In this document: one piece after another, positions 1 through 45,875 of the stretch | How the letters are laid out: every line of letters starts with the position of its first letter | Position numbering within the stretch: the stretch's first letter is position 1 | Origin: Deltaproteobacteria bacterium | Lineage (GTDB): Bacteria; Myxococcota_A; Polyangia; JAAYKL01 | Assembly: GCA_016935665.1 (NCBI GenBank) | Contig: JAFGQN010000101.1 | Location: 1-45,875 of the forward strand | Length of the DNA: 45,875 nt | Direction: 5' to 3' | Notes under the pieces: model-generated | What the model was told of the DNA's origin: nothing | Seen by the model: the letters and a program-made list of their open reading frames with translations, nothing else | Databases searched by the model: none | Translations under genes and position numbers: made by a program

Positions 1-1323
<1,323 letters not shown>

Positions 1324-1334
1324 GCTTCCCGCCT

Positions 1335-1742
1335 TTATGCAACACAATCTGTTCCGTTAATCTGACATGAACCACCAGTGTATTGAAGAATTTCGATTTC
1401 CACATCGTTGGGATCCTTGCATATAAAGCAGTACGTGCGGTCCGGACCAAACTTGATGTCGCTAACCGGAGCACCGGACGCCAGAACCTTTTGGTGGCAA
1501 CTATCCAAATCACGACTTTCAAATGAAATATGCCTGTATGCGCCACCAGGCCCAAGTGGCGCGTTTTCTTCAAGTATCACTTCGATGAAATTGCCTTCCG
1601 ACATGCGTAAGTAGAATCCGGTGACTTCACCGCCCTTTAAAAAATTAAAGACACGCGTCATCCCAAGAACTTTACAATAGAAATTTGATGTTGCTTCTAA
1701 ATCATTGGTTTGGATGCATATGTGCGCCAGTGACAGGTACAT
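1335..1742 (-). CDS. VOC superfamily (glyoxalase I-like) metalloprotein
   Basis: A 135-residue vicinal-oxygen-chelate protein. Its two beta-alpha-beta-beta-beta modules supply the four metal-ligand positions typical of glyoxalase I: H7 (LAHICI), E54 (NFIEVI), H71 (YRHISF) and E117 (VEIEIL). This set is complete, so an active metal enzyme is plausible, either lactoylglutathione lyase or a relative such as methylmalonyl-CoA epimerase or a dioxygenase-fold enzyme; the sequence alone does not fix the substrate. The length equals a typical single-domain glyoxalase I. The ATG start is supported by AAGGAG about 9 nt upstream. The gene is convergent with gdhA and divergent from the iron-sulfur operon. 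Confidence 0.85.
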   Translation of the reverse strand: MYLSLAHICIQTNDLEATSNFYCKVLGMTRVFNFLKGGEVTGFYLRMSEGNFIEVILEENAPLGPGGAYRHISFESRDLDSCHQKVLASGAPVSDIKFGPDRTYCFICKDPNDVEIEILQYTGGSCQINGTDCVA

Positions 1743-2200
1743 TTCTCATCTCCTTTTCAAAATGTTTTGTCGCAACGAAACAGCTGCATCCAAACCCTAG
1801 CTGAAAGCTGCCGGCTGAAACAATTGCGGCAAATCAGAAAAACGGCGGCACATATTCCGGTATAATTTCCGGAACTCATTTTGAAAAATGCGATTATTTG
1901 CAGGTCATTCTGGCTGTTGACATAATTTGAAAGCAATAAAAGCATAATAAATTCAATAAAGTCTGGTCGTACTGTGTTCGAAATCGAAGCATGGAAAATG
2001 CCTTCCAGATGAAGTGCTTATGTGAAAAAATCCGTTGTCGATGCGTCCTGATGGCGGGTTGCATCGTGTGACATGCCTGGGTAGAACGGCATCAATACGG
2101 TGATATTTATGCCGTTGATGTGGACTATTGAACTCACTTTGGCGTCAGTTTGAATTTCGATTCCAAAGATTACTGTTTGACCAGGGATTTCCAATTGACT
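1743..2200. other. Intergenic region between divergent VOC and NuoE-like genes
   Basis: About 450 bp with no convincing gene; short open frames here lack ribosome sites and family resemblance. It must carry the promoters of two divergent units. A TTGACA hexamer lies at 1917-1922 on the plus strand, but the only good -10-like string (CATAAT) follows at a 20-bp spacing, so I do not call a promoter. No hairpin with a T-tract was seen. Confidence 0.5.
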
Positions 2201-2668
2201 ATGAACACTTTTTCGTATCTAAAACAGTTTGCCCCCGAAAAGGGAAACATCATTAAAGGGCTCCAGGAAATACAGCAACGTGAAGGTTACCTCTCAAAGG
2301 AGGCGCTGGATCGGTGTGCGGATTTTTTCAACATTGCCCCTGCAGAAGTGGAAGGTGTCGTCACCTTCTATTCTCAATTTAAACGCGTCAAACCTGGCAG
2401 GTATCGCATTTCTGTCTGTGACGGCACCGCCTGTCATATTAAAGGAACGCCGTTAATACTGGATTGGATTTCAACAGATTTGGGGATTGGTGACGGTGAA
2501 ACAGACGCTGACGGGCTATTTTCTCTTGAGACCGTTGCATGTCTGGGATGTTGCTCTCTGGCGCCTGTCTTGTCTATAAATGGCGAAATATTTGGAAACC
2601 TGAATCGTAAAAGCACACTTCGAATTCTGAAGCGATTTAAAAAAGCGGGAGTCAGCAATGCGGATTAA
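2201..2668 (+). CDS. NuoE-like [2Fe-2S] thioredoxin-fold subunit
   Basis: A 155-residue homologue of complex I NuoE / HndA / HydC. It carries one [2Fe-2S] cluster that passes electrons from the NuoF-type flavoprotein. The four ligands are seen as C73-x4-C78 (VCDGTACH) and C114-x3-C118 (ACLGCCSLAP), preceded by the usual helical region (LQEIQQREGYLS, VEGVVTFYSQF). I chose ATG 2201 because the family N-terminus aligns there; a TTG at 2150 in frame would add 17 residues without resemblance to the family. The gene overlaps the next by 11 bp, so the two are translationally coupled. There is no nuoG, hydrogenase or formate dehydrogenase catalytic subunit next to it, so it belongs to the three-gene complex described under the following entries. 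Confidence 0.9.
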   Translation: MNTFSYLKQFAPEKGNIIKGLQEIQQREGYLSKEALDRCADFFNIAPAEVEGVVTFYSQFKRVKPGRYRISVCDGTACHIKGTPLILDWISTDLGIGDGETDADGLFSLETVACLGCCSLAPVLSINGEIFGNLNRKSTLRILKRFKKAGVSNAD

Positions 2669-4394
2669 CGAAATACGGGTAGGTGTCAGTTCCTGTGGTT
2701 TGGCTGCCGGCGCCCAGGATGTGCTAAACCGCTTGAAAGAAAGAACGGATGTACCTGTGCTCGGCGTCGGCTGTATCGGTCATTGTTACGCTGAACCATT
2801 GGTGGAGGTATTGACAGACGCCGGGGCATTGATGTTTGGAAATATTCAGGCCAAAACAAAGGACATTGACGCGTTGTTGTCGTTGAGTCCCGAAAAGCAA
2901 TTGCATAACCGCAGTGAACGCACAGACAAAGAAAATCTGCGGATAACGGGGATGATTGGAAAGTCCGAGCCGGTTGATATCGATGCGTACATTTCGTTTG
3001 GCGGATTTGATGGTCTGAAAAAAGCATTAACCCGGAGTCCTCAGTCTGTGGTTGATGAAGTCAAGCAGTCTCAATTGCGCGGACGTGGCGGCGGGGGATT
3101 TACGACTGGCGTGAAGTGGTCGTTGCTGGCCGCAAAAGCGTCAAACGAAAAGGTGATTATCTGCAATGCGGATGAGGGGGATCCCGGCGCTTTCATGGAC
3201 CGTTCGCTGATGGAGTCTTTACCCTATCAGGTGCTGGAAGGCATGCTTATTGCTGCGCATGCCACAGGAGCCACGAGTCTGTATATTTACTGCAGAGCCG
3301 AGTACCCGCTGGCGATTCGAAATATCAGAACTGCAATAGACCAATTACGCCAGCGAAAGTTAAATGTGATTGGGAACAAAGTCCTTGATATTGAGGTAAA
3401 GGAAGGGGCAGGCGCATTTGTATGCGGCGAGGAAACCGCGCTGATACATTCTCTTGAAGGCAAAAGGGGAATGCCGCGATTTCGGCCGCCATACCCCACC
3501 GATAGTGGATATCATGGCCTGCCAAGTATGATTTCCAATGTGGAAACGTTTGCCAACGTGCCGGTAATTCTGAGAGATGGCGCTACGTCATTTTCCTCCA
3601 TCGGAACAAAGGGCGGACGGGGAACAAAGCTGTTTGCCCTGGCCGGAGATGTTAAATATCCAGGTCTTGTCGAAGTGCCAATGGGAATAACGCTCGGTGA
3701 AATTATTTACGAGATTGGCGGAGCCGAGCCAGGTTCTGTAAAAGCGGTCCAAACCGGCGGTCCTTCCGGTGGATGCATCCCGGCGTCGTTGTTTGATACC
3801 CCGGTAGACTATGATTCCTTAAACTCCCTTGGCGCTATTATGGGGTCTGGAGGATTAATTGTTATCGGAAATAACCGCTGTATGGTTGAAACAGCGCGCT
3901 ATTTTCTTGATTTCACGCATCGGGAATCCTGTGGCAAATGCACTTTCTGCCGTATCGGCGCCAAGCGAATGTTTGAAACGCTTGAACGGATAACGGCTGG
4001 TCATGGTGTGATGGATGACATTGAATTCCTTGAGGATATGGGGAAAAAAGTAAAAGCCGGTTCCCTGTGCGGGCTTGGGGCCACTGCGCCGAATCCGGTC
4101 CTTGCCACGTTGCGATATTTCAGGTCGGAGTTTGAGGCCCATGTGGTAGAACGGCAATGTCCGGCACTCGAGTGCGCCGCCCTGTGTGATGTGATAATCA
4201 ATAAGGCGCAATGCACAGAATGCAAACTATGCCTGAAAAACTGCGCACTCAATGCGATTAGTGAAGATTATGTCGTTGATAATGATATCTGTACGCGCTG
4301 TAACAGCTGTATCGAATCCTGTGCACAGGATGCAATTGCACGAGTCACAGCCGGTGAGGGGTTTCGCGGTTCTGTTGCAAAGGAGGTGGGGTGA
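2658..4394 (+). CDS. NuoF/HndC-like NAD(P)H-binding flavoprotein with ferredoxin tail
   Basis: A 578-residue FMN iron-sulfur protein that exchanges electrons with NAD(H). Order of parts: N-terminal thioredoxin-like [2Fe-2S] domain (C13, C39, C43; only three evident cysteines); the FMN-binding glycine loop RGRGGGGF (about 141-148); the NADH site EGDPGAFMDR (about 173-182); the NuoF [4Fe-4S] motif SCGKCTFC near residue 428; and a C-terminal two-cluster ferredoxin domain (CTECKLCLKNC at 519-529, CTRCNSCIESC at 545-555). This fused layout is that of HndC/HydB rather than respiratory NuoF, which lacks the added N- and C-terminal domains. In electron-bifurcating enzymes this subunit carries the bifurcating flavin centre. 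It starts 11 bp inside the NuoE-like gene and ends overlapping the next start. Confidence 0.92.
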   Translation: MRINEIRVGVSSCGLAAGAQDVLNRLKERTDVPVLGVGCIGHCYAEPLVEVLTDAGALMFGNIQAKTKDIDALLSLSPEKQLHNRSERTDKENLRITGMIGKSEPVDIDAYISFGGFDGLKKALTRSPQSVVDEVKQSQLRGRGGGGFTTGVKWSLLAAKASNEKVIICNADEGDPGAFMDRSLMESLPYQVLEGMLIAAHATGATSLYIYCRAEYPLAIRNIRTAIDQLRQRKLNVIGNKVLDIEVKEGAGAFVCGEETALIHSLEGKRGMPRFRPPYPTDSGYHGLPSMISNVETFANVPVILRDGATSFSSIGTKGGRGTKLFALAGDVKYPGLVEVPMGITLGEIIYEIGGAEPGSVKAVQTGGPSGGCIPASLFDTPVDYDSLNSLGAIMGSGGLIVIGNNRCMVETARYFLDFTHRESCGKCTFCRIGAKRMFETLERITAGHGVMDDIEFLEDMGKKVKAGSLCGLGATAPNPVLATLRYFRSEFEAHVVERQCPALECAALCDVIINKAQCTECKLCLKNCALNAISEDYVVDNDICTRCNSCIESCAQDAIARVTAGEGFRGSVAKEVG

Positions 4395-6430
4395 TGGATT
4401 CTGACGAAATTACATTTACTATTGACGGCAAGGCAATGACGGCGCGTGCTGGCGAAACCCTTTTACAGGTAGCTTCGAGAAATGGCATTTCCATTCCAAC
4501 GCTGTGCCACGATGAGCGAGTTACCAAAACCACGTCGTGTTTCGTTTGTGTTGTCAAACATGTACAAAGCGGCAGATTTGTTCCATCCTGTGCGGCAACA
4601 CCGCAGCGGGGTCAGGATTACGAATCATCTTCTCCCGCGGTATACGAGATGCGTCAGACCGCACTGAATCTGCTTTTAAGCGAACACACAGGTGATTGCG
4701 AATCCCCCTGCACCATCGCCTGTCCGGCCCATGCGCAAGTCGAAGAATACGTGCGTGCCGGACGAAAGGGAGATTTCAGGGAATCTCTTCGAATAATCAA
4801 GGAACGTATTCCACTGCCAATTTCCATCGGTCGCGTTTGTCCCAGATTCTGTGAGAAGGATTGTCGCCGTAACCTGAATGGACTGCCAGTGGCGATTAAT
4901 GAATTCAAACGTTTGGCTGCGGATTTGCACTACGAAGACTACATGGAGGAATTGCCACCATTAGGCGATAAAAAAGTCGCTATTGTTGGTGCCGGTCCGG
5001 CCGGTCTTGCGATTGCATATTTTTTAAGGCGAGAAGGTATTTCTTCGTACATTTATGAGAGCATGCCAATGCCTGGAGGCATGCTTCGCTATGGCATACC
5101 CGAATACAGACTGCCCAAAGCGCTGCTGAACAAAGAGTTGGCGCACTTCGACAAAATGGGTGGAATTTCCATTTATTGCGGCACTACTCTGGGCAAGGAC
5201 ATTCACCTGGAAACGCTTCAGCGGGAATACGATGCTGTGGCCATTGCGATTGGTTGCTGGCAAGCGTCGTCCATGCGATGTGACGGTGAAGAATTGGCTC
5301 AGGATGGAATTGTGTGGCTGGGTAAAATCGCCCTTGATAACTGGACTGGTGAAAACCCAAAAAAAACCATTGTAATAGGTGGGGGAAACACTGCGATGGA
5401 TTGTGTGAGAACAGCGATACGTCTGGGAAGTGACGAGGTCAGCTGCTTTTATCGCAGAACCGAAAACGAAATGCCCGCAGAGCAGATAGAAATCGACGAA
5501 GCACGGGAAGAAGGTGTGAACTTTGAGTTTCTTACTGCGCCGATTAGGCTGGAAAAGAAGGGGAAACTGTTAAGATTAACCTGCATTAAAATGGAACTTG
5601 GAGAGCCTGATGCGTCCGGCAGGCATAGACCCGTACCAGTAGAAGGATCTGAGTTCAGTGTGGAGGCCGATACTGTAATTGCCGCCATTGGACAAAAGAC
5701 GGATGCGCCATCCGGGTTGAAAACCAATAAGTGGGGCGATATTGATGTGGACAGCGCAGACCTTTGCATGAGCGACAATATTTACTCCGCAGGCGATTGT
5801 GTTACCGGCGCCGCAACAGTGGTTGAAGCTGTCGCCGCCGGACGAAAGGTTGCAATCGCGATTGCAGACCGATTTTCCAAAAGAGTTCATGAGGAGCCGG
5901 AAACCATTAACGCATCCAGAGGGCATTGGCGCTCAATGGCCAAAGACAGTCTGGTGACGCTTAAAGAAGTGTCCGATGAAGCGCGTATGGTGTTGCAGCA
6001 AATCTCCATCGACGCACGGCGAACTACATTTGATGAAGTAACGGTTACAGCAGACAAAACGCTGGTATCCATGGAAGGCGAGCGCTGTTATGAGTGCGCC
6101 TGCACATCGCGAGACACCTGTAAACTGAAACAGCATTCCGAGACATATAGCGCGAAACCTGACGCAATTGGAGGAGAACGACTCGTATTGAATTGCGATA
6201 CGCGTCATCCCGTGATCATTCATGATCGCAACAAATGCATAAAATGTGGTATCTGTATTAAAATCTGCAACGAAGTAATTGAAAAGACGTTGCTTGGATA
6301 TAAAAACCGAGGCTATCTGACAGAAGTCGGAACCGCATACGACATGGCATTTCCGGCAAGTTGCGCAGAATGTATGTCCTGTGTTGAGGCATGTCCCACC
6401 GGCGCGTTGGACAGGAGACACAAACTATAG
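4394..6430 (+). CDS. [2Fe-2S] / GltD-like FAD-NADPH oxidoreductase / ferredoxin fusion
   Basis: A multidomain redox protein of about 678 residues. Order (numbered from the GTG one codon upstream): a plant-type [2Fe-2S] domain with C39, C50, C53, C67; a GltD-type N-terminal cluster region (C103/C107/C111 and C150/C154/C158); an FAD-binding fold (VGAGPAG at 199-205); an NADPH-binding fold (GGGNTAMD at 330-337); the second FAD motif SAGDC (466-470); and a C-terminal 2[4Fe-4S] domain (C616-C626 and C658-C668). The GltD/NfnB-like core suggests NADP(H) exchange. With the NuoE- and NuoF-like subunits it fits a three-subunit NAD/ferredoxin/NADP transhydrogenase of the Sporomusa-type (StnABC)/Bfu families; that assignment is inference from architecture. 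ATG 4394 is preferred over GTG 4391 because AGGAGG (4381-4386) is 7 nt before it; it overlaps the upstream TGA by one base. Confidence 0.88.
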   Translation: MDSDEITFTIDGKAMTARAGETLLQVASRNGISIPTLCHDERVTKTTSCFVCVVKHVQSGRFVPSCAATPQRGQDYESSSPAVYEMRQTALNLLLSEHTGDCESPCTIACPAHAQVEEYVRAGRKGDFRESLRIIKERIPLPISIGRVCPRFCEKDCRRNLNGLPVAINEFKRLAADLHYEDYMEELPPLGDKKVAIVGAGPAGLAIAYFLRREGISSYIYESMPMPGGMLRYGIPEYRLPKALLNKELAHFDKMGGISIYCGTTLGKDIHLETLQREYDAVAIAIGCWQASSMRCDGEELAQDGIVWLGKIALDNWTGENPKKTIVIGGGNTAMDCVRTAIRLGSDEVSCFYRRTENEMPAEQIEIDEAREEGVNFEFLTAPIRLEKKGKLLRLTCIKMELGEPDASGRHRPVPVEGSEFSVEADTVIAAIGQKTDAPSGLKTNKWGDIDVDSADLCMSDNIYSAGDCVTGAATVVEAVAAGRKVAIAIADRFSKRVHEEPETINASRGHWRSMAKDSLVTLKEVSDEARMVLQQISIDARRTTFDEVTVTADKTLVSMEGERCYECACTSRDTCKLKQHSETYSAKPDAIGGERLVLNCDTRHPVIIHDRNKCIKCGICIKICNEVIEKTLLGYKNRGYLTEVGTAYDMAFPASCAECMSCVEACPTGALDRRHKL

Positions 6431-6823
6431 TTTGAATTTTGTCAGTAACAGGAAGGATTACAGAAACTTCTGCCGCGCGACGGGAGACCGTCTTTTGCTG
6501 AATTCAGGTACAACGGATAAAGCAATCGTCCCCGATTTTCCCGGGGGCTTTGACGAAAGAACCGCTCTGGGCATACATGACTCCATCTCTGACCACCTGA
6601 TGGACTGTAAGACCGATAAGTTTCCGCGTTGCGTTTTTTTTTCGACAGTTGGCTATGCGTCGTTCTTTCTGTATCGTCCCATCACGTTAATCAATAAAGT
6701 CAAAGTGGTATAATACGCAAGCGTGTTTGGCGATGTTATGAACCATCTCCGCATCAACCCCCACTGGAGTTGAATTTCCCCTGTACTTTCAGGCAGATAT
6801 TTTTTGGGGCCTCGCGTTCTGTA
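6431..6823. other. Convergent intergenic region with hairpins
   Basis: No gene is supported here. Two hairpins are visible: GACGG-GAGA-CCGTC followed by TTTT (separate entry), and a 7-bp stem at 6528-6548 (GTCCCCG paired with CGGGGGC, one G-T pair, loop ATTTTCC) followed only by TTT. A run of nine or more T lies near 6636. The region separates two convergent transcription units, so termination from both sides is expected. Confidence 0.5.
6479..6496 (+). terminator. Short GNRA-loop hairpin terminator candidate
   Basis: GACGG and CCGTC pair perfectly around a GAGA tetraloop and are followed by TTTT, about 50 bp after the stop of the redox operon. The stem is only 5 bp, so it is a weak intrinsic terminator at best. 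Confidence 0.4.
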
Positions 6824-7246
6824 TCATTGCGCGGGTTTGACCCCAATCAGTTTCAGTGTACGTTCATCCGGGATGCCATCGAAGTATTTGTCGATGACAT
6901 CCTGAAATACAGGAATGTCTGATACTGCAGAAAAGAGCGTCATGGATGAACATAACTTGAGATCATCAGGGAAGCCCAGAATTTCGGTGGCGGTTTTGCT
7001 CTGTATGGCCATTATCATCCGGGCGCATTCATTGAGGCGCTGTCCCAGGACGGGATGTTCGAGGTATGCGAGTGCTTCTTTCAAATCGGCAATGGCATAA
7101 AAGCGAGCTGTGGGGCTATGGCCCAAACCTTGTATTTGCGGGAAGATGAACCACATCCAGTGGGACCGTTTTTCGCCTTCACGAAGTTCAGTGACCACCT
7201 GCGCGTAAGTGTCTTCCTGGGCATCAATAAAACGCTGCAATGTCAT
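6824..7246 (-). CDS. DUF1810 family protein
   Basis: A 140-residue protein that matches the DUF1810 family over its full length. Recognisable blocks are LQRFIDAQEDTY at the N-terminus, KRSHWMWFIFPQIQGLG (about 26-42) and YLEHPVLGQRL (about 61-71). The family is widespread in bacteria and its biochemical role is not established. The ATG overlaps the TGA of the upstream methyltransferase-like gene by 4 bp (ATGA), so the two are translationally coupled and probably transcribed together. Confidence 0.85.
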   Translation of the reverse strand: MTLQRFIDAQEDTYAQVVTELREGEKRSHWMWFIFPQIQGLGHSPTARFYAIADLKEALAYLEHPVLGQRLNECARMIMAIQSKTATEILGFPDDLKLCSSMTLFSAVSDIPVFQDVIDKYFDGIPDERTLKLIGVKPAQ

Positions 7247-7944
7247 GGGGAGTCCGTTGCCAATGCTCGACGAATGGAAAGCATAGTATGTCCACCCTTT
7301 TGGAATTCGTAATTCACTTTCTGCAATTCGATTGCATAGCCCCCATTTTTAAAGTGATTGATGACGGGTTCCAGATATGGAGATGTTTGCGCGTTCAAAT
7401 TTACCACCGGAAAAATACGTACCTCTGCGGCTACACGCACCATTTCAAAAATAGCATCAATATGGAATTCTTTTGAAAGCATGTCGCTGTACAGAAATAA
7501 AAAGTGCGATGACAAAGCCAAATCAAACGCGTCATTTACAAATGGCAATGCGGGCAGGGCGCCTGGAATATAGCGGCCCTCACGCTTTCCTTTGGCAAAA
7601 TCATCGAGGAATCGCATCATTGCGGCCATGCGTTGTGCGCCCAGCGCTTCCACGGAGGGGATGTGCGTCCACAAAAATTTATCGCGGTTGGCGCGGGTCT
7701 GTGCCATCACCGCATCGAACGTTTCATCAATGCGTTGGCGAAGCGCGTGAGTGGAATAGCGATAAACAGGATCCACGGAAATACAGTGACCATTGTGCGC
7801 GAGACACTCACTGTTGAACGCTGCGGGGCCATCACCACACCCCAGTATCTTTTTATTTAAATCATGTGGCTCAAGCGCGAACATCTGCCCATATTCGCTG
7901 TAACTTCTACCCCAGGGGACGATGCTTTCGTAACTGATTGACAT
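7243..7944 (-). CDS. SAM-dependent methyltransferase-like protein
   Basis: A 233-residue protein. Near the N-terminus ILGCGDGPAAFN (about 33-44) looks like the glycine-rich SAM-binding motif I of class I methyltransferases. It is followed by an acidic strand end (CISVDP) that would bind the SAM ribose and by ALPFVNDAFDLALSSHFLFLY, the usual motif IV-like segment. The substrate is unknown. It is followed by the DUF1810 gene with an ATGA overlap. The start is ATG with only a weak purine-rich upstream stretch. It lies 36 bp after the decayed anti-sigma locus, on the same strand. Confidence 0.75.
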   Translation of the reverse strand: MSISYESIVPWGRSYSEYGQMFALEPHDLNKKILGCGDGPAAFNSECLAHNGHCISVDPVYRYSTHALRQRIDETFDAVMAQTRANRDKFLWTHIPSVEALGAQRMAAMMRFLDDFAKGKREGRYIPGALPALPFVNDAFDLALSSHFLFLYSDMLSKEFHIDAIFEMVRVAAEVRIFPVVNLNAQTSPYLEPVINHFKNGGYAIELQKVNYEFQKGGHTMLSIRRALATDSP

Positions 7945-7980
7945 GATTTTGCTTTTCGAAGAGATTTTAATCGCGTTGTT

Positions 7981-8265
7981 TTATGGGCAATGTACACGTC
8001 TGAAGCCCCGCATTCCATTTTTTTGCTGATTATCTGGCCACTTCCAAAATGGTGATGCGTTTTTTAATGGCTTTGGCATGAACGGAGTCAGGGGCGTTCC
8101 GGGATTACTGAGGTACGCATCGAAATGACGCAATGCCCCTTGTGCGTTACCAAATTTTAAACGAAGATTTCCTGCTGCCATATGCGCATTTTGCGCGTCG
8201 CTGTGATGGGGATATTTTTCGGTGATTTCCTCATAAATTTTAAGTGCGTTTGCGAATTCGAGTTG
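7981..8265 (-). pseudogene. TPR-like C-terminal remnant of an anti-sigma protein
   Basis: In this frame (open from 8265) the translation begins EFANALKIYEEITEKYP and continues with a second helical repeat ending HFDAYLSNPG, a tetratricopeptide-like pattern that in myxobacterial loci forms the C-terminus of the anti-sigma/FecR-type protein. There is no start codon at the beginning of the homology, and the upstream half of the protein lies in another frame (frameshift between about 8268 and 8259). Near 8095 the pattern jumps frame again: a +/-1 shift restores HAKAIKKRITILEVAR and a stop at 8030-8032. Two frameshifts within about 200 bp indicate decay, or assembly error. Confidence 0.55.
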
Positions 8266-8600
8266 TCAACAAGGGGCATGTCCACGGATGAGCCGTAGAT
8301 GGGCGATTGAATGTTCCCTGAATTGGACGAGGCGGCAAAGATGTGTATCGCGAAAAAGAGACCAACGCCCACAAACAGCATGGCGGCTGCCACCACGGCA
8401 ATGGAACGCCAGGTGGTGGACTGTAGGCGTGTTCTGTTTCGGGTTTTGGATGTATCAATTTGGGGACGAGATAATCGGACAGCCCTTTCCACATACCGGT
8501 GCAACGCGAGTTCATCCACCGTGTCGTCGTTGTCATCCGACAAAAGCACGCGCAACGAAAGGTCCCATTTGCACGATTGACAATTCGATATGTGCGCGTC
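8157..8600 (-). pseudogene. Anti-sigma factor N-terminal part, broken (zinc finger plus TM)
   Basis: The frame encodes an H-x3-C-x2-C motif (HISNCQSC, codons at 8571-8594), the hallmark of zinc-binding anti-sigma (ZAS) domains, then DELALHRYVERAVRLS and a single transmembrane helix (about SIAVVAAAMLFVGVGLFFAI). No ATG, GTG or TTG precedes the HCC motif in this frame; the first possible start (TTG 8555) lies after it, so the original start is lost. After the membrane segment the frame loses homology near 8265, where the TPR part continues in another frame; the FecR-like domain usual in this position is absent. It would have restrained the sigma factor encoded just upstream. Confidence 0.55.
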
Positions 8601-8640
8601 GATTAGAGCGACTTCAGGCGATGATTGCGCCCCCTGGAAA

Positions 8641-8967
8641 CTATGTGCGTGATTCGATTTTTCTTCGACGTACGATTTTGTCGATGTGTTTGGAAGCCGT
8701 GTACAGTGTGACTCTGTCTATCCAGTACGAAAACGAGCTCTGCCTCTGGAATTCTGAGAGGGAGCGCGCCACTTCTATCAGCGCATTCTGGACGACATCT
8801 TCGCGTTCCGACTCACTGGCACACAAATATTTGGCGGTACGGTGAATGCGTCTGGCGGCGGTTTGCAGCACTTCTCGCAACGCACGTGCATCTCCTGCCA
8901 GAGCCGCATTGAGGATGTCGGACTCAGAATGTTCGTTCTTGGATATAACCGGGTTCAATGGCAGCAT
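8641..8967 (-). pseudogene. ECF-type sigma factor fragment (region 2 only)
   Basis: The product reads as sigma region 2 of an extracytoplasmic-function sigma factor: helix LNAALAGDARALREVL, the core-binding segment SESEREDVVQNALIEVARSL and the -10-recognition helix SSFSYWIDRVTLYTASKHI. It stops at about 108 residues, right after RRRKIES; region 4, needed for -35 recognition, is missing. The downstream anti-sigma sequence begins at once in the +1 frame, as if a deletion had removed region 4 together with the anti-sigma start codon. I chose ATG 8965-8967; an upstream GTG (9069) adds a phenylalanine-rich, non-homologous leader. The gene overlaps nothing essential but lies 36 bp from the stop of the upstream protein gene. 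Confidence 0.6.
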
Positions 8968-9002
8968 TTTCCAATCTTTCAAACTGTGAGTACAGATGTG
9001 TC

Positions 9003-10097
9003 TCAAAAATGGACATAAAAGAAAGAAAAAAAATGCAAGGTATGGGACCGACCCGTGGGGGCAATCCACAGGGGCGCCCTGGTGAAGTGTCCCTCTTGGA
9101 ACAGCCCCCTCTGCAGTCCAGTCAGCAGGAGCGGCTGAATCAGCCAGGGGTCGTGGAGGGTGTACGTATTGGGGCCCACTCGAATACGAAAAATTGTTTT
9201 TTTAAGCAGCACGCGGACACCCGCCTGAAACGTGAACGACACCCGATTGCCAAACGGGATAGCGAATCCTGCAAGACCGATGAGCGCGGGCTGCACCTTC
9301 CATGTGCGTTTGGGCAGCGCGCCGGCGATGGTCGTGTCCCGTCGCACCGGATCCATTTCACATCCCACACTGGCCAGCCCCATGAATCCCTCCCACGGAA
9401 ACCGCAGATGGACAGTCCACCGCAGCGGAACTTTGCGCACATTGGTGCTGACGGTATTTTTCGAAAAACGAGCGGTTTTCATTCTTGAGGCAGAAACACT
9501 CAGGGACAGTCGCTCGTGCAGTTGAACCAGAATTCCAGCGTATCCCCCTGGCAATAGGCGGCTCTCTCCAATGGATGTGGCGTCCAGTCCGGCGGCCAGA
9601 TGCACTCGTCTAAAAGAAGATAGTCGTTCGTGTTCGCTGGCGGAAGAGTTTATTGCTTTGCCCGGTTGCCGCGTATTTGATTCGAGTGACATGTACGCAA
9701 TTGAGTTGATGTGCGCGGGTTGGGATGGCACGTTGTCGTCATTCGTATTGGCATTGACGGATGTCGGTGTACCGGGGTTCGCAGTGTCGGCCACTTTGCG
9801 TTTGGACTGTTGCACCGCAGGGATAACCGCTTCCAACCAGTTGCGAATTATCGCCGTTATGGGTTCCACCGCCAACTTGCCTGCGTCATTGAGATTGATT
9901 TCTCTGAATAAATCCGAAGGAGAAATGAATGGCGTGAACAGATGAATGCGACAATCGGCGCAGGTGATCCAAATGACGGCATGTGCGTGGCGTGCTTCCA
10001 GTAACTCCTGAAAGGACGCTTCTTCAGTCTGTTCGAATGATGTGGGAGAGACAATCGGTTCGAAAAGAACAGGCAGTTCATCCACCTCGGTCACCAC
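9003..10097 (-). CDS. Hypothetical protein of ECF sigma locus, possible outer-membrane sensor remnant
   Basis: A 364-residue protein of no firmly named family. The segment AVIWITCADCRIHLFTP plus LAVEPITAIIRNWLEAVI (about residues 38-95) resembles the N-terminal domain of proteins encoded beside ECF sigma/anti-sigma pairs in myxobacteria. A low-complexity Asn/Thr/Pro linker follows (about 100-150), then alternating hydrophobic strands (RVHLAAGLDATS, LLPGGYAGILVQL, LSLSVSASRMK, VSFTFQAGVRVLL) that suggest a beta-sheet or barrel. No signal peptide is present at the GTG start, and in this frame a TAG lies only about 12 codons upstream, so the N-terminus may be lost. The last 55 residues look random, which may mean a frameshift. 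It is the first gene of the minus-strand sigma locus. Confidence 0.5.
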   Translation of the reverse strand: MVTEVDELPVLFEPIVSPTSFEQTEEASFQELLEARHAHAVIWITCADCRIHLFTPFISPSDLFREINLNDAGKLAVEPITAIIRNWLEAVIPAVQQSKRKVADTANPGTPTSVNANTNDDNVPSQPAHINSIAYMSLESNTRQPGKAINSSASEHERLSSFRRVHLAAGLDATSIGESRLLPGGYAGILVQLHERLSLSVSASRMKTARFSKNTVSTNVRKVPLRWTVHLRFPWEGFMGLASVGCEMDPVRRDTTIAGALPKRTWKVQPALIGLAGFAIPFGNRVSFTFQAGVRVLLKKTIFRIRVGPNTYTLHDPWLIQPLLLTGLQRGLFQEGHFTRAPLWIAPTGRSHTLHFFSFFYVHF

Positions 10098-10377
10098 ATT
10101 TTGAAAAGTGGTGTCATTTTCGCACTATGCAGCCGAATCGATCCAAAGAACTTTTTTAACTGTCAGGCGTGTTCGCGGAAGCAGAGGCGCACGAAAGGAA
10201 AAAGACGAGCACCAATGATGTTGTGGACGTTATTGGAATTGCAAATCTGTGCAAATATCATCTCCCCTGTGCTTATTGTATGAATGCAGCGTGAACTGAA
10301 ATTTGTCACACATTGGATGAGGGGAGTACAGACGGCAAATAAAAACAGACATGCCAATCAAAACAAAATAAGTTGCG
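10098..10377. other. Intergenic region upstream of the sigma locus
   Basis: About 280 bp between the end of the rlmD-type gene and the start of the 364-residue protein, both on the minus strand. It should hold the promoter of the sigma locus. I find no convincing -35/-10 pair, no hairpin with a T-tract and no supported small gene. Confidence 0.4.
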
Positions 10378-11769
10378 CTATTTGGTGCCGCGTTCAAAAC
10401 GCCCCAGTAGTTCCACGTGGGAGGTGTTGGGCAGCATATCGAATGCTTCGACATCGCGCAGAATGTACCCCTGTTGCGCGAGCTGTTGCGCATCACGGGC
10501 AAAGGATGTGGGGTTGCAACTCATGTAAATCAGCTGTGAAGCCGTCTTTGAGCCGAGCTGTTCCATGGTGTGCGCATCGATGCCCCGTCGCGGTGGGTTG
10601 ACCAATATGACGTCGGCTGCAGGCCAGTTGGAAGGAAACGACGTGTTCAGATTAATGCTCGTGAACCTGGCGTCGATTTGATTTGTCTTCGCATTTTTAG
10701 CCGCCAGGTCAATGGCGTCGTCTACACTGTCACATCCGTACAGGACAGCACCCGAGCTTTTTGCCACCGTTAATCCCAGCCCGCCAATGCCACAATATAA
10801 ATCCCATACTGTTTTGGCTGAAGCACACCATTCGGCTGCGCGCTGATACATGACGGCGGCAATTTCGTTGTTCAGCTGGAAAAAAGTGGTGGCCTTCATC
10901 CTCAGCTGAATGTCCGCGATGCGATCACACAGCGCATTTTTGCCCATATGGAGATGTGATGACGTATGTCTCAGCTGATTTCCCTTCTCCGGATTGCAGG
11001 TGACCGAAACGCCGTGAACATCCGGTATGTCCAGCAGTGCCTGTGCGACAGCTTCGGTGTTTTGAGCCTCTTCGTCATTTACCACCACATCCACCAGTAA
11101 TGCGCCGGTACTGAATGCTTTGATAGTGACGTATCGAATTCCCGACGGCGCGGGATGGACGGGCACCTGATTGTCTTCGAACAGGGTTTGAATCTCCCGC
11201 TGTAAACGGGTAATGGCGTGCGCATTGATGTGACAGCCTTGCATGGGGGCAAATCGATGGGACCGGGGAGCGAAAGAGCCCAGCTGTACCAGGCCCTTTT
11301 TATTCCGATTCACCACAAAATTGGATTTATTGCGGTAATGCTTTGGGACACCGCAATGGAGCGTCGCGGGAATCAATTGCAGCTCCTCAGCCACAAATGC
11401 GTCCGCCACGGTATCCAGTTTGACCTGTTTATATACATCGCGCGTGATATGCCCCAGCGGACATCCACCACATCGTCCGCCCGCCTGTTGGGATTCTTTG
11501 CAAAAATGCCGTTTCCATTTGTCGCCCCGCTGTGGGGCCTGCAGCGGTCTGGCCCAGGCGGTTCCCGAATGATGACTCACATGCTCCACCCGGGCGATGA
11601 CACGGTCGCCCGGCGCCGTATCCGCCACCTGCACGGTGAAATCGCCTTCCCTGGCAATGCCAAATCCGTCCGCATTTATCTGTTCGATGGTGAGCTCCAG
11701 CACCATGCCATTTCTTATTTGATTGGAGTTGTTTGTCTCTTTTTTAGAATTTTCTGATGATTTCTGCAT
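10378..11769 (-). CDS. rlmD: 23S rRNA (uracil-5-)-methyltransferase, RlmD/RumA type
   Basis: Methylates a uridine at C5 in rRNA using SAM, in the cytoplasm. The order is: TRAM domain (LTIEQINADGFGIAREGDFTV onward), a [4Fe-4S] cysteine set (HFC, then GGRCGGC, plus MQGC further on), the SAM-binding motif DLYCGIGGLGL, NPPRRG (motif IV) and the catalytic-cysteine motif SCNPTSFARD, ending with FDMLPNTSHVELLGRF as in RumA/RlmD. The Fe-S cysteines argue for the RlmD branch rather than TrmA. ATG 11767-11769 gives about 463 residues; a GTG ten codons upstream (11799) is possible. A pair of MraZ-type TGGG boxes lies about 80 bp upstream on the same strand. Confidence 0.88.
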   Translation of the reverse strand: MQKSSENSKKETNNSNQIRNGMVLELTIEQINADGFGIAREGDFTVQVADTAPGDRVIARVEHVSHHSGTAWARPLQAPQRGDKWKRHFCKESQQAGGRCGGCPLGHITRDVYKQVKLDTVADAFVAEELQLIPATLHCGVPKHYRNKSNFVVNRNKKGLVQLGSFAPRSHRFAPMQGCHINAHAITRLQREIQTLFEDNQVPVHPAPSGIRYVTIKAFSTGALLVDVVVNDEEAQNTEAVAQALLDIPDVHGVSVTCNPEKGNQLRHTSSHLHMGKNALCDRIADIQLRMKATTFFQLNNEIAAVMYQRAAEWCASAKTVWDLYCGIGGLGLTVAKSSGAVLYGCDSVDDAIDLAAKNAKTNQIDARFTSINLNTSFPSNWPAADVILVNPPRRGIDAHTMEQLGSKTASQLIYMSCNPTSFARDAQQLAQQGYILRDVEAFDMLPNTSHVELLGRFERGTK

Positions 11770-11845
11770 ACGTACACCTGAGGGCTGAGATTGGTCCACC
11801 TGTGCCTTTTAACACGGCTTGAAACGATGAGTGGCGAAATCTTAT

Positions 11846-11859
11846 CCCACTTTGTCCCA
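11846..11859 (-). promoter_or_regulatory. MraZ-box-like TGGG pair upstream of rlmD
   Basis: On the minus strand two TGGG tetramers with 10-bp period (TGGGACAAAGTGGGA) match the known MraZ operator design of TGGGN repeats separated by 5 bp. It lies about 80 bp upstream of the rlmD start and about 150 bp from an equal pair in front of mraZ, in opposite orientation. Confidence 0.55.
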
Positions 11860-11955
11860 TTTTTCTAAATACTTGAAAATTTAGCAGAAATTGATTCCGA
11901 ATAAAATACGTTGGAAAACTGGCCTTCCACTATAAATAGTGAATATTTTAAAAAA

Positions 11956-11984
11956 TTGACAATTCATCGGGGATGTGGATACCT
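11956..11984 (+). promoter_or_regulatory. Candidate sigma-70 promoter for mraZ operon
   Basis: A perfect TTGACA (11956-11961) is followed after 17 bp by ATACCT (11979-11984), a poor -10. Start of transcription would fall near 11990, just before the MraZ boxes, matching the arrangement known in E. coli. Confidence 0.35.
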
Positions 11985-12000
11985 ATTGGATGCTCAATTA

Positions 12001-12015
12001 GTGGGATAAAGTGGG
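12001..12015 (+). promoter_or_regulatory. MraZ-box pair in front of mraZ
   Basis: GTGGGATAAAGTGGG carries two TGGG tetramers at 10-bp period, the recognised operator pattern for MraZ autorepression. The second box ends 7 bp before ATG 12023, so it occupies the place of the ribosome-binding site; bound MraZ could block initiation or early elongation by polymerase. Confidence 0.7.
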
Positions 12016-12022
12016 AAAAATA

Positions 12023-12475
12023 ATGTTCAAGGGTCGATATAATCACGCAGTTGATGGAAAAGGACGTACCAGTCTGCCGGCAAAGTTTCGTGAAAACGTT
12101 GCGGCAGAGGGAAATGATCGCGTTGTTTTGACCTTTGCGCTGGATTCGGATTATCCCCACCTTGATGTCTATCCGTTTGTTCGCTGGAGTGAATTTGAGC
12201 AGAAACTGGCCGAGAAACCCACGTTTGATGAAAATGTCATTCTACTTAAACGATTCTACGTGGCCAATGCTGTGGAGTGTCCGGTGGACAGTCATGGCCG
12301 AATTCTGATTCCCCCCACGCATCGAGACTATGGCGGCATCTCATCAGATGCCACCTGGGTGGGAATGAATCGAATCATAGAACTTTGGAAACCGGAAAGT
12401 TGGGATGCTGCTCAGGCGGAAGCTCTGGCAAATCTGTCGCAGATTCGCAAAGGCCTTTCGGCATTCGACCTTTAA
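12023..12475 (+). CDS. mraZ: Transcriptional regulator MraZ
   Basis: A 150-residue AbrB-fold protein made of two repeats. Each carries a D-x3-R core: DGKGRTSLPAKFR near the N-terminus and DSHGRILIPPTHR in the second half. It is the DNA-binding repressor of its own dcw operon, acting through TGGG repeats such as those just upstream. ATG 12023 (MFKGRYNHAVD) is the family start; a GTG at 12011 in frame lies inside the operator and is unlikely. No clear Shine-Dalgarno is visible before the ATG, because the operator fills that space. It is followed by rsmH after 8 bp. Confidence 0.95.
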   Translation: MFKGRYNHAVDGKGRTSLPAKFRENVAAEGNDRVVLTFALDSDYPHLDVYPFVRWSEFEQKLAEKPTFDENVILLKRFYVANAVECPVDSHGRILIPPTHRDYGGISSDATWVGMNRIIELWKPESWDAAQAEALANLSQIRKGLSAFDL

Positions 12476-12483
12476 AGGAATTA

Positions 12484-13422
12484 ATGGATACAACGTTTGA
12501 ACATAAGTCGGTATTGCTCGATGAAGTGATCTCCATTTTGTCGCCCCGATCGGAAGGTGTGTACTGCGATGGGACGCTGGGAGGCGGGGGACACGCGGAA
12601 CGCATTCTGGAAGCGAGCGCCCCGCTTGGAAGACTGATTGGTATTGACCAGGATTTGGATGCCATCACCGCAGCCAAAAAGCGGCTGGCGCGTTTTGGTG
12701 GCCGTGCACAGATTTTTCACGGTCGTTTTTCGCAGCTTGACGAATTGATTCGGCAGGCCGGGATCACGCAGCTGGATGGTATGCTGCTGGACCTGGGAGT
12801 GTCATCCCATCAACTCGATGAAGCGAGTCGCGGATTTTCATTTATGAACGCCGGTCCCATCGATATGCGCATGGACGCTTCGGCGGGGGAAAGCGCAAAA
12901 GAGCTTTTGGCTCGTGTTTCCGAAGACGAACTGGCGGATATTATCTACCGGTTTGGTGAAGAACACATGGCGCGCAAAGTGGCGCGCTCCATTAAGCAGA
13001 TGGAGGCCACAGGCACGCTGGAAACCACACGGGATTTGGCCGTGGCGGTTCAGCGGGTCGTGGGTAAAAAGCGTCCGGGCAAGAGCGACCCCGCCACCAA
13101 AACGTTCCAGGCCATTCGCATCGCCGTGAATGACGAGATGAAAGAGCTGGAGTCGGTATTGCAGATGCTGCCGGAACCGTTGGCGGTGGGTGGCACCGTG
13201 GCCATTATTACTTTCCATTCTTTGGAAGACCGCATGGTTAAACAGCGATTTGAAGAACTGGTCAATCCCTGCAAATGTCCACCGGGCATGCCGGTGTGTC
13301 AATGTCCCAAACCGCTGGCGCAATATGCCACCCGTCGCAGTGTTCGTGTGAGCAATCAGGAACAGGAGCAGAACAGGCGGGCGCGAAGTGCGCGTGTTCG
13401 GGCGATTCGGAGGGTTCGATGA
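12484..13422 (+). CDS. rsmH: 16S rRNA (cytosine1402-N4)-methyltransferase RsmH
   Basis: A 312-residue SAM-dependent enzyme that methylates N4 of C1402 in 16S rRNA. The SAM-binding motif is DGTLGGGGHAERIL, followed by GIDQDLDA, DLGVSSHQLDEASRGFSF, the SDPATKTFQAIRIAVNDE block and IITFHSLEDRMVKQRF. A cysteine-rich stretch near the C-terminus (CKCPPGMPVCQCPKP) is a feature of many family members. ATG 12484 is preceded by AAAGGA about 5 nt upstream. A longer in-frame extension overlapping mraZ has no family resemblance. The stop overlaps the ftsL start (ATGA). Confidence 0.95.
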   Translation: MDTTFEHKSVLLDEVISILSPRSEGVYCDGTLGGGGHAERILEASAPLGRLIGIDQDLDAITAAKKRLARFGGRAQIFHGRFSQLDELIRQAGITQLDGMLLDLGVSSHQLDEASRGFSFMNAGPIDMRMDASAGESAKELLARVSEDELADIIYRFGEEHMARKVARSIKQMEATGTLETTRDLAVAVQRVVGKKRPGKSDPATKTFQAIRIAVNDEMKELESVLQMLPEPLAVGGTVAIITFHSLEDRMVKQRFEELVNPCKCPPGMPVCQCPKPLAQYATRRSVRVSNQEQEQNRRARSARVRAIRRVR

Positions 13423-13895
13423 ACCGAAGGGTCTCACGCAAAGAATCTGCGGCGGTTTCATCGGAAAAAGGATCGGTCAAACGGCCGCCCGCGTTTTTTC
13501 CCATTTTTCGCCGGCAGGTGAGTGCGCGAGTGACAGAAAGTCTGGGTGGACGGGCGATGTCAACGACAAATTCCGTTTCGAAAGACATTGGCATCTTTCA
13601 TCTGTTGATCATCTGTTTATCGTTGATCGCGGCTGCGGCAGGGATGATTTACCATCTTCACGTTCGGTTTGAAGGTGTGCGACTGGGCTATGAAGCCAGT
13701 GAACAGCGCAAGATACAAACCCGACTCATGTTGAAACGGCGAGAATTGCGATTGGAACTGGCATCCATGAAGGAGCCAGGGCGCATTGAGGACGAAGCTC
13801 GGGAAAAACTGGGCATGGGGACGCCAAAAGCGGAAGAATTCGTCCACATCAACAAAACAAAGAAAGTGGTATCTGTTTCGGGCGGAGCACTGTAG
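13419..13895 (+). CDS. ftsL: Cell division protein FtsL-like
   Basis: A 158-residue bitopic membrane protein. It has a basic cytoplasmic N-terminus (1-56), one transmembrane helix (about 57-80, IGIFHLLIICLSLIAAAAGM) and a periplasmic coiled-coil (about 85-130: SEQRKIQTRLMLKRRELRLEL), ending in the EDEAREKLGMGTP motif typical of FtsL/DivIC. It bridges FtsQ and the FtsWI synthase in the divisome. Sequence conservation in this family is low, so the call rests on topology and on the position between rsmH and ftsI. The ATG overlaps the rsmH stop. Confidence 0.85.
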   Translation: MNRRVSRKESAAVSSEKGSVKRPPAFFPIFRRQVSARVTESLGGRAMSTTNSVSKDIGIFHLLIICLSLIAAAAGMIYHLHVRFEGVRLGYEASEQRKIQTRLMLKRRELRLELASMKEPGRIEDEAREKLGMGTPKAEEFVHINKTKKVVSVSGGAL

Positions 13896-13897
13896 TC

Positions 13898-15946
13898 GTG
13901 TTATTGCTAACGCGGGACAGACGGTTCTGGATTCGAATTCGAATTTGTTTCATCGTTTCATTGATGATGGCGGGGACTATTGCCGTGGGCTGGGGGGCCT
14001 GGTCACTGGGCGTCGTTCGCCAAAAAGAACTCTCCGACATTGCCAGAGAACAATACATTCGGCGCATTTCGGTTTCCGCCCGAAGGGGACTGATTACAGA
14101 CAGATATGGTGAGGAACTGGCCGTGGAAGTGGAAGTGGATTCCATTTATGCCGACCCGCGCGAAGTCAAAAATGCCGGGTATGCCGCTAAAAAGCTGGCC
14201 TCTGTACTGGACCGGGAACAGGATGTTCTGCAAAGGCGTTTAAGCTCCAGGAAACATTTTGTATGGCTGAAACGGCGTGTATCGCCTTCGGAGTCCACAA
14301 AGGTCAAAGCGATGAAGCTTAAGGGTGTTCACATTGTGAAGGAAAGCAAACGCTTTTATCCCAGTCGAGAACTGGCGGCGCATGTGGTGGGATTTGCCGG
14401 AATGGATTCCAGAGGGTTGGAAGGGGTGGAGCGACTGTTTGATGATCAGCTTAAGGGAAACCAGGACGCCGCCAGCGGGTTGGCCGATGCCCAGGGCAAT
14501 ATCGTTTTTTCTAAAGGCGTTTTTGGTGCGGACAAAGTGGTGGGCAACAATATTATGCTGACCATTGATAGAAATCTGCAGTTTGAGGTTGAAGAGGAGT
14601 TGAAGAATACGGTTCGGTTGTTTCAGGCGAAATCGGGCCAGATTGTGGTCATGGATCCCAACAGTGGCGATGTGCTGGCCATGGCCAGTTATCCCACATA
14701 CAACTTAAATGATATTACATCGTCCAATCCGGACAAGCGGCGAAATCGCGCCGTGCTTGATGTGTATGAACCCGGATCCACTATGAAGGTGTTTACCCTG
14801 GCAGCGGCCATCAACAGCGGTGTGTTGCGTCCCAATGAGAAAATTTTCTGTGAAAAGGGACGGATGGAATTCTACGATGTGGTGCTTCACGATGACCACC
14901 GGGATGGCTGGCTCAATCCCACGCAATGTCTAAAACGTTCCAGTAATATCTGTTTTGCCAAAATTGCCGGGCGAATGGGAAGCAAGCGACTGTATCGTTA
15001 TATGCGTCGGTTTGGTTTTGGTGAAAAAACCAATGTACAGGTTCCCTATGAGATGCGGGGGTTGTTGCAGCACCATAATGAATGGAGTGAATTTCTGACA
15101 GCCACCATCGCATTTGGACAGGGAATTGGCGTAACGGGAATTCAGATGGCGACCGCTCTTTCCACCATTGCCAACGGCGGTAAACTGATGAAGCCCAACC
15201 TGATTCGCAAAGTGACCGATGCGGAAGGGGAAATTATTCTGGAAAATACCCCCACCGTACGCAGGCGAGTCATCAGTCGGCGCACCGCGCGATTGGTAAC
15301 CGATATGATGACAGCAGTAACGGAAGAGGGTGGCACGGGGAGCGAGGCGGCGCTGGAAGGATATTTGGTGGCCGGGAAGACGGGCACTGCGCAAAAATCA
15401 ACGGGCGCCCATGGTTACAGGGACAAGGAGAAATTTGTCGCATCATTTTTTGGATTTGTCCCGGCCGACAATCCACGAATGGTGATCTCGGTGGTCATCG
15501 ATGAACCCCTCGTCAGTTATTACGGCGGCACCGTGGCGGCGCCCGCGTTGCGTCGAATCGCTGACAAGGCGCTTAGAGATATGGGCGTCACTCCCAATTT
15601 TACAGTGCGTCGCGGAAATCCGGCATCGAAAGCGGAAGATGCGGAACTGAGTACGGAGCGGGAGCAGGAGGGCACCGTGGTGGAGAATACTGCCGTGAAT
15701 GAGCAGGCGGCAATGATAACTCCTGCGGAGATCCCATTAAAAAAAGGTCAGGTTCGAACGCCAAAGCTCATTGGACTGCCCATGGGGCTGGTCGTATCGG
15801 AATTGGCGGAGTTCGAACTCCGGCCGCTGTTCTTTGGAACCGGGGTTGCTGCGGAACAGACACCGGCGCCCGGTGTGCCCATCGACAAAGGCGAATATGT
15901 TCAGGTGAATTTCAGCCCGAACGGAGAGTATGAAGGTAACCAATGA
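13898..15946 (+). CDS. ftsI: Septal peptidoglycan transpeptidase FtsI (PBP3) with PASTA domain
   Basis: A 682-residue class B penicillin-binding protein that cross-links septal peptidoglycan in the periplasm. One transmembrane anchor (about 14-37) is followed by the dimerisation domain (RRGLITDRYGEELAVEVEV) and the transpeptidase domain. The catalytic motifs are complete: S294-TMK (EPGSTMKVF), S348-S-N (RSSNICFAK) and K494-T-G-T. A C-terminal PASTA-like domain (about 618-675, VRTPKLIGLPMGLVVSELAE) is present, as in Firmicutes SpoVD and several delta-proteobacterial lineages but not E. coli FtsI. The start is GTG 13898, two bases after the ftsL stop; the stop overlaps murE (ATGA). Confidence 0.95.
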   Translation: MLLLTRDRRFWIRIRICFIVSLMMAGTIAVGWGAWSLGVVRQKELSDIAREQYIRRISVSARRGLITDRYGEELAVEVEVDSIYADPREVKNAGYAAKKLASVLDREQDVLQRRLSSRKHFVWLKRRVSPSESTKVKAMKLKGVHIVKESKRFYPSRELAAHVVGFAGMDSRGLEGVERLFDDQLKGNQDAASGLADAQGNIVFSKGVFGADKVVGNNIMLTIDRNLQFEVEEELKNTVRLFQAKSGQIVVMDPNSGDVLAMASYPTYNLNDITSSNPDKRRNRAVLDVYEPGSTMKVFTLAAAINSGVLRPNEKIFCEKGRMEFYDVVLHDDHRDGWLNPTQCLKRSSNICFAKIAGRMGSKRLYRYMRRFGFGEKTNVQVPYEMRGLLQHHNEWSEFLTATIAFGQGIGVTGIQMATALSTIANGGKLMKPNLIRKVTDAEGEIILENTPTVRRRVISRRTARLVTDMMTAVTEEGGTGSEAALEGYLVAGKTGTAQKSTGAHGYRDKEKFVASFFGFVPADNPRMVISVVIDEPLVSYYGGTVAAPALRRIADKALRDMGVTPNFTVRRGNPASKAEDAELSTEREQEGTVVENTAVNEQAAMITPAEIPLKKGQVRTPKLIGLPMGLVVSELAEFELRPLFFGTGVAAEQTPAPGVPIDKGEYVQVNFSPNGEYEGNQ

Positions 15947-17466
15947 AAACGCTTTCACAAATAGCGGCGGCTGTACCAGGAATGCGCGTTGTGGGTGACG
16001 GTGATGTGGTGGTATTGGGGATTACCCATGATTCCAGAAGTGTTCAGCCGGGAGACATTTTTGCAGCGCTGAAAGGGGAAAATGTGGATGGCACGCGGTT
16101 TGTAGAGAGTGCCACCGCCAACGGTGCGGTGGCAGTTTTGTGTGACGCCCCGCTGGATATACCCCTGCCTCAATTGGTGGTGACGGATGTCAGGATGCGC
16201 CTTGGGGAGGTAGCGGCCGCCTGCTTTGACCATCCTGCGCGCGCGCTGCGACTCATAGGCATTACAGGGACCAACGGCAAGACCACCATTACATACCTGG
16301 TGGAATCCATTTTGCAGCACGCCGCCATGGCGTGTGGAGTGATGGGAACGGTGGAATACCGTTTTGGAACACAGAAATGGCATGCCGATCATACCACTCC
16401 AGAGGCGACAGTGGTGCAGTCCATCATGCGGAAAATGGTGGATGCGGGGGCAAACGCACTGGCGATGGAAGTGTCTTCTCATGGATTGTCGCTGGGCAGG
16501 CTCAACGGGTGCGAATTTGATGTGGTGGCCTTTACAAACCTGACGCAGGATCATTTGGACTTTCACCACACCATGGAGGAGTACGCAGATGCCAAAATGC
16601 GTCTGTTCACTGAAATGATTGCCCATCGACTGGACGTAAAGGTGGTGATAAATCTGGATGATTTGTTTTCAAAAAAGATCATCGAAAGCTGTGGAAGGGA
16701 TGTTATCAGTATTTCGTCGCTTGGTAATCTGGCGGCGACACTGTATCCTGTATCACCTCCGGAATACAGCATTTCCGGGACTGTGGCCACAATCCAGACG
16801 CCCGACGGAGAGGTGAAAATACAGACCGGTTTGTGCGGTGCGCACAATTTAAACAATCTGCTGGTGGCCTTTGGTATCTGTCGTGCCATGGGGATCTCCA
16901 ATGATACCGTGCAAAAAGCGGCGAAGCATATCCCATCGGTGCCAGGGCGGCTGGAACGGGTACCCTGCGATTTGGGATTTTCGATTTTTGTGGATTACGC
17001 CCACACGCCGGACGCGCTGGTAAATGTGTTGCGCGTTTTGAAACCGATGACGCCAGGGCGTCTGATTTGCGTTTTTGGATGCGGTGGCGACCGGGATGGG
17101 GCCAAACGCCCGATTATGGGAGCGGCTGTGGCGCAATATGCGGATATTGCGATTGTCACCAGTGATAACCCGCGCACCGAAGAACCCAAAAAAATTATTT
17201 CGATGGTACTTCCCGGCGTGCAGAAATTTCAGGACGATAAACTTGAACTGAATCAACTTGGAGATGCGCGAAACGGATACATCGCCATTACGGAAAGGCG
17301 AGAGGCCATCGCACGTGCCATTCAGTGTGCAGGCGCAGGCGACGCGGTGTTGCTGGCGGGAAAAGGCCATGAGGACTATGTGATTATTGGTCGAGAAAAG
17401 TTTCATTTCGATGATCGCGAGGAAGCGGCAATCGCTGTGAAAAAGCGAAAAGAAAACGCTCTTTAA
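15943..17466 (+). CDS. murE: UDP-MurNAc-L-Ala-D-Glu--meso-diaminopimelate ligase
   Basis: A 507-residue Mur ligase that adds the third stem-peptide residue in the cytoplasm. The ATP loop GTNGKTT (109-115) and the meso-DAP selectivity motif DNPR (408-411, in SDNPRTEEP) are visible. DNPR, rather than the DDP/DNPA types of lysine-adding enzymes, predicts meso-DAP in this cell wall. Other family blocks are MEVSSHGL, TNLTQDHLDFH and VDYAHTPDAL. It starts with ATG overlapping the ftsI stop by 4 bp and is followed by murF after 20 bp. Confidence 0.96.
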   Translation: MKTLSQIAAAVPGMRVVGDGDVVVLGITHDSRSVQPGDIFAALKGENVDGTRFVESATANGAVAVLCDAPLDIPLPQLVVTDVRMRLGEVAAACFDHPARALRLIGITGTNGKTTITYLVESILQHAAMACGVMGTVEYRFGTQKWHADHTTPEATVVQSIMRKMVDAGANALAMEVSSHGLSLGRLNGCEFDVVAFTNLTQDHLDFHHTMEEYADAKMRLFTEMIAHRLDVKVVINLDDLFSKKIIESCGRDVISISSLGNLAATLYPVSPPEYSISGTVATIQTPDGEVKIQTGLCGAHNLNNLLVAFGICRAMGISNDTVQKAAKHIPSVPGRLERVPCDLGFSIFVDYAHTPDALVNVLRVLKPMTPGRLICVFGCGGDRDGAKRPIMGAAVAQYADIAIVTSDNPRTEEPKKIISMVLPGVQKFQDDKLELNQLGDARNGYIAITERREAIARAIQCAGAGDAVLLAGKGHEDYVIIGREKFHFDDREEAAIAVKKRKENAL

Positions 17467-17486
17467 AACAAACGAGGTATCCATTC

Positions 17487-18854
17487 ATGTGGACGTATTC
17501 AGTTTCGGAGGTGGCGTCGATTGTGGACGGCACCGTTGTGGGGGATGGGGCAGTGACCGTTTCGGGAGTGTTTACCGATTCCCGTGCGGATGGCAGCGAA
17601 ATGTTGTTTGTGGCATTGCGCGGCGAAAACTTCGACGGTCATCGGTTTGTGAGTGACGCCGCCCAAAAAGGTGCAAAGGCCGCATTGGTGACAGAACCGG
17701 TTGCGGTAAGCTCCCTGGCGCAGATAGTGGTGTGTGACACATTGCAGGCACTGACACGACTGGCGACCCATCACCGACGCCGTTTTAACCTGAAAGTGGC
17801 TGCGATAACCGGATCGGCGGGAAAAACCACCACCCGAACACTGCTGAGCGGCATTCTTGGCGTTTCGAAAAAAGTCCATGAACCTGAAAAAAATTTCAAT
17901 AATCATATTGGCGTGCCGTTGACGATGATGAAACTGGATAGGTCATACGACGCGGCTGTGTTTGAACTGGGATGCTCCGATTTTAACGAAATTGGGCCGT
18001 TGACAAAAATTGTGTCTCCCCACGTGGCGCTGATAACCAATGTGGGGCCGGCCCATCTGGAAAAATTAAAGAATCTGGAAGGGGTGGCGAGAGCCAAAGG
18101 GGAGTTGTTTGACGAACTGGATGCCGACGCCATCGCTATTGTCAATCTGGACGACCCTCATATTTCCAAAATGCACACCTGTGCAGAAAATAGAGTGACG
18201 TTTTCCACAGGCGGTGCTTCTTCCGATGTGATGCTGCTGGACAGGACGCCCGGACCATTTGGCCAGTCATTAACGATGAAACTGAACGATACCCGAATGG
18301 ACGTCGCATTTCCACTGCCCGGGTTTCATAACGCCATTGACGCGACGGCCGCTGCGGCTGCTGCCCTGGCAATGGGAGCATCGTTGGACGATATCAAAAC
18401 CGGACTGGCGTCGGCGAAAACACGACCGGGTCGATTTGAGATTCACGACAAAAACGGTGTGTGTGTAATTGATGATACATACAATGCCAACCCGTCCTCC
18501 GTCGCCGCCTCGCTGGAAGTACTTGCCGAAATGGTTCCGGCTGCGCAGCGAATGGCAGTGTTGGGCGATATGCTGGAGCTTGGGGTAAATACTCTGGACG
18601 CGCATCGTCAAATAGGCCGAATTGCAGCGAGACTGGGATTGAAAAAGCTATTTCTTTTTGGTGCGTTCGCTGATGCAACTAAACAAGGTGCTGTGGCCGA
18701 AGGAATGGATGCGTTGAAAATCGAATGCAGTGACAACGTTTTGGAAATTGCAAAAAAAGTGGTCGAAATTTCGAAATCCGGTGATGCGTTGCTTATAAAG
18801 GGATCACGGGGAATGAAACTGGAACGGGTGGTGTGCGCCATATTGGAAGGATAA
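17487..18854 (+). CDS. murF: UDP-MurNAc-tripeptide--D-Ala-D-Ala ligase
   Basis: A 455-residue Mur ligase that attaches D-Ala-D-Ala to the UDP-MurNAc tripeptide. The N-terminal substrate domain contains GVFTDSRADGSEMLFVALRG; the ATP loop is GSAGKTTTR (from G109); then comes NFNNHIGVPLTMM, the MurF-specific block VIDDTYNANPSSV and VLGDMLELG. Length and order match MurF. It is 20 bp after murE with GAGG upstream, and mraY follows after 6 bp. Confidence 0.96.
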   Translation: MWTYSVSEVASIVDGTVVGDGAVTVSGVFTDSRADGSEMLFVALRGENFDGHRFVSDAAQKGAKAALVTEPVAVSSLAQIVVCDTLQALTRLATHHRRRFNLKVAAITGSAGKTTTRTLLSGILGVSKKVHEPEKNFNNHIGVPLTMMKLDRSYDAAVFELGCSDFNEIGPLTKIVSPHVALITNVGPAHLEKLKNLEGVARAKGELFDELDADAIAIVNLDDPHISKMHTCAENRVTFSTGGASSDVMLLDRTPGPFGQSLTMKLNDTRMDVAFPLPGFHNAIDATAAAAAALAMGASLDDIKTGLASAKTRPGRFEIHDKNGVCVIDDTYNANPSSVAASLEVLAEMVPAAQRMAVLGDMLELGVNTLDAHRQIGRIAARLGLKKLFLFGAFADATKQGAVAEGMDALKIECSDNVLEIAKKVVEISKSGDALLIKGSRGMKLERVVCAILEG

Positions 18855-18860
18855 AAAGAA

Positions 18861-20021
18861 ATGTTGTACCAGCTTCTGTTCGATCTTCATCAGTACACCG
18901 ATTCACTTGGGTGGCTGAATGTTCTTCGCTATGTGCCATTTCGAACCATTATGGCCATGCTGACATCCATGTTCATGAGTTTCTTTCTTTATCCCTGGTT
19001 TATTGCCCGCATGAGAAAACGCAACATTGGGCAGTCGGTGCGGCAGGAAGGTCCGGAAGCGCATTTTTCAAAAGAAGGCACGCCCACTATGGGCGGGTCA
19101 CTGCTTTTGTTTGCCACTGTAATGTCAACGGTGCTCTGGTCTGATTTGAACAACAAATTTGTATGGCTGGTGTTGGCCATTACCGTTGGGTATGGACTCA
19201 TTGGTTTCATTGATGACTATCTTAAAATCCGGTACTCGGATTCCAGAGGCATGCCGGGGAAATTTAAACTGCTGTTTCAAACGCTGCTGGCTGCGGTGAT
19301 TTTTCTTTATGTGTATATGGACCCCAATCTGCCACCGGAATGGCTCGATATTCGCCATCGCCTGGCATTGCCGTTTGCTGCGTTCGAAAACAACTCTGCG
19401 CTTCTTGAGTCGGCGCCCTGGTATGCAAGTTTATCGCTGCCCCCGTGGCTGTATGTGATTTTTGCCACATTTGTAGTGGTGGCCATGTCCAACGCCATCA
19501 ATCTCACGGATGGTCTGGACGGTTTGGCCATCGGGCCGGTGATGGTAAACGCCGGCGCCTTTCTTGTTCTGGCGTACCTTTCTGGTTTGGTGCTGTTTGG
19601 CATCAACATTCCCGAATATTTGAAAATTCCGTCGATTCCCATGGCCAGCGAATTGACCATTTTCTGCGGGACCATATTTGGCGCCGGAATGGGATTTCTC
19701 TGGTACAACACGTTTCCCGCTCAGGTATTTATGGGGGACGTGGGTTCGCTCTCGTTGGGTGGCGCCGTGGGAATGTTGGCGGTACTCACTAAAAACGAAT
19801 TTCTGGTGGTGATTCTGGGCGGTATTTTTGTACTGGAGGCGGTATCTGTCATTACTCAGGTGGCCAGTTTTAAACTTATTGGCAAACGGATATTCCGCAT
19901 GGCGCCCATTCATCATCACTTTGAGTTGAAGGGATGGCCGGAGCCCAAAGTCATTGTGCGCTTTTGGATTATCTCAATCATGCTGGCCCTGGTGGCGCTG
20001 TCGTCGCTGAAACTCAGATAA
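18861..20021 (+). CDS. mraY: Phospho-MurNAc-pentapeptide transferase MraY
   Basis: A 386-residue polytopic membrane enzyme that transfers phospho-MurNAc-pentapeptide to undecaprenyl phosphate (lipid I). Signature segments are GTPTMGGSLLL, the magnesium-binding FIDDYLKIRYSDSRGM, the NLTDGLDGLA loop, MGDVGSLSLGG and APIHHHFELKGWPE. About ten transmembrane helices are evident. In most dcw clusters murD follows; here ftsW follows directly, with no space for murD. Confidence 0.97.
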   Translation: MLYQLLFDLHQYTDSLGWLNVLRYVPFRTIMAMLTSMFMSFFLYPWFIARMRKRNIGQSVRQEGPEAHFSKEGTPTMGGSLLLFATVMSTVLWSDLNNKFVWLVLAITVGYGLIGFIDDYLKIRYSDSRGMPGKFKLLFQTLLAAVIFLYVYMDPNLPPEWLDIRHRLALPFAAFENNSALLESAPWYASLSLPPWLYVIFATFVVVAMSNAINLTDGLDGLAIGPVMVNAGAFLVLAYLSGLVLFGINIPEYLKIPSIPMASELTIFCGTIFGAGMGFLWYNTFPAQVFMGDVGSLSLGGAVGMLAVLTKNEFLVVILGGIFVLEAVSVITQVASFKLIGKRIFRMAPIHHHFELKGWPEPKVIVRFWIISIMLALVALSSLKLR

Positions 20022-20036
20022 GGGAGATTGACGTTG

Positions 20037-21281
20037 GTGGATTCGGATTTCCAGACGCGGGACAACAAAGGCAGATTGCAGCGCCGCCCCATGGATAAAG
20101 CGTTGCTGGTATCGGTGCTGATGCTCTGTGTCTTTGGTCTGATAATGGTTTTTTCGGCATCTGCGGTGGAAGCGGGCAAAAAGTTCGACAATCCCATGCT
20201 CTTTTTCAACAAGCAGGCCATCTTCGCCGGCATTGGTCTGGTGGCCATGTTGGTTCTGGCGCGCGTGGATTACGCAATCTATACCAAAAGTGTGGTGGTC
20301 TGGTCCATGCTGGCGTTGGCATTCTTTGGTGTGCTTGCCTGTAAAACCCCACTGGGACTAACGCTGAACGGCGCCTCTCGCTGGCTTAAGGCTGGCCCCA
20401 TTACCATTCAGCCCGCTGAAGCGTTAAAAGTGTGTCTGGTGCTTTGGCTGTCGTACTCGCTCAATAAAAAGAGTCTTAAAATCAAGTCCTTTTCCATTGG
20501 TTTTTTGCCCCATCTTATTATTCCTGGAATGCTGATGGCCGCATGTATGTTGCAGCCGGACTTTGGCACCACCATGGTGATGGCTATTCTCACATTCACG
20601 CTGCTATTCGTGGCGGGCGCCAAGCTGGGATATATTCTGCTGGCAGCTATCGTGTCCACGCCAATTGTTTATTTTCTCATTACCGGAAGCGCCTATCGTT
20701 TGGCGCGAATGATGACATTTCTGGATCCGCTGGCCACTCGTTTTACAACAGGGTACCAGCTGAGTCAGTCACTTTTTGGATACGCATCCGGGGGCTTCTC
20801 AGGTCGGGGATTGGGGGATGGATTGCAGAAACTGCTGTACCTACCCGAGGCGCACAACGATTTTATTGGCAGTATTATCGGTGAGGAACTGGGAGTGATT
20901 GGTATATGGGCGGTGTTGCTGTTGTATGTGGTGGTGGCGACTCGCGGCATTGTTATCGCTTTTAGGTCCAGAGACACGTTTGGCACTTATGTGGCCTTTG
21001 GAATCAGCACCCTTTTCGCAATACAGGCGTTACTGAACCTGGCGGTGTCCATGGGGTTGCTTCCCACAAAGGGATTGAATCTGCCATTTGTGAGTTATGG
21101 TGGGTCAGCGCTGTTGATTACCATGGCGGCTGCGGGAATTTTGTTGAGTGTGTCCCGAGGGTCGAAATACGAAGTGGCCGCGGATGTTGAAGAGCTTGCG
21201 GAGTCGACGGATACCGACGACAAATCCGGTCGACACAGAAAAGGCAATCGCCGCTCGTCGTCCGCCCAAAAAGGCAAGTGA
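20037..21281 (+). CDS. ftsW: SEDS peptidoglycan glycosyltransferase FtsW
   Basis: A polytopic SEDS-family protein of about 414 residues that polymerises septal glycan strands together with FtsI. The N-terminal membrane segment LLVSVLMLCVFGLIMVFSAS, the KAGPITIQPAEALK motif and the PTKGLNLPFVSYGGSALL segment near the C-terminus mark the family. The cytoplasmic tail is strongly basic (DKSGRHRKGNRRSSS). The start is uncertain: AGGGAG at 20021-20026 favours TTG 20034 or GTG 20037 (chosen) over TTG 20028, which is only 1 nt away. Confidence 0.94.
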   Translation: MDSDFQTRDNKGRLQRRPMDKALLVSVLMLCVFGLIMVFSASAVEAGKKFDNPMLFFNKQAIFAGIGLVAMLVLARVDYAIYTKSVVVWSMLALAFFGVLACKTPLGLTLNGASRWLKAGPITIQPAEALKVCLVLWLSYSLNKKSLKIKSFSIGFLPHLIIPGMLMAACMLQPDFGTTMVMAILTFTLLFVAGAKLGYILLAAIVSTPIVYFLITGSAYRLARMMTFLDPLATRFTTGYQLSQSLFGYASGGFSGRGLGDGLQKLLYLPEAHNDFIGSIIGEELGVIGIWAVLLLYVVVATRGIVIAFRSRDTFGTYVAFGISTLFAIQALLNLAVSMGLLPTKGLNLPFVSYGGSALLITMAAAGILLSVSRGSKYEVAADVEELAESTDTDDKSGRHRKGNRRSSSAQKGK

Positions 21282-21330
21282 TTTCAAAGAAAGTAAATGC
21301 AATGAAAAAAATGCGACGCATGGGGGAATC

Positions 21331-22410
21331 ATGAATGACCGTTTTAAGGTAGTTTTGGCCGGAGGCGGAACCGGTGGCCACATCATCCCGGCTATTGCGG
21401 TGGCGGATGAGGTGACGCGACTTGGGGGGACGGTGCGCTTTGTTGGTACAGAGGGACGTATCGAGGAAAAACTGGTTCCCAAAGCGGGTTATGGTATCGA
21501 CTTTATCAAAGTCAAACCGCTTGCCGGTGGCGGTATTGGTCGAAAAGTGGCGGGCTTGGCGTCGGCGCCGGTCTCGGTGCTGACTTCTGCGGCATTGCTT
21601 AGAAAACTGTCGCCCAGTGTGGTTATTGGCGTGGGTGGATATGTCGCGGGACCAGTGGTTTTGGCAGCCAGGCTCATGGGAATTCCCACAGCGCTGTTGG
21701 AGCAGAATGCCACGGTTGGATTGGCCAATCGCATTTTAAAGCCTGTCATAAAAAAGGCGTTCGTATCGTATGTAGACACTGTGGCCGAATTTCCCCCTGG
21801 AAAAGCGGAGTATACTGGAAATCCGGTTAAACAGCAGATTCTGGATGCGGCCAATAAAAAAAAGAAGGCATTCAAACGCTGTCGAATTCTGGTAATGGGT
21901 GGATCGCAGGGGGCAAGGACCATTGACAGCCGGGTACCTGCGGCATTGGCCGCTTCGGGGCTGGCGTCTAAAATTTCGGTCGTTCATCAAGGGCAGGCGA
22001 CAAATCTGGCCTTTGTGCAACAGACATACGATGATGCCAAAATAAAAGCGGTAACCGAAGCCTTTATCGACGATACCGCCAGTGCGTTTTTGGACGCGGA
22101 TCTGGTTATCGCCCGGTCTGGTGCGACCACTGTGGCGGAACTGACAGTTATGGGGTTGCCCGCAATCTTCTTACCATATCCGCATCATGCAGATAAGCAG
22201 CAGGAAAAAAACGCGGCTCCCATGAAAGAGGCGGGAGCGGCCATTGTTCTGGATGAAAAAAACACGAATGTATCGGATTTGACGCAGGCCATATTGAGTA
22301 TGGTCCAATCGCCTGAAAAACTGGCCGACGCCGCTGCTGCATCAAAAAAACTGGGTAAACCCGATGCCGCTAAAGTAATCGCTACCCGACTGCTGGAGAT
22401 GGCCAGATAA
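21331..22410 (+). CDS. murG: UDP-GlcNAc:lipid I N-acetylglucosaminyltransferase MurG
   Basis: A 359-residue GT-B glycosyltransferase that makes lipid II at the inner face of the membrane. The N-terminal GGGTGGHIIPAIAVA loop, GVGGYVAGPVVLAA, LLEQNATVGLANR, the second-domain VMGGSQGARTID and ARSGATTVAELT segments are all present. ATG 21331 with TGGGGGAA upstream is the family start; an in-frame extension back to 21148 overlaps ftsW and is not MurG-like. FtsQ follows after 20 bp; murC, murB and ddl, often found here, are absent. Confidence 0.96.
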   Translation: MNDRFKVVLAGGGTGGHIIPAIAVADEVTRLGGTVRFVGTEGRIEEKLVPKAGYGIDFIKVKPLAGGGIGRKVAGLASAPVSVLTSAALLRKLSPSVVIGVGGYVAGPVVLAARLMGIPTALLEQNATVGLANRILKPVIKKAFVSYVDTVAEFPPGKAEYTGNPVKQQILDAANKKKKAFKRCRILVMGGSQGARTIDSRVPAALAASGLASKISVVHQGQATNLAFVQQTYDDAKIKAVTEAFIDDTASAFLDADLVIARSGATTVAELTVMGLPAIFLPYPHHADKQQEKNAAPMKEAGAAIVLDEKNTNVSDLTQAILSMVQSPEKLADAAAASKKLGKPDAAKVIATRLLEMAR

Positions 22411-22430
22411 TGGTTTTTAAGGGGTGATAG

Positions 22431-23546
22431 ATGAGTATTTTTCGCGGCAAACATCAGAGCGCAAATGTTCGGCCTAAAGGAAACAGGCGGGTTTCCGATG
22501 GCAAAAGCGAGAAAGCGGCGCCCCAAAGGCAAATTCCCCATGATCGTAAAAATCGCCGCACGCCAGATGATATACCCGTTGGGAAACGCGATGGAAACCG
22601 GCGAGTGCTGCGTAAAAAAAACACGGTTAGCGAAGAGACGGAACTTAAAAAAAAGCGGATAAATCGCCGTCGCCCAAAGGTGGAAGCAACGCCCCCTGAA
22701 CCTTTGGAAGTGGACGATGTGGACAATGAGCCCCCGGAGCGAAAGCGATTCAACTGGAAGCCTTATGTATTTGGGCTGGGGCGTTTGCTGGCAGTACTGG
22801 TTACCATTGCGCTGGTGGTGTGGGGTGCTGGGGCAGCATATCGCTATGCGCTGACATCCACATATTTTGCGCTGCAGCACGTGGAGATAAACGGCAACGA
22901 ACGATTAACCAACAGTGATGTTCTCGCAGCAGCGGGCATTGAAATGGAACAGAATATTTTTTCTGTGAATCTCGCTGAAGTGGCAAAACGCCTGGAGGAT
23001 ACCCCGTGGGTTGTTTCTGCCGGGGTGCGCCAGAAGCTGCCCAAAACAATCATCATCGATATTATTGAGCGCAAATCCACCATGATGGTGCTTTTTGATG
23101 TGCCCTATCTGGTGGATGAAAGCGGCGAAATTTTTAAACGATGGACCACTGGCGACCCCATGCCCCAATGCATGCTTTCCGGACTTGGCCGTCGGGATTT
23201 GATTGAAGACCAGGAAGGCACACAACAGATTATTCTCGATGCCATTTCATTGAGAGACAGATACAACAGTGCAGGAAACAAACGCTATGCCGATCTGTAC
23301 GAAATCCATCGTGAAATCGATGGTGGATTTTCACTTACTGTGGGCAAAAAACCGTTTTATATCAAACTGGGCAAACCACCGTATCGAAAAAAGCTAAACC
23401 GAATGGCCCAACTGTTCGGTAAAATGGGAAAGAACGGCCGCCAACCCCTCATTGTATACTTCGACAACGAAAAACGCCCCGACCGGGTAACCGTGAAATA
23501 CAAACCACAGGAGGCGAAACGGGCTTTTGACGCTCAACGCCGTTGA
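22431..23546 (+). CDS. ftsQ: Cell division protein FtsQ
   Basis: A 371-residue bitopic divisome protein. It has an unusually long, very basic cytoplasmic N-terminus (1-110, many Arg/Lys), one transmembrane helix (about 112-137), a POTRA domain (about 144-215, starting FALQHVEINGNERLTNSDVL and ending KTIIIDIIERK) and a beta domain. It scaffolds FtsL/FtsB and FtsWI in the periplasm. ATG 22431 follows GGGGTG. It is the last gene of the operon in this window; ftsA and ftsZ do not follow. Confidence 0.93.
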   Translation: MSIFRGKHQSANVRPKGNRRVSDGKSEKAAPQRQIPHDRKNRRTPDDIPVGKRDGNRRVLRKKNTVSEETELKKKRINRRRPKVEATPPEPLEVDDVDNEPPERKRFNWKPYVFGLGRLLAVLVTIALVVWGAGAAYRYALTSTYFALQHVEINGNERLTNSDVLAAAGIEMEQNIFSVNLAEVAKRLEDTPWVVSAGVRQKLPKTIIIDIIERKSTMMVLFDVPYLVDESGEIFKRWTTGDPMPQCMLSGLGRRDLIEDQEGTQQIILDAISLRDRYNSAGNKRYADLYEIHREIDGGFSLTVGKKPFYIKLGKPPYRKKLNRMAQLFGKMGKNGRQPLIVYFDNEKRPDRVTVKYKPQEAKRAFDAQRR

Positions 23547-24012
23547 TGTCAATGGCATCTGAGTTTTGTGCTTTTGTAACGGCCCAGACATGATTCGACG
23601 AATGATGTGTATATACATTGATTGGGAAGGTACGAAGAGAATGCCTTTTGGGGAAATTGATTTGCCCAATAGCATATAGTTTTTATGGACGGCGAATGAA
23701 TTATATTCGATTCATGGAAACTGAGAAATTGACGGGTCTAAATACTATTGCCCTATGTCACCCATCAGATAATTCAACACCACGATGACAGACATTTCAA
23801 AATAAATCCTTTACGAAATTACCGAATTGCCTGTAGGATATTTGCAATACAGATATCTGAAAGCTGGTAAATACCTGCAATTCCGAAGCAAGTTTCGCAC
23901 CTGTTGCATCCTCCTGGTCGTGCTGAATGTATCGTTCTGTCATTAAACGGGTTTGGTTATTTCAGCAATATAGCGCGTGATAAAAAAAAGTTTTCAACGT
24001 AAGGAGGTGCGT
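23547..24012. other. Intergenic region between ftsQ and the radical SAM gene
   Basis: About 465 bp, clearly more AT-rich than its neighbours and without a supported gene. It separates the dcw operon from the radical SAM / EPAH pair, so it should hold the terminator of one and the promoter of the other. A short dyad (ATGAAT...ATTCAT near 23696-23714) has no T-tract. A TTGACG at about 23729 has no good -10 at proper spacing. Confidence 0.45.
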
Positions 24013-25755
24013 ATGGGTTTACACATATCTCTGATAGGAACCGAGCTCGAAGAGAATCTGGCGTTGCGTTATATAGCTTCCAGTTTGGAAGCAGTGGGAC
24101 ATAGCACCAGCATTGTGGCATTTTCCACGCCACAGGACGCGGATAGAGTGCTGCGAACCATCGTAACTCAGAATCCTGACATTTGTGGATTGTCCATGAT
24201 TTTTACCAGTAGAGCACAGGAATTTCTCGAACTGGCAAAGTCGCTTAGAAAATTTGGGTATCAGGGACACATCATCGCTGGCGGTCATTTTGCCTCCTTC
24301 AATTTCGAGAAGATTCTGACGGATGTTTCGGCCATTGATTCCGTCGCCCTTGGAGAAGGAGAACATACGATGGTGTCACTTGCAAAGAATCTTCATCAGC
24401 TTGAGCGGGTTGACGGGCTTTGCTATCGGGACAGACAGGGCAGAGTTTTTCGAAATGATGAAGCGCCATCGCAGGACCTTGACGAATTGCCATTCCCCAA
24501 ACGGCTTTCATTTCACGACTATTTTGGACACCCCATTGCGTCAATGCTCAGTAGTCGGGGATGCTGGCGCAGCTGTCATTTTTGCTCCATCAATGCCTGG
24601 TATCGGCGCTGCGGTGGGAAGCGATTTCGAATTCGCAGTGTGGAAAACATTGCCGACGAGATGACATTGCTTTATCACGAGCATGGAATTCGTATTTTCA
24701 ATTTTCAGGATGACAATTTTTTCCTTCCTCGAAAGGATACGTCGGCAGCGCGTTTTGAACACCTGCGTGATCTGCTTCGCAAAAACGGTGTAACGCGCAC
24801 TGCGATTGCCATCAAGGCGCGCCCCGACAGTATTACACATGAAACCGTGGCACCCCTTGATGATTTGGGATTGTTTCGCGTTTTTCTGGGAGTGGAAAAC
24901 GGATCTCAGCGAGGTCTTGATAATCTCAACCGAAAAAGCACATTAAGCGAAATTGAGCATTCCTTAAAAGTGCTGAATGATTTCGATATTCACGTGGCCT
25001 ATAACCTGCTGATGTTTGAGCCGAACACCACCATGGATGACATTCATGGCAATCTCCGCTTTATGGAACGTCACATTGACAACCCATTCAATTTTTGTCG
25101 AGCAGAAGCGTATGCCGGCACGGGTCTGGAAACCATTTTACAAAATGAGAACGCCCTTTTGGGCGATTGGCTCGGATTTGATTATCGGCTAAAACATTCT
25201 GAATGCGAAACGTTTCATCAAATTGCCAACTTCGCCTTTTTTGATCGCAACTTCAATAATAACGGCTTGCATTACTTTAACATGCAGGTGGATTTCTACT
25301 ACCAGATTCTGAGGCGCTTTTTTCCAACAACTCTCGACGAATCCATCCGGAGCGATGTGAAAAATTTCATTAAATGCACCAATTTGGATACTTACGCGCA
25401 CCTTTGCAGAATTTATGATTTTGTTCAGCAGCATGGCAGCCAAGATCGAGTGCTGGTTCAGGGATTTGCCAGCGAGATGAGATATCGTGTGGATGAATCG
25501 GGACGGAATTTGTTAGTGAGGGGATGTCAAATCATCAATGACCTGGAAAAGCGGCCACATCGGGAACATCCCGCAAGTGCTGCGACAATTGCGCAATCCA
25601 CAACGTCTGTGCTGGAGTCGCTGCTGAACTGTTCACCTGCGCCGTACGATGAACGTCTGGCGTTTAGAATGCAACAATTTTCACCAACGTTCGGGATGCG
25701 GTTGTCATTGCAGACGCCCATCCCCTACCATCAATACAAGGGATGGTCGGATTGA
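24013..25755 (+). CDS. B12-binding-domain radical SAM protein
   Basis: A 580-residue protein with a cobalamin-binding-type N-terminal Rossmann domain (about 1-130: ISLIGTELEENLALRYIASS, GHIIAGGHFASFN, SVALGEGEHTM) and a radical SAM domain. The cluster motif is C184-x3-C188-x2-C191 (GCWRSCHFCS), followed by the usual IFNFQDDNFFLPR strand and VFLGVENGSQRGLD. The canonical DxHxxG cobalamin lower-ligand motif is not visible, as in many such enzymes. Members of this class carry out methylations or other radical chemistry on peptides, lipids and tetrapyrroles. The start ATG 24013 follows AAGGAGGTG. The next gene, 30 bp downstream, encodes a repetitive EPAH-motif protein, which suggests that protein is the substrate. 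The C-terminal 200 residues are not recognised. Confidence 0.88.
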   Translation: MGLHISLIGTELEENLALRYIASSLEAVGHSTSIVAFSTPQDADRVLRTIVTQNPDICGLSMIFTSRAQEFLELAKSLRKFGYQGHIIAGGHFASFNFEKILTDVSAIDSVALGEGEHTMVSLAKNLHQLERVDGLCYRDRQGRVFRNDEAPSQDLDELPFPKRLSFHDYFGHPIASMLSSRGCWRSCHFCSINAWYRRCGGKRFRIRSVENIADEMTLLYHEHGIRIFNFQDDNFFLPRKDTSAARFEHLRDLLRKNGVTRTAIAIKARPDSITHETVAPLDDLGLFRVFLGVENGSQRGLDNLNRKSTLSEIEHSLKVLNDFDIHVAYNLLMFEPNTTMDDIHGNLRFMERHIDNPFNFCRAEAYAGTGLETILQNENALLGDWLGFDYRLKHSECETFHQIANFAFFDRNFNNNGLHYFNMQVDFYYQILRRFFPTTLDESIRSDVKNFIKCTNLDTYAHLCRIYDFVQQHGSQDRVLVQGFASEMRYRVDESGRNLLVRGCQIINDLEKRPHREHPASAATIAQSTTSVLESLLNCSPAPYDERLAFRMQQFSPTFGMRLSLQTPIPYHQYKGWSD

Positions 25756-25785
25756 ATTCGATCCTGCCTTGAAAGGAGAACAGAC

Positions 25786-26973
25786 ATGGCAAGCTATCGG
25801 GTTAACACGGGAGTAAGAGAACCGGCGCATCCGCAGCTGGTGCAAATGTTCGATGACCTGCGCAGCATTTATACACTGCTCAGGGATACTGTTCAGCAGC
25901 GCATTGATACAGCGTTTGACGCAGCGTCAAAGAAAATTGGATTTGTGGTGACCACTACCCTTCCAGTGGTGATTACTGTAAATAAAGACGGTCAGCCCAC
26001 TTTTGAAAGAATGGGGACTGAAAATCTGCAGGGAACGATTTATGAGGAAGCCATTGCCGGTGCTCTTGGCGAACTCGCGAAAGAAAACTGCAAGGCAAGT
26101 CCCGGAGAATATTCCATTTATCTGTTTTGGTTTGATGCACTCAAGCTCAAAGTAAAAACCGATTGGCTGGAGCCGGCACACATTCAACGGGGATGGTTGG
26201 AACCGGCTCATTTTCTTACCGAACCAGCGATTTTCCGCTCATCAGTAGGCAAATCACCAGAACGCAGTCCTGTTGCTGATCCACCTCCTGAGCCGCTTCT
26301 CAATCTGGGCGCTATTACCAGTGTCCAGGAACGGATCCTCATTTCAGCGATCGACGAAATCTATCCCGAACTTATGATTGCCAGCCGTTTGAATCCAGCT
26401 GCCGGGCAATTTGCCGTGACAGAAGGTGTATCCGAGCCCGCCCATTACCTGCACCGTTCCGCTTCACCGCGAATGGCGCAGCAGGCTGTTGCATACGATG
26501 TTCAGGAACCTGCCCATTTCCGTTGGCGTCCTGACCTGTGGCATATCGACCCTTATGCAGCGCGTATTCCCCAGCGATATGCTGCACCATATGCTGTCGC
26601 CTATGATGTCCAGGAACCGGCCCACTATCAAAAACTGCAACCGGAGTTGACCAGACGAGACTACTATGCCCCAGCCACTGCACAGGCCGCAGCTGTCAGG
26701 CCGGATGTGCAGGAACCGGCCCACTACAGGCATTGGTTGCCCCGTATTCCGTATCTTGTTCGCTCCGATATTCCTGAACCCGCACACTACCGAGTGCCGG
26801 CAGGGTACGAATTGGTACAAAATCCAGCACCCTCCGCGTCAGCATACTACTATCCCGAACTGCAATATCAGCAAAACCAATACTGGCCAAGGACGCAGGG
26901 GTTTGTCCCCTACGAGGTGCAGGAACCCTCGCATTTTCAGTTTACGCCAGGTGCTGTTCGGCGCCCCTACTGA
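25786..26973 (+). CDS. EPAH-repeat protein, candidate multi-site radical SAM substrate
   Basis: A 395-residue protein of no family I know. Residues about 17-125 look like a compact folded domain (FDDLRSIYTLLRDTVQQRID, then strands FVVTTTLPVVITVNKDGQP and YSIYLFWFDALKLKV). The motif EPAH (once EPSH) occurs nine times, with E at 12, 129, 139, 217, 241, 277, 310, 331 and 380, usually followed by Y or F; a degenerate EPAIF sits at 146-150. Three copies read DVQEPAH. Between copies the chain is rich in Tyr, Pro, Arg, Gln and Trp and has almost no Cys (one, C102). Codons of the motif differ synonymously between copies. ATG follows AAAGGAG. Placed 30 bp after a B12-radical SAM gene, it resembles a precursor with many modification sites; function is inference. 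Confidence 0.8.
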   Translation: MASYRVNTGVREPAHPQLVQMFDDLRSIYTLLRDTVQQRIDTAFDAASKKIGFVVTTTLPVVITVNKDGQPTFERMGTENLQGTIYEEAIAGALGELAKENCKASPGEYSIYLFWFDALKLKVKTDWLEPAHIQRGWLEPAHFLTEPAIFRSSVGKSPERSPVADPPPEPLLNLGAITSVQERILISAIDEIYPELMIASRLNPAAGQFAVTEGVSEPAHYLHRSASPRMAQQAVAYDVQEPAHFRWRPDLWHIDPYAARIPQRYAAPYAVAYDVQEPAHYQKLQPELTRRDYYAPATAQAAAVRPDVQEPAHYRHWLPRIPYLVRSDIPEPAHYRVPAGYELVQNPAPSASAYYYPELQYQQNQYWPRTQGFVPYEVQEPSHFQFTPGAVRRPY

Positions 26974-26998
26974 TTTTAAAACAAAGCTTACTATTTCG

Positions 26999-27145
26999 AT
27001 GAATCCCGCAATCCTTTCAGGGATGATGAATGGAGGCGATCATTTGGCAGGAACTTCCAGGTACCGTGATCAGCAAGAACTCTCGGTTTCTTATTGTAAT
27101 GAGGTGCTGCAGCGGTTGCTGCAATCATTTCACACAATGGAATAA
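26999..27145 (+). CDS. Possible small protein downstream of the EPAH-repeat gene
   Basis: A 48-residue open frame, 25 bp after the EPAH-repeat stop and on the same strand. It reads MNPAILSGMMNGGDHLAG at the start and ends with an amphipathic helix (CNEVLQRLLQSFHTME). The first ATG lacks a clear ribosome site; an internal ATG pair at residues 9-10 has CAGGG just before it. It fills the space up to the convergent coiled-coil gene almost exactly. It could be a small accessory peptide of the radical SAM locus or chance; I cannot decide. Confidence 0.3.
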   Translation: MNPAILSGMMNGGDHLAGTSRYRDQQELSVSYCNEVLQRLLQSFHTME

Positions 27146-27153
27146 ACGAACGC

Positions 27154-27813
27154 CTACAGATACTCATCCTCATGGTGAAGTGGCGGAACAACGGGGGTAG
27201 CGTCGGGTCTGGCGGTTTGGGGGTGCTGCATGTGGTATGCGGTTTCTGCTTCTCTTTTTATATACAGGGCCAGATTTTCCAGGTGTTGTTTCAACATTTC
27301 CTCTGGCGTCACGGTGCCGTTATCAACGACTTCACTTGTGGTAAGGGCTGGAAAGGTTACGGGGATAGCGTTTGCAGTGGTATCAACGGCGCCGTATTTT
27401 TTGTCTTCGAGCATCTGCTGAATTGTTTCGAGCATTTGCTGGAGGATGTCCGCGATACCCGCCACGCTGTTTTCCTGTTCCAGTTGTTCCTGTGCATGAG
27501 CAGTTGCGTTTTGTATCTCCTGCAGCTGCATTCTTTCCGTCTCCAATGCCGCATCCTGCTGTCCGACGGTATCTTCGCGCGAAAGTGCTCTGGCTGCGTC
27601 ATCCTTGACTGATTCATCTGCCGCTGCTGTCCTACGTGCGTCCTGCCGGGCATTTTCCGACTGTTCTTTCAATTGATCTGTTTGTCGATTTTGCCTCGCC
27701 TGGATTTCTCTTGTGGATAAAAAATTTCGTCTGGCATGGAGCATGTCCGGCGAATTCTCGATGCGCTGTATCGGCGGAATAAATAACAGGTCGCTGTTAT
27801 TGTCGATTTGCAT
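27154..27813 (-). CDS. Hypothetical Gln-rich coiled-coil protein
   Basis: A 219-residue protein of no recognised family. The middle (about residues 35-130) is highly charged and Gln/Glu/Ala-rich with heptad-like spacing (REIQARQNRQTDQLKEQSEN, then EQLEQENSVAG) and is probably a long coiled coil. It is followed by ILQQMLETIQQMLEDKK and a Pro/His-rich C-terminus (PPLHHEDEYL). No signal peptide or membrane helix is seen. I chose ATG 27813, which has GAGGAG 7 nt upstream; a longer frame to 27894 lacks one. The gene is convergent with the EPAH-repeat gene, 8 bp from the small ORF, and has a good promoter and a palindrome in its leader. Confidence 0.65.
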   Translation of the reverse strand: MQIDNNSDLLFIPPIQRIENSPDMLHARRNFLSTREIQARQNRQTDQLKEQSENARQDARRTAAADESVKDDAARALSREDTVGQQDAALETERMQLQEIQNATAHAQEQLEQENSVAGIADILQQMLETIQQMLEDKKYGAVDTTANAIPVTFPALTTSEVVDNGTVTPEEMLKQHLENLALYIKREAETAYHMQHPQTARPDATPVVPPLHHEDEYL

Positions 27814-27838
27814 GGTCTTTCTCCTCGTCAACCGAGTT

Positions 27839-27854
27839 CTCCACACCTGTGGAG
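27839..27854. promoter_or_regulatory. 16-bp perfect palindrome in the leader of the coiled-coil gene
   Basis: CTCCACA-CC-TGTGGAG is a perfect inverted repeat with a 2-bp centre. It lies between the predicted transcription start (about 27859, minus strand) and the ATG at 27813, a typical place for a repressor operator. The tight loop makes an RNA hairpin less likely than a protein-binding site. Confidence 0.45.
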
Positions 27855-27865
27855 TTACTACTACC

Positions 27866-27894
27866 AATATAGTCATTTTATTTTTGGAACCCAA
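27866..27894 (-). promoter_or_regulatory. Candidate sigma-70 promoter of the coiled-coil gene
   Basis: On the minus strand TTGGGT (27889-27894) and TATATT (27866-27871) are separated by exactly 17 bp. The predicted start leaves a leader of about 45 nt to ATG 27813. Confidence 0.45.
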
Positions 27895-28134
27895 TGTGGG
27901 TCATATCCCGAACCCCATTCTCATCAACTTCGCAGTCGACCATTTTGCCCATGCAAATTGTTTACAGAATATTCGCAGCAAACCGAAATAGATACTCTTT
28001 TTGTTGATTGGTCTGCTGCCAAACGGGTGAACGTCTTCAGTATCAGACCAGGTGTTCATGTTGTATTTTTGCTCCTCTATATCACGGGTCTAAAGAAAAT
28101 AGTATTTATTTCAATTGCTTTGCAAATGGTTGTT

Positions 28135-28161
28135 TTGACAGTTCAACTGGCGGAATATACT
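28135..28161 (+). promoter_or_regulatory. Candidate promoter of the propeller lipoprotein gene
   Basis: TTGACA (28135-28140) is followed after 15 bp by TATACT (28156-28161). Both hexamers are strong but the spacing is 2 bp shorter than ideal. The start would be near 28168, about 45 nt before ATG 28214. Confidence 0.4.
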
Positions 28162-28213
28162 GAAGTCGACGGGAAACCTGGACAGCCCCTTGCCCTGCTG
28201 TAAATTAAGCCAG

Positions 28214-29464
28214 ATGAGCTGTTTAACGCGCACATTGGGGGTTGTGGGCGCCATCGCGGTGATTGGGGGCTGGTCTGCCTGTGGACGGATGGGGTTCGAA
28301 CTGTATACCAATGACAGTGATCGTATTTCGGAACACTCGGAACTGGACAGTATTACCGGGATGGAGAATGACAGCTCCTGGGATTCCGTTAGTGACTCAC
28401 CGGTGGGGGGCGACAGCGTCAGTGACACTGCTGAAACGGATTCCGATGATACTCAGGATACGCTAATGCCGACGGAAAGTGAATCCGGGACAACGGACAG
28501 CTCTGTTGATACCGAATCAGATAGCGCAACTGATACAGCGACAGACACGGATACTGCGCCTGACAGCGACACTGACATGCCAGCATCCTGCTATGATGGT
28601 GTCAAAGATAGCTTTGAGTTTTTTACCGACTGCGGCGGTCTTTATTGTCCACCTTGCCCCGCCTGTACCGTCCCGTTTGATCCTCCCGAAGAAATTGTGA
28701 TGCAGGGCGTTACCGGTGATGTGTTTGCACCATTTCTTTCATGGAACAATCAGACGCTTTATTTTGAGGCGACAGACACTGACAACGAAGATATTTATTC
28801 GGTTGAACGATCTGGTCGAGGCATCGATTTTGGTGTCGCCGCACCCGCAAAGGAGTTGAATTCCGTTTATTCCGACGGCACACCCTGTTGCAGCAGCGAC
28901 AAAACGCAGATGGTATTCTATTCCACGCGTCCCGGAAGCATGGGAGGCAGAGACCTATGGCTGGCATCGAGAGACAATTCATCTGTAGCATTCGCCGAAA
29001 TCGTACCACTGACAGAGATAAACTCCACTGCAATAGATCACATGCCATCTCTATCCGTTGACATGCTGACGCTGTACTACACATCGTTTCGCAGTGATGG
29101 CGTTGGGATGTCCGATATATGGATGGCCAGGCGCGCCAACCCCAAATCGCCATTTGCAGCTCCACAGAATCCAAGCGAATTGAATACTGTAAATCGTGAA
29201 GAGAGTCCATGGGTCGCGGCAGATGGGCTGGTGATGTACTTTATATCTGACCGAACGGGGGGAATGGGTGGCGCCGACATCTGGTGGGCCACCCGGCCCG
29301 ATTCGCAAAGTCCATTTTCTGCACCGGTAAATTTAAGCGATCTCAACAGCGCGGCGGACGAAGTCGATGTGTCGTTGAGCGCTGACGAGCAGGAAATATA
29401 TTTCAGTTCCAATCGCAACGGACCGTACACCCTCTGGCGCGCCTGGCGCACCTGCGCACAATAA
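28214..29464 (+). CDS. Lipoprotein with Ser/Asp/Thr-rich linker and PD40-type beta-propeller
   Basis: A 416-residue predicted outer-membrane or periplasmic lipoprotein. The signal peptide (LGVVGAIAVIGG) ends in a lipobox-like WSAC. A long spacer (about residues 25-125) made mainly of Asp, Ser, Thr and Glu follows, then a small Cys-rich segment (DCGGLYCPPCPAC). The C-terminal part is a series of propeller blades of the TolB/PD40 type, each carrying a pattern like YFISDRTGGMGGADIW: FYSTRPGSMGGRDLW, YYTSFRSDGVGMSDIW and YFSSNRNGPYTLW. Such proteins are common in Myxococcota; the role is unknown, perhaps binding. ATG 28214 is chosen because the signal peptide fits; a TTG lies eight codons upstream. 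Confidence 0.8.
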   Translation: MSCLTRTLGVVGAIAVIGGWSACGRMGFELYTNDSDRISEHSELDSITGMENDSSWDSVSDSPVGGDSVSDTAETDSDDTQDTLMPTESESGTTDSSVDTESDSATDTATDTDTAPDSDTDMPASCYDGVKDSFEFFTDCGGLYCPPCPACTVPFDPPEEIVMQGVTGDVFAPFLSWNNQTLYFEATDTDNEDIYSVERSGRGIDFGVAAPAKELNSVYSDGTPCCSSDKTQMVFYSTRPGSMGGRDLWLASRDNSSVAFAEIVPLTEINSTAIDHMPSLSVDMLTLYYTSFRSDGVGMSDIWMARRANPKSPFAAPQNPSELNTVNREESPWVAADGLVMYFISDRTGGMGGADIWWATRPDSQSPFSAPVNLSDLNSAADEVDVSLSADEQEIYFSSNRNGPYTLWRAWRTCAQ

Positions 29465-29585
29465 TTTCAGTTGGGGTTTCCCTTTCCCAAAGCCATGCTA
29501 TCTTAATTTTCATAAAATCGTGGGGATGGCATGCCAGTTTTTTCAAATGGGTTTTCAACCAGAGCGGATATTGCTGAGGTAATGG

Positions 29586-30980
29586 ATGAGTGTGCAATCA
29601 CTTACACAATGTAATAAAGATAATTTGTCGAGGGCATCAATGGCGCAGCCGGTTATGCCGGTGGATGACGAATCCTGCTATAAAGTTGTGTTCGAACGGT
29701 TGCCCAGTGGAGTGTTGATTGTTGGAAAAAAGGGCGAAATTTTAGCCGGCAACCAGACGGCCCGGAAGATACTGGAGATACACGAAACTGAAACCGGTGT
29801 GCTCCTGGGGGATGTGGTACAGGGCGCGGATCCGCTGTGGCATTCCCATTTGCGTCGCGCCAATCTGACGTTGGTTACCCGCAATGGGGAACGTAGAATG
29901 ATAGGCTATCACCAGGCCGCTTTTTCATATCCCGGATTTGAAGATGCGCGAGTAGTTGTGTTGGAAGACATTGGGCCCATCAGAGTGCGGGAAGAACGTC
30001 GGCAGCGCACGGAGCAGTTGGCGGTAGCTGGAGAGATGGCGGCCAGACTTGGGCATGAAATAAAAAACACCCTCGCCAACGTAACCGCCGGATTTAATCT
30101 TTTAGAGCACGATCTGCAACCTGCCAATGGCACCAGTGAGCTGCTGGACGATTTGAAACTGGCGCTGGGGCGAATGACCCGTGTCACCTCCGAATTGCTG
30201 AATGCGGCCAAACCGGCGCAGTTCACCCCGCGACCATGCAATCTGGGGAATATTGCACAGGACGCCGCGCATCTTTACCGGGCAATGGCGTTGAGTCGCG
30301 GCATTCACCTGGAAGTGGAGGTGCTCGCGGGTGCTCCCATTGCTGTGTTGGACCCCGCACAGTTTCGCCGCATGATTGGCAATCTGGTGGTAAACGCGGT
30401 GGATGCCACTGCCCGGGGCGGCAAAGTGTTGCTTCAGGCCGGGTATCTTTTGGAAACGGAAGTGCGCAAACGCTGGCCGGCGTTTCCAGGGGAGGTGGTG
30501 TTTTTGTCATGCACAGATACCGGTTGCGGGATTCCCAAAGAGGATATCCCGCACATCTTTTCGGCGTTCTATACCACGAAGGAATCCGGTACCGGACTGG
30601 GATTGCCCATGGCCAGAGAACTGGCGGAGGCACATGGCGGTCTGCTGGAAGTGCAATCCACATCCGGTGAGGGCACTGTCTTTCGGATGCTACTGCCCGC
30701 GGGGTATCGTCCGCGTTGCTGGGAGGCCAATACATGTGAATTGAGTATCCATGAAATGTCCTGCCGCAACTGTCGAAAATGCGATGAAATGTCCGTATCA
30801 ACTGAGATGCAGTGTGCCACGGATTGCGATCAGTGTGATGTCCACGAAAAGGGAACAGGATATTTGTGCTGGGCCGTGGTGGGTGATTTGAGCCACGGCG
30901 AAAAGACATGTGCTCACAGTTGCACGGATTGCCGTTATTATCAGCGATGGAATCTGGGAAGTCAGGGAGTATGCGCATGA
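29586..30980 (+). CDS. PAS-domain histidine kinase with cysteine-rich two-CW tail
   Basis: A 464-residue soluble sensor kinase with no membrane helix. A PAS-type domain (about 32-130, VFERLPSGVLIVGKKGEILAG) precedes the HisKA helix with the phospho-acceptor H157 (LGHEIKN), then the ATPase domain with N-box LVVNAVDAT, G1 DTGCGIP and G2 GTGLGLPMA. The last 87 residues hold 13 cysteines (C378, C384, C393, C396, C399, C410, C414, C417, C428, C442, C446, C449, C463) and two CW pairs, resembling the 'two-CW' domain; metal or Fe-S binding and a redox signal are plausible. ATG 29586 has GAGG upstream. Its stop overlaps the response-regulator start, so the two form a pair. Confidence 0.9.
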   Translation: MSVQSLTQCNKDNLSRASMAQPVMPVDDESCYKVVFERLPSGVLIVGKKGEILAGNQTARKILEIHETETGVLLGDVVQGADPLWHSHLRRANLTLVTRNGERRMIGYHQAAFSYPGFEDARVVVLEDIGPIRVREERRQRTEQLAVAGEMAARLGHEIKNTLANVTAGFNLLEHDLQPANGTSELLDDLKLALGRMTRVTSELLNAAKPAQFTPRPCNLGNIAQDAAHLYRAMALSRGIHLEVEVLAGAPIAVLDPAQFRRMIGNLVVNAVDATARGGKVLLQAGYLLETEVRKRWPAFPGEVVFLSCTDTGCGIPKEDIPHIFSAFYTTKESGTGLGLPMARELAEAHGGLLEVQSTSGEGTVFRMLLPAGYRPRCWEANTCELSIHEMSCRNCRKCDEMSVSTEMQCATDCDQCDVHEKGTGYLCWAVVGDLSHGEKTCAHSCTDCRYYQRWNLGSQGVCA

Positions 30981-32389
30981 ATGCGCAGGCCAATTCCCAA
31001 AATGGTTTTGTCCTGGTCATCGACGATGAGCGTTTGCTGGCGCAGGATCTCGCGTATCTGCTGACGCGTGAAGGATATCAGACGGAGGTGGCCAGCTCGG
31101 TGGCGGAGACGATGGCGTGTATTCCCCGCTTTTATCCGGACGTGGTGCTGATGGATTTGTGTCTTCCCGATGGGGATGGCAGTGAAACCATGGCGAAGTT
31201 GAAAAACTACTACCCCGAGATGGAATTTATCATGATCACCGCCCATGGCTCTATTCCTTCTGCGGTGGATAGCACGCGCTGGGGGGCCTTTGGTTATCTG
31301 ACCAAACCGGTGGAACCGGCGGAAATTTTATTCTTCGTCCGCCAGGCACTGGATAAAAAGCAGGAGTCTGAGGCGTTGCGAACGCTGCGCAGGCGCGTTG
31401 CAGGCAACATGGCGGCGCGCATGACGGCTCCCGACTATCCGTCTGCAGCCGTTCGGCGTATTGTTTCCCTCGCGCAAAAAGCGGCTGCGCGAGAGGGCAA
31501 TGTATTGATGCTGGGTGAATCCGGTACGGGGAAAGACCATTGGGCCCGCTGGATTCATTGTCATTCGGCGCGCAGAGATGGGCCGTATTTTTCGCTAAAC
31601 TGCGCCACATTGTCCAGGGAGTTGGCCGATTCCGAGCTGTTTGGGCATGAGCCCGGGGCGTTTACCGGCAGCCGTGGGCGCAAACGCGGCATGCTGGAAA
31701 TGGCGGGGGGCGGGACGCTGCTTCTGAACGAAATCGGTGAACTGGAGCTGGGGCTGCAGGCAAAGCTGTTGACGTTTCTGGATACCCGTCAGTTCATGCG
31801 TGTGGGGGGAGAACGCCAGGTGGAAGTGGATGTGCGCATTATAGCGGCCACCAATCGCGATTTGGAAGCCGAGGTGTCTTTGGGCCGATTTCGCAAGGAT
31901 TTGTTTTACAGGCTCAATGTGTTCCAGCTGACGCTGCCGCCCCTGCGCGAACGGCTGGAAGACTTGCCAGTACTGACCATTGAGATTCTTGAAAAAATGG
32001 CGCAGGATATGCAAATGGTTCCATGCCCGCAGTTGTCAGCGGATTTTCTTAAGACGCTGAGGCGATACACTTGGCCTGGGAACATTCGGGAACTGCGCAA
32101 TATTCTGGAGCGCGCGCTGATGATTTGCGATGGAATGACACTGGATGTAAACGATATTCTCATTCCCCAATTATCGCCAGCCCAATCAGACTGGCGACTG
32201 GAAGTGCCTTTCCCCGATGGGCAGAATCTGAATGATATTTGCAATTTCGTTGCGAAACGAATCATTGAAGAGGCGCTGGCCCGCACGGACACCAAAACGG
32301 ACGCCGCACGATTGTTGGGTATTAGCCGGGATGCCCTTAATCATCAGATGCGCAAATTGATGCCCCGCCACCAATCCATTCGCTCGTGA
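30977..32389 (+). CDS. NtrC-type sigma-54-dependent response regulator
   Basis: A 470-residue regulator with a receiver domain (phospho-site D60 in VVLMDLCLPDGDG, K110), an AAA+ sigma-54 interaction domain and a Fis-type helix-turn-helix (about 438-462, KTDAARLLGISRDALNHQMRK). The Walker A is GESGTGKD (180-187). Two departures from the norm: the sigma-54-contact loop GAFTGA reads GAFTGS (227-232), and the Walker B DE pair reads N251-E252 (TLLLNEIGE). The arginine-finger region YRLNVFQLTLPPLRER is normal. ATG 30977 overlaps the kinase stop (ATGA) with AGGGAG 7 nt upstream. The sigma-54 promoter and three dyads directly downstream are its probable target. Confidence 0.92.
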   Translation: MNAQANSQNGFVLVIDDERLLAQDLAYLLTREGYQTEVASSVAETMACIPRFYPDVVLMDLCLPDGDGSETMAKLKNYYPEMEFIMITAHGSIPSAVDSTRWGAFGYLTKPVEPAEILFFVRQALDKKQESEALRTLRRRVAGNMAARMTAPDYPSAAVRRIVSLAQKAAAREGNVLMLGESGTGKDHWARWIHCHSARRDGPYFSLNCATLSRELADSELFGHEPGAFTGSRGRKRGMLEMAGGGTLLLNEIGELELGLQAKLLTFLDTRQFMRVGGERQVEVDVRIIAATNRDLEAEVSLGRFRKDLFYRLNVFQLTLPPLRERLEDLPVLTIEILEKMAQDMQMVPCPQLSADFLKTLRRYTWPGNIRELRNILERALMICDGMTLDVNDILIPQLSPAQSDWRLEVPFPDGQNLNDICNFVAKRIIEEALARTDTKTDAARLLGISRDALNHQMRKLMPRHQSIRS

Positions 32390-32431
32390 GCACACCGGGC
32401 ATATGTACTTTGATGGCAGACAGCGTGGGAC

Positions 32432-32446
32432 TGTGTCTGTTTCACA
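32432..32446. promoter_or_regulatory. Enhancer-site candidate 1 (TGTG-N7-CACA)
   Basis: TGTGTCTGTTTCACA, centre 32439. Its GTTTCACACGC extension (32439-32449) recurs as a perfect inverted copy at 32550-32560. Confidence 0.6.
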
Positions 32447-32505
32447 CGCGTTCTTCCGGCTGAAAACGCGGTTTTACGGGGGGTGCAATGGGGGTGAATT
32501 TTTTT

Positions 32506-32520
32506 TGTGGGAATTTCACA
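32506..32520. promoter_or_regulatory. Enhancer-site candidate 2 (TGTG-N7-CACA)
   Basis: TGTGGGAATTTCACA, centre 32513, 74 bp (about seven helical turns) downstream of site 1. Confidence 0.6.
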
Positions 32521-32552
32521 CATGGGAAGAATCCAAAAAGTCTCCTGTAGCG

Positions 32553-32567
32553 TGTGAAACGAACACA
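32553..32567. promoter_or_regulatory. Enhancer-site candidate 3 (TGTG-N7-CACA)
   Basis: TGTGAAACGAACACA, centre 32560, 47 bp after site 2 and about 84 bp before the predicted start of transcription. Confidence 0.6.
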
Positions 32568-32617
32568 TGTTTTTGCAACCAGCCGAAGTTAAATGCTTTT
32601 TTGTAGCCGTTCTGTCA

Positions 32618-32633
32618 TGGCACAACGCATGCA
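32618..32633 (+). promoter_or_regulatory. Sigma-54 (-24/-12) promoter
   Basis: TGGCAC-AACGC-ATGCA fits the consensus TGGCAC-N5-TTGCW at all but one base, with GG and GC 12 bp apart. The transcription start would fall near 32644, only a few bases before the first ATG of the next gene, so the transcript would be leaderless for that gene unless its start lies further in. Confidence 0.7.
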
Positions 32634-32645
32634 TAAGCGTGTGAT

Positions 32646-32891
32646 ATGATGGAAAAAAACATTACTTCCGATTTTGTTCATGCATCATCCGCTCATAGAC
32701 GGATGTCCCGACATCGATTGATAAATTGTCTCTCGCGTATTTTAAGCGGCATCCGTGCATTTGAAGCGGATTTGAAGGCGGATGTGACCAATCCGCTGCT
32801 GGTTGAAATGCACACCCGTACCTATGTGAATCGTCTGGTGGACAATGTGCATGAGATGAACCGGCTCATCGATGATATGCATCTGGAATGA
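32646..32891 (+). CDS. Small hypothetical helical protein
   Basis: An 81-residue protein of no known family, rich in helices. The C-terminal half (EMHTRTYVNRLVDNVHEMNRL) has heptad-like spacing and may form a coiled coil. There is no signal peptide and no good ribosome site; ATG 32646 or 32649 lies at the predicted sigma-54 transcript start, and an internal ATG at 32703 is another option. It is the first frame of the putative sigma-54 operon with the roadblock gene 87 bp downstream. Confidence 0.5.
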   Translation: MMEKNITSDFVHASSAHRRMSRHRLINCLSRILSGIRAFEADLKADVTNPLLVEMHTRTYVNRLVDNVHEMNRLIDDMHLE

Positions 32892-32978
32892 GAAAATGAA
32901 GGAATTTCGAATACAGCTGACAGTAGATGAAATAAACAATCGTGACTGAAATGGTCGCGCAACAGCAAGGAGAAGGTA

Positions 32979-33329
32979 ATGTTAGGCAGAACGAACGAAA
33001 TGCTCAGAGACCTCAACGGCACGGAGGGCATCCATGAATGTCTGATTGTGGGGCGTGACGGTTTCGTGATTGATCACGTGGGTGACATGAGTGCGGAAGA
33101 AGTGGGCGCCAAAATTTCCACCAGTATTGGTACTGTGGAATCGATGGGACGAGATATTCGTCAGGGAGGGCTGTTCGAGATTATGGCTGAATTTAATGAC
33201 GGGACGGTTATTGCAGCACCGGTGGGGCAGGATGCTGTGCTGGGCGTTATCGCCGGAAAAGGCGCGAATCTCGGTGGCATCCGTTACGCGGTAAAGAAAA
33301 CCATCAGTTTACTGGAGAAGGCCCTATAG
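32979..33329 (+). CDS. Roadblock/LC7 (MglB-type) domain protein
   Basis: A 116-residue single-domain roadblock/LC7 protein. The family pattern is clear: helix MLRDLNGTEGIHECLIVGRDGFVID, middle helix AKISTSIGTVESMGRDI, then the strands LFEIMAEFNDGTVIAAPVG and DAVLGVIAGKGANLGGIRY, ending in a long helix. Such proteins dimerise and regulate small Ras-like GTPases (MglB/MglA) or act as scaffolds. No GTPase gene is adjacent in this window. ATG is preceded by AAGGAGAAGG. A perfect 14-bp palindrome overlaps its stop. Confidence 0.85.
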   Translation: MLGRTNEMLRDLNGTEGIHECLIVGRDGFVIDHVGDMSAEEVGAKISTSIGTVESMGRDIRQGGLFEIMAEFNDGTVIAAPVGQDAVLGVIAGKGANLGGIRYAVKKTISLLEKAL

Positions 33330-33333
33330 GGCC
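33320..33333. repeat. Perfect 14-bp palindrome over the roadblock stop codon
   Basis: GGCCCTATAGGGCC is self-complementary and contains the TAG stop (33327-33329). As RNA it could form a short hairpin with a minimal loop; there is no T-tract, so it is not a terminator. It might affect stability or coupling to the next gene, 21 bp away. Confidence 0.35.
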
Positions 33334-33350
33334 CTGAAAGGAGTTCGACG

Positions 33351-33815
33351 ATGAGCAGAGCAATAGATGTTAGAGCAGCTCAGGGTGTACTATTCGGTAT
33401 TTACAAAGCGTTGTATCAAATCGCCGGCAGCAGCGCGGCAGCGGTGATGCGTCAGGCGGCGCCGGATATTCTGGATGAATTTCGACGACTCGGTGTGGAC
33501 TTCGCCTGTGTGGACGACGTGCAGAAACTGGAGAGCAAACTCAGTGAAACACTGGTGAGCGCGGGTCTTTGTGATAAAATGGCATTCAATATGGACGGCA
33601 ACCAATTGAAGGTCAATATTACCAATTGTGCCTTTTACGATTTGACCACCCATCTGGGCGAAAATGGGGTGCCACCGTTCGGTTGTCCATTTGCGGCACT
33701 GACAATTGCTGTTTCTGAAAAGAATCTGGGCAAACGCGCCAGATTGAAAAACCTGCAGCCCACTCCAGGAGGCAAACCTGGAGACACCGAAATGGTAGTG
33801 GAGTTGCACGATTGA
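33351..33815 (+). CDS. Hypothetical protein of the roadblock operon
   Basis: A 154-residue cytoplasmic protein I cannot assign. The N-terminus is helical (VLFGIYKALYQIAGSSAAAVMRQAAPDILDE); the second half has strands with NCAFYDLTTHLGENGVPPFGC, in which two Cys (about 93 and 112) frame the segment, and CPFAALTIAV. The pattern is somewhat like V4R-type small-molecule-binding domains, but I would not assert it. AAAGGAG precedes the ATG by 8 nt. It lies 21 bp after the roadblock gene, and its stop overlaps a TTG of the next frame, so these are one transcript. Confidence 0.65.
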   Translation: MSRAIDVRAAQGVLFGIYKALYQIAGSSAAAVMRQAAPDILDEFRRLGVDFACVDDVQKLESKLSETLVSAGLCDKMAFNMDGNQLKVNITNCAFYDLTTHLGENGVPPFGCPFAALTIAVSEKNLGKRARLKNLQPTPGGKPGDTEMVVELHD

Positions 33816-33820
33816 GAAGC

Positions 33821-35209
33821 ATGGAACAAACGAATCCATTTAAAACTGTTTCGAAGCTGGATGGGAACGTGTTGGCGCGTTCACTCATCGAAGCGGCAAT
33901 GTCTGGCGATATCCATTCCGTGGAGGCCGTTGTTGCGTTGGGCGCCAATCCGGATACTCGATCCACATTCGGAACGACGCCGTTAATGATGGCCTCCCGA
34001 GATGGTAACACGGAGATGGCGCGATGCCTGCTGGCATGTGGCGCTGCGCCGGATGCGGTGGATGAAGATGGGGCTACAGCGTTGCATCGCTGCGCATTGG
34101 TCAATCAGTGGGAGATGATGCCGCTGCTGATTGAAGCAGGCGCGCACCTTGAAATTCGGGATCGCTTCGGGTTTTCTCCCCTGCACCGGGCTGCCATGAA
34201 AGGAAACCTGGAGGTGACACGACTTTTGCTTGAGCAGGGGGCGCAGGCGGATGTACACGACAAACAGGAGATGACGCCGCTGATATGGGCAGCCGCGAGA
34301 AACAAGCCGAAGATCATCCAACTGCTGTTGGAATACGGCGCCGATATTAATCACCAGAGCGATACGGGAATGACTGCGCTTATGGAAGCGGCCCTGCGCG
34401 ACTATTTGGATGTCACCAGTCTTCTCATTGAAGCAGGAGCGGACATTCACGCTCAGTCGGCCGATGATTCATCCGCTCTGATTCACGCGTTGCGTCGAGA
34501 TGCGGTCGACACGTCGATCCATTTGCTGGAGCGGGGCGCAAAGGCGGATTTGGTAAATCGCAGTGGTTTTTTTCCGCTGCTAATTGCCGTGCGTCGGGGG
34601 AATCTGCCAACGGTGCAAAAATTGCTGTCCGATGGCGCGGCGCGCCTGCATTCCCATGAGCAGCTGTTGCAGGTGTACGAGTGGTCGCTGCGCCGTCAGC
34701 ACGATGATGTGGCGGCACGACTGGAAACGTTTTTTTGGGGCGTCAACATCGCTGCATCGGCGGGAGATCTCTCCCATGTGCAACAGTTCATCGCGGATGG
34801 CATGTCCCCGGACACACGGGACCAGTACAACGAAACGCCACTGCATCGCGCCTCCTGGGGAGGGCATCTCCACATTGTGACCTACCTTCTTTCTGTGGGA
34901 GCCTCTCCCAACAGCGCCACCGCTTCGGGGAAAACACCGCTGCATCGCGCGAGTCGTCGCGGCAATGTGGATATTCAACACGCACTGGTGGAGGCGGGGG
35001 CCGACGTCAACGTTCAAAACGGGACCGGAGAGACGCCGCTGCATTGGGCTGTGCTTGGCAACTCCGCGCCTGCGGCACAAACACTGCTGCGCCTGGGCTC
35101 AGACCCCAAAATAAAAACAGCGGCCGGGCAACGACCAGCTGATTTGCTGCTCGATTCTCACGACAAAGAATTGCACAACGTGCTTCTTCAGGCAAACGTC
35201 ACGTCCTGA
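33821..35209 (+). CDS. Ankyrin-repeat protein
   Basis: A 462-residue protein made almost entirely of about twelve 33-residue ankyrin repeats, from about residue 30 to the end. Typical repeats are FGTTPLMMASRDGN, FGFSPLHRAAMKGN, TGMTALMEAALRDY, NETPLHRASWGGH and TGETPLHWAVLGNS, each with the GA(x)6 turn (LGANPDTRS, EAGADINHQ types). Repeats 8-9 (about residues 265-320) are degenerate and include an insertion. There is no signal peptide or catalytic domain, so it is probably a cytoplasmic protein-binding scaffold. ATG 33821 follows GAGAAGC and lies 5 bp after the preceding stop. It is the last gene of the putative sigma-54 operon. Confidence 0.9.
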   Translation: MEQTNPFKTVSKLDGNVLARSLIEAAMSGDIHSVEAVVALGANPDTRSTFGTTPLMMASRDGNTEMARCLLACGAAPDAVDEDGATALHRCALVNQWEMMPLLIEAGAHLEIRDRFGFSPLHRAAMKGNLEVTRLLLEQGAQADVHDKQEMTPLIWAAARNKPKIIQLLLEYGADINHQSDTGMTALMEAALRDYLDVTSLLIEAGADIHAQSADDSSALIHALRRDAVDTSIHLLERGAKADLVNRSGFFPLLIAVRRGNLPTVQKLLSDGAARLHSHEQLLQVYEWSLRRQHDDVAARLETFFWGVNIAASAGDLSHVQQFIADGMSPDTRDQYNETPLHRASWGGHLHIVTYLLSVGASPNSATASGKTPLHRASRRGNVDIQHALVEAGADVNVQNGTGETPLHWAVLGNSAPAAQTLLRLGSDPKIKTAAGQRPADLLLDSHDKELHNVLLQANVTS

Positions 35210-35245
35210 AACGCTCATTTTTGTCACAATTGGCCAAAACGCAAT

Positions 35246-35273
35246 TTGTTGGTATTTAAAACAATGATAATAT
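35246..35273 (+). promoter_or_regulatory. Candidate promoter of the lipoprotein-patatin operon
   Basis: TTGTTG (35246-35251), 16-bp spacer, TAATAT (35268-35273), in an AT-rich 240-bp gap. The leader to ATG 35450 would be about 170 nt. Confidence 0.3.
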
Positions 35274-35449
35274 CTGCCGCAAACTAAACTGCGATTTCTG
35301 AGAAGTCACCTCATACTTAATTGTTCCGGGCAAAAATGGATTTTGCCACTACACTGATTTCTATTGGTTGCGTAGGGACAAAAGAAATTTGCAGCGAAAT
35401 TGGTGCGAATGTGATTTTTGAGCGAGATGGATTTTGGAGAGACTATTTT

Positions 35450-36271
35450 ATGAAAACAATGCAGCAGGGAATATGGTCAAAGGTTGTTTTGGCAGTGTCG
35501 CTGACTTTCGGAGCGCTGGCGGCAGCAGGATGTCGCCCTCTTTCGCCGCAACAGTTGTCGATGGTGGACAGTTATCTGAATCAGGTGAATGTGAATGACG
35601 TATCGCAGGTCCTTCATCTCACAAAAAATAGAGATGATGACGCTGGAGACGACAAAACAGCTCAACCGGATTTGTCAGTTCTGGCCCAAAATGCGCTAAT
35701 GCTGCGCCAGGCTTATTTTGATTTACTGGCGGATATTCGCGGCATTCGTCGCGTCGATAATAGCGCCCTGAAGCAGGATGAAAACATCAGTTTTGAGACG
35801 CAGCTAAAAAGGTTCTATGCGGCTCTGGACAACTATTATGGGAGCCTCGGGCAGACCGGCATGTTTGGCGATCAGGCGCAGATAGGTGAAATGCGTGCGG
35901 GGTTTAAAAAATATCAGTACGTTCCATGGGGGAGTGGAACAGAGGCACTGCTGGTTCAATTGTTTGAAGATGGCACACCGCTTGTGATTCATGTGGATGG
36001 CGTTATTAGTATGCGCCTCAATTATCTGGAAAAAAATGACCATCGCATGACTGCCTCGTTGGCGTGTCGCACGAAAAACCAACTTCAAATATCGACGTTT
36101 CGCCATGTATACATGAACGCACTACTGGCCTTTCGACACAATTGTGGAGGCGAAGAAGCATTCAAATGCAACATCATTCGCAAAAACAGAACCGCTTTTG
36201 AAAATCGAGATGCGGAGCGAATCATTCGTTCCTGTTCCAATCGGTCCACCGAACATCAGGTGGCCCAATGA
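35450..36271 (+). CDS. Predicted lipoprotein, partner of the patatin-like gene
   Basis: A 273-residue protein with a classical lipoprotein signal: basic MKTMQQGIWSK, hydrophobic core VVLAVSLTFGALAA and lipobox AAGC. The mature part is largely helical and charged (NVNDVSQVLHLTKNRDDDAGDD), with four conserved-looking cysteines near the C-terminus. No family was recognised. ATG 35450 has GGAGA 11 nt upstream; a longer frame to 35321 has no signal peptide. The stop overlaps the first ATG of the patatin gene (ATGA), which suggests the two proteins act together in the cell envelope. Confidence 0.7.
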   Translation: MKTMQQGIWSKVVLAVSLTFGALAAAGCRPLSPQQLSMVDSYLNQVNVNDVSQVLHLTKNRDDDAGDDKTAQPDLSVLAQNALMLRQAYFDLLADIRGIRRVDNSALKQDENISFETQLKRFYAALDNYYGSLGQTGMFGDQAQIGEMRAGFKKYQYVPWGSGTEALLVQLFEDGTPLVIHVDGVISMRLNYLEKNDHRMTASLACRTKNQLQISTFRHVYMNALLAFRHNCGGEEAFKCNIIRKNRTAFENRDAERIIRSCSNRSTEHQVAQ

Positions 36272-39200
36272 TGTTTCAACTGGCAAAGGCCCAAAAACAT
36301 GTCGCTTACTTTTTTTTGGGGTCCATCGAGGCCGTCAATCTTCAATTGAAAACGAGTTTTTTGGGGCTGGTTGTGTCATGCGCATTGATCGTATCACTTG
36401 CAGCCGATATTCAGGCGGACGTGGACTCTGAAGTGGAACTCGCTTTAGAGAATCAGAAGCGTGAAACCACAGAAAGTGAAGGTGTGGTTATCGGCTCGGA
36501 TACGGAAACCCTGGCAATAGCGCCTATTATGGAAACGCCACTATCGGCGATTCAGAAGGTGGCGGTTACCAGCAAGGGCGGGATCAGTTTGGGAGCGTAT
36601 GAAGCAGGGCTGCAATGGGCGCTTATGGAGTTGCTGAGGGAGCGTGCTTTTTTCAGATCCAGCGAGGCAGATGGCGAAGCGTCTAACATACCTTATCCAC
36701 AGCTCAAGGTGGATTTAGTGGCGTCGGCAGGGGCGTCGGCGGGAAATGCCAATACATTTTTGGGGCTGTTCAACTACTGTCGTCCGGATAAACAATCCAA
36801 TACGGGACTGCCCAGGGGAGGCGCCTACGCGGACAACTGGTTCTGGAATACCTGGGTGCCGTTGGGCATCGACCAGCTGTTTCCACAGACGGGAATGACA
36901 ACGGACGAATACTGCAAAGTACTTGGGGAAAGTGAACAGGAGATGGCCGACTGCAAAAAACGCATGACCACCACGCTCTATGAAAATGGTGATGGACTGC
37001 TGTCCAGGTTTGCGTACCAGCGCATGAAACATCAGTTTAATCAAATTGTGAATCCCCATGGCAAGGCCGTTTTGCAAAGAGAGTGCCTATATCCGGTGGG
37101 CGTTCCGCTTAATCAAACATCCGCCGAGGAGATACATTGGGGCAACGCGTCATCGGACAGTGGCGCATTAATGACATCGCCAGCCACCCGAGCAGTGATT
37201 TCGTTCCAGACAGAGTGCGCAACGGATAACGGTGACCCTTCTTCTGGCGAATGTTCCATCCGGCTGGTGAACTACCATTGGAATGCTGGAGCTGGTCATA
37301 TTCAACGGCTGGGCCGTGTGCTTCAGTTGCCTTATTATGCCGCCTCGTCCTCGGTGCGCGCCGACGATATTACGGGAATTGTTGAAGCGGGCAGCGCCGT
37401 GCCGCTGGCATACGGACCTGTTAAATTGAACTTTTGTGACAGCACCGGCGAGACGCCACTGGATGCGGGAATGCGTTGCATGAACGGCGAAACGGCGACG
37501 CGAAGCAGATGGTGGAACGACGGTGGGCTTCTCGACAATCTTCCCATCGGACTGGCCTATGAAATGATTTTAAATGAATCGGAATCCCGCTCCACTTTAA
37601 ATACACATTTGAGCAATTCCAAAGAAACGAATGGTTCAGCGGTTCCCAATAACGGGATCGCTGATGCACATTTCCCTTCAGATAAAGGGAATGTTCATCT
37701 TATCGCACTTGATGTGAAAAACATGCGATACAACGAGCGGGTGCAGAAAGTGCACGTGCCGCCCCAGGAAGGTCTGTTTGGTGTGATACAAGCCACCCGG
37801 GATGTACTGCCGGTTGCCCATACCTACGAGTTGCAGGCACTGTCGCGATATTTTCCATACGGTGTTGCGGACACGTCCACACTGCAGGGAACCGATACAA
37901 CGCGCGAAAAGGCAATTATTCCCGTGGCCACCAGCAGGTACTTTCCTGTGGTGGGTTCCTCCCTGCTTTCTTTTGGCGCCTTTTTAGGACAACCGTTTCG
38001 CGAGTATGACTACCATATGGGTGTGTACGACGCGATTCACTACATTGCAAAAGCCATGTGCGTGGGATTTGGTAAAACAGATGGTGCGGGCGATGAAAGT
38101 GGATTTGCTCAGCCACCGTGGGCCGCCCGTGTGACAGATAATCTGGATGTACAGCGCTGTATCGTGGATGTTTTTCGGGACTCGTATAAAAGACTGGGTT
38201 TCCCTGCGGTGCTCCCCAATGGAAATGATGTGAATGATGACAACGTCGCGCTGATTTCGGGAGCGGTGGCGGTTCTCACCGCATTGCAGACCGAGCTCCA
38301 CCAGACCGGACGATTTGCGGGCGTGGGCGGATTTTCCTTCGAGCAGTTTACAGGAAAAAACGTCCCGGACACAAAGTCGCTGTTGCCCCTGTTCGGGCGG
38401 GATACGCCAACCAATGATCAGTGCGATGCGTTTGAAGACGAAATGGTGAATGAGAAAAACAAATTCTGGTTCATGGGGAAGTGGACCTCCAATCGACGAT
38501 TTCGCGTGTTTCACAATCTTTTGCGAAGTGGCCAATGTATTGCCCTGTATGGACCTCAAAAACATCCGACATATGGGAAGATGGTGGTGGGCAAGGTGCT
38601 TGGCGACGAATTCCTGTATTTTGTATCCAACCTGAAGCTGGTGGAAAACGAGCTGACGTCGCTGCGTACAGATTTTGAGTATTATCTGGCGCACAGCAAC
38701 GAAAGGCGACGTCCGCCATACATGGAAGCGCATTTTAAAAAAAAGGCGAGCTGGAAAACCCGGCAAAATCTGGTTCAGAACCCCGAAAGCTGGACGCGGG
38801 ACTTTCTGCACCGCATTTTCGGTCGACTTCGCACGCTGAATCGGCAGGATGGCATTGAGGAACGCGTGGCTGAAATGATCCAGATGTCCCTGGAATTTCT
38901 GGAGCGGGAAGATGCGGTGGGGGTACGGTTTGGACCATCCATTGTTCCGTTCGATCGCGCCCGTGGTGGCAAACGGTTTGGTTTGGCCATGTGGAAGCTG
39001 TTTGTTCCGTATTTTGTAGGCCGGTCGTTTGAAGTTTATGCCCACCAGAAGCGGGGCATGCTGACCACCATTGAGTGGTGGAGTCTGTTTGGCGGGTTCC
39101 CCGGGGGCCAGGTGACACTGGCCGTGGCGCCTCAGCTGTTATATCAGCGAATACCGTATCATCGCGTGGCAGTGGGCGGCGCTGTCAAGTTGGGTTTTCG

Positions 39201-39477
39201 AACGAAATTTCTGTTTGTTTCTCAGCTTGGTTTTTCGTTTGGGATTGCCCGCGAACACAATGTGGAATCCCCCCTGTTTCAACACGAATCGCCGTGGATG
39301 CTGAATGTGGATGTGGATTTGTATATTCTGGGGAGCGTCCTGCGTATTTTTGGCGGAGTGAGGCAACTGGGACTCCGGGACGCGTTTGATGAACGGGACT
39401 CCTTCAGCCTCCATGTGGGCATCGGCATTAACGACATTCCCGGTATTTTGTACTGGCTTGGAAAACTGGCCATGTGA
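36268..39477 (+). CDS. Large patatin-like phospholipase, probably envelope-located
   Basis: A 1069-residue protein with a hydrophobic N-terminal segment (about 31-49, possible signal peptide ending AADIQA). The patatin domain has the oxyanion loop SKGGISLGAYEAG (102-114), nucleophile S157 in GASAG and the catalytic D418 of the DGG motif (WWNDGGLLDNLP), so all catalytic elements are present. The middle (about 500-850) is of unknown fold. The last 150 residues alternate hydrophobic strands (VTLAVAPQLLYQRI, VAVGGAVKLGFRTKFLF, LNVDVDLYILGSVLRIF) and may be a beta-barrel, by analogy with PlpD-type patatins. It overlaps the lipoprotein gene by 4 bp. Confidence 0.82.
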   Translation: MMFQLAKAQKHVAYFFLGSIEAVNLQLKTSFLGLVVSCALIVSLAADIQADVDSEVELALENQKRETTESEGVVIGSDTETLAIAPIMETPLSAIQKVAVTSKGGISLGAYEAGLQWALMELLRERAFFRSSEADGEASNIPYPQLKVDLVASAGASAGNANTFLGLFNYCRPDKQSNTGLPRGGAYADNWFWNTWVPLGIDQLFPQTGMTTDEYCKVLGESEQEMADCKKRMTTTLYENGDGLLSRFAYQRMKHQFNQIVNPHGKAVLQRECLYPVGVPLNQTSAEEIHWGNASSDSGALMTSPATRAVISFQTECATDNGDPSSGECSIRLVNYHWNAGAGHIQRLGRVLQLPYYAASSSVRADDITGIVEAGSAVPLAYGPVKLNFCDSTGETPLDAGMRCMNGETATRSRWWNDGGLLDNLPIGLAYEMILNESESRSTLNTHLSNSKETNGSAVPNNGIADAHFPSDKGNVHLIALDVKNMRYNERVQKVHVPPQEGLFGVIQATRDVLPVAHTYELQALSRYFPYGVADTSTLQGTDTTREKAIIPVATSRYFPVVGSSLLSFGAFLGQPFREYDYHMGVYDAIHYIAKAMCVGFGKTDGAGDESGFAQPPWAARVTDNLDVQRCIVDVFRDSYKRLGFPAVLPNGNDVNDDNVALISGAVAVLTALQTELHQTGRFAGVGGFSFEQFTGKNVPDTKSLLPLFGRDTPTNDQCDAFEDEMVNEKNKFWFMGKWTSNRRFRVFHNLLRSGQCIALYGPQKHPTYGKMVVGKVLGDEFLYFVSNLKLVENELTSLRTDFEYYLAHSNERRRPPYMEAHFKKKASWKTRQNLVQNPESWTRDFLHRIFGRLRTLNRQDGIEERVAEMIQMSLEFLEREDAVGVRFGPSIVPFDRARGGKRFGLAMWKLFVPYFVGRSFEVYAHQKRGMLTTIEWWSLFGGFPGGQVTLAVAPQLLYQRIPYHRVAVGGAVKLGFRTKFLFVSQLGFSFGIAREHNVESPLFQHESPWMLNVDVDLYILGSVLRIFGGVRQLGLRDAFDERDSFSLHVGIGINDIPGILYWLGKLAM

Positions 39478-39523
39478 CGCCGCGTTGTGAAATCGCCGAC
39501 CTTCAGGTTCGATGAGCACCATC

Positions 39524-39591
39524 CGTCATCCCCGGTGGAAGTGGGGATCCAATACGTTTTTTCAGGGGTTCCCGACTTCGCGGAAATGACG
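39524..39591. repeat. REPIN-like inverted repeat
   Basis: Two REP-like units face each other: the left begins CGTCATCCCCGG and ends GGGGATCC (with a 6-bp stem ATCCCC/GGGGAT and 9-nt loop), and the right, read on the opposite strand, begins CGTCATTTCCGCG. The outer ends are CGTCAT and ATGACG. A T-tract follows each stem (39557-39562 and after 39592), so it may also act as the terminator of the patatin operon. Confidence 0.5.
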
Positions 39592-39672
39592 TCTTTTTTT
39601 TTGAAACATTTGAAAGTATTTCTCGCCGGGGGCGCACTCCACAAAAAAAGATCTGTGTGATTTCAGTGGGTT

Positions 39673-39727
39673 ACAACTTTTTTTCATTTTTTCTGCAACA
39701 AAATCTCAAAACGGCCGAATAGGGGGC
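39673..39727 (+). promoter_or_regulatory. Tad-locus shared upstream element, copy A
   Basis: A 55-bp block beginning CAACTTTTTTTCA and containing GCAACAAAATC and ACGGCCGAATAGGGG that recurs almost unchanged at 45767-45822. It ends about 27 bp before the first pilin ATG. The GGCCGAATA part faintly resembles sigma-28 -10 sequences, but there is no matching -35, so I leave the type of regulation open. Confidence 0.6.
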
Positions 39728-39753
39728 ACCAAAATCGAATGGGAGAATGGTCC

Positions 39754-39927
39754 ATGACTGAAAAGATGCCCCTCACAAAACACATATCCGGCACCGCCCA
39801 GGTGGAAGAGATAGTGCTGCTGGCAACCGTTGCGCTGGTGTTCGCTGCAGCCACTTTGGTCCTGGGACCGGCCCTGCTGAACTATCACGCCGGCATTGAA
39901 ACCGTTTTGGCATTGCCCATTCCATAA
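39754..39927 (+). CDS. Pilin-like small membrane protein of the Tad locus
   Basis: A 57-residue protein. The segment G-TAQVEE (about residues 13-19) looks like a class III prepilin cleavage site: a Gly before the cleavage point and a Glu at +5, followed by the hydrophobic stretch IVLLATVALVFAAATLVLG that would form the pilin helix. It lacks the usual EY pair (EE instead). It is the first gene of the Tad operon, with GGGAG 8 nt before ATG 39754; another in-frame ATG (39739) lacks a good ribosome site. A second, canonical Flp-type pilin follows 42 bp later. Confidence 0.7.
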   Translation: MTEKMPLTKHISGTAQVEEIVLLATVALVFAAATLVLGPALLNYHAGIETVLALPIP

Positions 39928-39969
39928 ACCGTTCCCGAAAAAAAATTGGGGAAACAATGGAGAGACAAA

Positions 39970-40227
39970 ATGAAGCAAAACTTAATCAAAACCAAAGAAA
40001 CAAATCAGAGCGCGATGTCGAAAAGAGGCGTTCGTCGCTCGTTGCGTACCTGTGAGCGCGGGTTGTCTACTGTGGAGTACATCATACTCCTGGTGTTGAT
40101 TGCGGTTGGGGGTATCAGTTTGTGGACGGCGTTTGGCGGTGCTGTCAATTCGCACACAAAGGCAGCGACAAAAACCGTTCTGGAGATGAAATCTGATGAG
40201 GGTGAAGTTGGTAGAGTAAATCATTAA
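39970..40227 (+). CDS. flp: Flp-type pilin
   Basis: An 85-residue prepilin of the Flp/Tad family. A long basic leader (about 30 residues) ends in ERG, and the cleavage motif G-LSTVEY carries the hallmark Glu-Tyr pair at +5/+6. The hydrophobic stretch IILLVLIAVGGISLWTAFGG follows. It is the likely main pilin subunit, processed by the prepilin peptidase encoded next. ATG 39970 follows GGAGAGA. Confidence 0.88.
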   Translation: MKQNLIKTKETNQSAMSKRGVRRSLRTCERGLSTVEYIILLVLIAVGGISLWTAFGGAVNSHTKAATKTVLEMKSDEGEVGRVNH

Positions 40228-40254
40228 TACTGGGTAAAGGAAGGAAAATTAATC

Positions 40255-40794
40255 ATGGTTTCATTGCAGTTCGCAGGTGTATTCATAGCGGTGGTCGCAT
40301 GTGGTGTGGGCACGTGGACCGATATTCGAAACGGCATCATTCCCAACTGGATCACATTGCCCTCCATGATGATTGGGTTGGGCATCGGATGGGCGTCCAA
40401 TGGCATTATGGGGTTGGGGCTATCGGTTTTGAGTGCGCTTGCGACTGCAATGGTGCCACTTATTTTATTCCGGTACAACGCCATGGGGGGCGGTGACGTG
40501 AAATTATTCGCCGCCATTGGGGCATTGATGGGGTTTGATTTATCGCTGCAGGTATTGATGGCGTCGTTTTGCGTCGGAGCGATTTTTGGAATCGGAATCT
40601 GGATTGTAAAAGGAGAGCTTGGGGCGCATCTCAAACTTGTCGGTCGTAAACTGATGCCGCTTCGACGACGCACATCCGGCCGAACAGAACTGTCTGTAAC
40701 GCACACTTGCATTCGTTTCGCACCGGCGATGCTGACCGGTTGTATTTTAACGGTGGCAGTGAACGCTCGGGAACTGGTGCAGCATGTCTGGTGA
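40255..40794 (+). CDS. cpaA: Prepilin peptidase, CpaA/TadV type
   Basis: A 179-residue polytopic A24-family aspartic protease that cleaves Flp-type prepilins at the inner membrane. The two catalytic aspartates are D23 (TDIRNGIIPN) and D81 of the GxGD motif (GGGDVKLF). About five to six membrane segments are seen. The protein lacks the N-terminal methylase domain of PilD, as usual for TadV/CpaA. AAAGGAAGG precedes the ATG, and its end overlaps the next gene by 11 bp. Confidence 0.9.
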   Translation: MVSLQFAGVFIAVVACGVGTWTDIRNGIIPNWITLPSMMIGLGIGWASNGIMGLGLSVLSALATAMVPLILFRYNAMGGGDVKLFAAIGALMGFDLSLQVLMASFCVGAIFGIGIWIVKGELGAHLKLVGRKLMPLRRRTSGRTELSVTHTCIRFAPAMLTGCILTVAVNARELVQHVW

Positions 40795-41527
40795 CAAAGC
40801 AGTGCGGGGTGCTGTGTACGTGGAATTTCTGGCGGTCAGTGTTCCGCTCATTGTTCTCTTTTTCTCACTGGCACAGATGTCGCTGTTTCTTAGCGCGGGC
40901 ATTCTCGTCAATTTTGCCGCGTTGAAGGCAGCGCGCTCGTCAATGGTGGTGCTGGGTGACAATCACGAAGATGCGACATACAAGACAAACTGTGGCGATG
41001 CCGGCGGGGACAATGGCCTGTATTGTGTGGGAAATGGAGATGCGGGAGTAGCAGCATACGAAGATGCAGACAGGAAAAGTCGATACGAAACCATTCGCAC
41101 AGCCGCAAGGGCGCCATTGGTTCCCGTGTCGCCTGGAATAAAAAAAACCTTCGGTTCGCTGATGACGCCTTTTCGCTCCATGTCGCTGGAAAGTGCGCTG
41201 GGACAGGTGGGCAAAGTGGATGTGGTGACAATGCTCACGGATTTGGATTGGACAAGCCGGGCGGTGGGGCTGGGCTTTCTAAACACAAAGGGTGAATATG
41301 TGTCGAAAGTGAAACCTGGGGACAATGCCCGTGTACGCGTTGTATTGCTGCTCCCGTGTTTTGTGCCCATTGGCAGAGACCTCGCATGTCACCGATTTAA
41401 CGATTTGCCAAAGGACCATCGCGAACTGATTCAGGTAAATGGTAACGCAGGACAGATAACCAATTTGTTGGGGTGGCGTTTCGTCACACTGGTTGGCGAA
41501 GCGCCCATTCCAAGGTGGGACAGGTAA
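40784..41527 (+). CDS. TadE-like pseudopilin
   Basis: A 247-residue protein with an N-terminal prepilin-like motif: RG-AVYVEF, Glu at +5, then the helix LAVSVPLIVLFFSLAQMSLF. This arrangement marks TadE/TadF-type minor pilins, processed by the adjacent peptidase. The periplasmic part (about 45-247) has four Cys and no recognised domain. The start ATG overlaps the peptidase gene by 11 bp, so the two are coupled. Confidence 0.8.
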   Translation: MSGDKAVRGAVYVEFLAVSVPLIVLFFSLAQMSLFLSAGILVNFAALKAARSSMVVLGDNHEDATYKTNCGDAGGDNGLYCVGNGDAGVAAYEDADRKSRYETIRTAARAPLVPVSPGIKKTFGSLMTPFRSMSLESALGQVGKVDVVTMLTDLDWTSRAVGLGFLNTKGEYVSKVKPGDNARVRVVLLLPCFVPIGRDLACHRFNDLPKDHRELIQVNGNAGQITNLLGWRFVTLVGEAPIPRWDR

Positions 41528-41539
41528 AAAGGAGCGTTC

Positions 41540-43489
41540 ATGTATTGCATAACTCCACTTCGAAATATCACCTGGCTGCGTGAGAGCGATGATAGTTCTG
41601 CGCACCGATGCGGTATTTGCAGCAACAGACCAAAGCAGTCGATTGCCAAAAACAGTGATGGCGCCGTTATGGTAATGGCGTTGTTCATGGGAATATTTCT
41701 GTGTGCGTTGCTTTACCATTTGGTAGGCGTTGGCGAAGCGGCCACAGAAGCCATCATGGCTCAGGACGCCACAGACAGTTTTACATTTACCGCCGCAGCG
41801 GCCAAAGCGCGCGGGATGAATACCATTGCGCTCATCAACGAAATTATGGCGTTGATTCTGGCAGTATTGGTAGCGTTGCGGCTGGTGGAGTTTGTCTTGC
41901 TCATTGCCATTGCAATTGTGAGCGCCACGTGCTGGCCCGCGCCGCCCACATGCGGAACGGTGGGTCTGTTGGCGGGAATTCAGGCGGAAGTGGCTACAAT
42001 AGCAGATGAAGCTGAAGAAATCATTATGCCCATTCTGACAGCGTTTACCGCAGTCGCCACTGTAGTGAACAAGGCAACGCCTTTTGTGGCGGAAGGCGAG
42101 GCCATTTACATTTCGAAAACGGAGTCAAAGCCGGTTTCCGATTACGGGTTTGTGTGGCCGGTCGCTGACGAACTGCCCACAGAACAGGGAGAGTTCAATC
42201 TTCTGTGCGGCAAGGCGGGAAAAAAGGTTTTCGAAGTGTCCAAATACTGCATTCCTGGAAAAGTGGGAGACCGAGCATTGGGATTGCTGGAGAAACTGGT
42301 GGGCGAAATGGCCAATACGTTTTCTGACTATTTCTGTGGTGACGGCGGCGCCCCGTCGAAAGATCGTACCGAGCCGGTGGCATACCCGGGATATAGTGAT
42401 CGCGAAACGAGTGATGGTGATTTAAAATGCGATACTGTGGACGCGCAACCGGCAGGCGCCCAGAACGCATGCTGGTCCAGCGATGATGAATACGATGAAA
42501 ATTGTGACAATAAAGACCCTGAACCCATCTATGGACACGCCGGGTGCGAGCCGGGTAATCAGACGTGCATTGATTGCGAACACAAGGCCTGTGAAACGTG
42601 TTTGCCGTTGCTAAATAATGTCGCCTTCAAAAAAGCGCTGTGGCAAGTCAAAACAGAGGAGCTCGAAGTCCATGGAGACCTGAATTCTCAAAGTGCGATG
42701 TGGAAAAGTATAGAAGAACCCTTTTCCACCTTCGAGTGGATAGACAGAAATCCATGCGTAAAGAATCATTACATTGGGATGTTGTCAGCATCTCAAATGG
42801 AGGCGCTTGAAATAAAGGAGTATCGAAAGGATTGCGGGGGCGATTTTATCTGTGTGGTTGAACAGCACGAATTTGGAGGTTGGTTCAACGTGCCGGATTC
42901 CAAAAGAAAAGAACCGCGAACCAGAGTGGTCAGGCGCACATACGAAAAAATGTATGCGTGTATTGTAAACGAAAAAATTCCCCTTAAAACTCCCGAAAAA
43001 TTTAAATCAATAGACGTCGATGGACAATGCGGAGGCAGCTGCTCCAACTCGTTTAGTGACGTGTCCCCCGCCTCTTCCGGCAACAATTCTTCACCCTCGT
43101 CAGACACATCACCCCGTCCACGAATATTAAAGAAAAAAGCCGTTCCGGACGACTTTCGATTGTGGGGGGTTGGCATTGCAAAAAAGAAAGCACAGTCCCG
43201 GGAAAATGAAATCGGAAAATTTTACAATAAAAAGGCACAGGGGAAATCGGATAAACGAGTCACAGCGGCCGCTGCCGAATTTCGAACCGAAAGTAAAAGA
43301 GCCAACAAAGAACTGGATGATATGCGCATGTGGCAGCTCAAATGGTACGGCCGATTGATTCGGTTTCGACTCCCCAAAGAAAATATATTTGGGGAATCCA
43401 GTGGCGCTGAGAATTCAACCACTGCCGATGACGTGTCAAACAACATGGGCGATATTCAAAGTCAGCTGGAAAAGCTTTCTGTTCACTGA
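41540..43489 (+). CDS. TadG-like pilus assembly protein, large Cys-rich
   Basis: A 649-residue protein. An N-terminal cytoplasmic segment (1-40, with several Cys) is followed by DGAVMVMALFMGIFLCALLYH, the TadG/TadE-like membrane helix, and a second hydrophobic block (about 100-150, LILAVLVALRLVEFVLLIAI). The large remaining part contains many cysteines (CGDGG, CEPGNQTCIDCEHKACETC), which suggests disulfides in the periplasm, and a Ser/Asn/Pro linker near residue 510. No vWA domain is evident, unlike many TadG proteins. RBS AAGGAG precedes the ATG by 7 nt. Confidence 0.7.
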   Translation: MYCITPLRNITWLRESDDSSAHRCGICSNRPKQSIAKNSDGAVMVMALFMGIFLCALLYHLVGVGEAATEAIMAQDATDSFTFTAAAAKARGMNTIALINEIMALILAVLVALRLVEFVLLIAIAIVSATCWPAPPTCGTVGLLAGIQAEVATIADEAEEIIMPILTAFTAVATVVNKATPFVAEGEAIYISKTESKPVSDYGFVWPVADELPTEQGEFNLLCGKAGKKVFEVSKYCIPGKVGDRALGLLEKLVGEMANTFSDYFCGDGGAPSKDRTEPVAYPGYSDRETSDGDLKCDTVDAQPAGAQNACWSSDDEYDENCDNKDPEPIYGHAGCEPGNQTCIDCEHKACETCLPLLNNVAFKKALWQVKTEELEVHGDLNSQSAMWKSIEEPFSTFEWIDRNPCVKNHYIGMLSASQMEALEIKEYRKDCGGDFICVVEQHEFGGWFNVPDSKRKEPRTRVVRRTYEKMYACIVNEKIPLKTPEKFKSIDVDGQCGGSCSNSFSDVSPASSGNNSSPSSDTSPRPRILKKKAVPDDFRLWGVGIAKKKAQSRENEIGKFYNKKAQGKSDKRVTAAAAEFRTESKRANKELDDMRMWQLKWYGRLIRFRLPKENIFGESSGAENSTTADDVSNNMGDIQSQLEKLSVH

Positions 43490-43504
43490 ACGCAGGAGAA
43501 ACCA

Positions 43505-44032
43505 ATGAATATATATAGTGACACCAGGGGCGTGGCCATGACCGAAGGCGTCATTGTGATACCGTTTTTCATTATTGTGTGGCTGGGGATATTTTCTGTG
43601 TACGCCTATTATGTGGCCAGATTGGAAGCGCAGGCAAACGCCGCATCCGGCGCTTACTCACAGGCCATTGGCGGAAACTGTGATGACGTGACGTACTACA
43701 GCGGCCCGGTGGATTCTGACGATGATAAGAACAGCGAATCACAGGAAAAACGAGAGCCGCTCGAATCCGGCATAAGCAGAGTTGAGAGCGATGCGGCATT
43801 TAAAGAGCTGCGCAAAGTCGAAGGCAGCGGCATCTGGGATAACGCCAAAGACATTAATCCACTGGCACATCAGTTTGTCGAATCCAAAGCCGATGTGGTT
43901 CATGAAATATACGGCAGACGAACCGAACGTGCTCATGGAGAGAGATATATGTTGTGCAACTCCAAACCGGTGAATGGGATACTGGATTTTATTGGTGAAA
44001 GCCTAAAGAGCATGGTGGGCATTAACGATTAA
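43505..44032 (+). CDS. TadE-like pseudopilin, second
   Basis: A 175-residue protein with motif RG-VAMTEG (Glu at +5), then a membrane helix (VIVIPFFIIVWLGIFSVYAYYV), as in TadE-type minor pilins. The periplasmic part is charged (DSDDDKNSESQEKREPLE) and has two Cys. AGGAGAAACC precedes the ATG. It follows the TadG-like gene after 15 bp. Confidence 0.75.
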   Translation: MNIYSDTRGVAMTEGVIVIPFFIIVWLGIFSVYAYYVARLEAQANAASGAYSQAIGGNCDDVTYYSGPVDSDDDKNSESQEKREPLESGISRVESDAAFKELRKVEGSGIWDNAKDINPLAHQFVESKADVVHEIYGRRTERAHGERYMLCNSKPVNGILDFIGESLKSMVGIND

Positions 44033-44041
44033 AGTGGTGCA

Positions 44042-44575
44042 ATGATGAAAACAAAAAAACAAAAATTTCTTTGTGGTGTGGCCATTGGTCTGTGTGGGTT
44101 GGCGGTGACGGCACTTGTGGGGTTGAATGCCATGGCAAATTCACCGGTGATGGATAGCGGTGTGGGGCATTTGTGCATTGGAAAGATGGATTTCAATTTC
44201 AATACATCCAATGCGCATAAAAACATATGGATGGCTGATAATGAGGGTTTGAGATTAAAGGGCTGCACCCATCGGGCGTTTGATTTCGAAACGGCATTCC
44301 AGGGAGAACGATTGGTTGTCGCCGAAATGAAGGATAAGAAGAACGCCATATTGGGGTATACCATTGACGTCAATCCTAAAGAAGCGGTTGAAAGCAGTGT
44401 AAAACGACTGGCGAAAATGGGGTTTCAACCCATTCCTTTTAAAAAATCAATGAAGCGAAACGATACAGAAGCATTCGCCCTCGTGCGGGGCAGGCAGATG
44501 GACCTTCAACTGACGGGTGTACCGTTCAAGGACGGGAAGAACATTCTTGTGGTAATTAAAACCACTGGTCCCTGA
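44042..44575 (+). CDS. Hypothetical periplasmic protein of the Tad operon
   Basis: A 177-residue protein with a signal peptide-like N-terminus (KKQKFLCGVAIGLCGLAVTALVGLNAMA) and a mature part of about 145 residues that I do not recognise (FDFETAFQGERLVVAEMKD; LAKMGFQPIPF). It is flanked by a TadE-like gene (9 bp) and cpaB (15 bp), so a role in pilus assembly is likely but unspecified. The start may be ATG 44042 or 44045. Confidence 0.6.
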   Translation: MMKTKKQKFLCGVAIGLCGLAVTALVGLNAMANSPVMDSGVGHLCIGKMDFNFNTSNAHKNIWMADNEGLRLKGCTHRAFDFETAFQGERLVVAEMKDKKNAILGYTIDVNPKEAVESSVKRLAKMGFQPIPFKKSMKRNDTEAFALVRGRQMDLQLTGVPFKDGKNILVVIKTTGP

Positions 44576-44590
44576 TACAGGAGTCATAAG

Positions 44591-45373
44591 ATGAGCAAAA
44601 TCGTAATACTCGCAATATCCATGGCGGTATTGGCTGGCGTGGGAAACTATCTGTTCGCCTATAAACTGGAGCAGCAAACAACTGGTGGAGATAAGGTGGC
44701 GGTGATGGTGGCCTCGCGCGATTTGAATAGAGGCGAAATTTTAAAAACAGATGATTTTGCAGAACGGCAAATTCCAATCGCTTATGTGGACGAGCGGGAT
44801 GTGACGGGCAATCGAAAAAAAGAATTGAAAGGAGCGCCCATCCAGGTAGCAGTGAAGAAGGGGCAGGTGTTGCAGTGGACTGATTTTCAGGCGCGCATGG
44901 CCGATGGTAAGAATGATTTGGCGGATTTGGTGGAGCCAGGCAAACGCGCCATGACCATCGTGGTGAACAGGGAGTCCGCTTTTGGGGGGCTGTTGAAGCC
45001 AGGGCACCGGGTGGATATTATTGGTACCTTCGCAAACTCTGGATATGCCGGCGGCGGCTCCAAACAGCGATCGCAGGTGCTGCTGCAAAATGTTCGCGTT
45101 TTGGCCACGGGCAATCAATTGTCTTCTGAAGACGCTGGCAGTGGATTCAATACGGTAACGTTAAGTGTGTCCGTTGAGCAGGGGGAACTATTGTCGTTTG
45201 CGGGTAATCTGGGTGAATTATCTCTGGTCATGCGTGGATATTCTGATGTGTCGGTGACAGAAGGCATTCCCACCAAAGGCTACGATGACATTTTCGGTGA
45301 ACGAAAACCCTTGTTATCAAAAGCGGACAAAAACCAAAACAACCCAATTGAACGATTGCAGGTGAAGAAATGA
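44591..45373 (+). CDS. cpaB: Flp pilus assembly protein CpaB (RcpC)
   Basis: A 260-residue protein with an N-terminal membrane anchor (IVILAISMAVLAGVGNYLF) and an SAF-like domain (about 36-100, VMVASRDLNRGEILKTDDF), followed by the CpaB/RcpC core (LVEPGKRAMTIVVNRESAFGG, LKPGHRVDIIGTF, VLLQNVRVLATG). In the Tad system CpaB works in the periplasm next to the secretin. The ATG follows CAGGAG. Its stop overlaps the next small frame (ATGA). Confidence 0.92.
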   Translation: MSKIVILAISMAVLAGVGNYLFAYKLEQQTTGGDKVAVMVASRDLNRGEILKTDDFAERQIPIAYVDERDVTGNRKKELKGAPIQVAVKKGQVLQWTDFQARMADGKNDLADLVEPGKRAMTIVVNRESAFGGLLKPGHRVDIIGTFANSGYAGGGSKQRSQVLLQNVRVLATGNQLSSEDAGSGFNTVTLSVSVEQGELLSFAGNLGELSLVMRGYSDVSVTEGIPTKGYDDIFGERKPLLSKADKNQNNPIERLQVKK

Positions 45374-45591
45374 CTTTAAAAAATAGAGTTCATAAAATGA
45401 AGATGCCGAGCTTTATGCCCGGCCGATGTCCGCTTCCAAAATGGTGTGCTCGGGCTTTATTTCCGGCCATTGTCGACAGGGCGGCTGGTAAACGACCGCC
45501 CAGCGCGATTTTACCTGGCAAAACCAAAGACGTGCCAGATGAGGCTGAAACGTTAATTTCGCCAAATAAGCGATACGCCTCCAACCCCTGA
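45370..45591 (+). CDS. Small hypothetical protein after cpaB
   Basis: A 73-residue frame overlapping the cpaB stop by 4 bp, basic (rich in Lys, Arg, Pro) with two Cys. There is no homology I can name, and an open antisense frame of similar length overlaps it. The ATGA coupling and position before the operon-ending hairpin make it plausible, not certain. Confidence 0.35.
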   Translation: MTLKNRVHKMKMPSFMPGRCPLPKWCARALFPAIVDRAAGKRPPSAILPGKTKDVPDEAETLISPNKRYASNP

Positions 45592-45645
45592 GACAACAAC
45601 CCCATCTGCAGGGGATGTTTCTCAATAAACCAGTCCTTTCTTCCG

Positions 45646-45701
45646 GGCGCTCCGGTTACACTCATATCGTGTCCGGGGCGCCTCCCTCCTTTGCATTTTT
45701 T
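45646..45701 (+). terminator. Strong intrinsic terminator hairpin
   Basis: GGCGCTCCGG (45646-45655) pairs fully with CCGGGGCGCC (45673-45682, one G-U), continued after a 2-nt bulge by ACAC/GTGT, with loop TCATATC: a 14-bp stem. The T-rich stretch (CATTTTTT) begins 11 nt after the stem, farther than ideal. It closes the pilin-to-cpaB transcription unit. Confidence 0.65.
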
Positions 45702-45766
45702 CGATTTCACTTTGTGCAAGGACTGTTGAAAAAAAATGCGCGATTGCCAGCCCCCCCCAAAAAAAA

Positions 45767-45822
45767 ATAAACTTTTTTTCACAATTTTTGCAACAAAATC
45801 AAAAAACGGCCGAATAGGGGCA
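45767..45822 (+). promoter_or_regulatory. Tad-locus shared upstream element, copy B
   Basis: Nearly identical to 39673-39727 (TGCAACAAAATC, then ACGGCCGAATAGGGG). It lies directly after the terminator and about 30 bp before the GTG at 45851. Confidence 0.6.
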
Positions 45823-45850
45823 AACCTTTTTTTTAAGAAGGAGGCCCCCT

Positions 45851-45875
45851 GTGGCGAACCAGAGAAATTTATATC
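45851..45875 (+). CDS. Start of next Tad-locus gene, truncated
   Basis: GTG 45851 follows AAGAAGGAGG 7 nt upstream and gives VANQRNLY before the window ends. Only eight codons are visible. By position after cpaB it could be the secretin or another Tad component, but the sequence itself does not say. Confidence 0.4.

Follow-up and report, generated by a model that had tools for sequence, protein, structure and literature searches.

A cobalamin-dependent radical SAM enzyme and its EPAH-repeat neighbor: a candidate undescribed enzyme-substrate pair

B12-radical SAM enzymes carry out very hard chemistry on peptides, and few of their substrates are known. In the window, i.e., the whole 45,875-nucleotide stretch of deltaproteobacterial DNA analyzed here, a gene for such an enzyme lies 30 bp upstream of a gene for a 395-residue protein that carries nine copies of a short EPAH-type motif. 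This arrangement raises the question of whether the second protein is the substrate of the first and, if so, what is done to it. The first-pass annotation of this DNA had read the two genes as a candidate peptide-modification system, and the facts on which it relied, i.e., both open reading frames (ORFs), their coordinates and spacing, the B12 and radical SAM domains, and the CxxxCxxC cluster, were all recovered by an ORF check and Pfam. The features of the locus are as follows:

24013-25755, + strand: B12-binding/radical SAM enzyme, 580 aa (Pfam domains and cluster motif)
24052-24381, + strand: cobalamin-binding domain (PF02310), enzyme residues 14-123 (Pfam E 2.1e-16)
24550-25059, + strand: radical SAM domain (PF04055), enzyme residues 180-349 (Pfam E 1e-15)
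24562-24585, + strand: C184-x3-C188-x2-C191 [4Fe-4S] motif (CWRSCHFC), invariant among aligned relatives
25717-25740, + strand: C-terminal segment PIPYHQYK of the enzyme, PIPYxxF[KR] in its clade (alignment)
25786-26973, + strand: EPAH-repeat partner protein, 395 aa, proposed substrate (ORF and motifs; no known family)
25828-26169, + strand: folded core of the partner, residues 15-128, alpha-beta-beta-alpha-beta-alpha (AlphaFold2, Foldseek/VIA)

The enzyme was taken to start at the ATG at 24013, the mechanical ORF start being the GTG at 23977, and this start is preceded by a Shine-Dalgarno sequence graded as good (AAGGAGGT at 24001-24008). Its N-terminal B12-binding domain scored 60.3 bits against PF02310, compared to a cut-off of 32.1. 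When the protein was scored against every NCBIfam B12-radical SAM family, it fell far under the cut-off in each case; the best scores were those of BchE (107.9 bits against 481) and HpnJ, both below their cut-offs, while TIGR03975 (rSAM_ocin_1) gave 79.7 bits (curated cut-off 281.85), NF050148 (ApyD) 75.1 bits (750), and NF040546 (CUAEP/CCAEP-tail radical SAM protein) 45.6 bits (500). A profile built from the clade of paired enzymes found OxsB with an E value of 1.5e-17 in an HMM search. The fold was assessed through a natural relative, L038, which is 38% identical to the window enzyme and lies nearest to OxsB, TsrM, CysS, MgmA, and TokK (Foldseek E of about 1e-14 to 1e-19); TsrM, CysS, MgmA, and TokK are methylases, and OxsB is a ring-contracting enzyme. 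By its cluster motif, its B12 domain, and the fold seen in this relative, the window enzyme is a cobalamin-dependent radical SAM enzyme. PADLOC offered a weak, generic radical SAM match to PDC-M51A as its only assignment, which we rejected.

The partner gene is likewise preceded by a Shine-Dalgarno sequence graded as good (AAAGGAG at 25772-25778); promoter and terminator scans gave nothing above chance. The earlier statement that the partner belongs to no described family holds within the Pfam and NCBIfam libraries, in which 17 partner members matched no family apart from chance single matches. No match or relative of the partner was found by PADLOC, among the viral contigs scanned, among the plasmids searched, or among solved structures in a sequence search carried to an E value of 10. 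AlphaFold2 modeling of the partner from 17 sequences gave a confident core at residues 15-128, with block means mostly above 80, and from residue 207 on a disordered region with pLDDT below 50, in which most of the motifs lie. The best matches of the core were weak: 6sly in Foldseek (E 0.12) and 4g7x_B in VIA (Z 5.0 over 91 residues at 3.3 Å). Since nearly all of the top fold matches are TolA, TonB, FusB, or HasB, at low scores, the models weakly suggest that the core resembles the C-terminal domains of TolA and TonB, which bind linear peptides by strand addition. The EPAH partner did not match the TonB sequence family, and on inspection by eye it has no evident signal or membrane segment.

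The nine motifs of the window protein, eight EPAH and one EPSH, compare with 0.01 expected from residue shuffles of the protein, which served as the background in place of the whole proteome. Their positions are as follows:

25819-25830, + strand: EPAH site 1, residue 12; position kept in 16 of 17 homologues
26170-26181, + strand: EPAH site 2, residue 129; position kept in 16 of 17 homologues
26200-26211, + strand: EPAH site 3, residue 139
26434-26445, + strand: EPAH site 4, residue 217; alignment position common to 12 of 17 homologues
26506-26517, + strand: EPAH site 5, residue 241; alignment position common to 11 of 17 homologues
26614-26625, + strand: EPAH site 6, residue 277
26713-26724, + strand: EPAH site 7, residue 310
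26776-26787, + strand: EPAH site 8, residue 331
26923-26934, + strand: EPSH site 9, residue 380

As the first-pass annotation had noted, most of these sites (seven of nine) are directly followed by Tyr or Phe. The codons of the nine copies vary (GAA/GAG, CCG/CCC/CCT, GCG/GCA/GCT/GCC, and CAT/CAC), and such synonymous differences indicate selection on the peptide rather than a DNA repeat. Across the 17 partners, 82 EPxH motifs were counted against 0.2 expected from shuffles, with a consensus of [VIW]xEPAH[FYWP]: Ala occupies x in 70 of the 82, one of Val, Ile, and Trp stands at -2 in 78, and His is followed by an aromatic residue in 56 and by Pro in 18. The motif recurs in other genomes, but the EPAH definition proved too narrow, as EPVH, EPPH, EPTH, and EPSH also occur, along with [DE]P-x-P forms in more distant proteins. 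The two near-fixed sites (16/17 partners) lie ahead of the first helix and right behind the folded core; a third conserved site is kept in 15 of 17 partners, and in the window protein it reads PEPLL at residue 167, having lost its His. Sixteen of the 17 partners have four to nine copies, mostly behind the conserved core and in variable number in the tail. The remaining one, from the archaeal locus L035, has no EPxH and reads DPVNP at the first site; its core is recognizable at 28% identity, its enzyme is 50% identical to that of the window, and the pair is kept despite the motif-free partner.

The annotation had also proposed a search for co-occurrence of the two genes in other genomes. Among close relatives, wherever either gene was found, both were present. 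Of the 17 enzyme relatives found by scanning 84,980 species genomes, 15 are 50 to 58% identical overall; these 15 come from Acidobacteriota (Bryobacterales, Terriglobia), Planctomycetota (Phycisphaerales, Candidatus Brocadia), Nitrospinae, Desulfuromonadales, Syntrophobacterales, and other Deltaproteobacteria, and, among archaea, from Candidatus Methanoperedens, an ANME-2 archaeon, and a Nitrososphaerota archaeon. Each of these 15 loci, all with an enzyme at least 50% identical to that of the window, has a partner homologue. The two genes are directly adjacent everywhere except at L034, the locus of the cultured strain Geomobilimonas luticola JCM 17780, where one gene intervenes; their order is inverted at L029, and the length of the gap varies among loci. 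Whole-genome searches with the partner profile added three further loci, each with the enzyme adjacent, and returned no partner without an enzyme. Altogether, the pair is present in 19 genomes of Myxococcota, Desulfobacterota-type bacteria, Acidobacteriota, Planctomycetota, Nitrospinae, and archaea. In 395 genomes of the Desulfobacterota-type phylum to which L034's genome belongs, the partner occurs in two, which are exactly those with the enzyme (E up to 1e-60), and in 150 archaeal genomes from the order to which L023's genome belongs, it occurs in three, again exactly those with the orthologous enzyme (73 to 100% identical); by simple counting, the chance of such coincidence is about 1 in 78,000 and 1 in 550,000, respectively, figures that are approximate given that the genomes are related. 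No third gene, and in particular no dedicated protease or exporter, is conserved with the pair across the compared loci.

Several described systems share part of this arrangement. ApyD, the B12-radical SAM enzyme of the aminopyruvatide RiPP pathway, C-beta-methylates Tyr in a short motif (PMC11117315); it is the best NCBIfam match of some relatives in the window enzyme family, and its gene is accompanied by that of its peptide substrate, much as the window enzyme gene is by that of its proposed substrate. ApyD, however, has an RRE domain and a small precursor, whereas the window pair has no match to the PqqD-type (RRE) domain of Pfam in either protein, and its 395-residue partner has a folded core and nine motifs. 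Enzymes of TIGR03975, the RiPP maturation radical SAM C-methyltransferases, also belong to the B12-radical SAM class and act on ribosomal peptides, but their precursor types were not found at the window pair, and the window enzyme scores below the cut-off of that family. The B12-radical SAM enzymes MgmA and Mmp10, which C-methylate methyl-coenzyme M reductase (PMC11796369, PMC8828468), resemble the proposed system in that the residues they alter belong to a large protein and not to a small peptide; their target is that reductase, and they have no repeat protein as a partner. More generally, the precursor-like gene beside the enzyme and the repeated motifs behind a conserved, leader-like part recall RiPP systems, from which the window pair differs in having no RRE match and no conserved protease or exporter. 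Some RiPP enzymes are without an RRE domain. Because these RiPP features are missing and no curated family is reached at its cut-off, we did not assign the pair to any named system. In a literature search of papers outside subscription, EPAH was never mentioned together with radical SAM.

From sequence and predicted structure, the pairing points to a candidate undescribed enzyme-substrate pair that would modify a repeated protein motif. We infer, with a probability of roughly 60%, that the partner is C-modified by the enzyme at several copies of its motif, most likely through C-methylation, the two genes forming an obligate cassette of enzyme and multi-site substrate. The folded N-terminal core of the partner would dock on the enzyme, possibly at the conserved C-terminal PIPYxxF[KR] segment, a candidate docking peptide; the peptide binding of TolA and TonB domains makes this an attractive idea. 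The flexible tail would then feed its [VIW]xEPAH[FYWP] motifs successively to the active site, and an unactivated carbon of the Glu-Pro-Ala-His unit, or one beside it, would be altered there, with methylation at each EPAH and hence at several sites per partner. We take C-methylation as the most probable chemistry, since most of the closest structures are those of B12-radical SAM methylases and ApyD provides a precedent. Against this reading weigh the L035 partner with no EPxH, the His lost at residue 167 of the window protein, the negative searches for a conserved protease, exporter, or PqqD-type domain, and six distant relatives, named below, beside which no motif protein was seen. The pairing predicts mass shifts on VxEPAHF peptides, and the candidate substrate, its putative modification motif, and a test system with a single enzyme can all be read from the genome.

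Related motifs accompany more distant members of the enzyme family. In a tree of 56 enzymes, all EPAH-paired enzymes form one clade with support of 1.0, in which the window copy is the first branch, a polarity that is tentative under midpoint rooting; next to it lies a clade of fused proteins with CEMAPPP/EPSH tails. In the window's phylum, distant relatives (about 29 to 45% identical) occur in 17 of 59 sampled genomes, at up to eight per genome. Many distant relatives are long (590 to 1,024 aa) and have, behind the enzyme part, an internal lipoprotein-like signal of an Arg, a hydrophobic stretch, and a small residue plus Cys, which a simple pattern detected in 18 of 26 long relatives. The tails that follow this signal carry acidic-Pro motifs, with DP[LAVPM]P found 44 times against 4.2 in shuffles, four MCEMAPPPY-type motifs in the tail of L067, ICDMAAPPPD among the fused tails, and EPSH in those of L062 and L065. 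Judged by its name, NF040546 similarly denotes a radical SAM (seleno)protein with a short C-terminal tail motif, but that motif is unlike those of the fused relatives and the window enzyme lies below its cut-off; a literature search returned no paper on CUAEP. Several long tails contain a TonB-like alpha-beta-beta-alpha-beta domain (residues 573-670 in the L038 model, pLDDT roughly 50 to 80), whose profile comparison with the EPAH core gave a P value of 3e-4 but a probability of only 38%.

In other relatives, the motifs lie on separate proteins. Five relatives of about 550 aa (L069, L070, L077, L078, and L080) have a lipoprotein gene directly downstream, with VCDPLPPP, VCDPMPD, or IDDPLPKPM. 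The archaeal relative L110 (31% identity) has upstream a 113-aa protein with the repeats PVADPAPGW, IVADPAPPW, and IIADPAPEY (three times [VI]ADPAPx[WY]), and the archaeal relatives L111 and L112 have upstream a 73-aa protein with GDPVDILW. No motif protein was seen in the stretch examined beside the enzymes of L072, L073, L082, L089, L090, and L091. The simplest reading is that [VI]x[DE]P(A/L/V)(H/P) may be the common target of the enzyme family, with EPAH as one form; since the counts run over related proteins and the tails are rich in Pro and Asp, this family-wide motif is less secure than the EPAH pairing. A broader proposal, to which as a whole we would give somewhat less than even odds, is that B12-radical SAM enzymes of a class that spans phyla modify this motif wherever it is placed, i.e., on a cytosolic repeat protein (the EPAH cassette), a separate lipoprotein, a small archaeal repeat protein, or the enzyme's own tail. 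The fused tail would be cleaved off and, via the internal signal, exported as a lipoprotein, making these proteins self-modifying enzyme-precursor fusions, and the EPAH cassette would be an offshoot that split and spread horizontally, the window copy being its earliest branch. If the fused relatives act alike, they would be single-chain proteins of enzyme plus exported substrate, a layout that we know from no described RiPP system, and multi-site radical modification would extend to surface lipoproteins, methane-oxidizing archaea, and anammox bacteria.

The partner might instead be an accessory scaffold that binds, through its core and its EPAH motifs, either the enzyme or a third component, while the enzyme acts on a small molecule, a lipid, or another protein. 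A well-folded core is consistent with such a role, as are the best NCBIfam scores, which, although all below cut-off, belong to the small-molecule and lipid enzymes BchE and HpnJ, and the persistence of the L035 pair without EPxH. We nevertheless consider a scaffold unlikely, if the most serious of the alternatives, since a disordered tail that repeats a short, strongly conserved motif a variable number of times typifies multi-core substrates rather than scaffolds, relatives have related motifs fused to the enzyme itself, and the compared loci share no third gene. Even less probable is that the repeats are unmodified metal- or cofactor-binding sites, for example in iron or cobalt handling for the enzyme or the cell. 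Radical SAM enzymes require iron-sulfur clusters and cobalamin, and Glu and His at a fixed spacing, present up to nine times, are plausible ligands; simple metal binding, however, would require neither the invariant Pro nor the hydrophobic and aromatic residues at -2 and +1, respectively, and in relatives with DPAP or DPLP the change of His to Pro loses a ligand while the association stays.

That the genes are mere co-inherited neighbors on a mobile segment, with unrelated functions, would fit the rarity of the pair and its scatter across phyla, as horizontal transfer would produce. Such an account is very hard to reconcile with exclusive co-occurrence in 19 genomes of bacteria and archaea that have no other gene in common around the pair, or with the varying gap, the inverted order at L029, and the intervening gene at L034, and we regard it as highly improbable.

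The rare and scattered distribution does suggest horizontal spread of the pair; in the window's phylum, the partner was found in one of 284 genomes, the window's own. The GC content of the enzyme-partner pair (0.44 to 0.53) is mildly lower than that of its surroundings (0.49 to 0.57), a difference so small that GC by itself is no proof of transfer. At the Methanoperedens locus L023, the pair adjoins two more radical SAM genes, one of which is related to the peptide epimerase YydG.

Genes neighboring the pair of B12-radical SAM enzyme and EPAH-repeat partner protein were compared across loci from other genomes. Three loci from Deltaproteobacteria share a LuxR-type regulator a few hundred bases 5' of the pair, as follows.
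L031:5062-5694, LuxR-type regulator, upstream of the pair
L033:4195-4830, LuxR-type regulator, upstream of the pair
L034:5001-5621 (Geomobilimonas luticola), LuxR-type regulator, upstream of the pair
L034 was also the sole locus with an intervening gene, a 398-aa gene (L034:7789-8985) separating enzyme from partner. In the window, a division/cell-wall cluster at 12277-23546 (murE/murF-like, mraY, ftsW, murG, and ftsQ-like, assigned by eye) stops at the ftsQ-like gene, with the pair approximately 430 bp further on, in the place where ftsA/ftsZ would be expected.

In Candidatus Methanoperedens (region L023:4547-10727), the EPAH pair has a SPASM radical SAM gene on one side and, on the other, a radical SAM gene of YydG-epimerase-like type; two similar short ORFs, beginning MDIEKISLKVKGEEIRIP and MDIKKVSLLVKDEEIRIP, follow the partner, and a 101-110-aa protein is present in two copies at the flanks. 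In another archaeal locus, the partner homologue (L035:2235-2810) retains the core and lacks the EPxH motif, and the adjacent enzyme is 50% identical to that of the window; the motif may have been lost, or the target may be different.

Small proteins with related acidic-proline motifs are encoded beside more distant archaeal enzymes, as listed here.
L110:2771-3112, reverse strand, 113-aa protein in which the repeat [VI]ADPAPx[WY] occurs three times
L110:3242-4828, reverse strand, B12-radical SAM enzyme, 31% identical, directly downstream of the repeat protein
L111:3580-3801 and L112:3437-3658 (the latter on the reverse strand), 73-aa protein with GDPVDILW, immediately 5' of the enzyme relative
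A tyrosinase-like gene (L110:1303-2721, reverse strand) lies ahead of both L110 genes. In L111 and L112, an astacin-like HEIGHTLGFPHE site is present in a protein encoded downstream.

Another layout was found in Myxococcota relatives.
L062, L065, L067, L068, L071, L074, L076, L079, L081, L083, L086, L087, and L094-L096, B12-radical SAM proteins with a motif-rich C-terminal tail
Apparently, each of these enzymes is joined to its own lipoprotein in one chain: most carry an internal lipoprotein-like signal, and their exported-looking C-terminal tails are rich in DPxP, CEMAPPP, or ICDMAAPPPD motifs.
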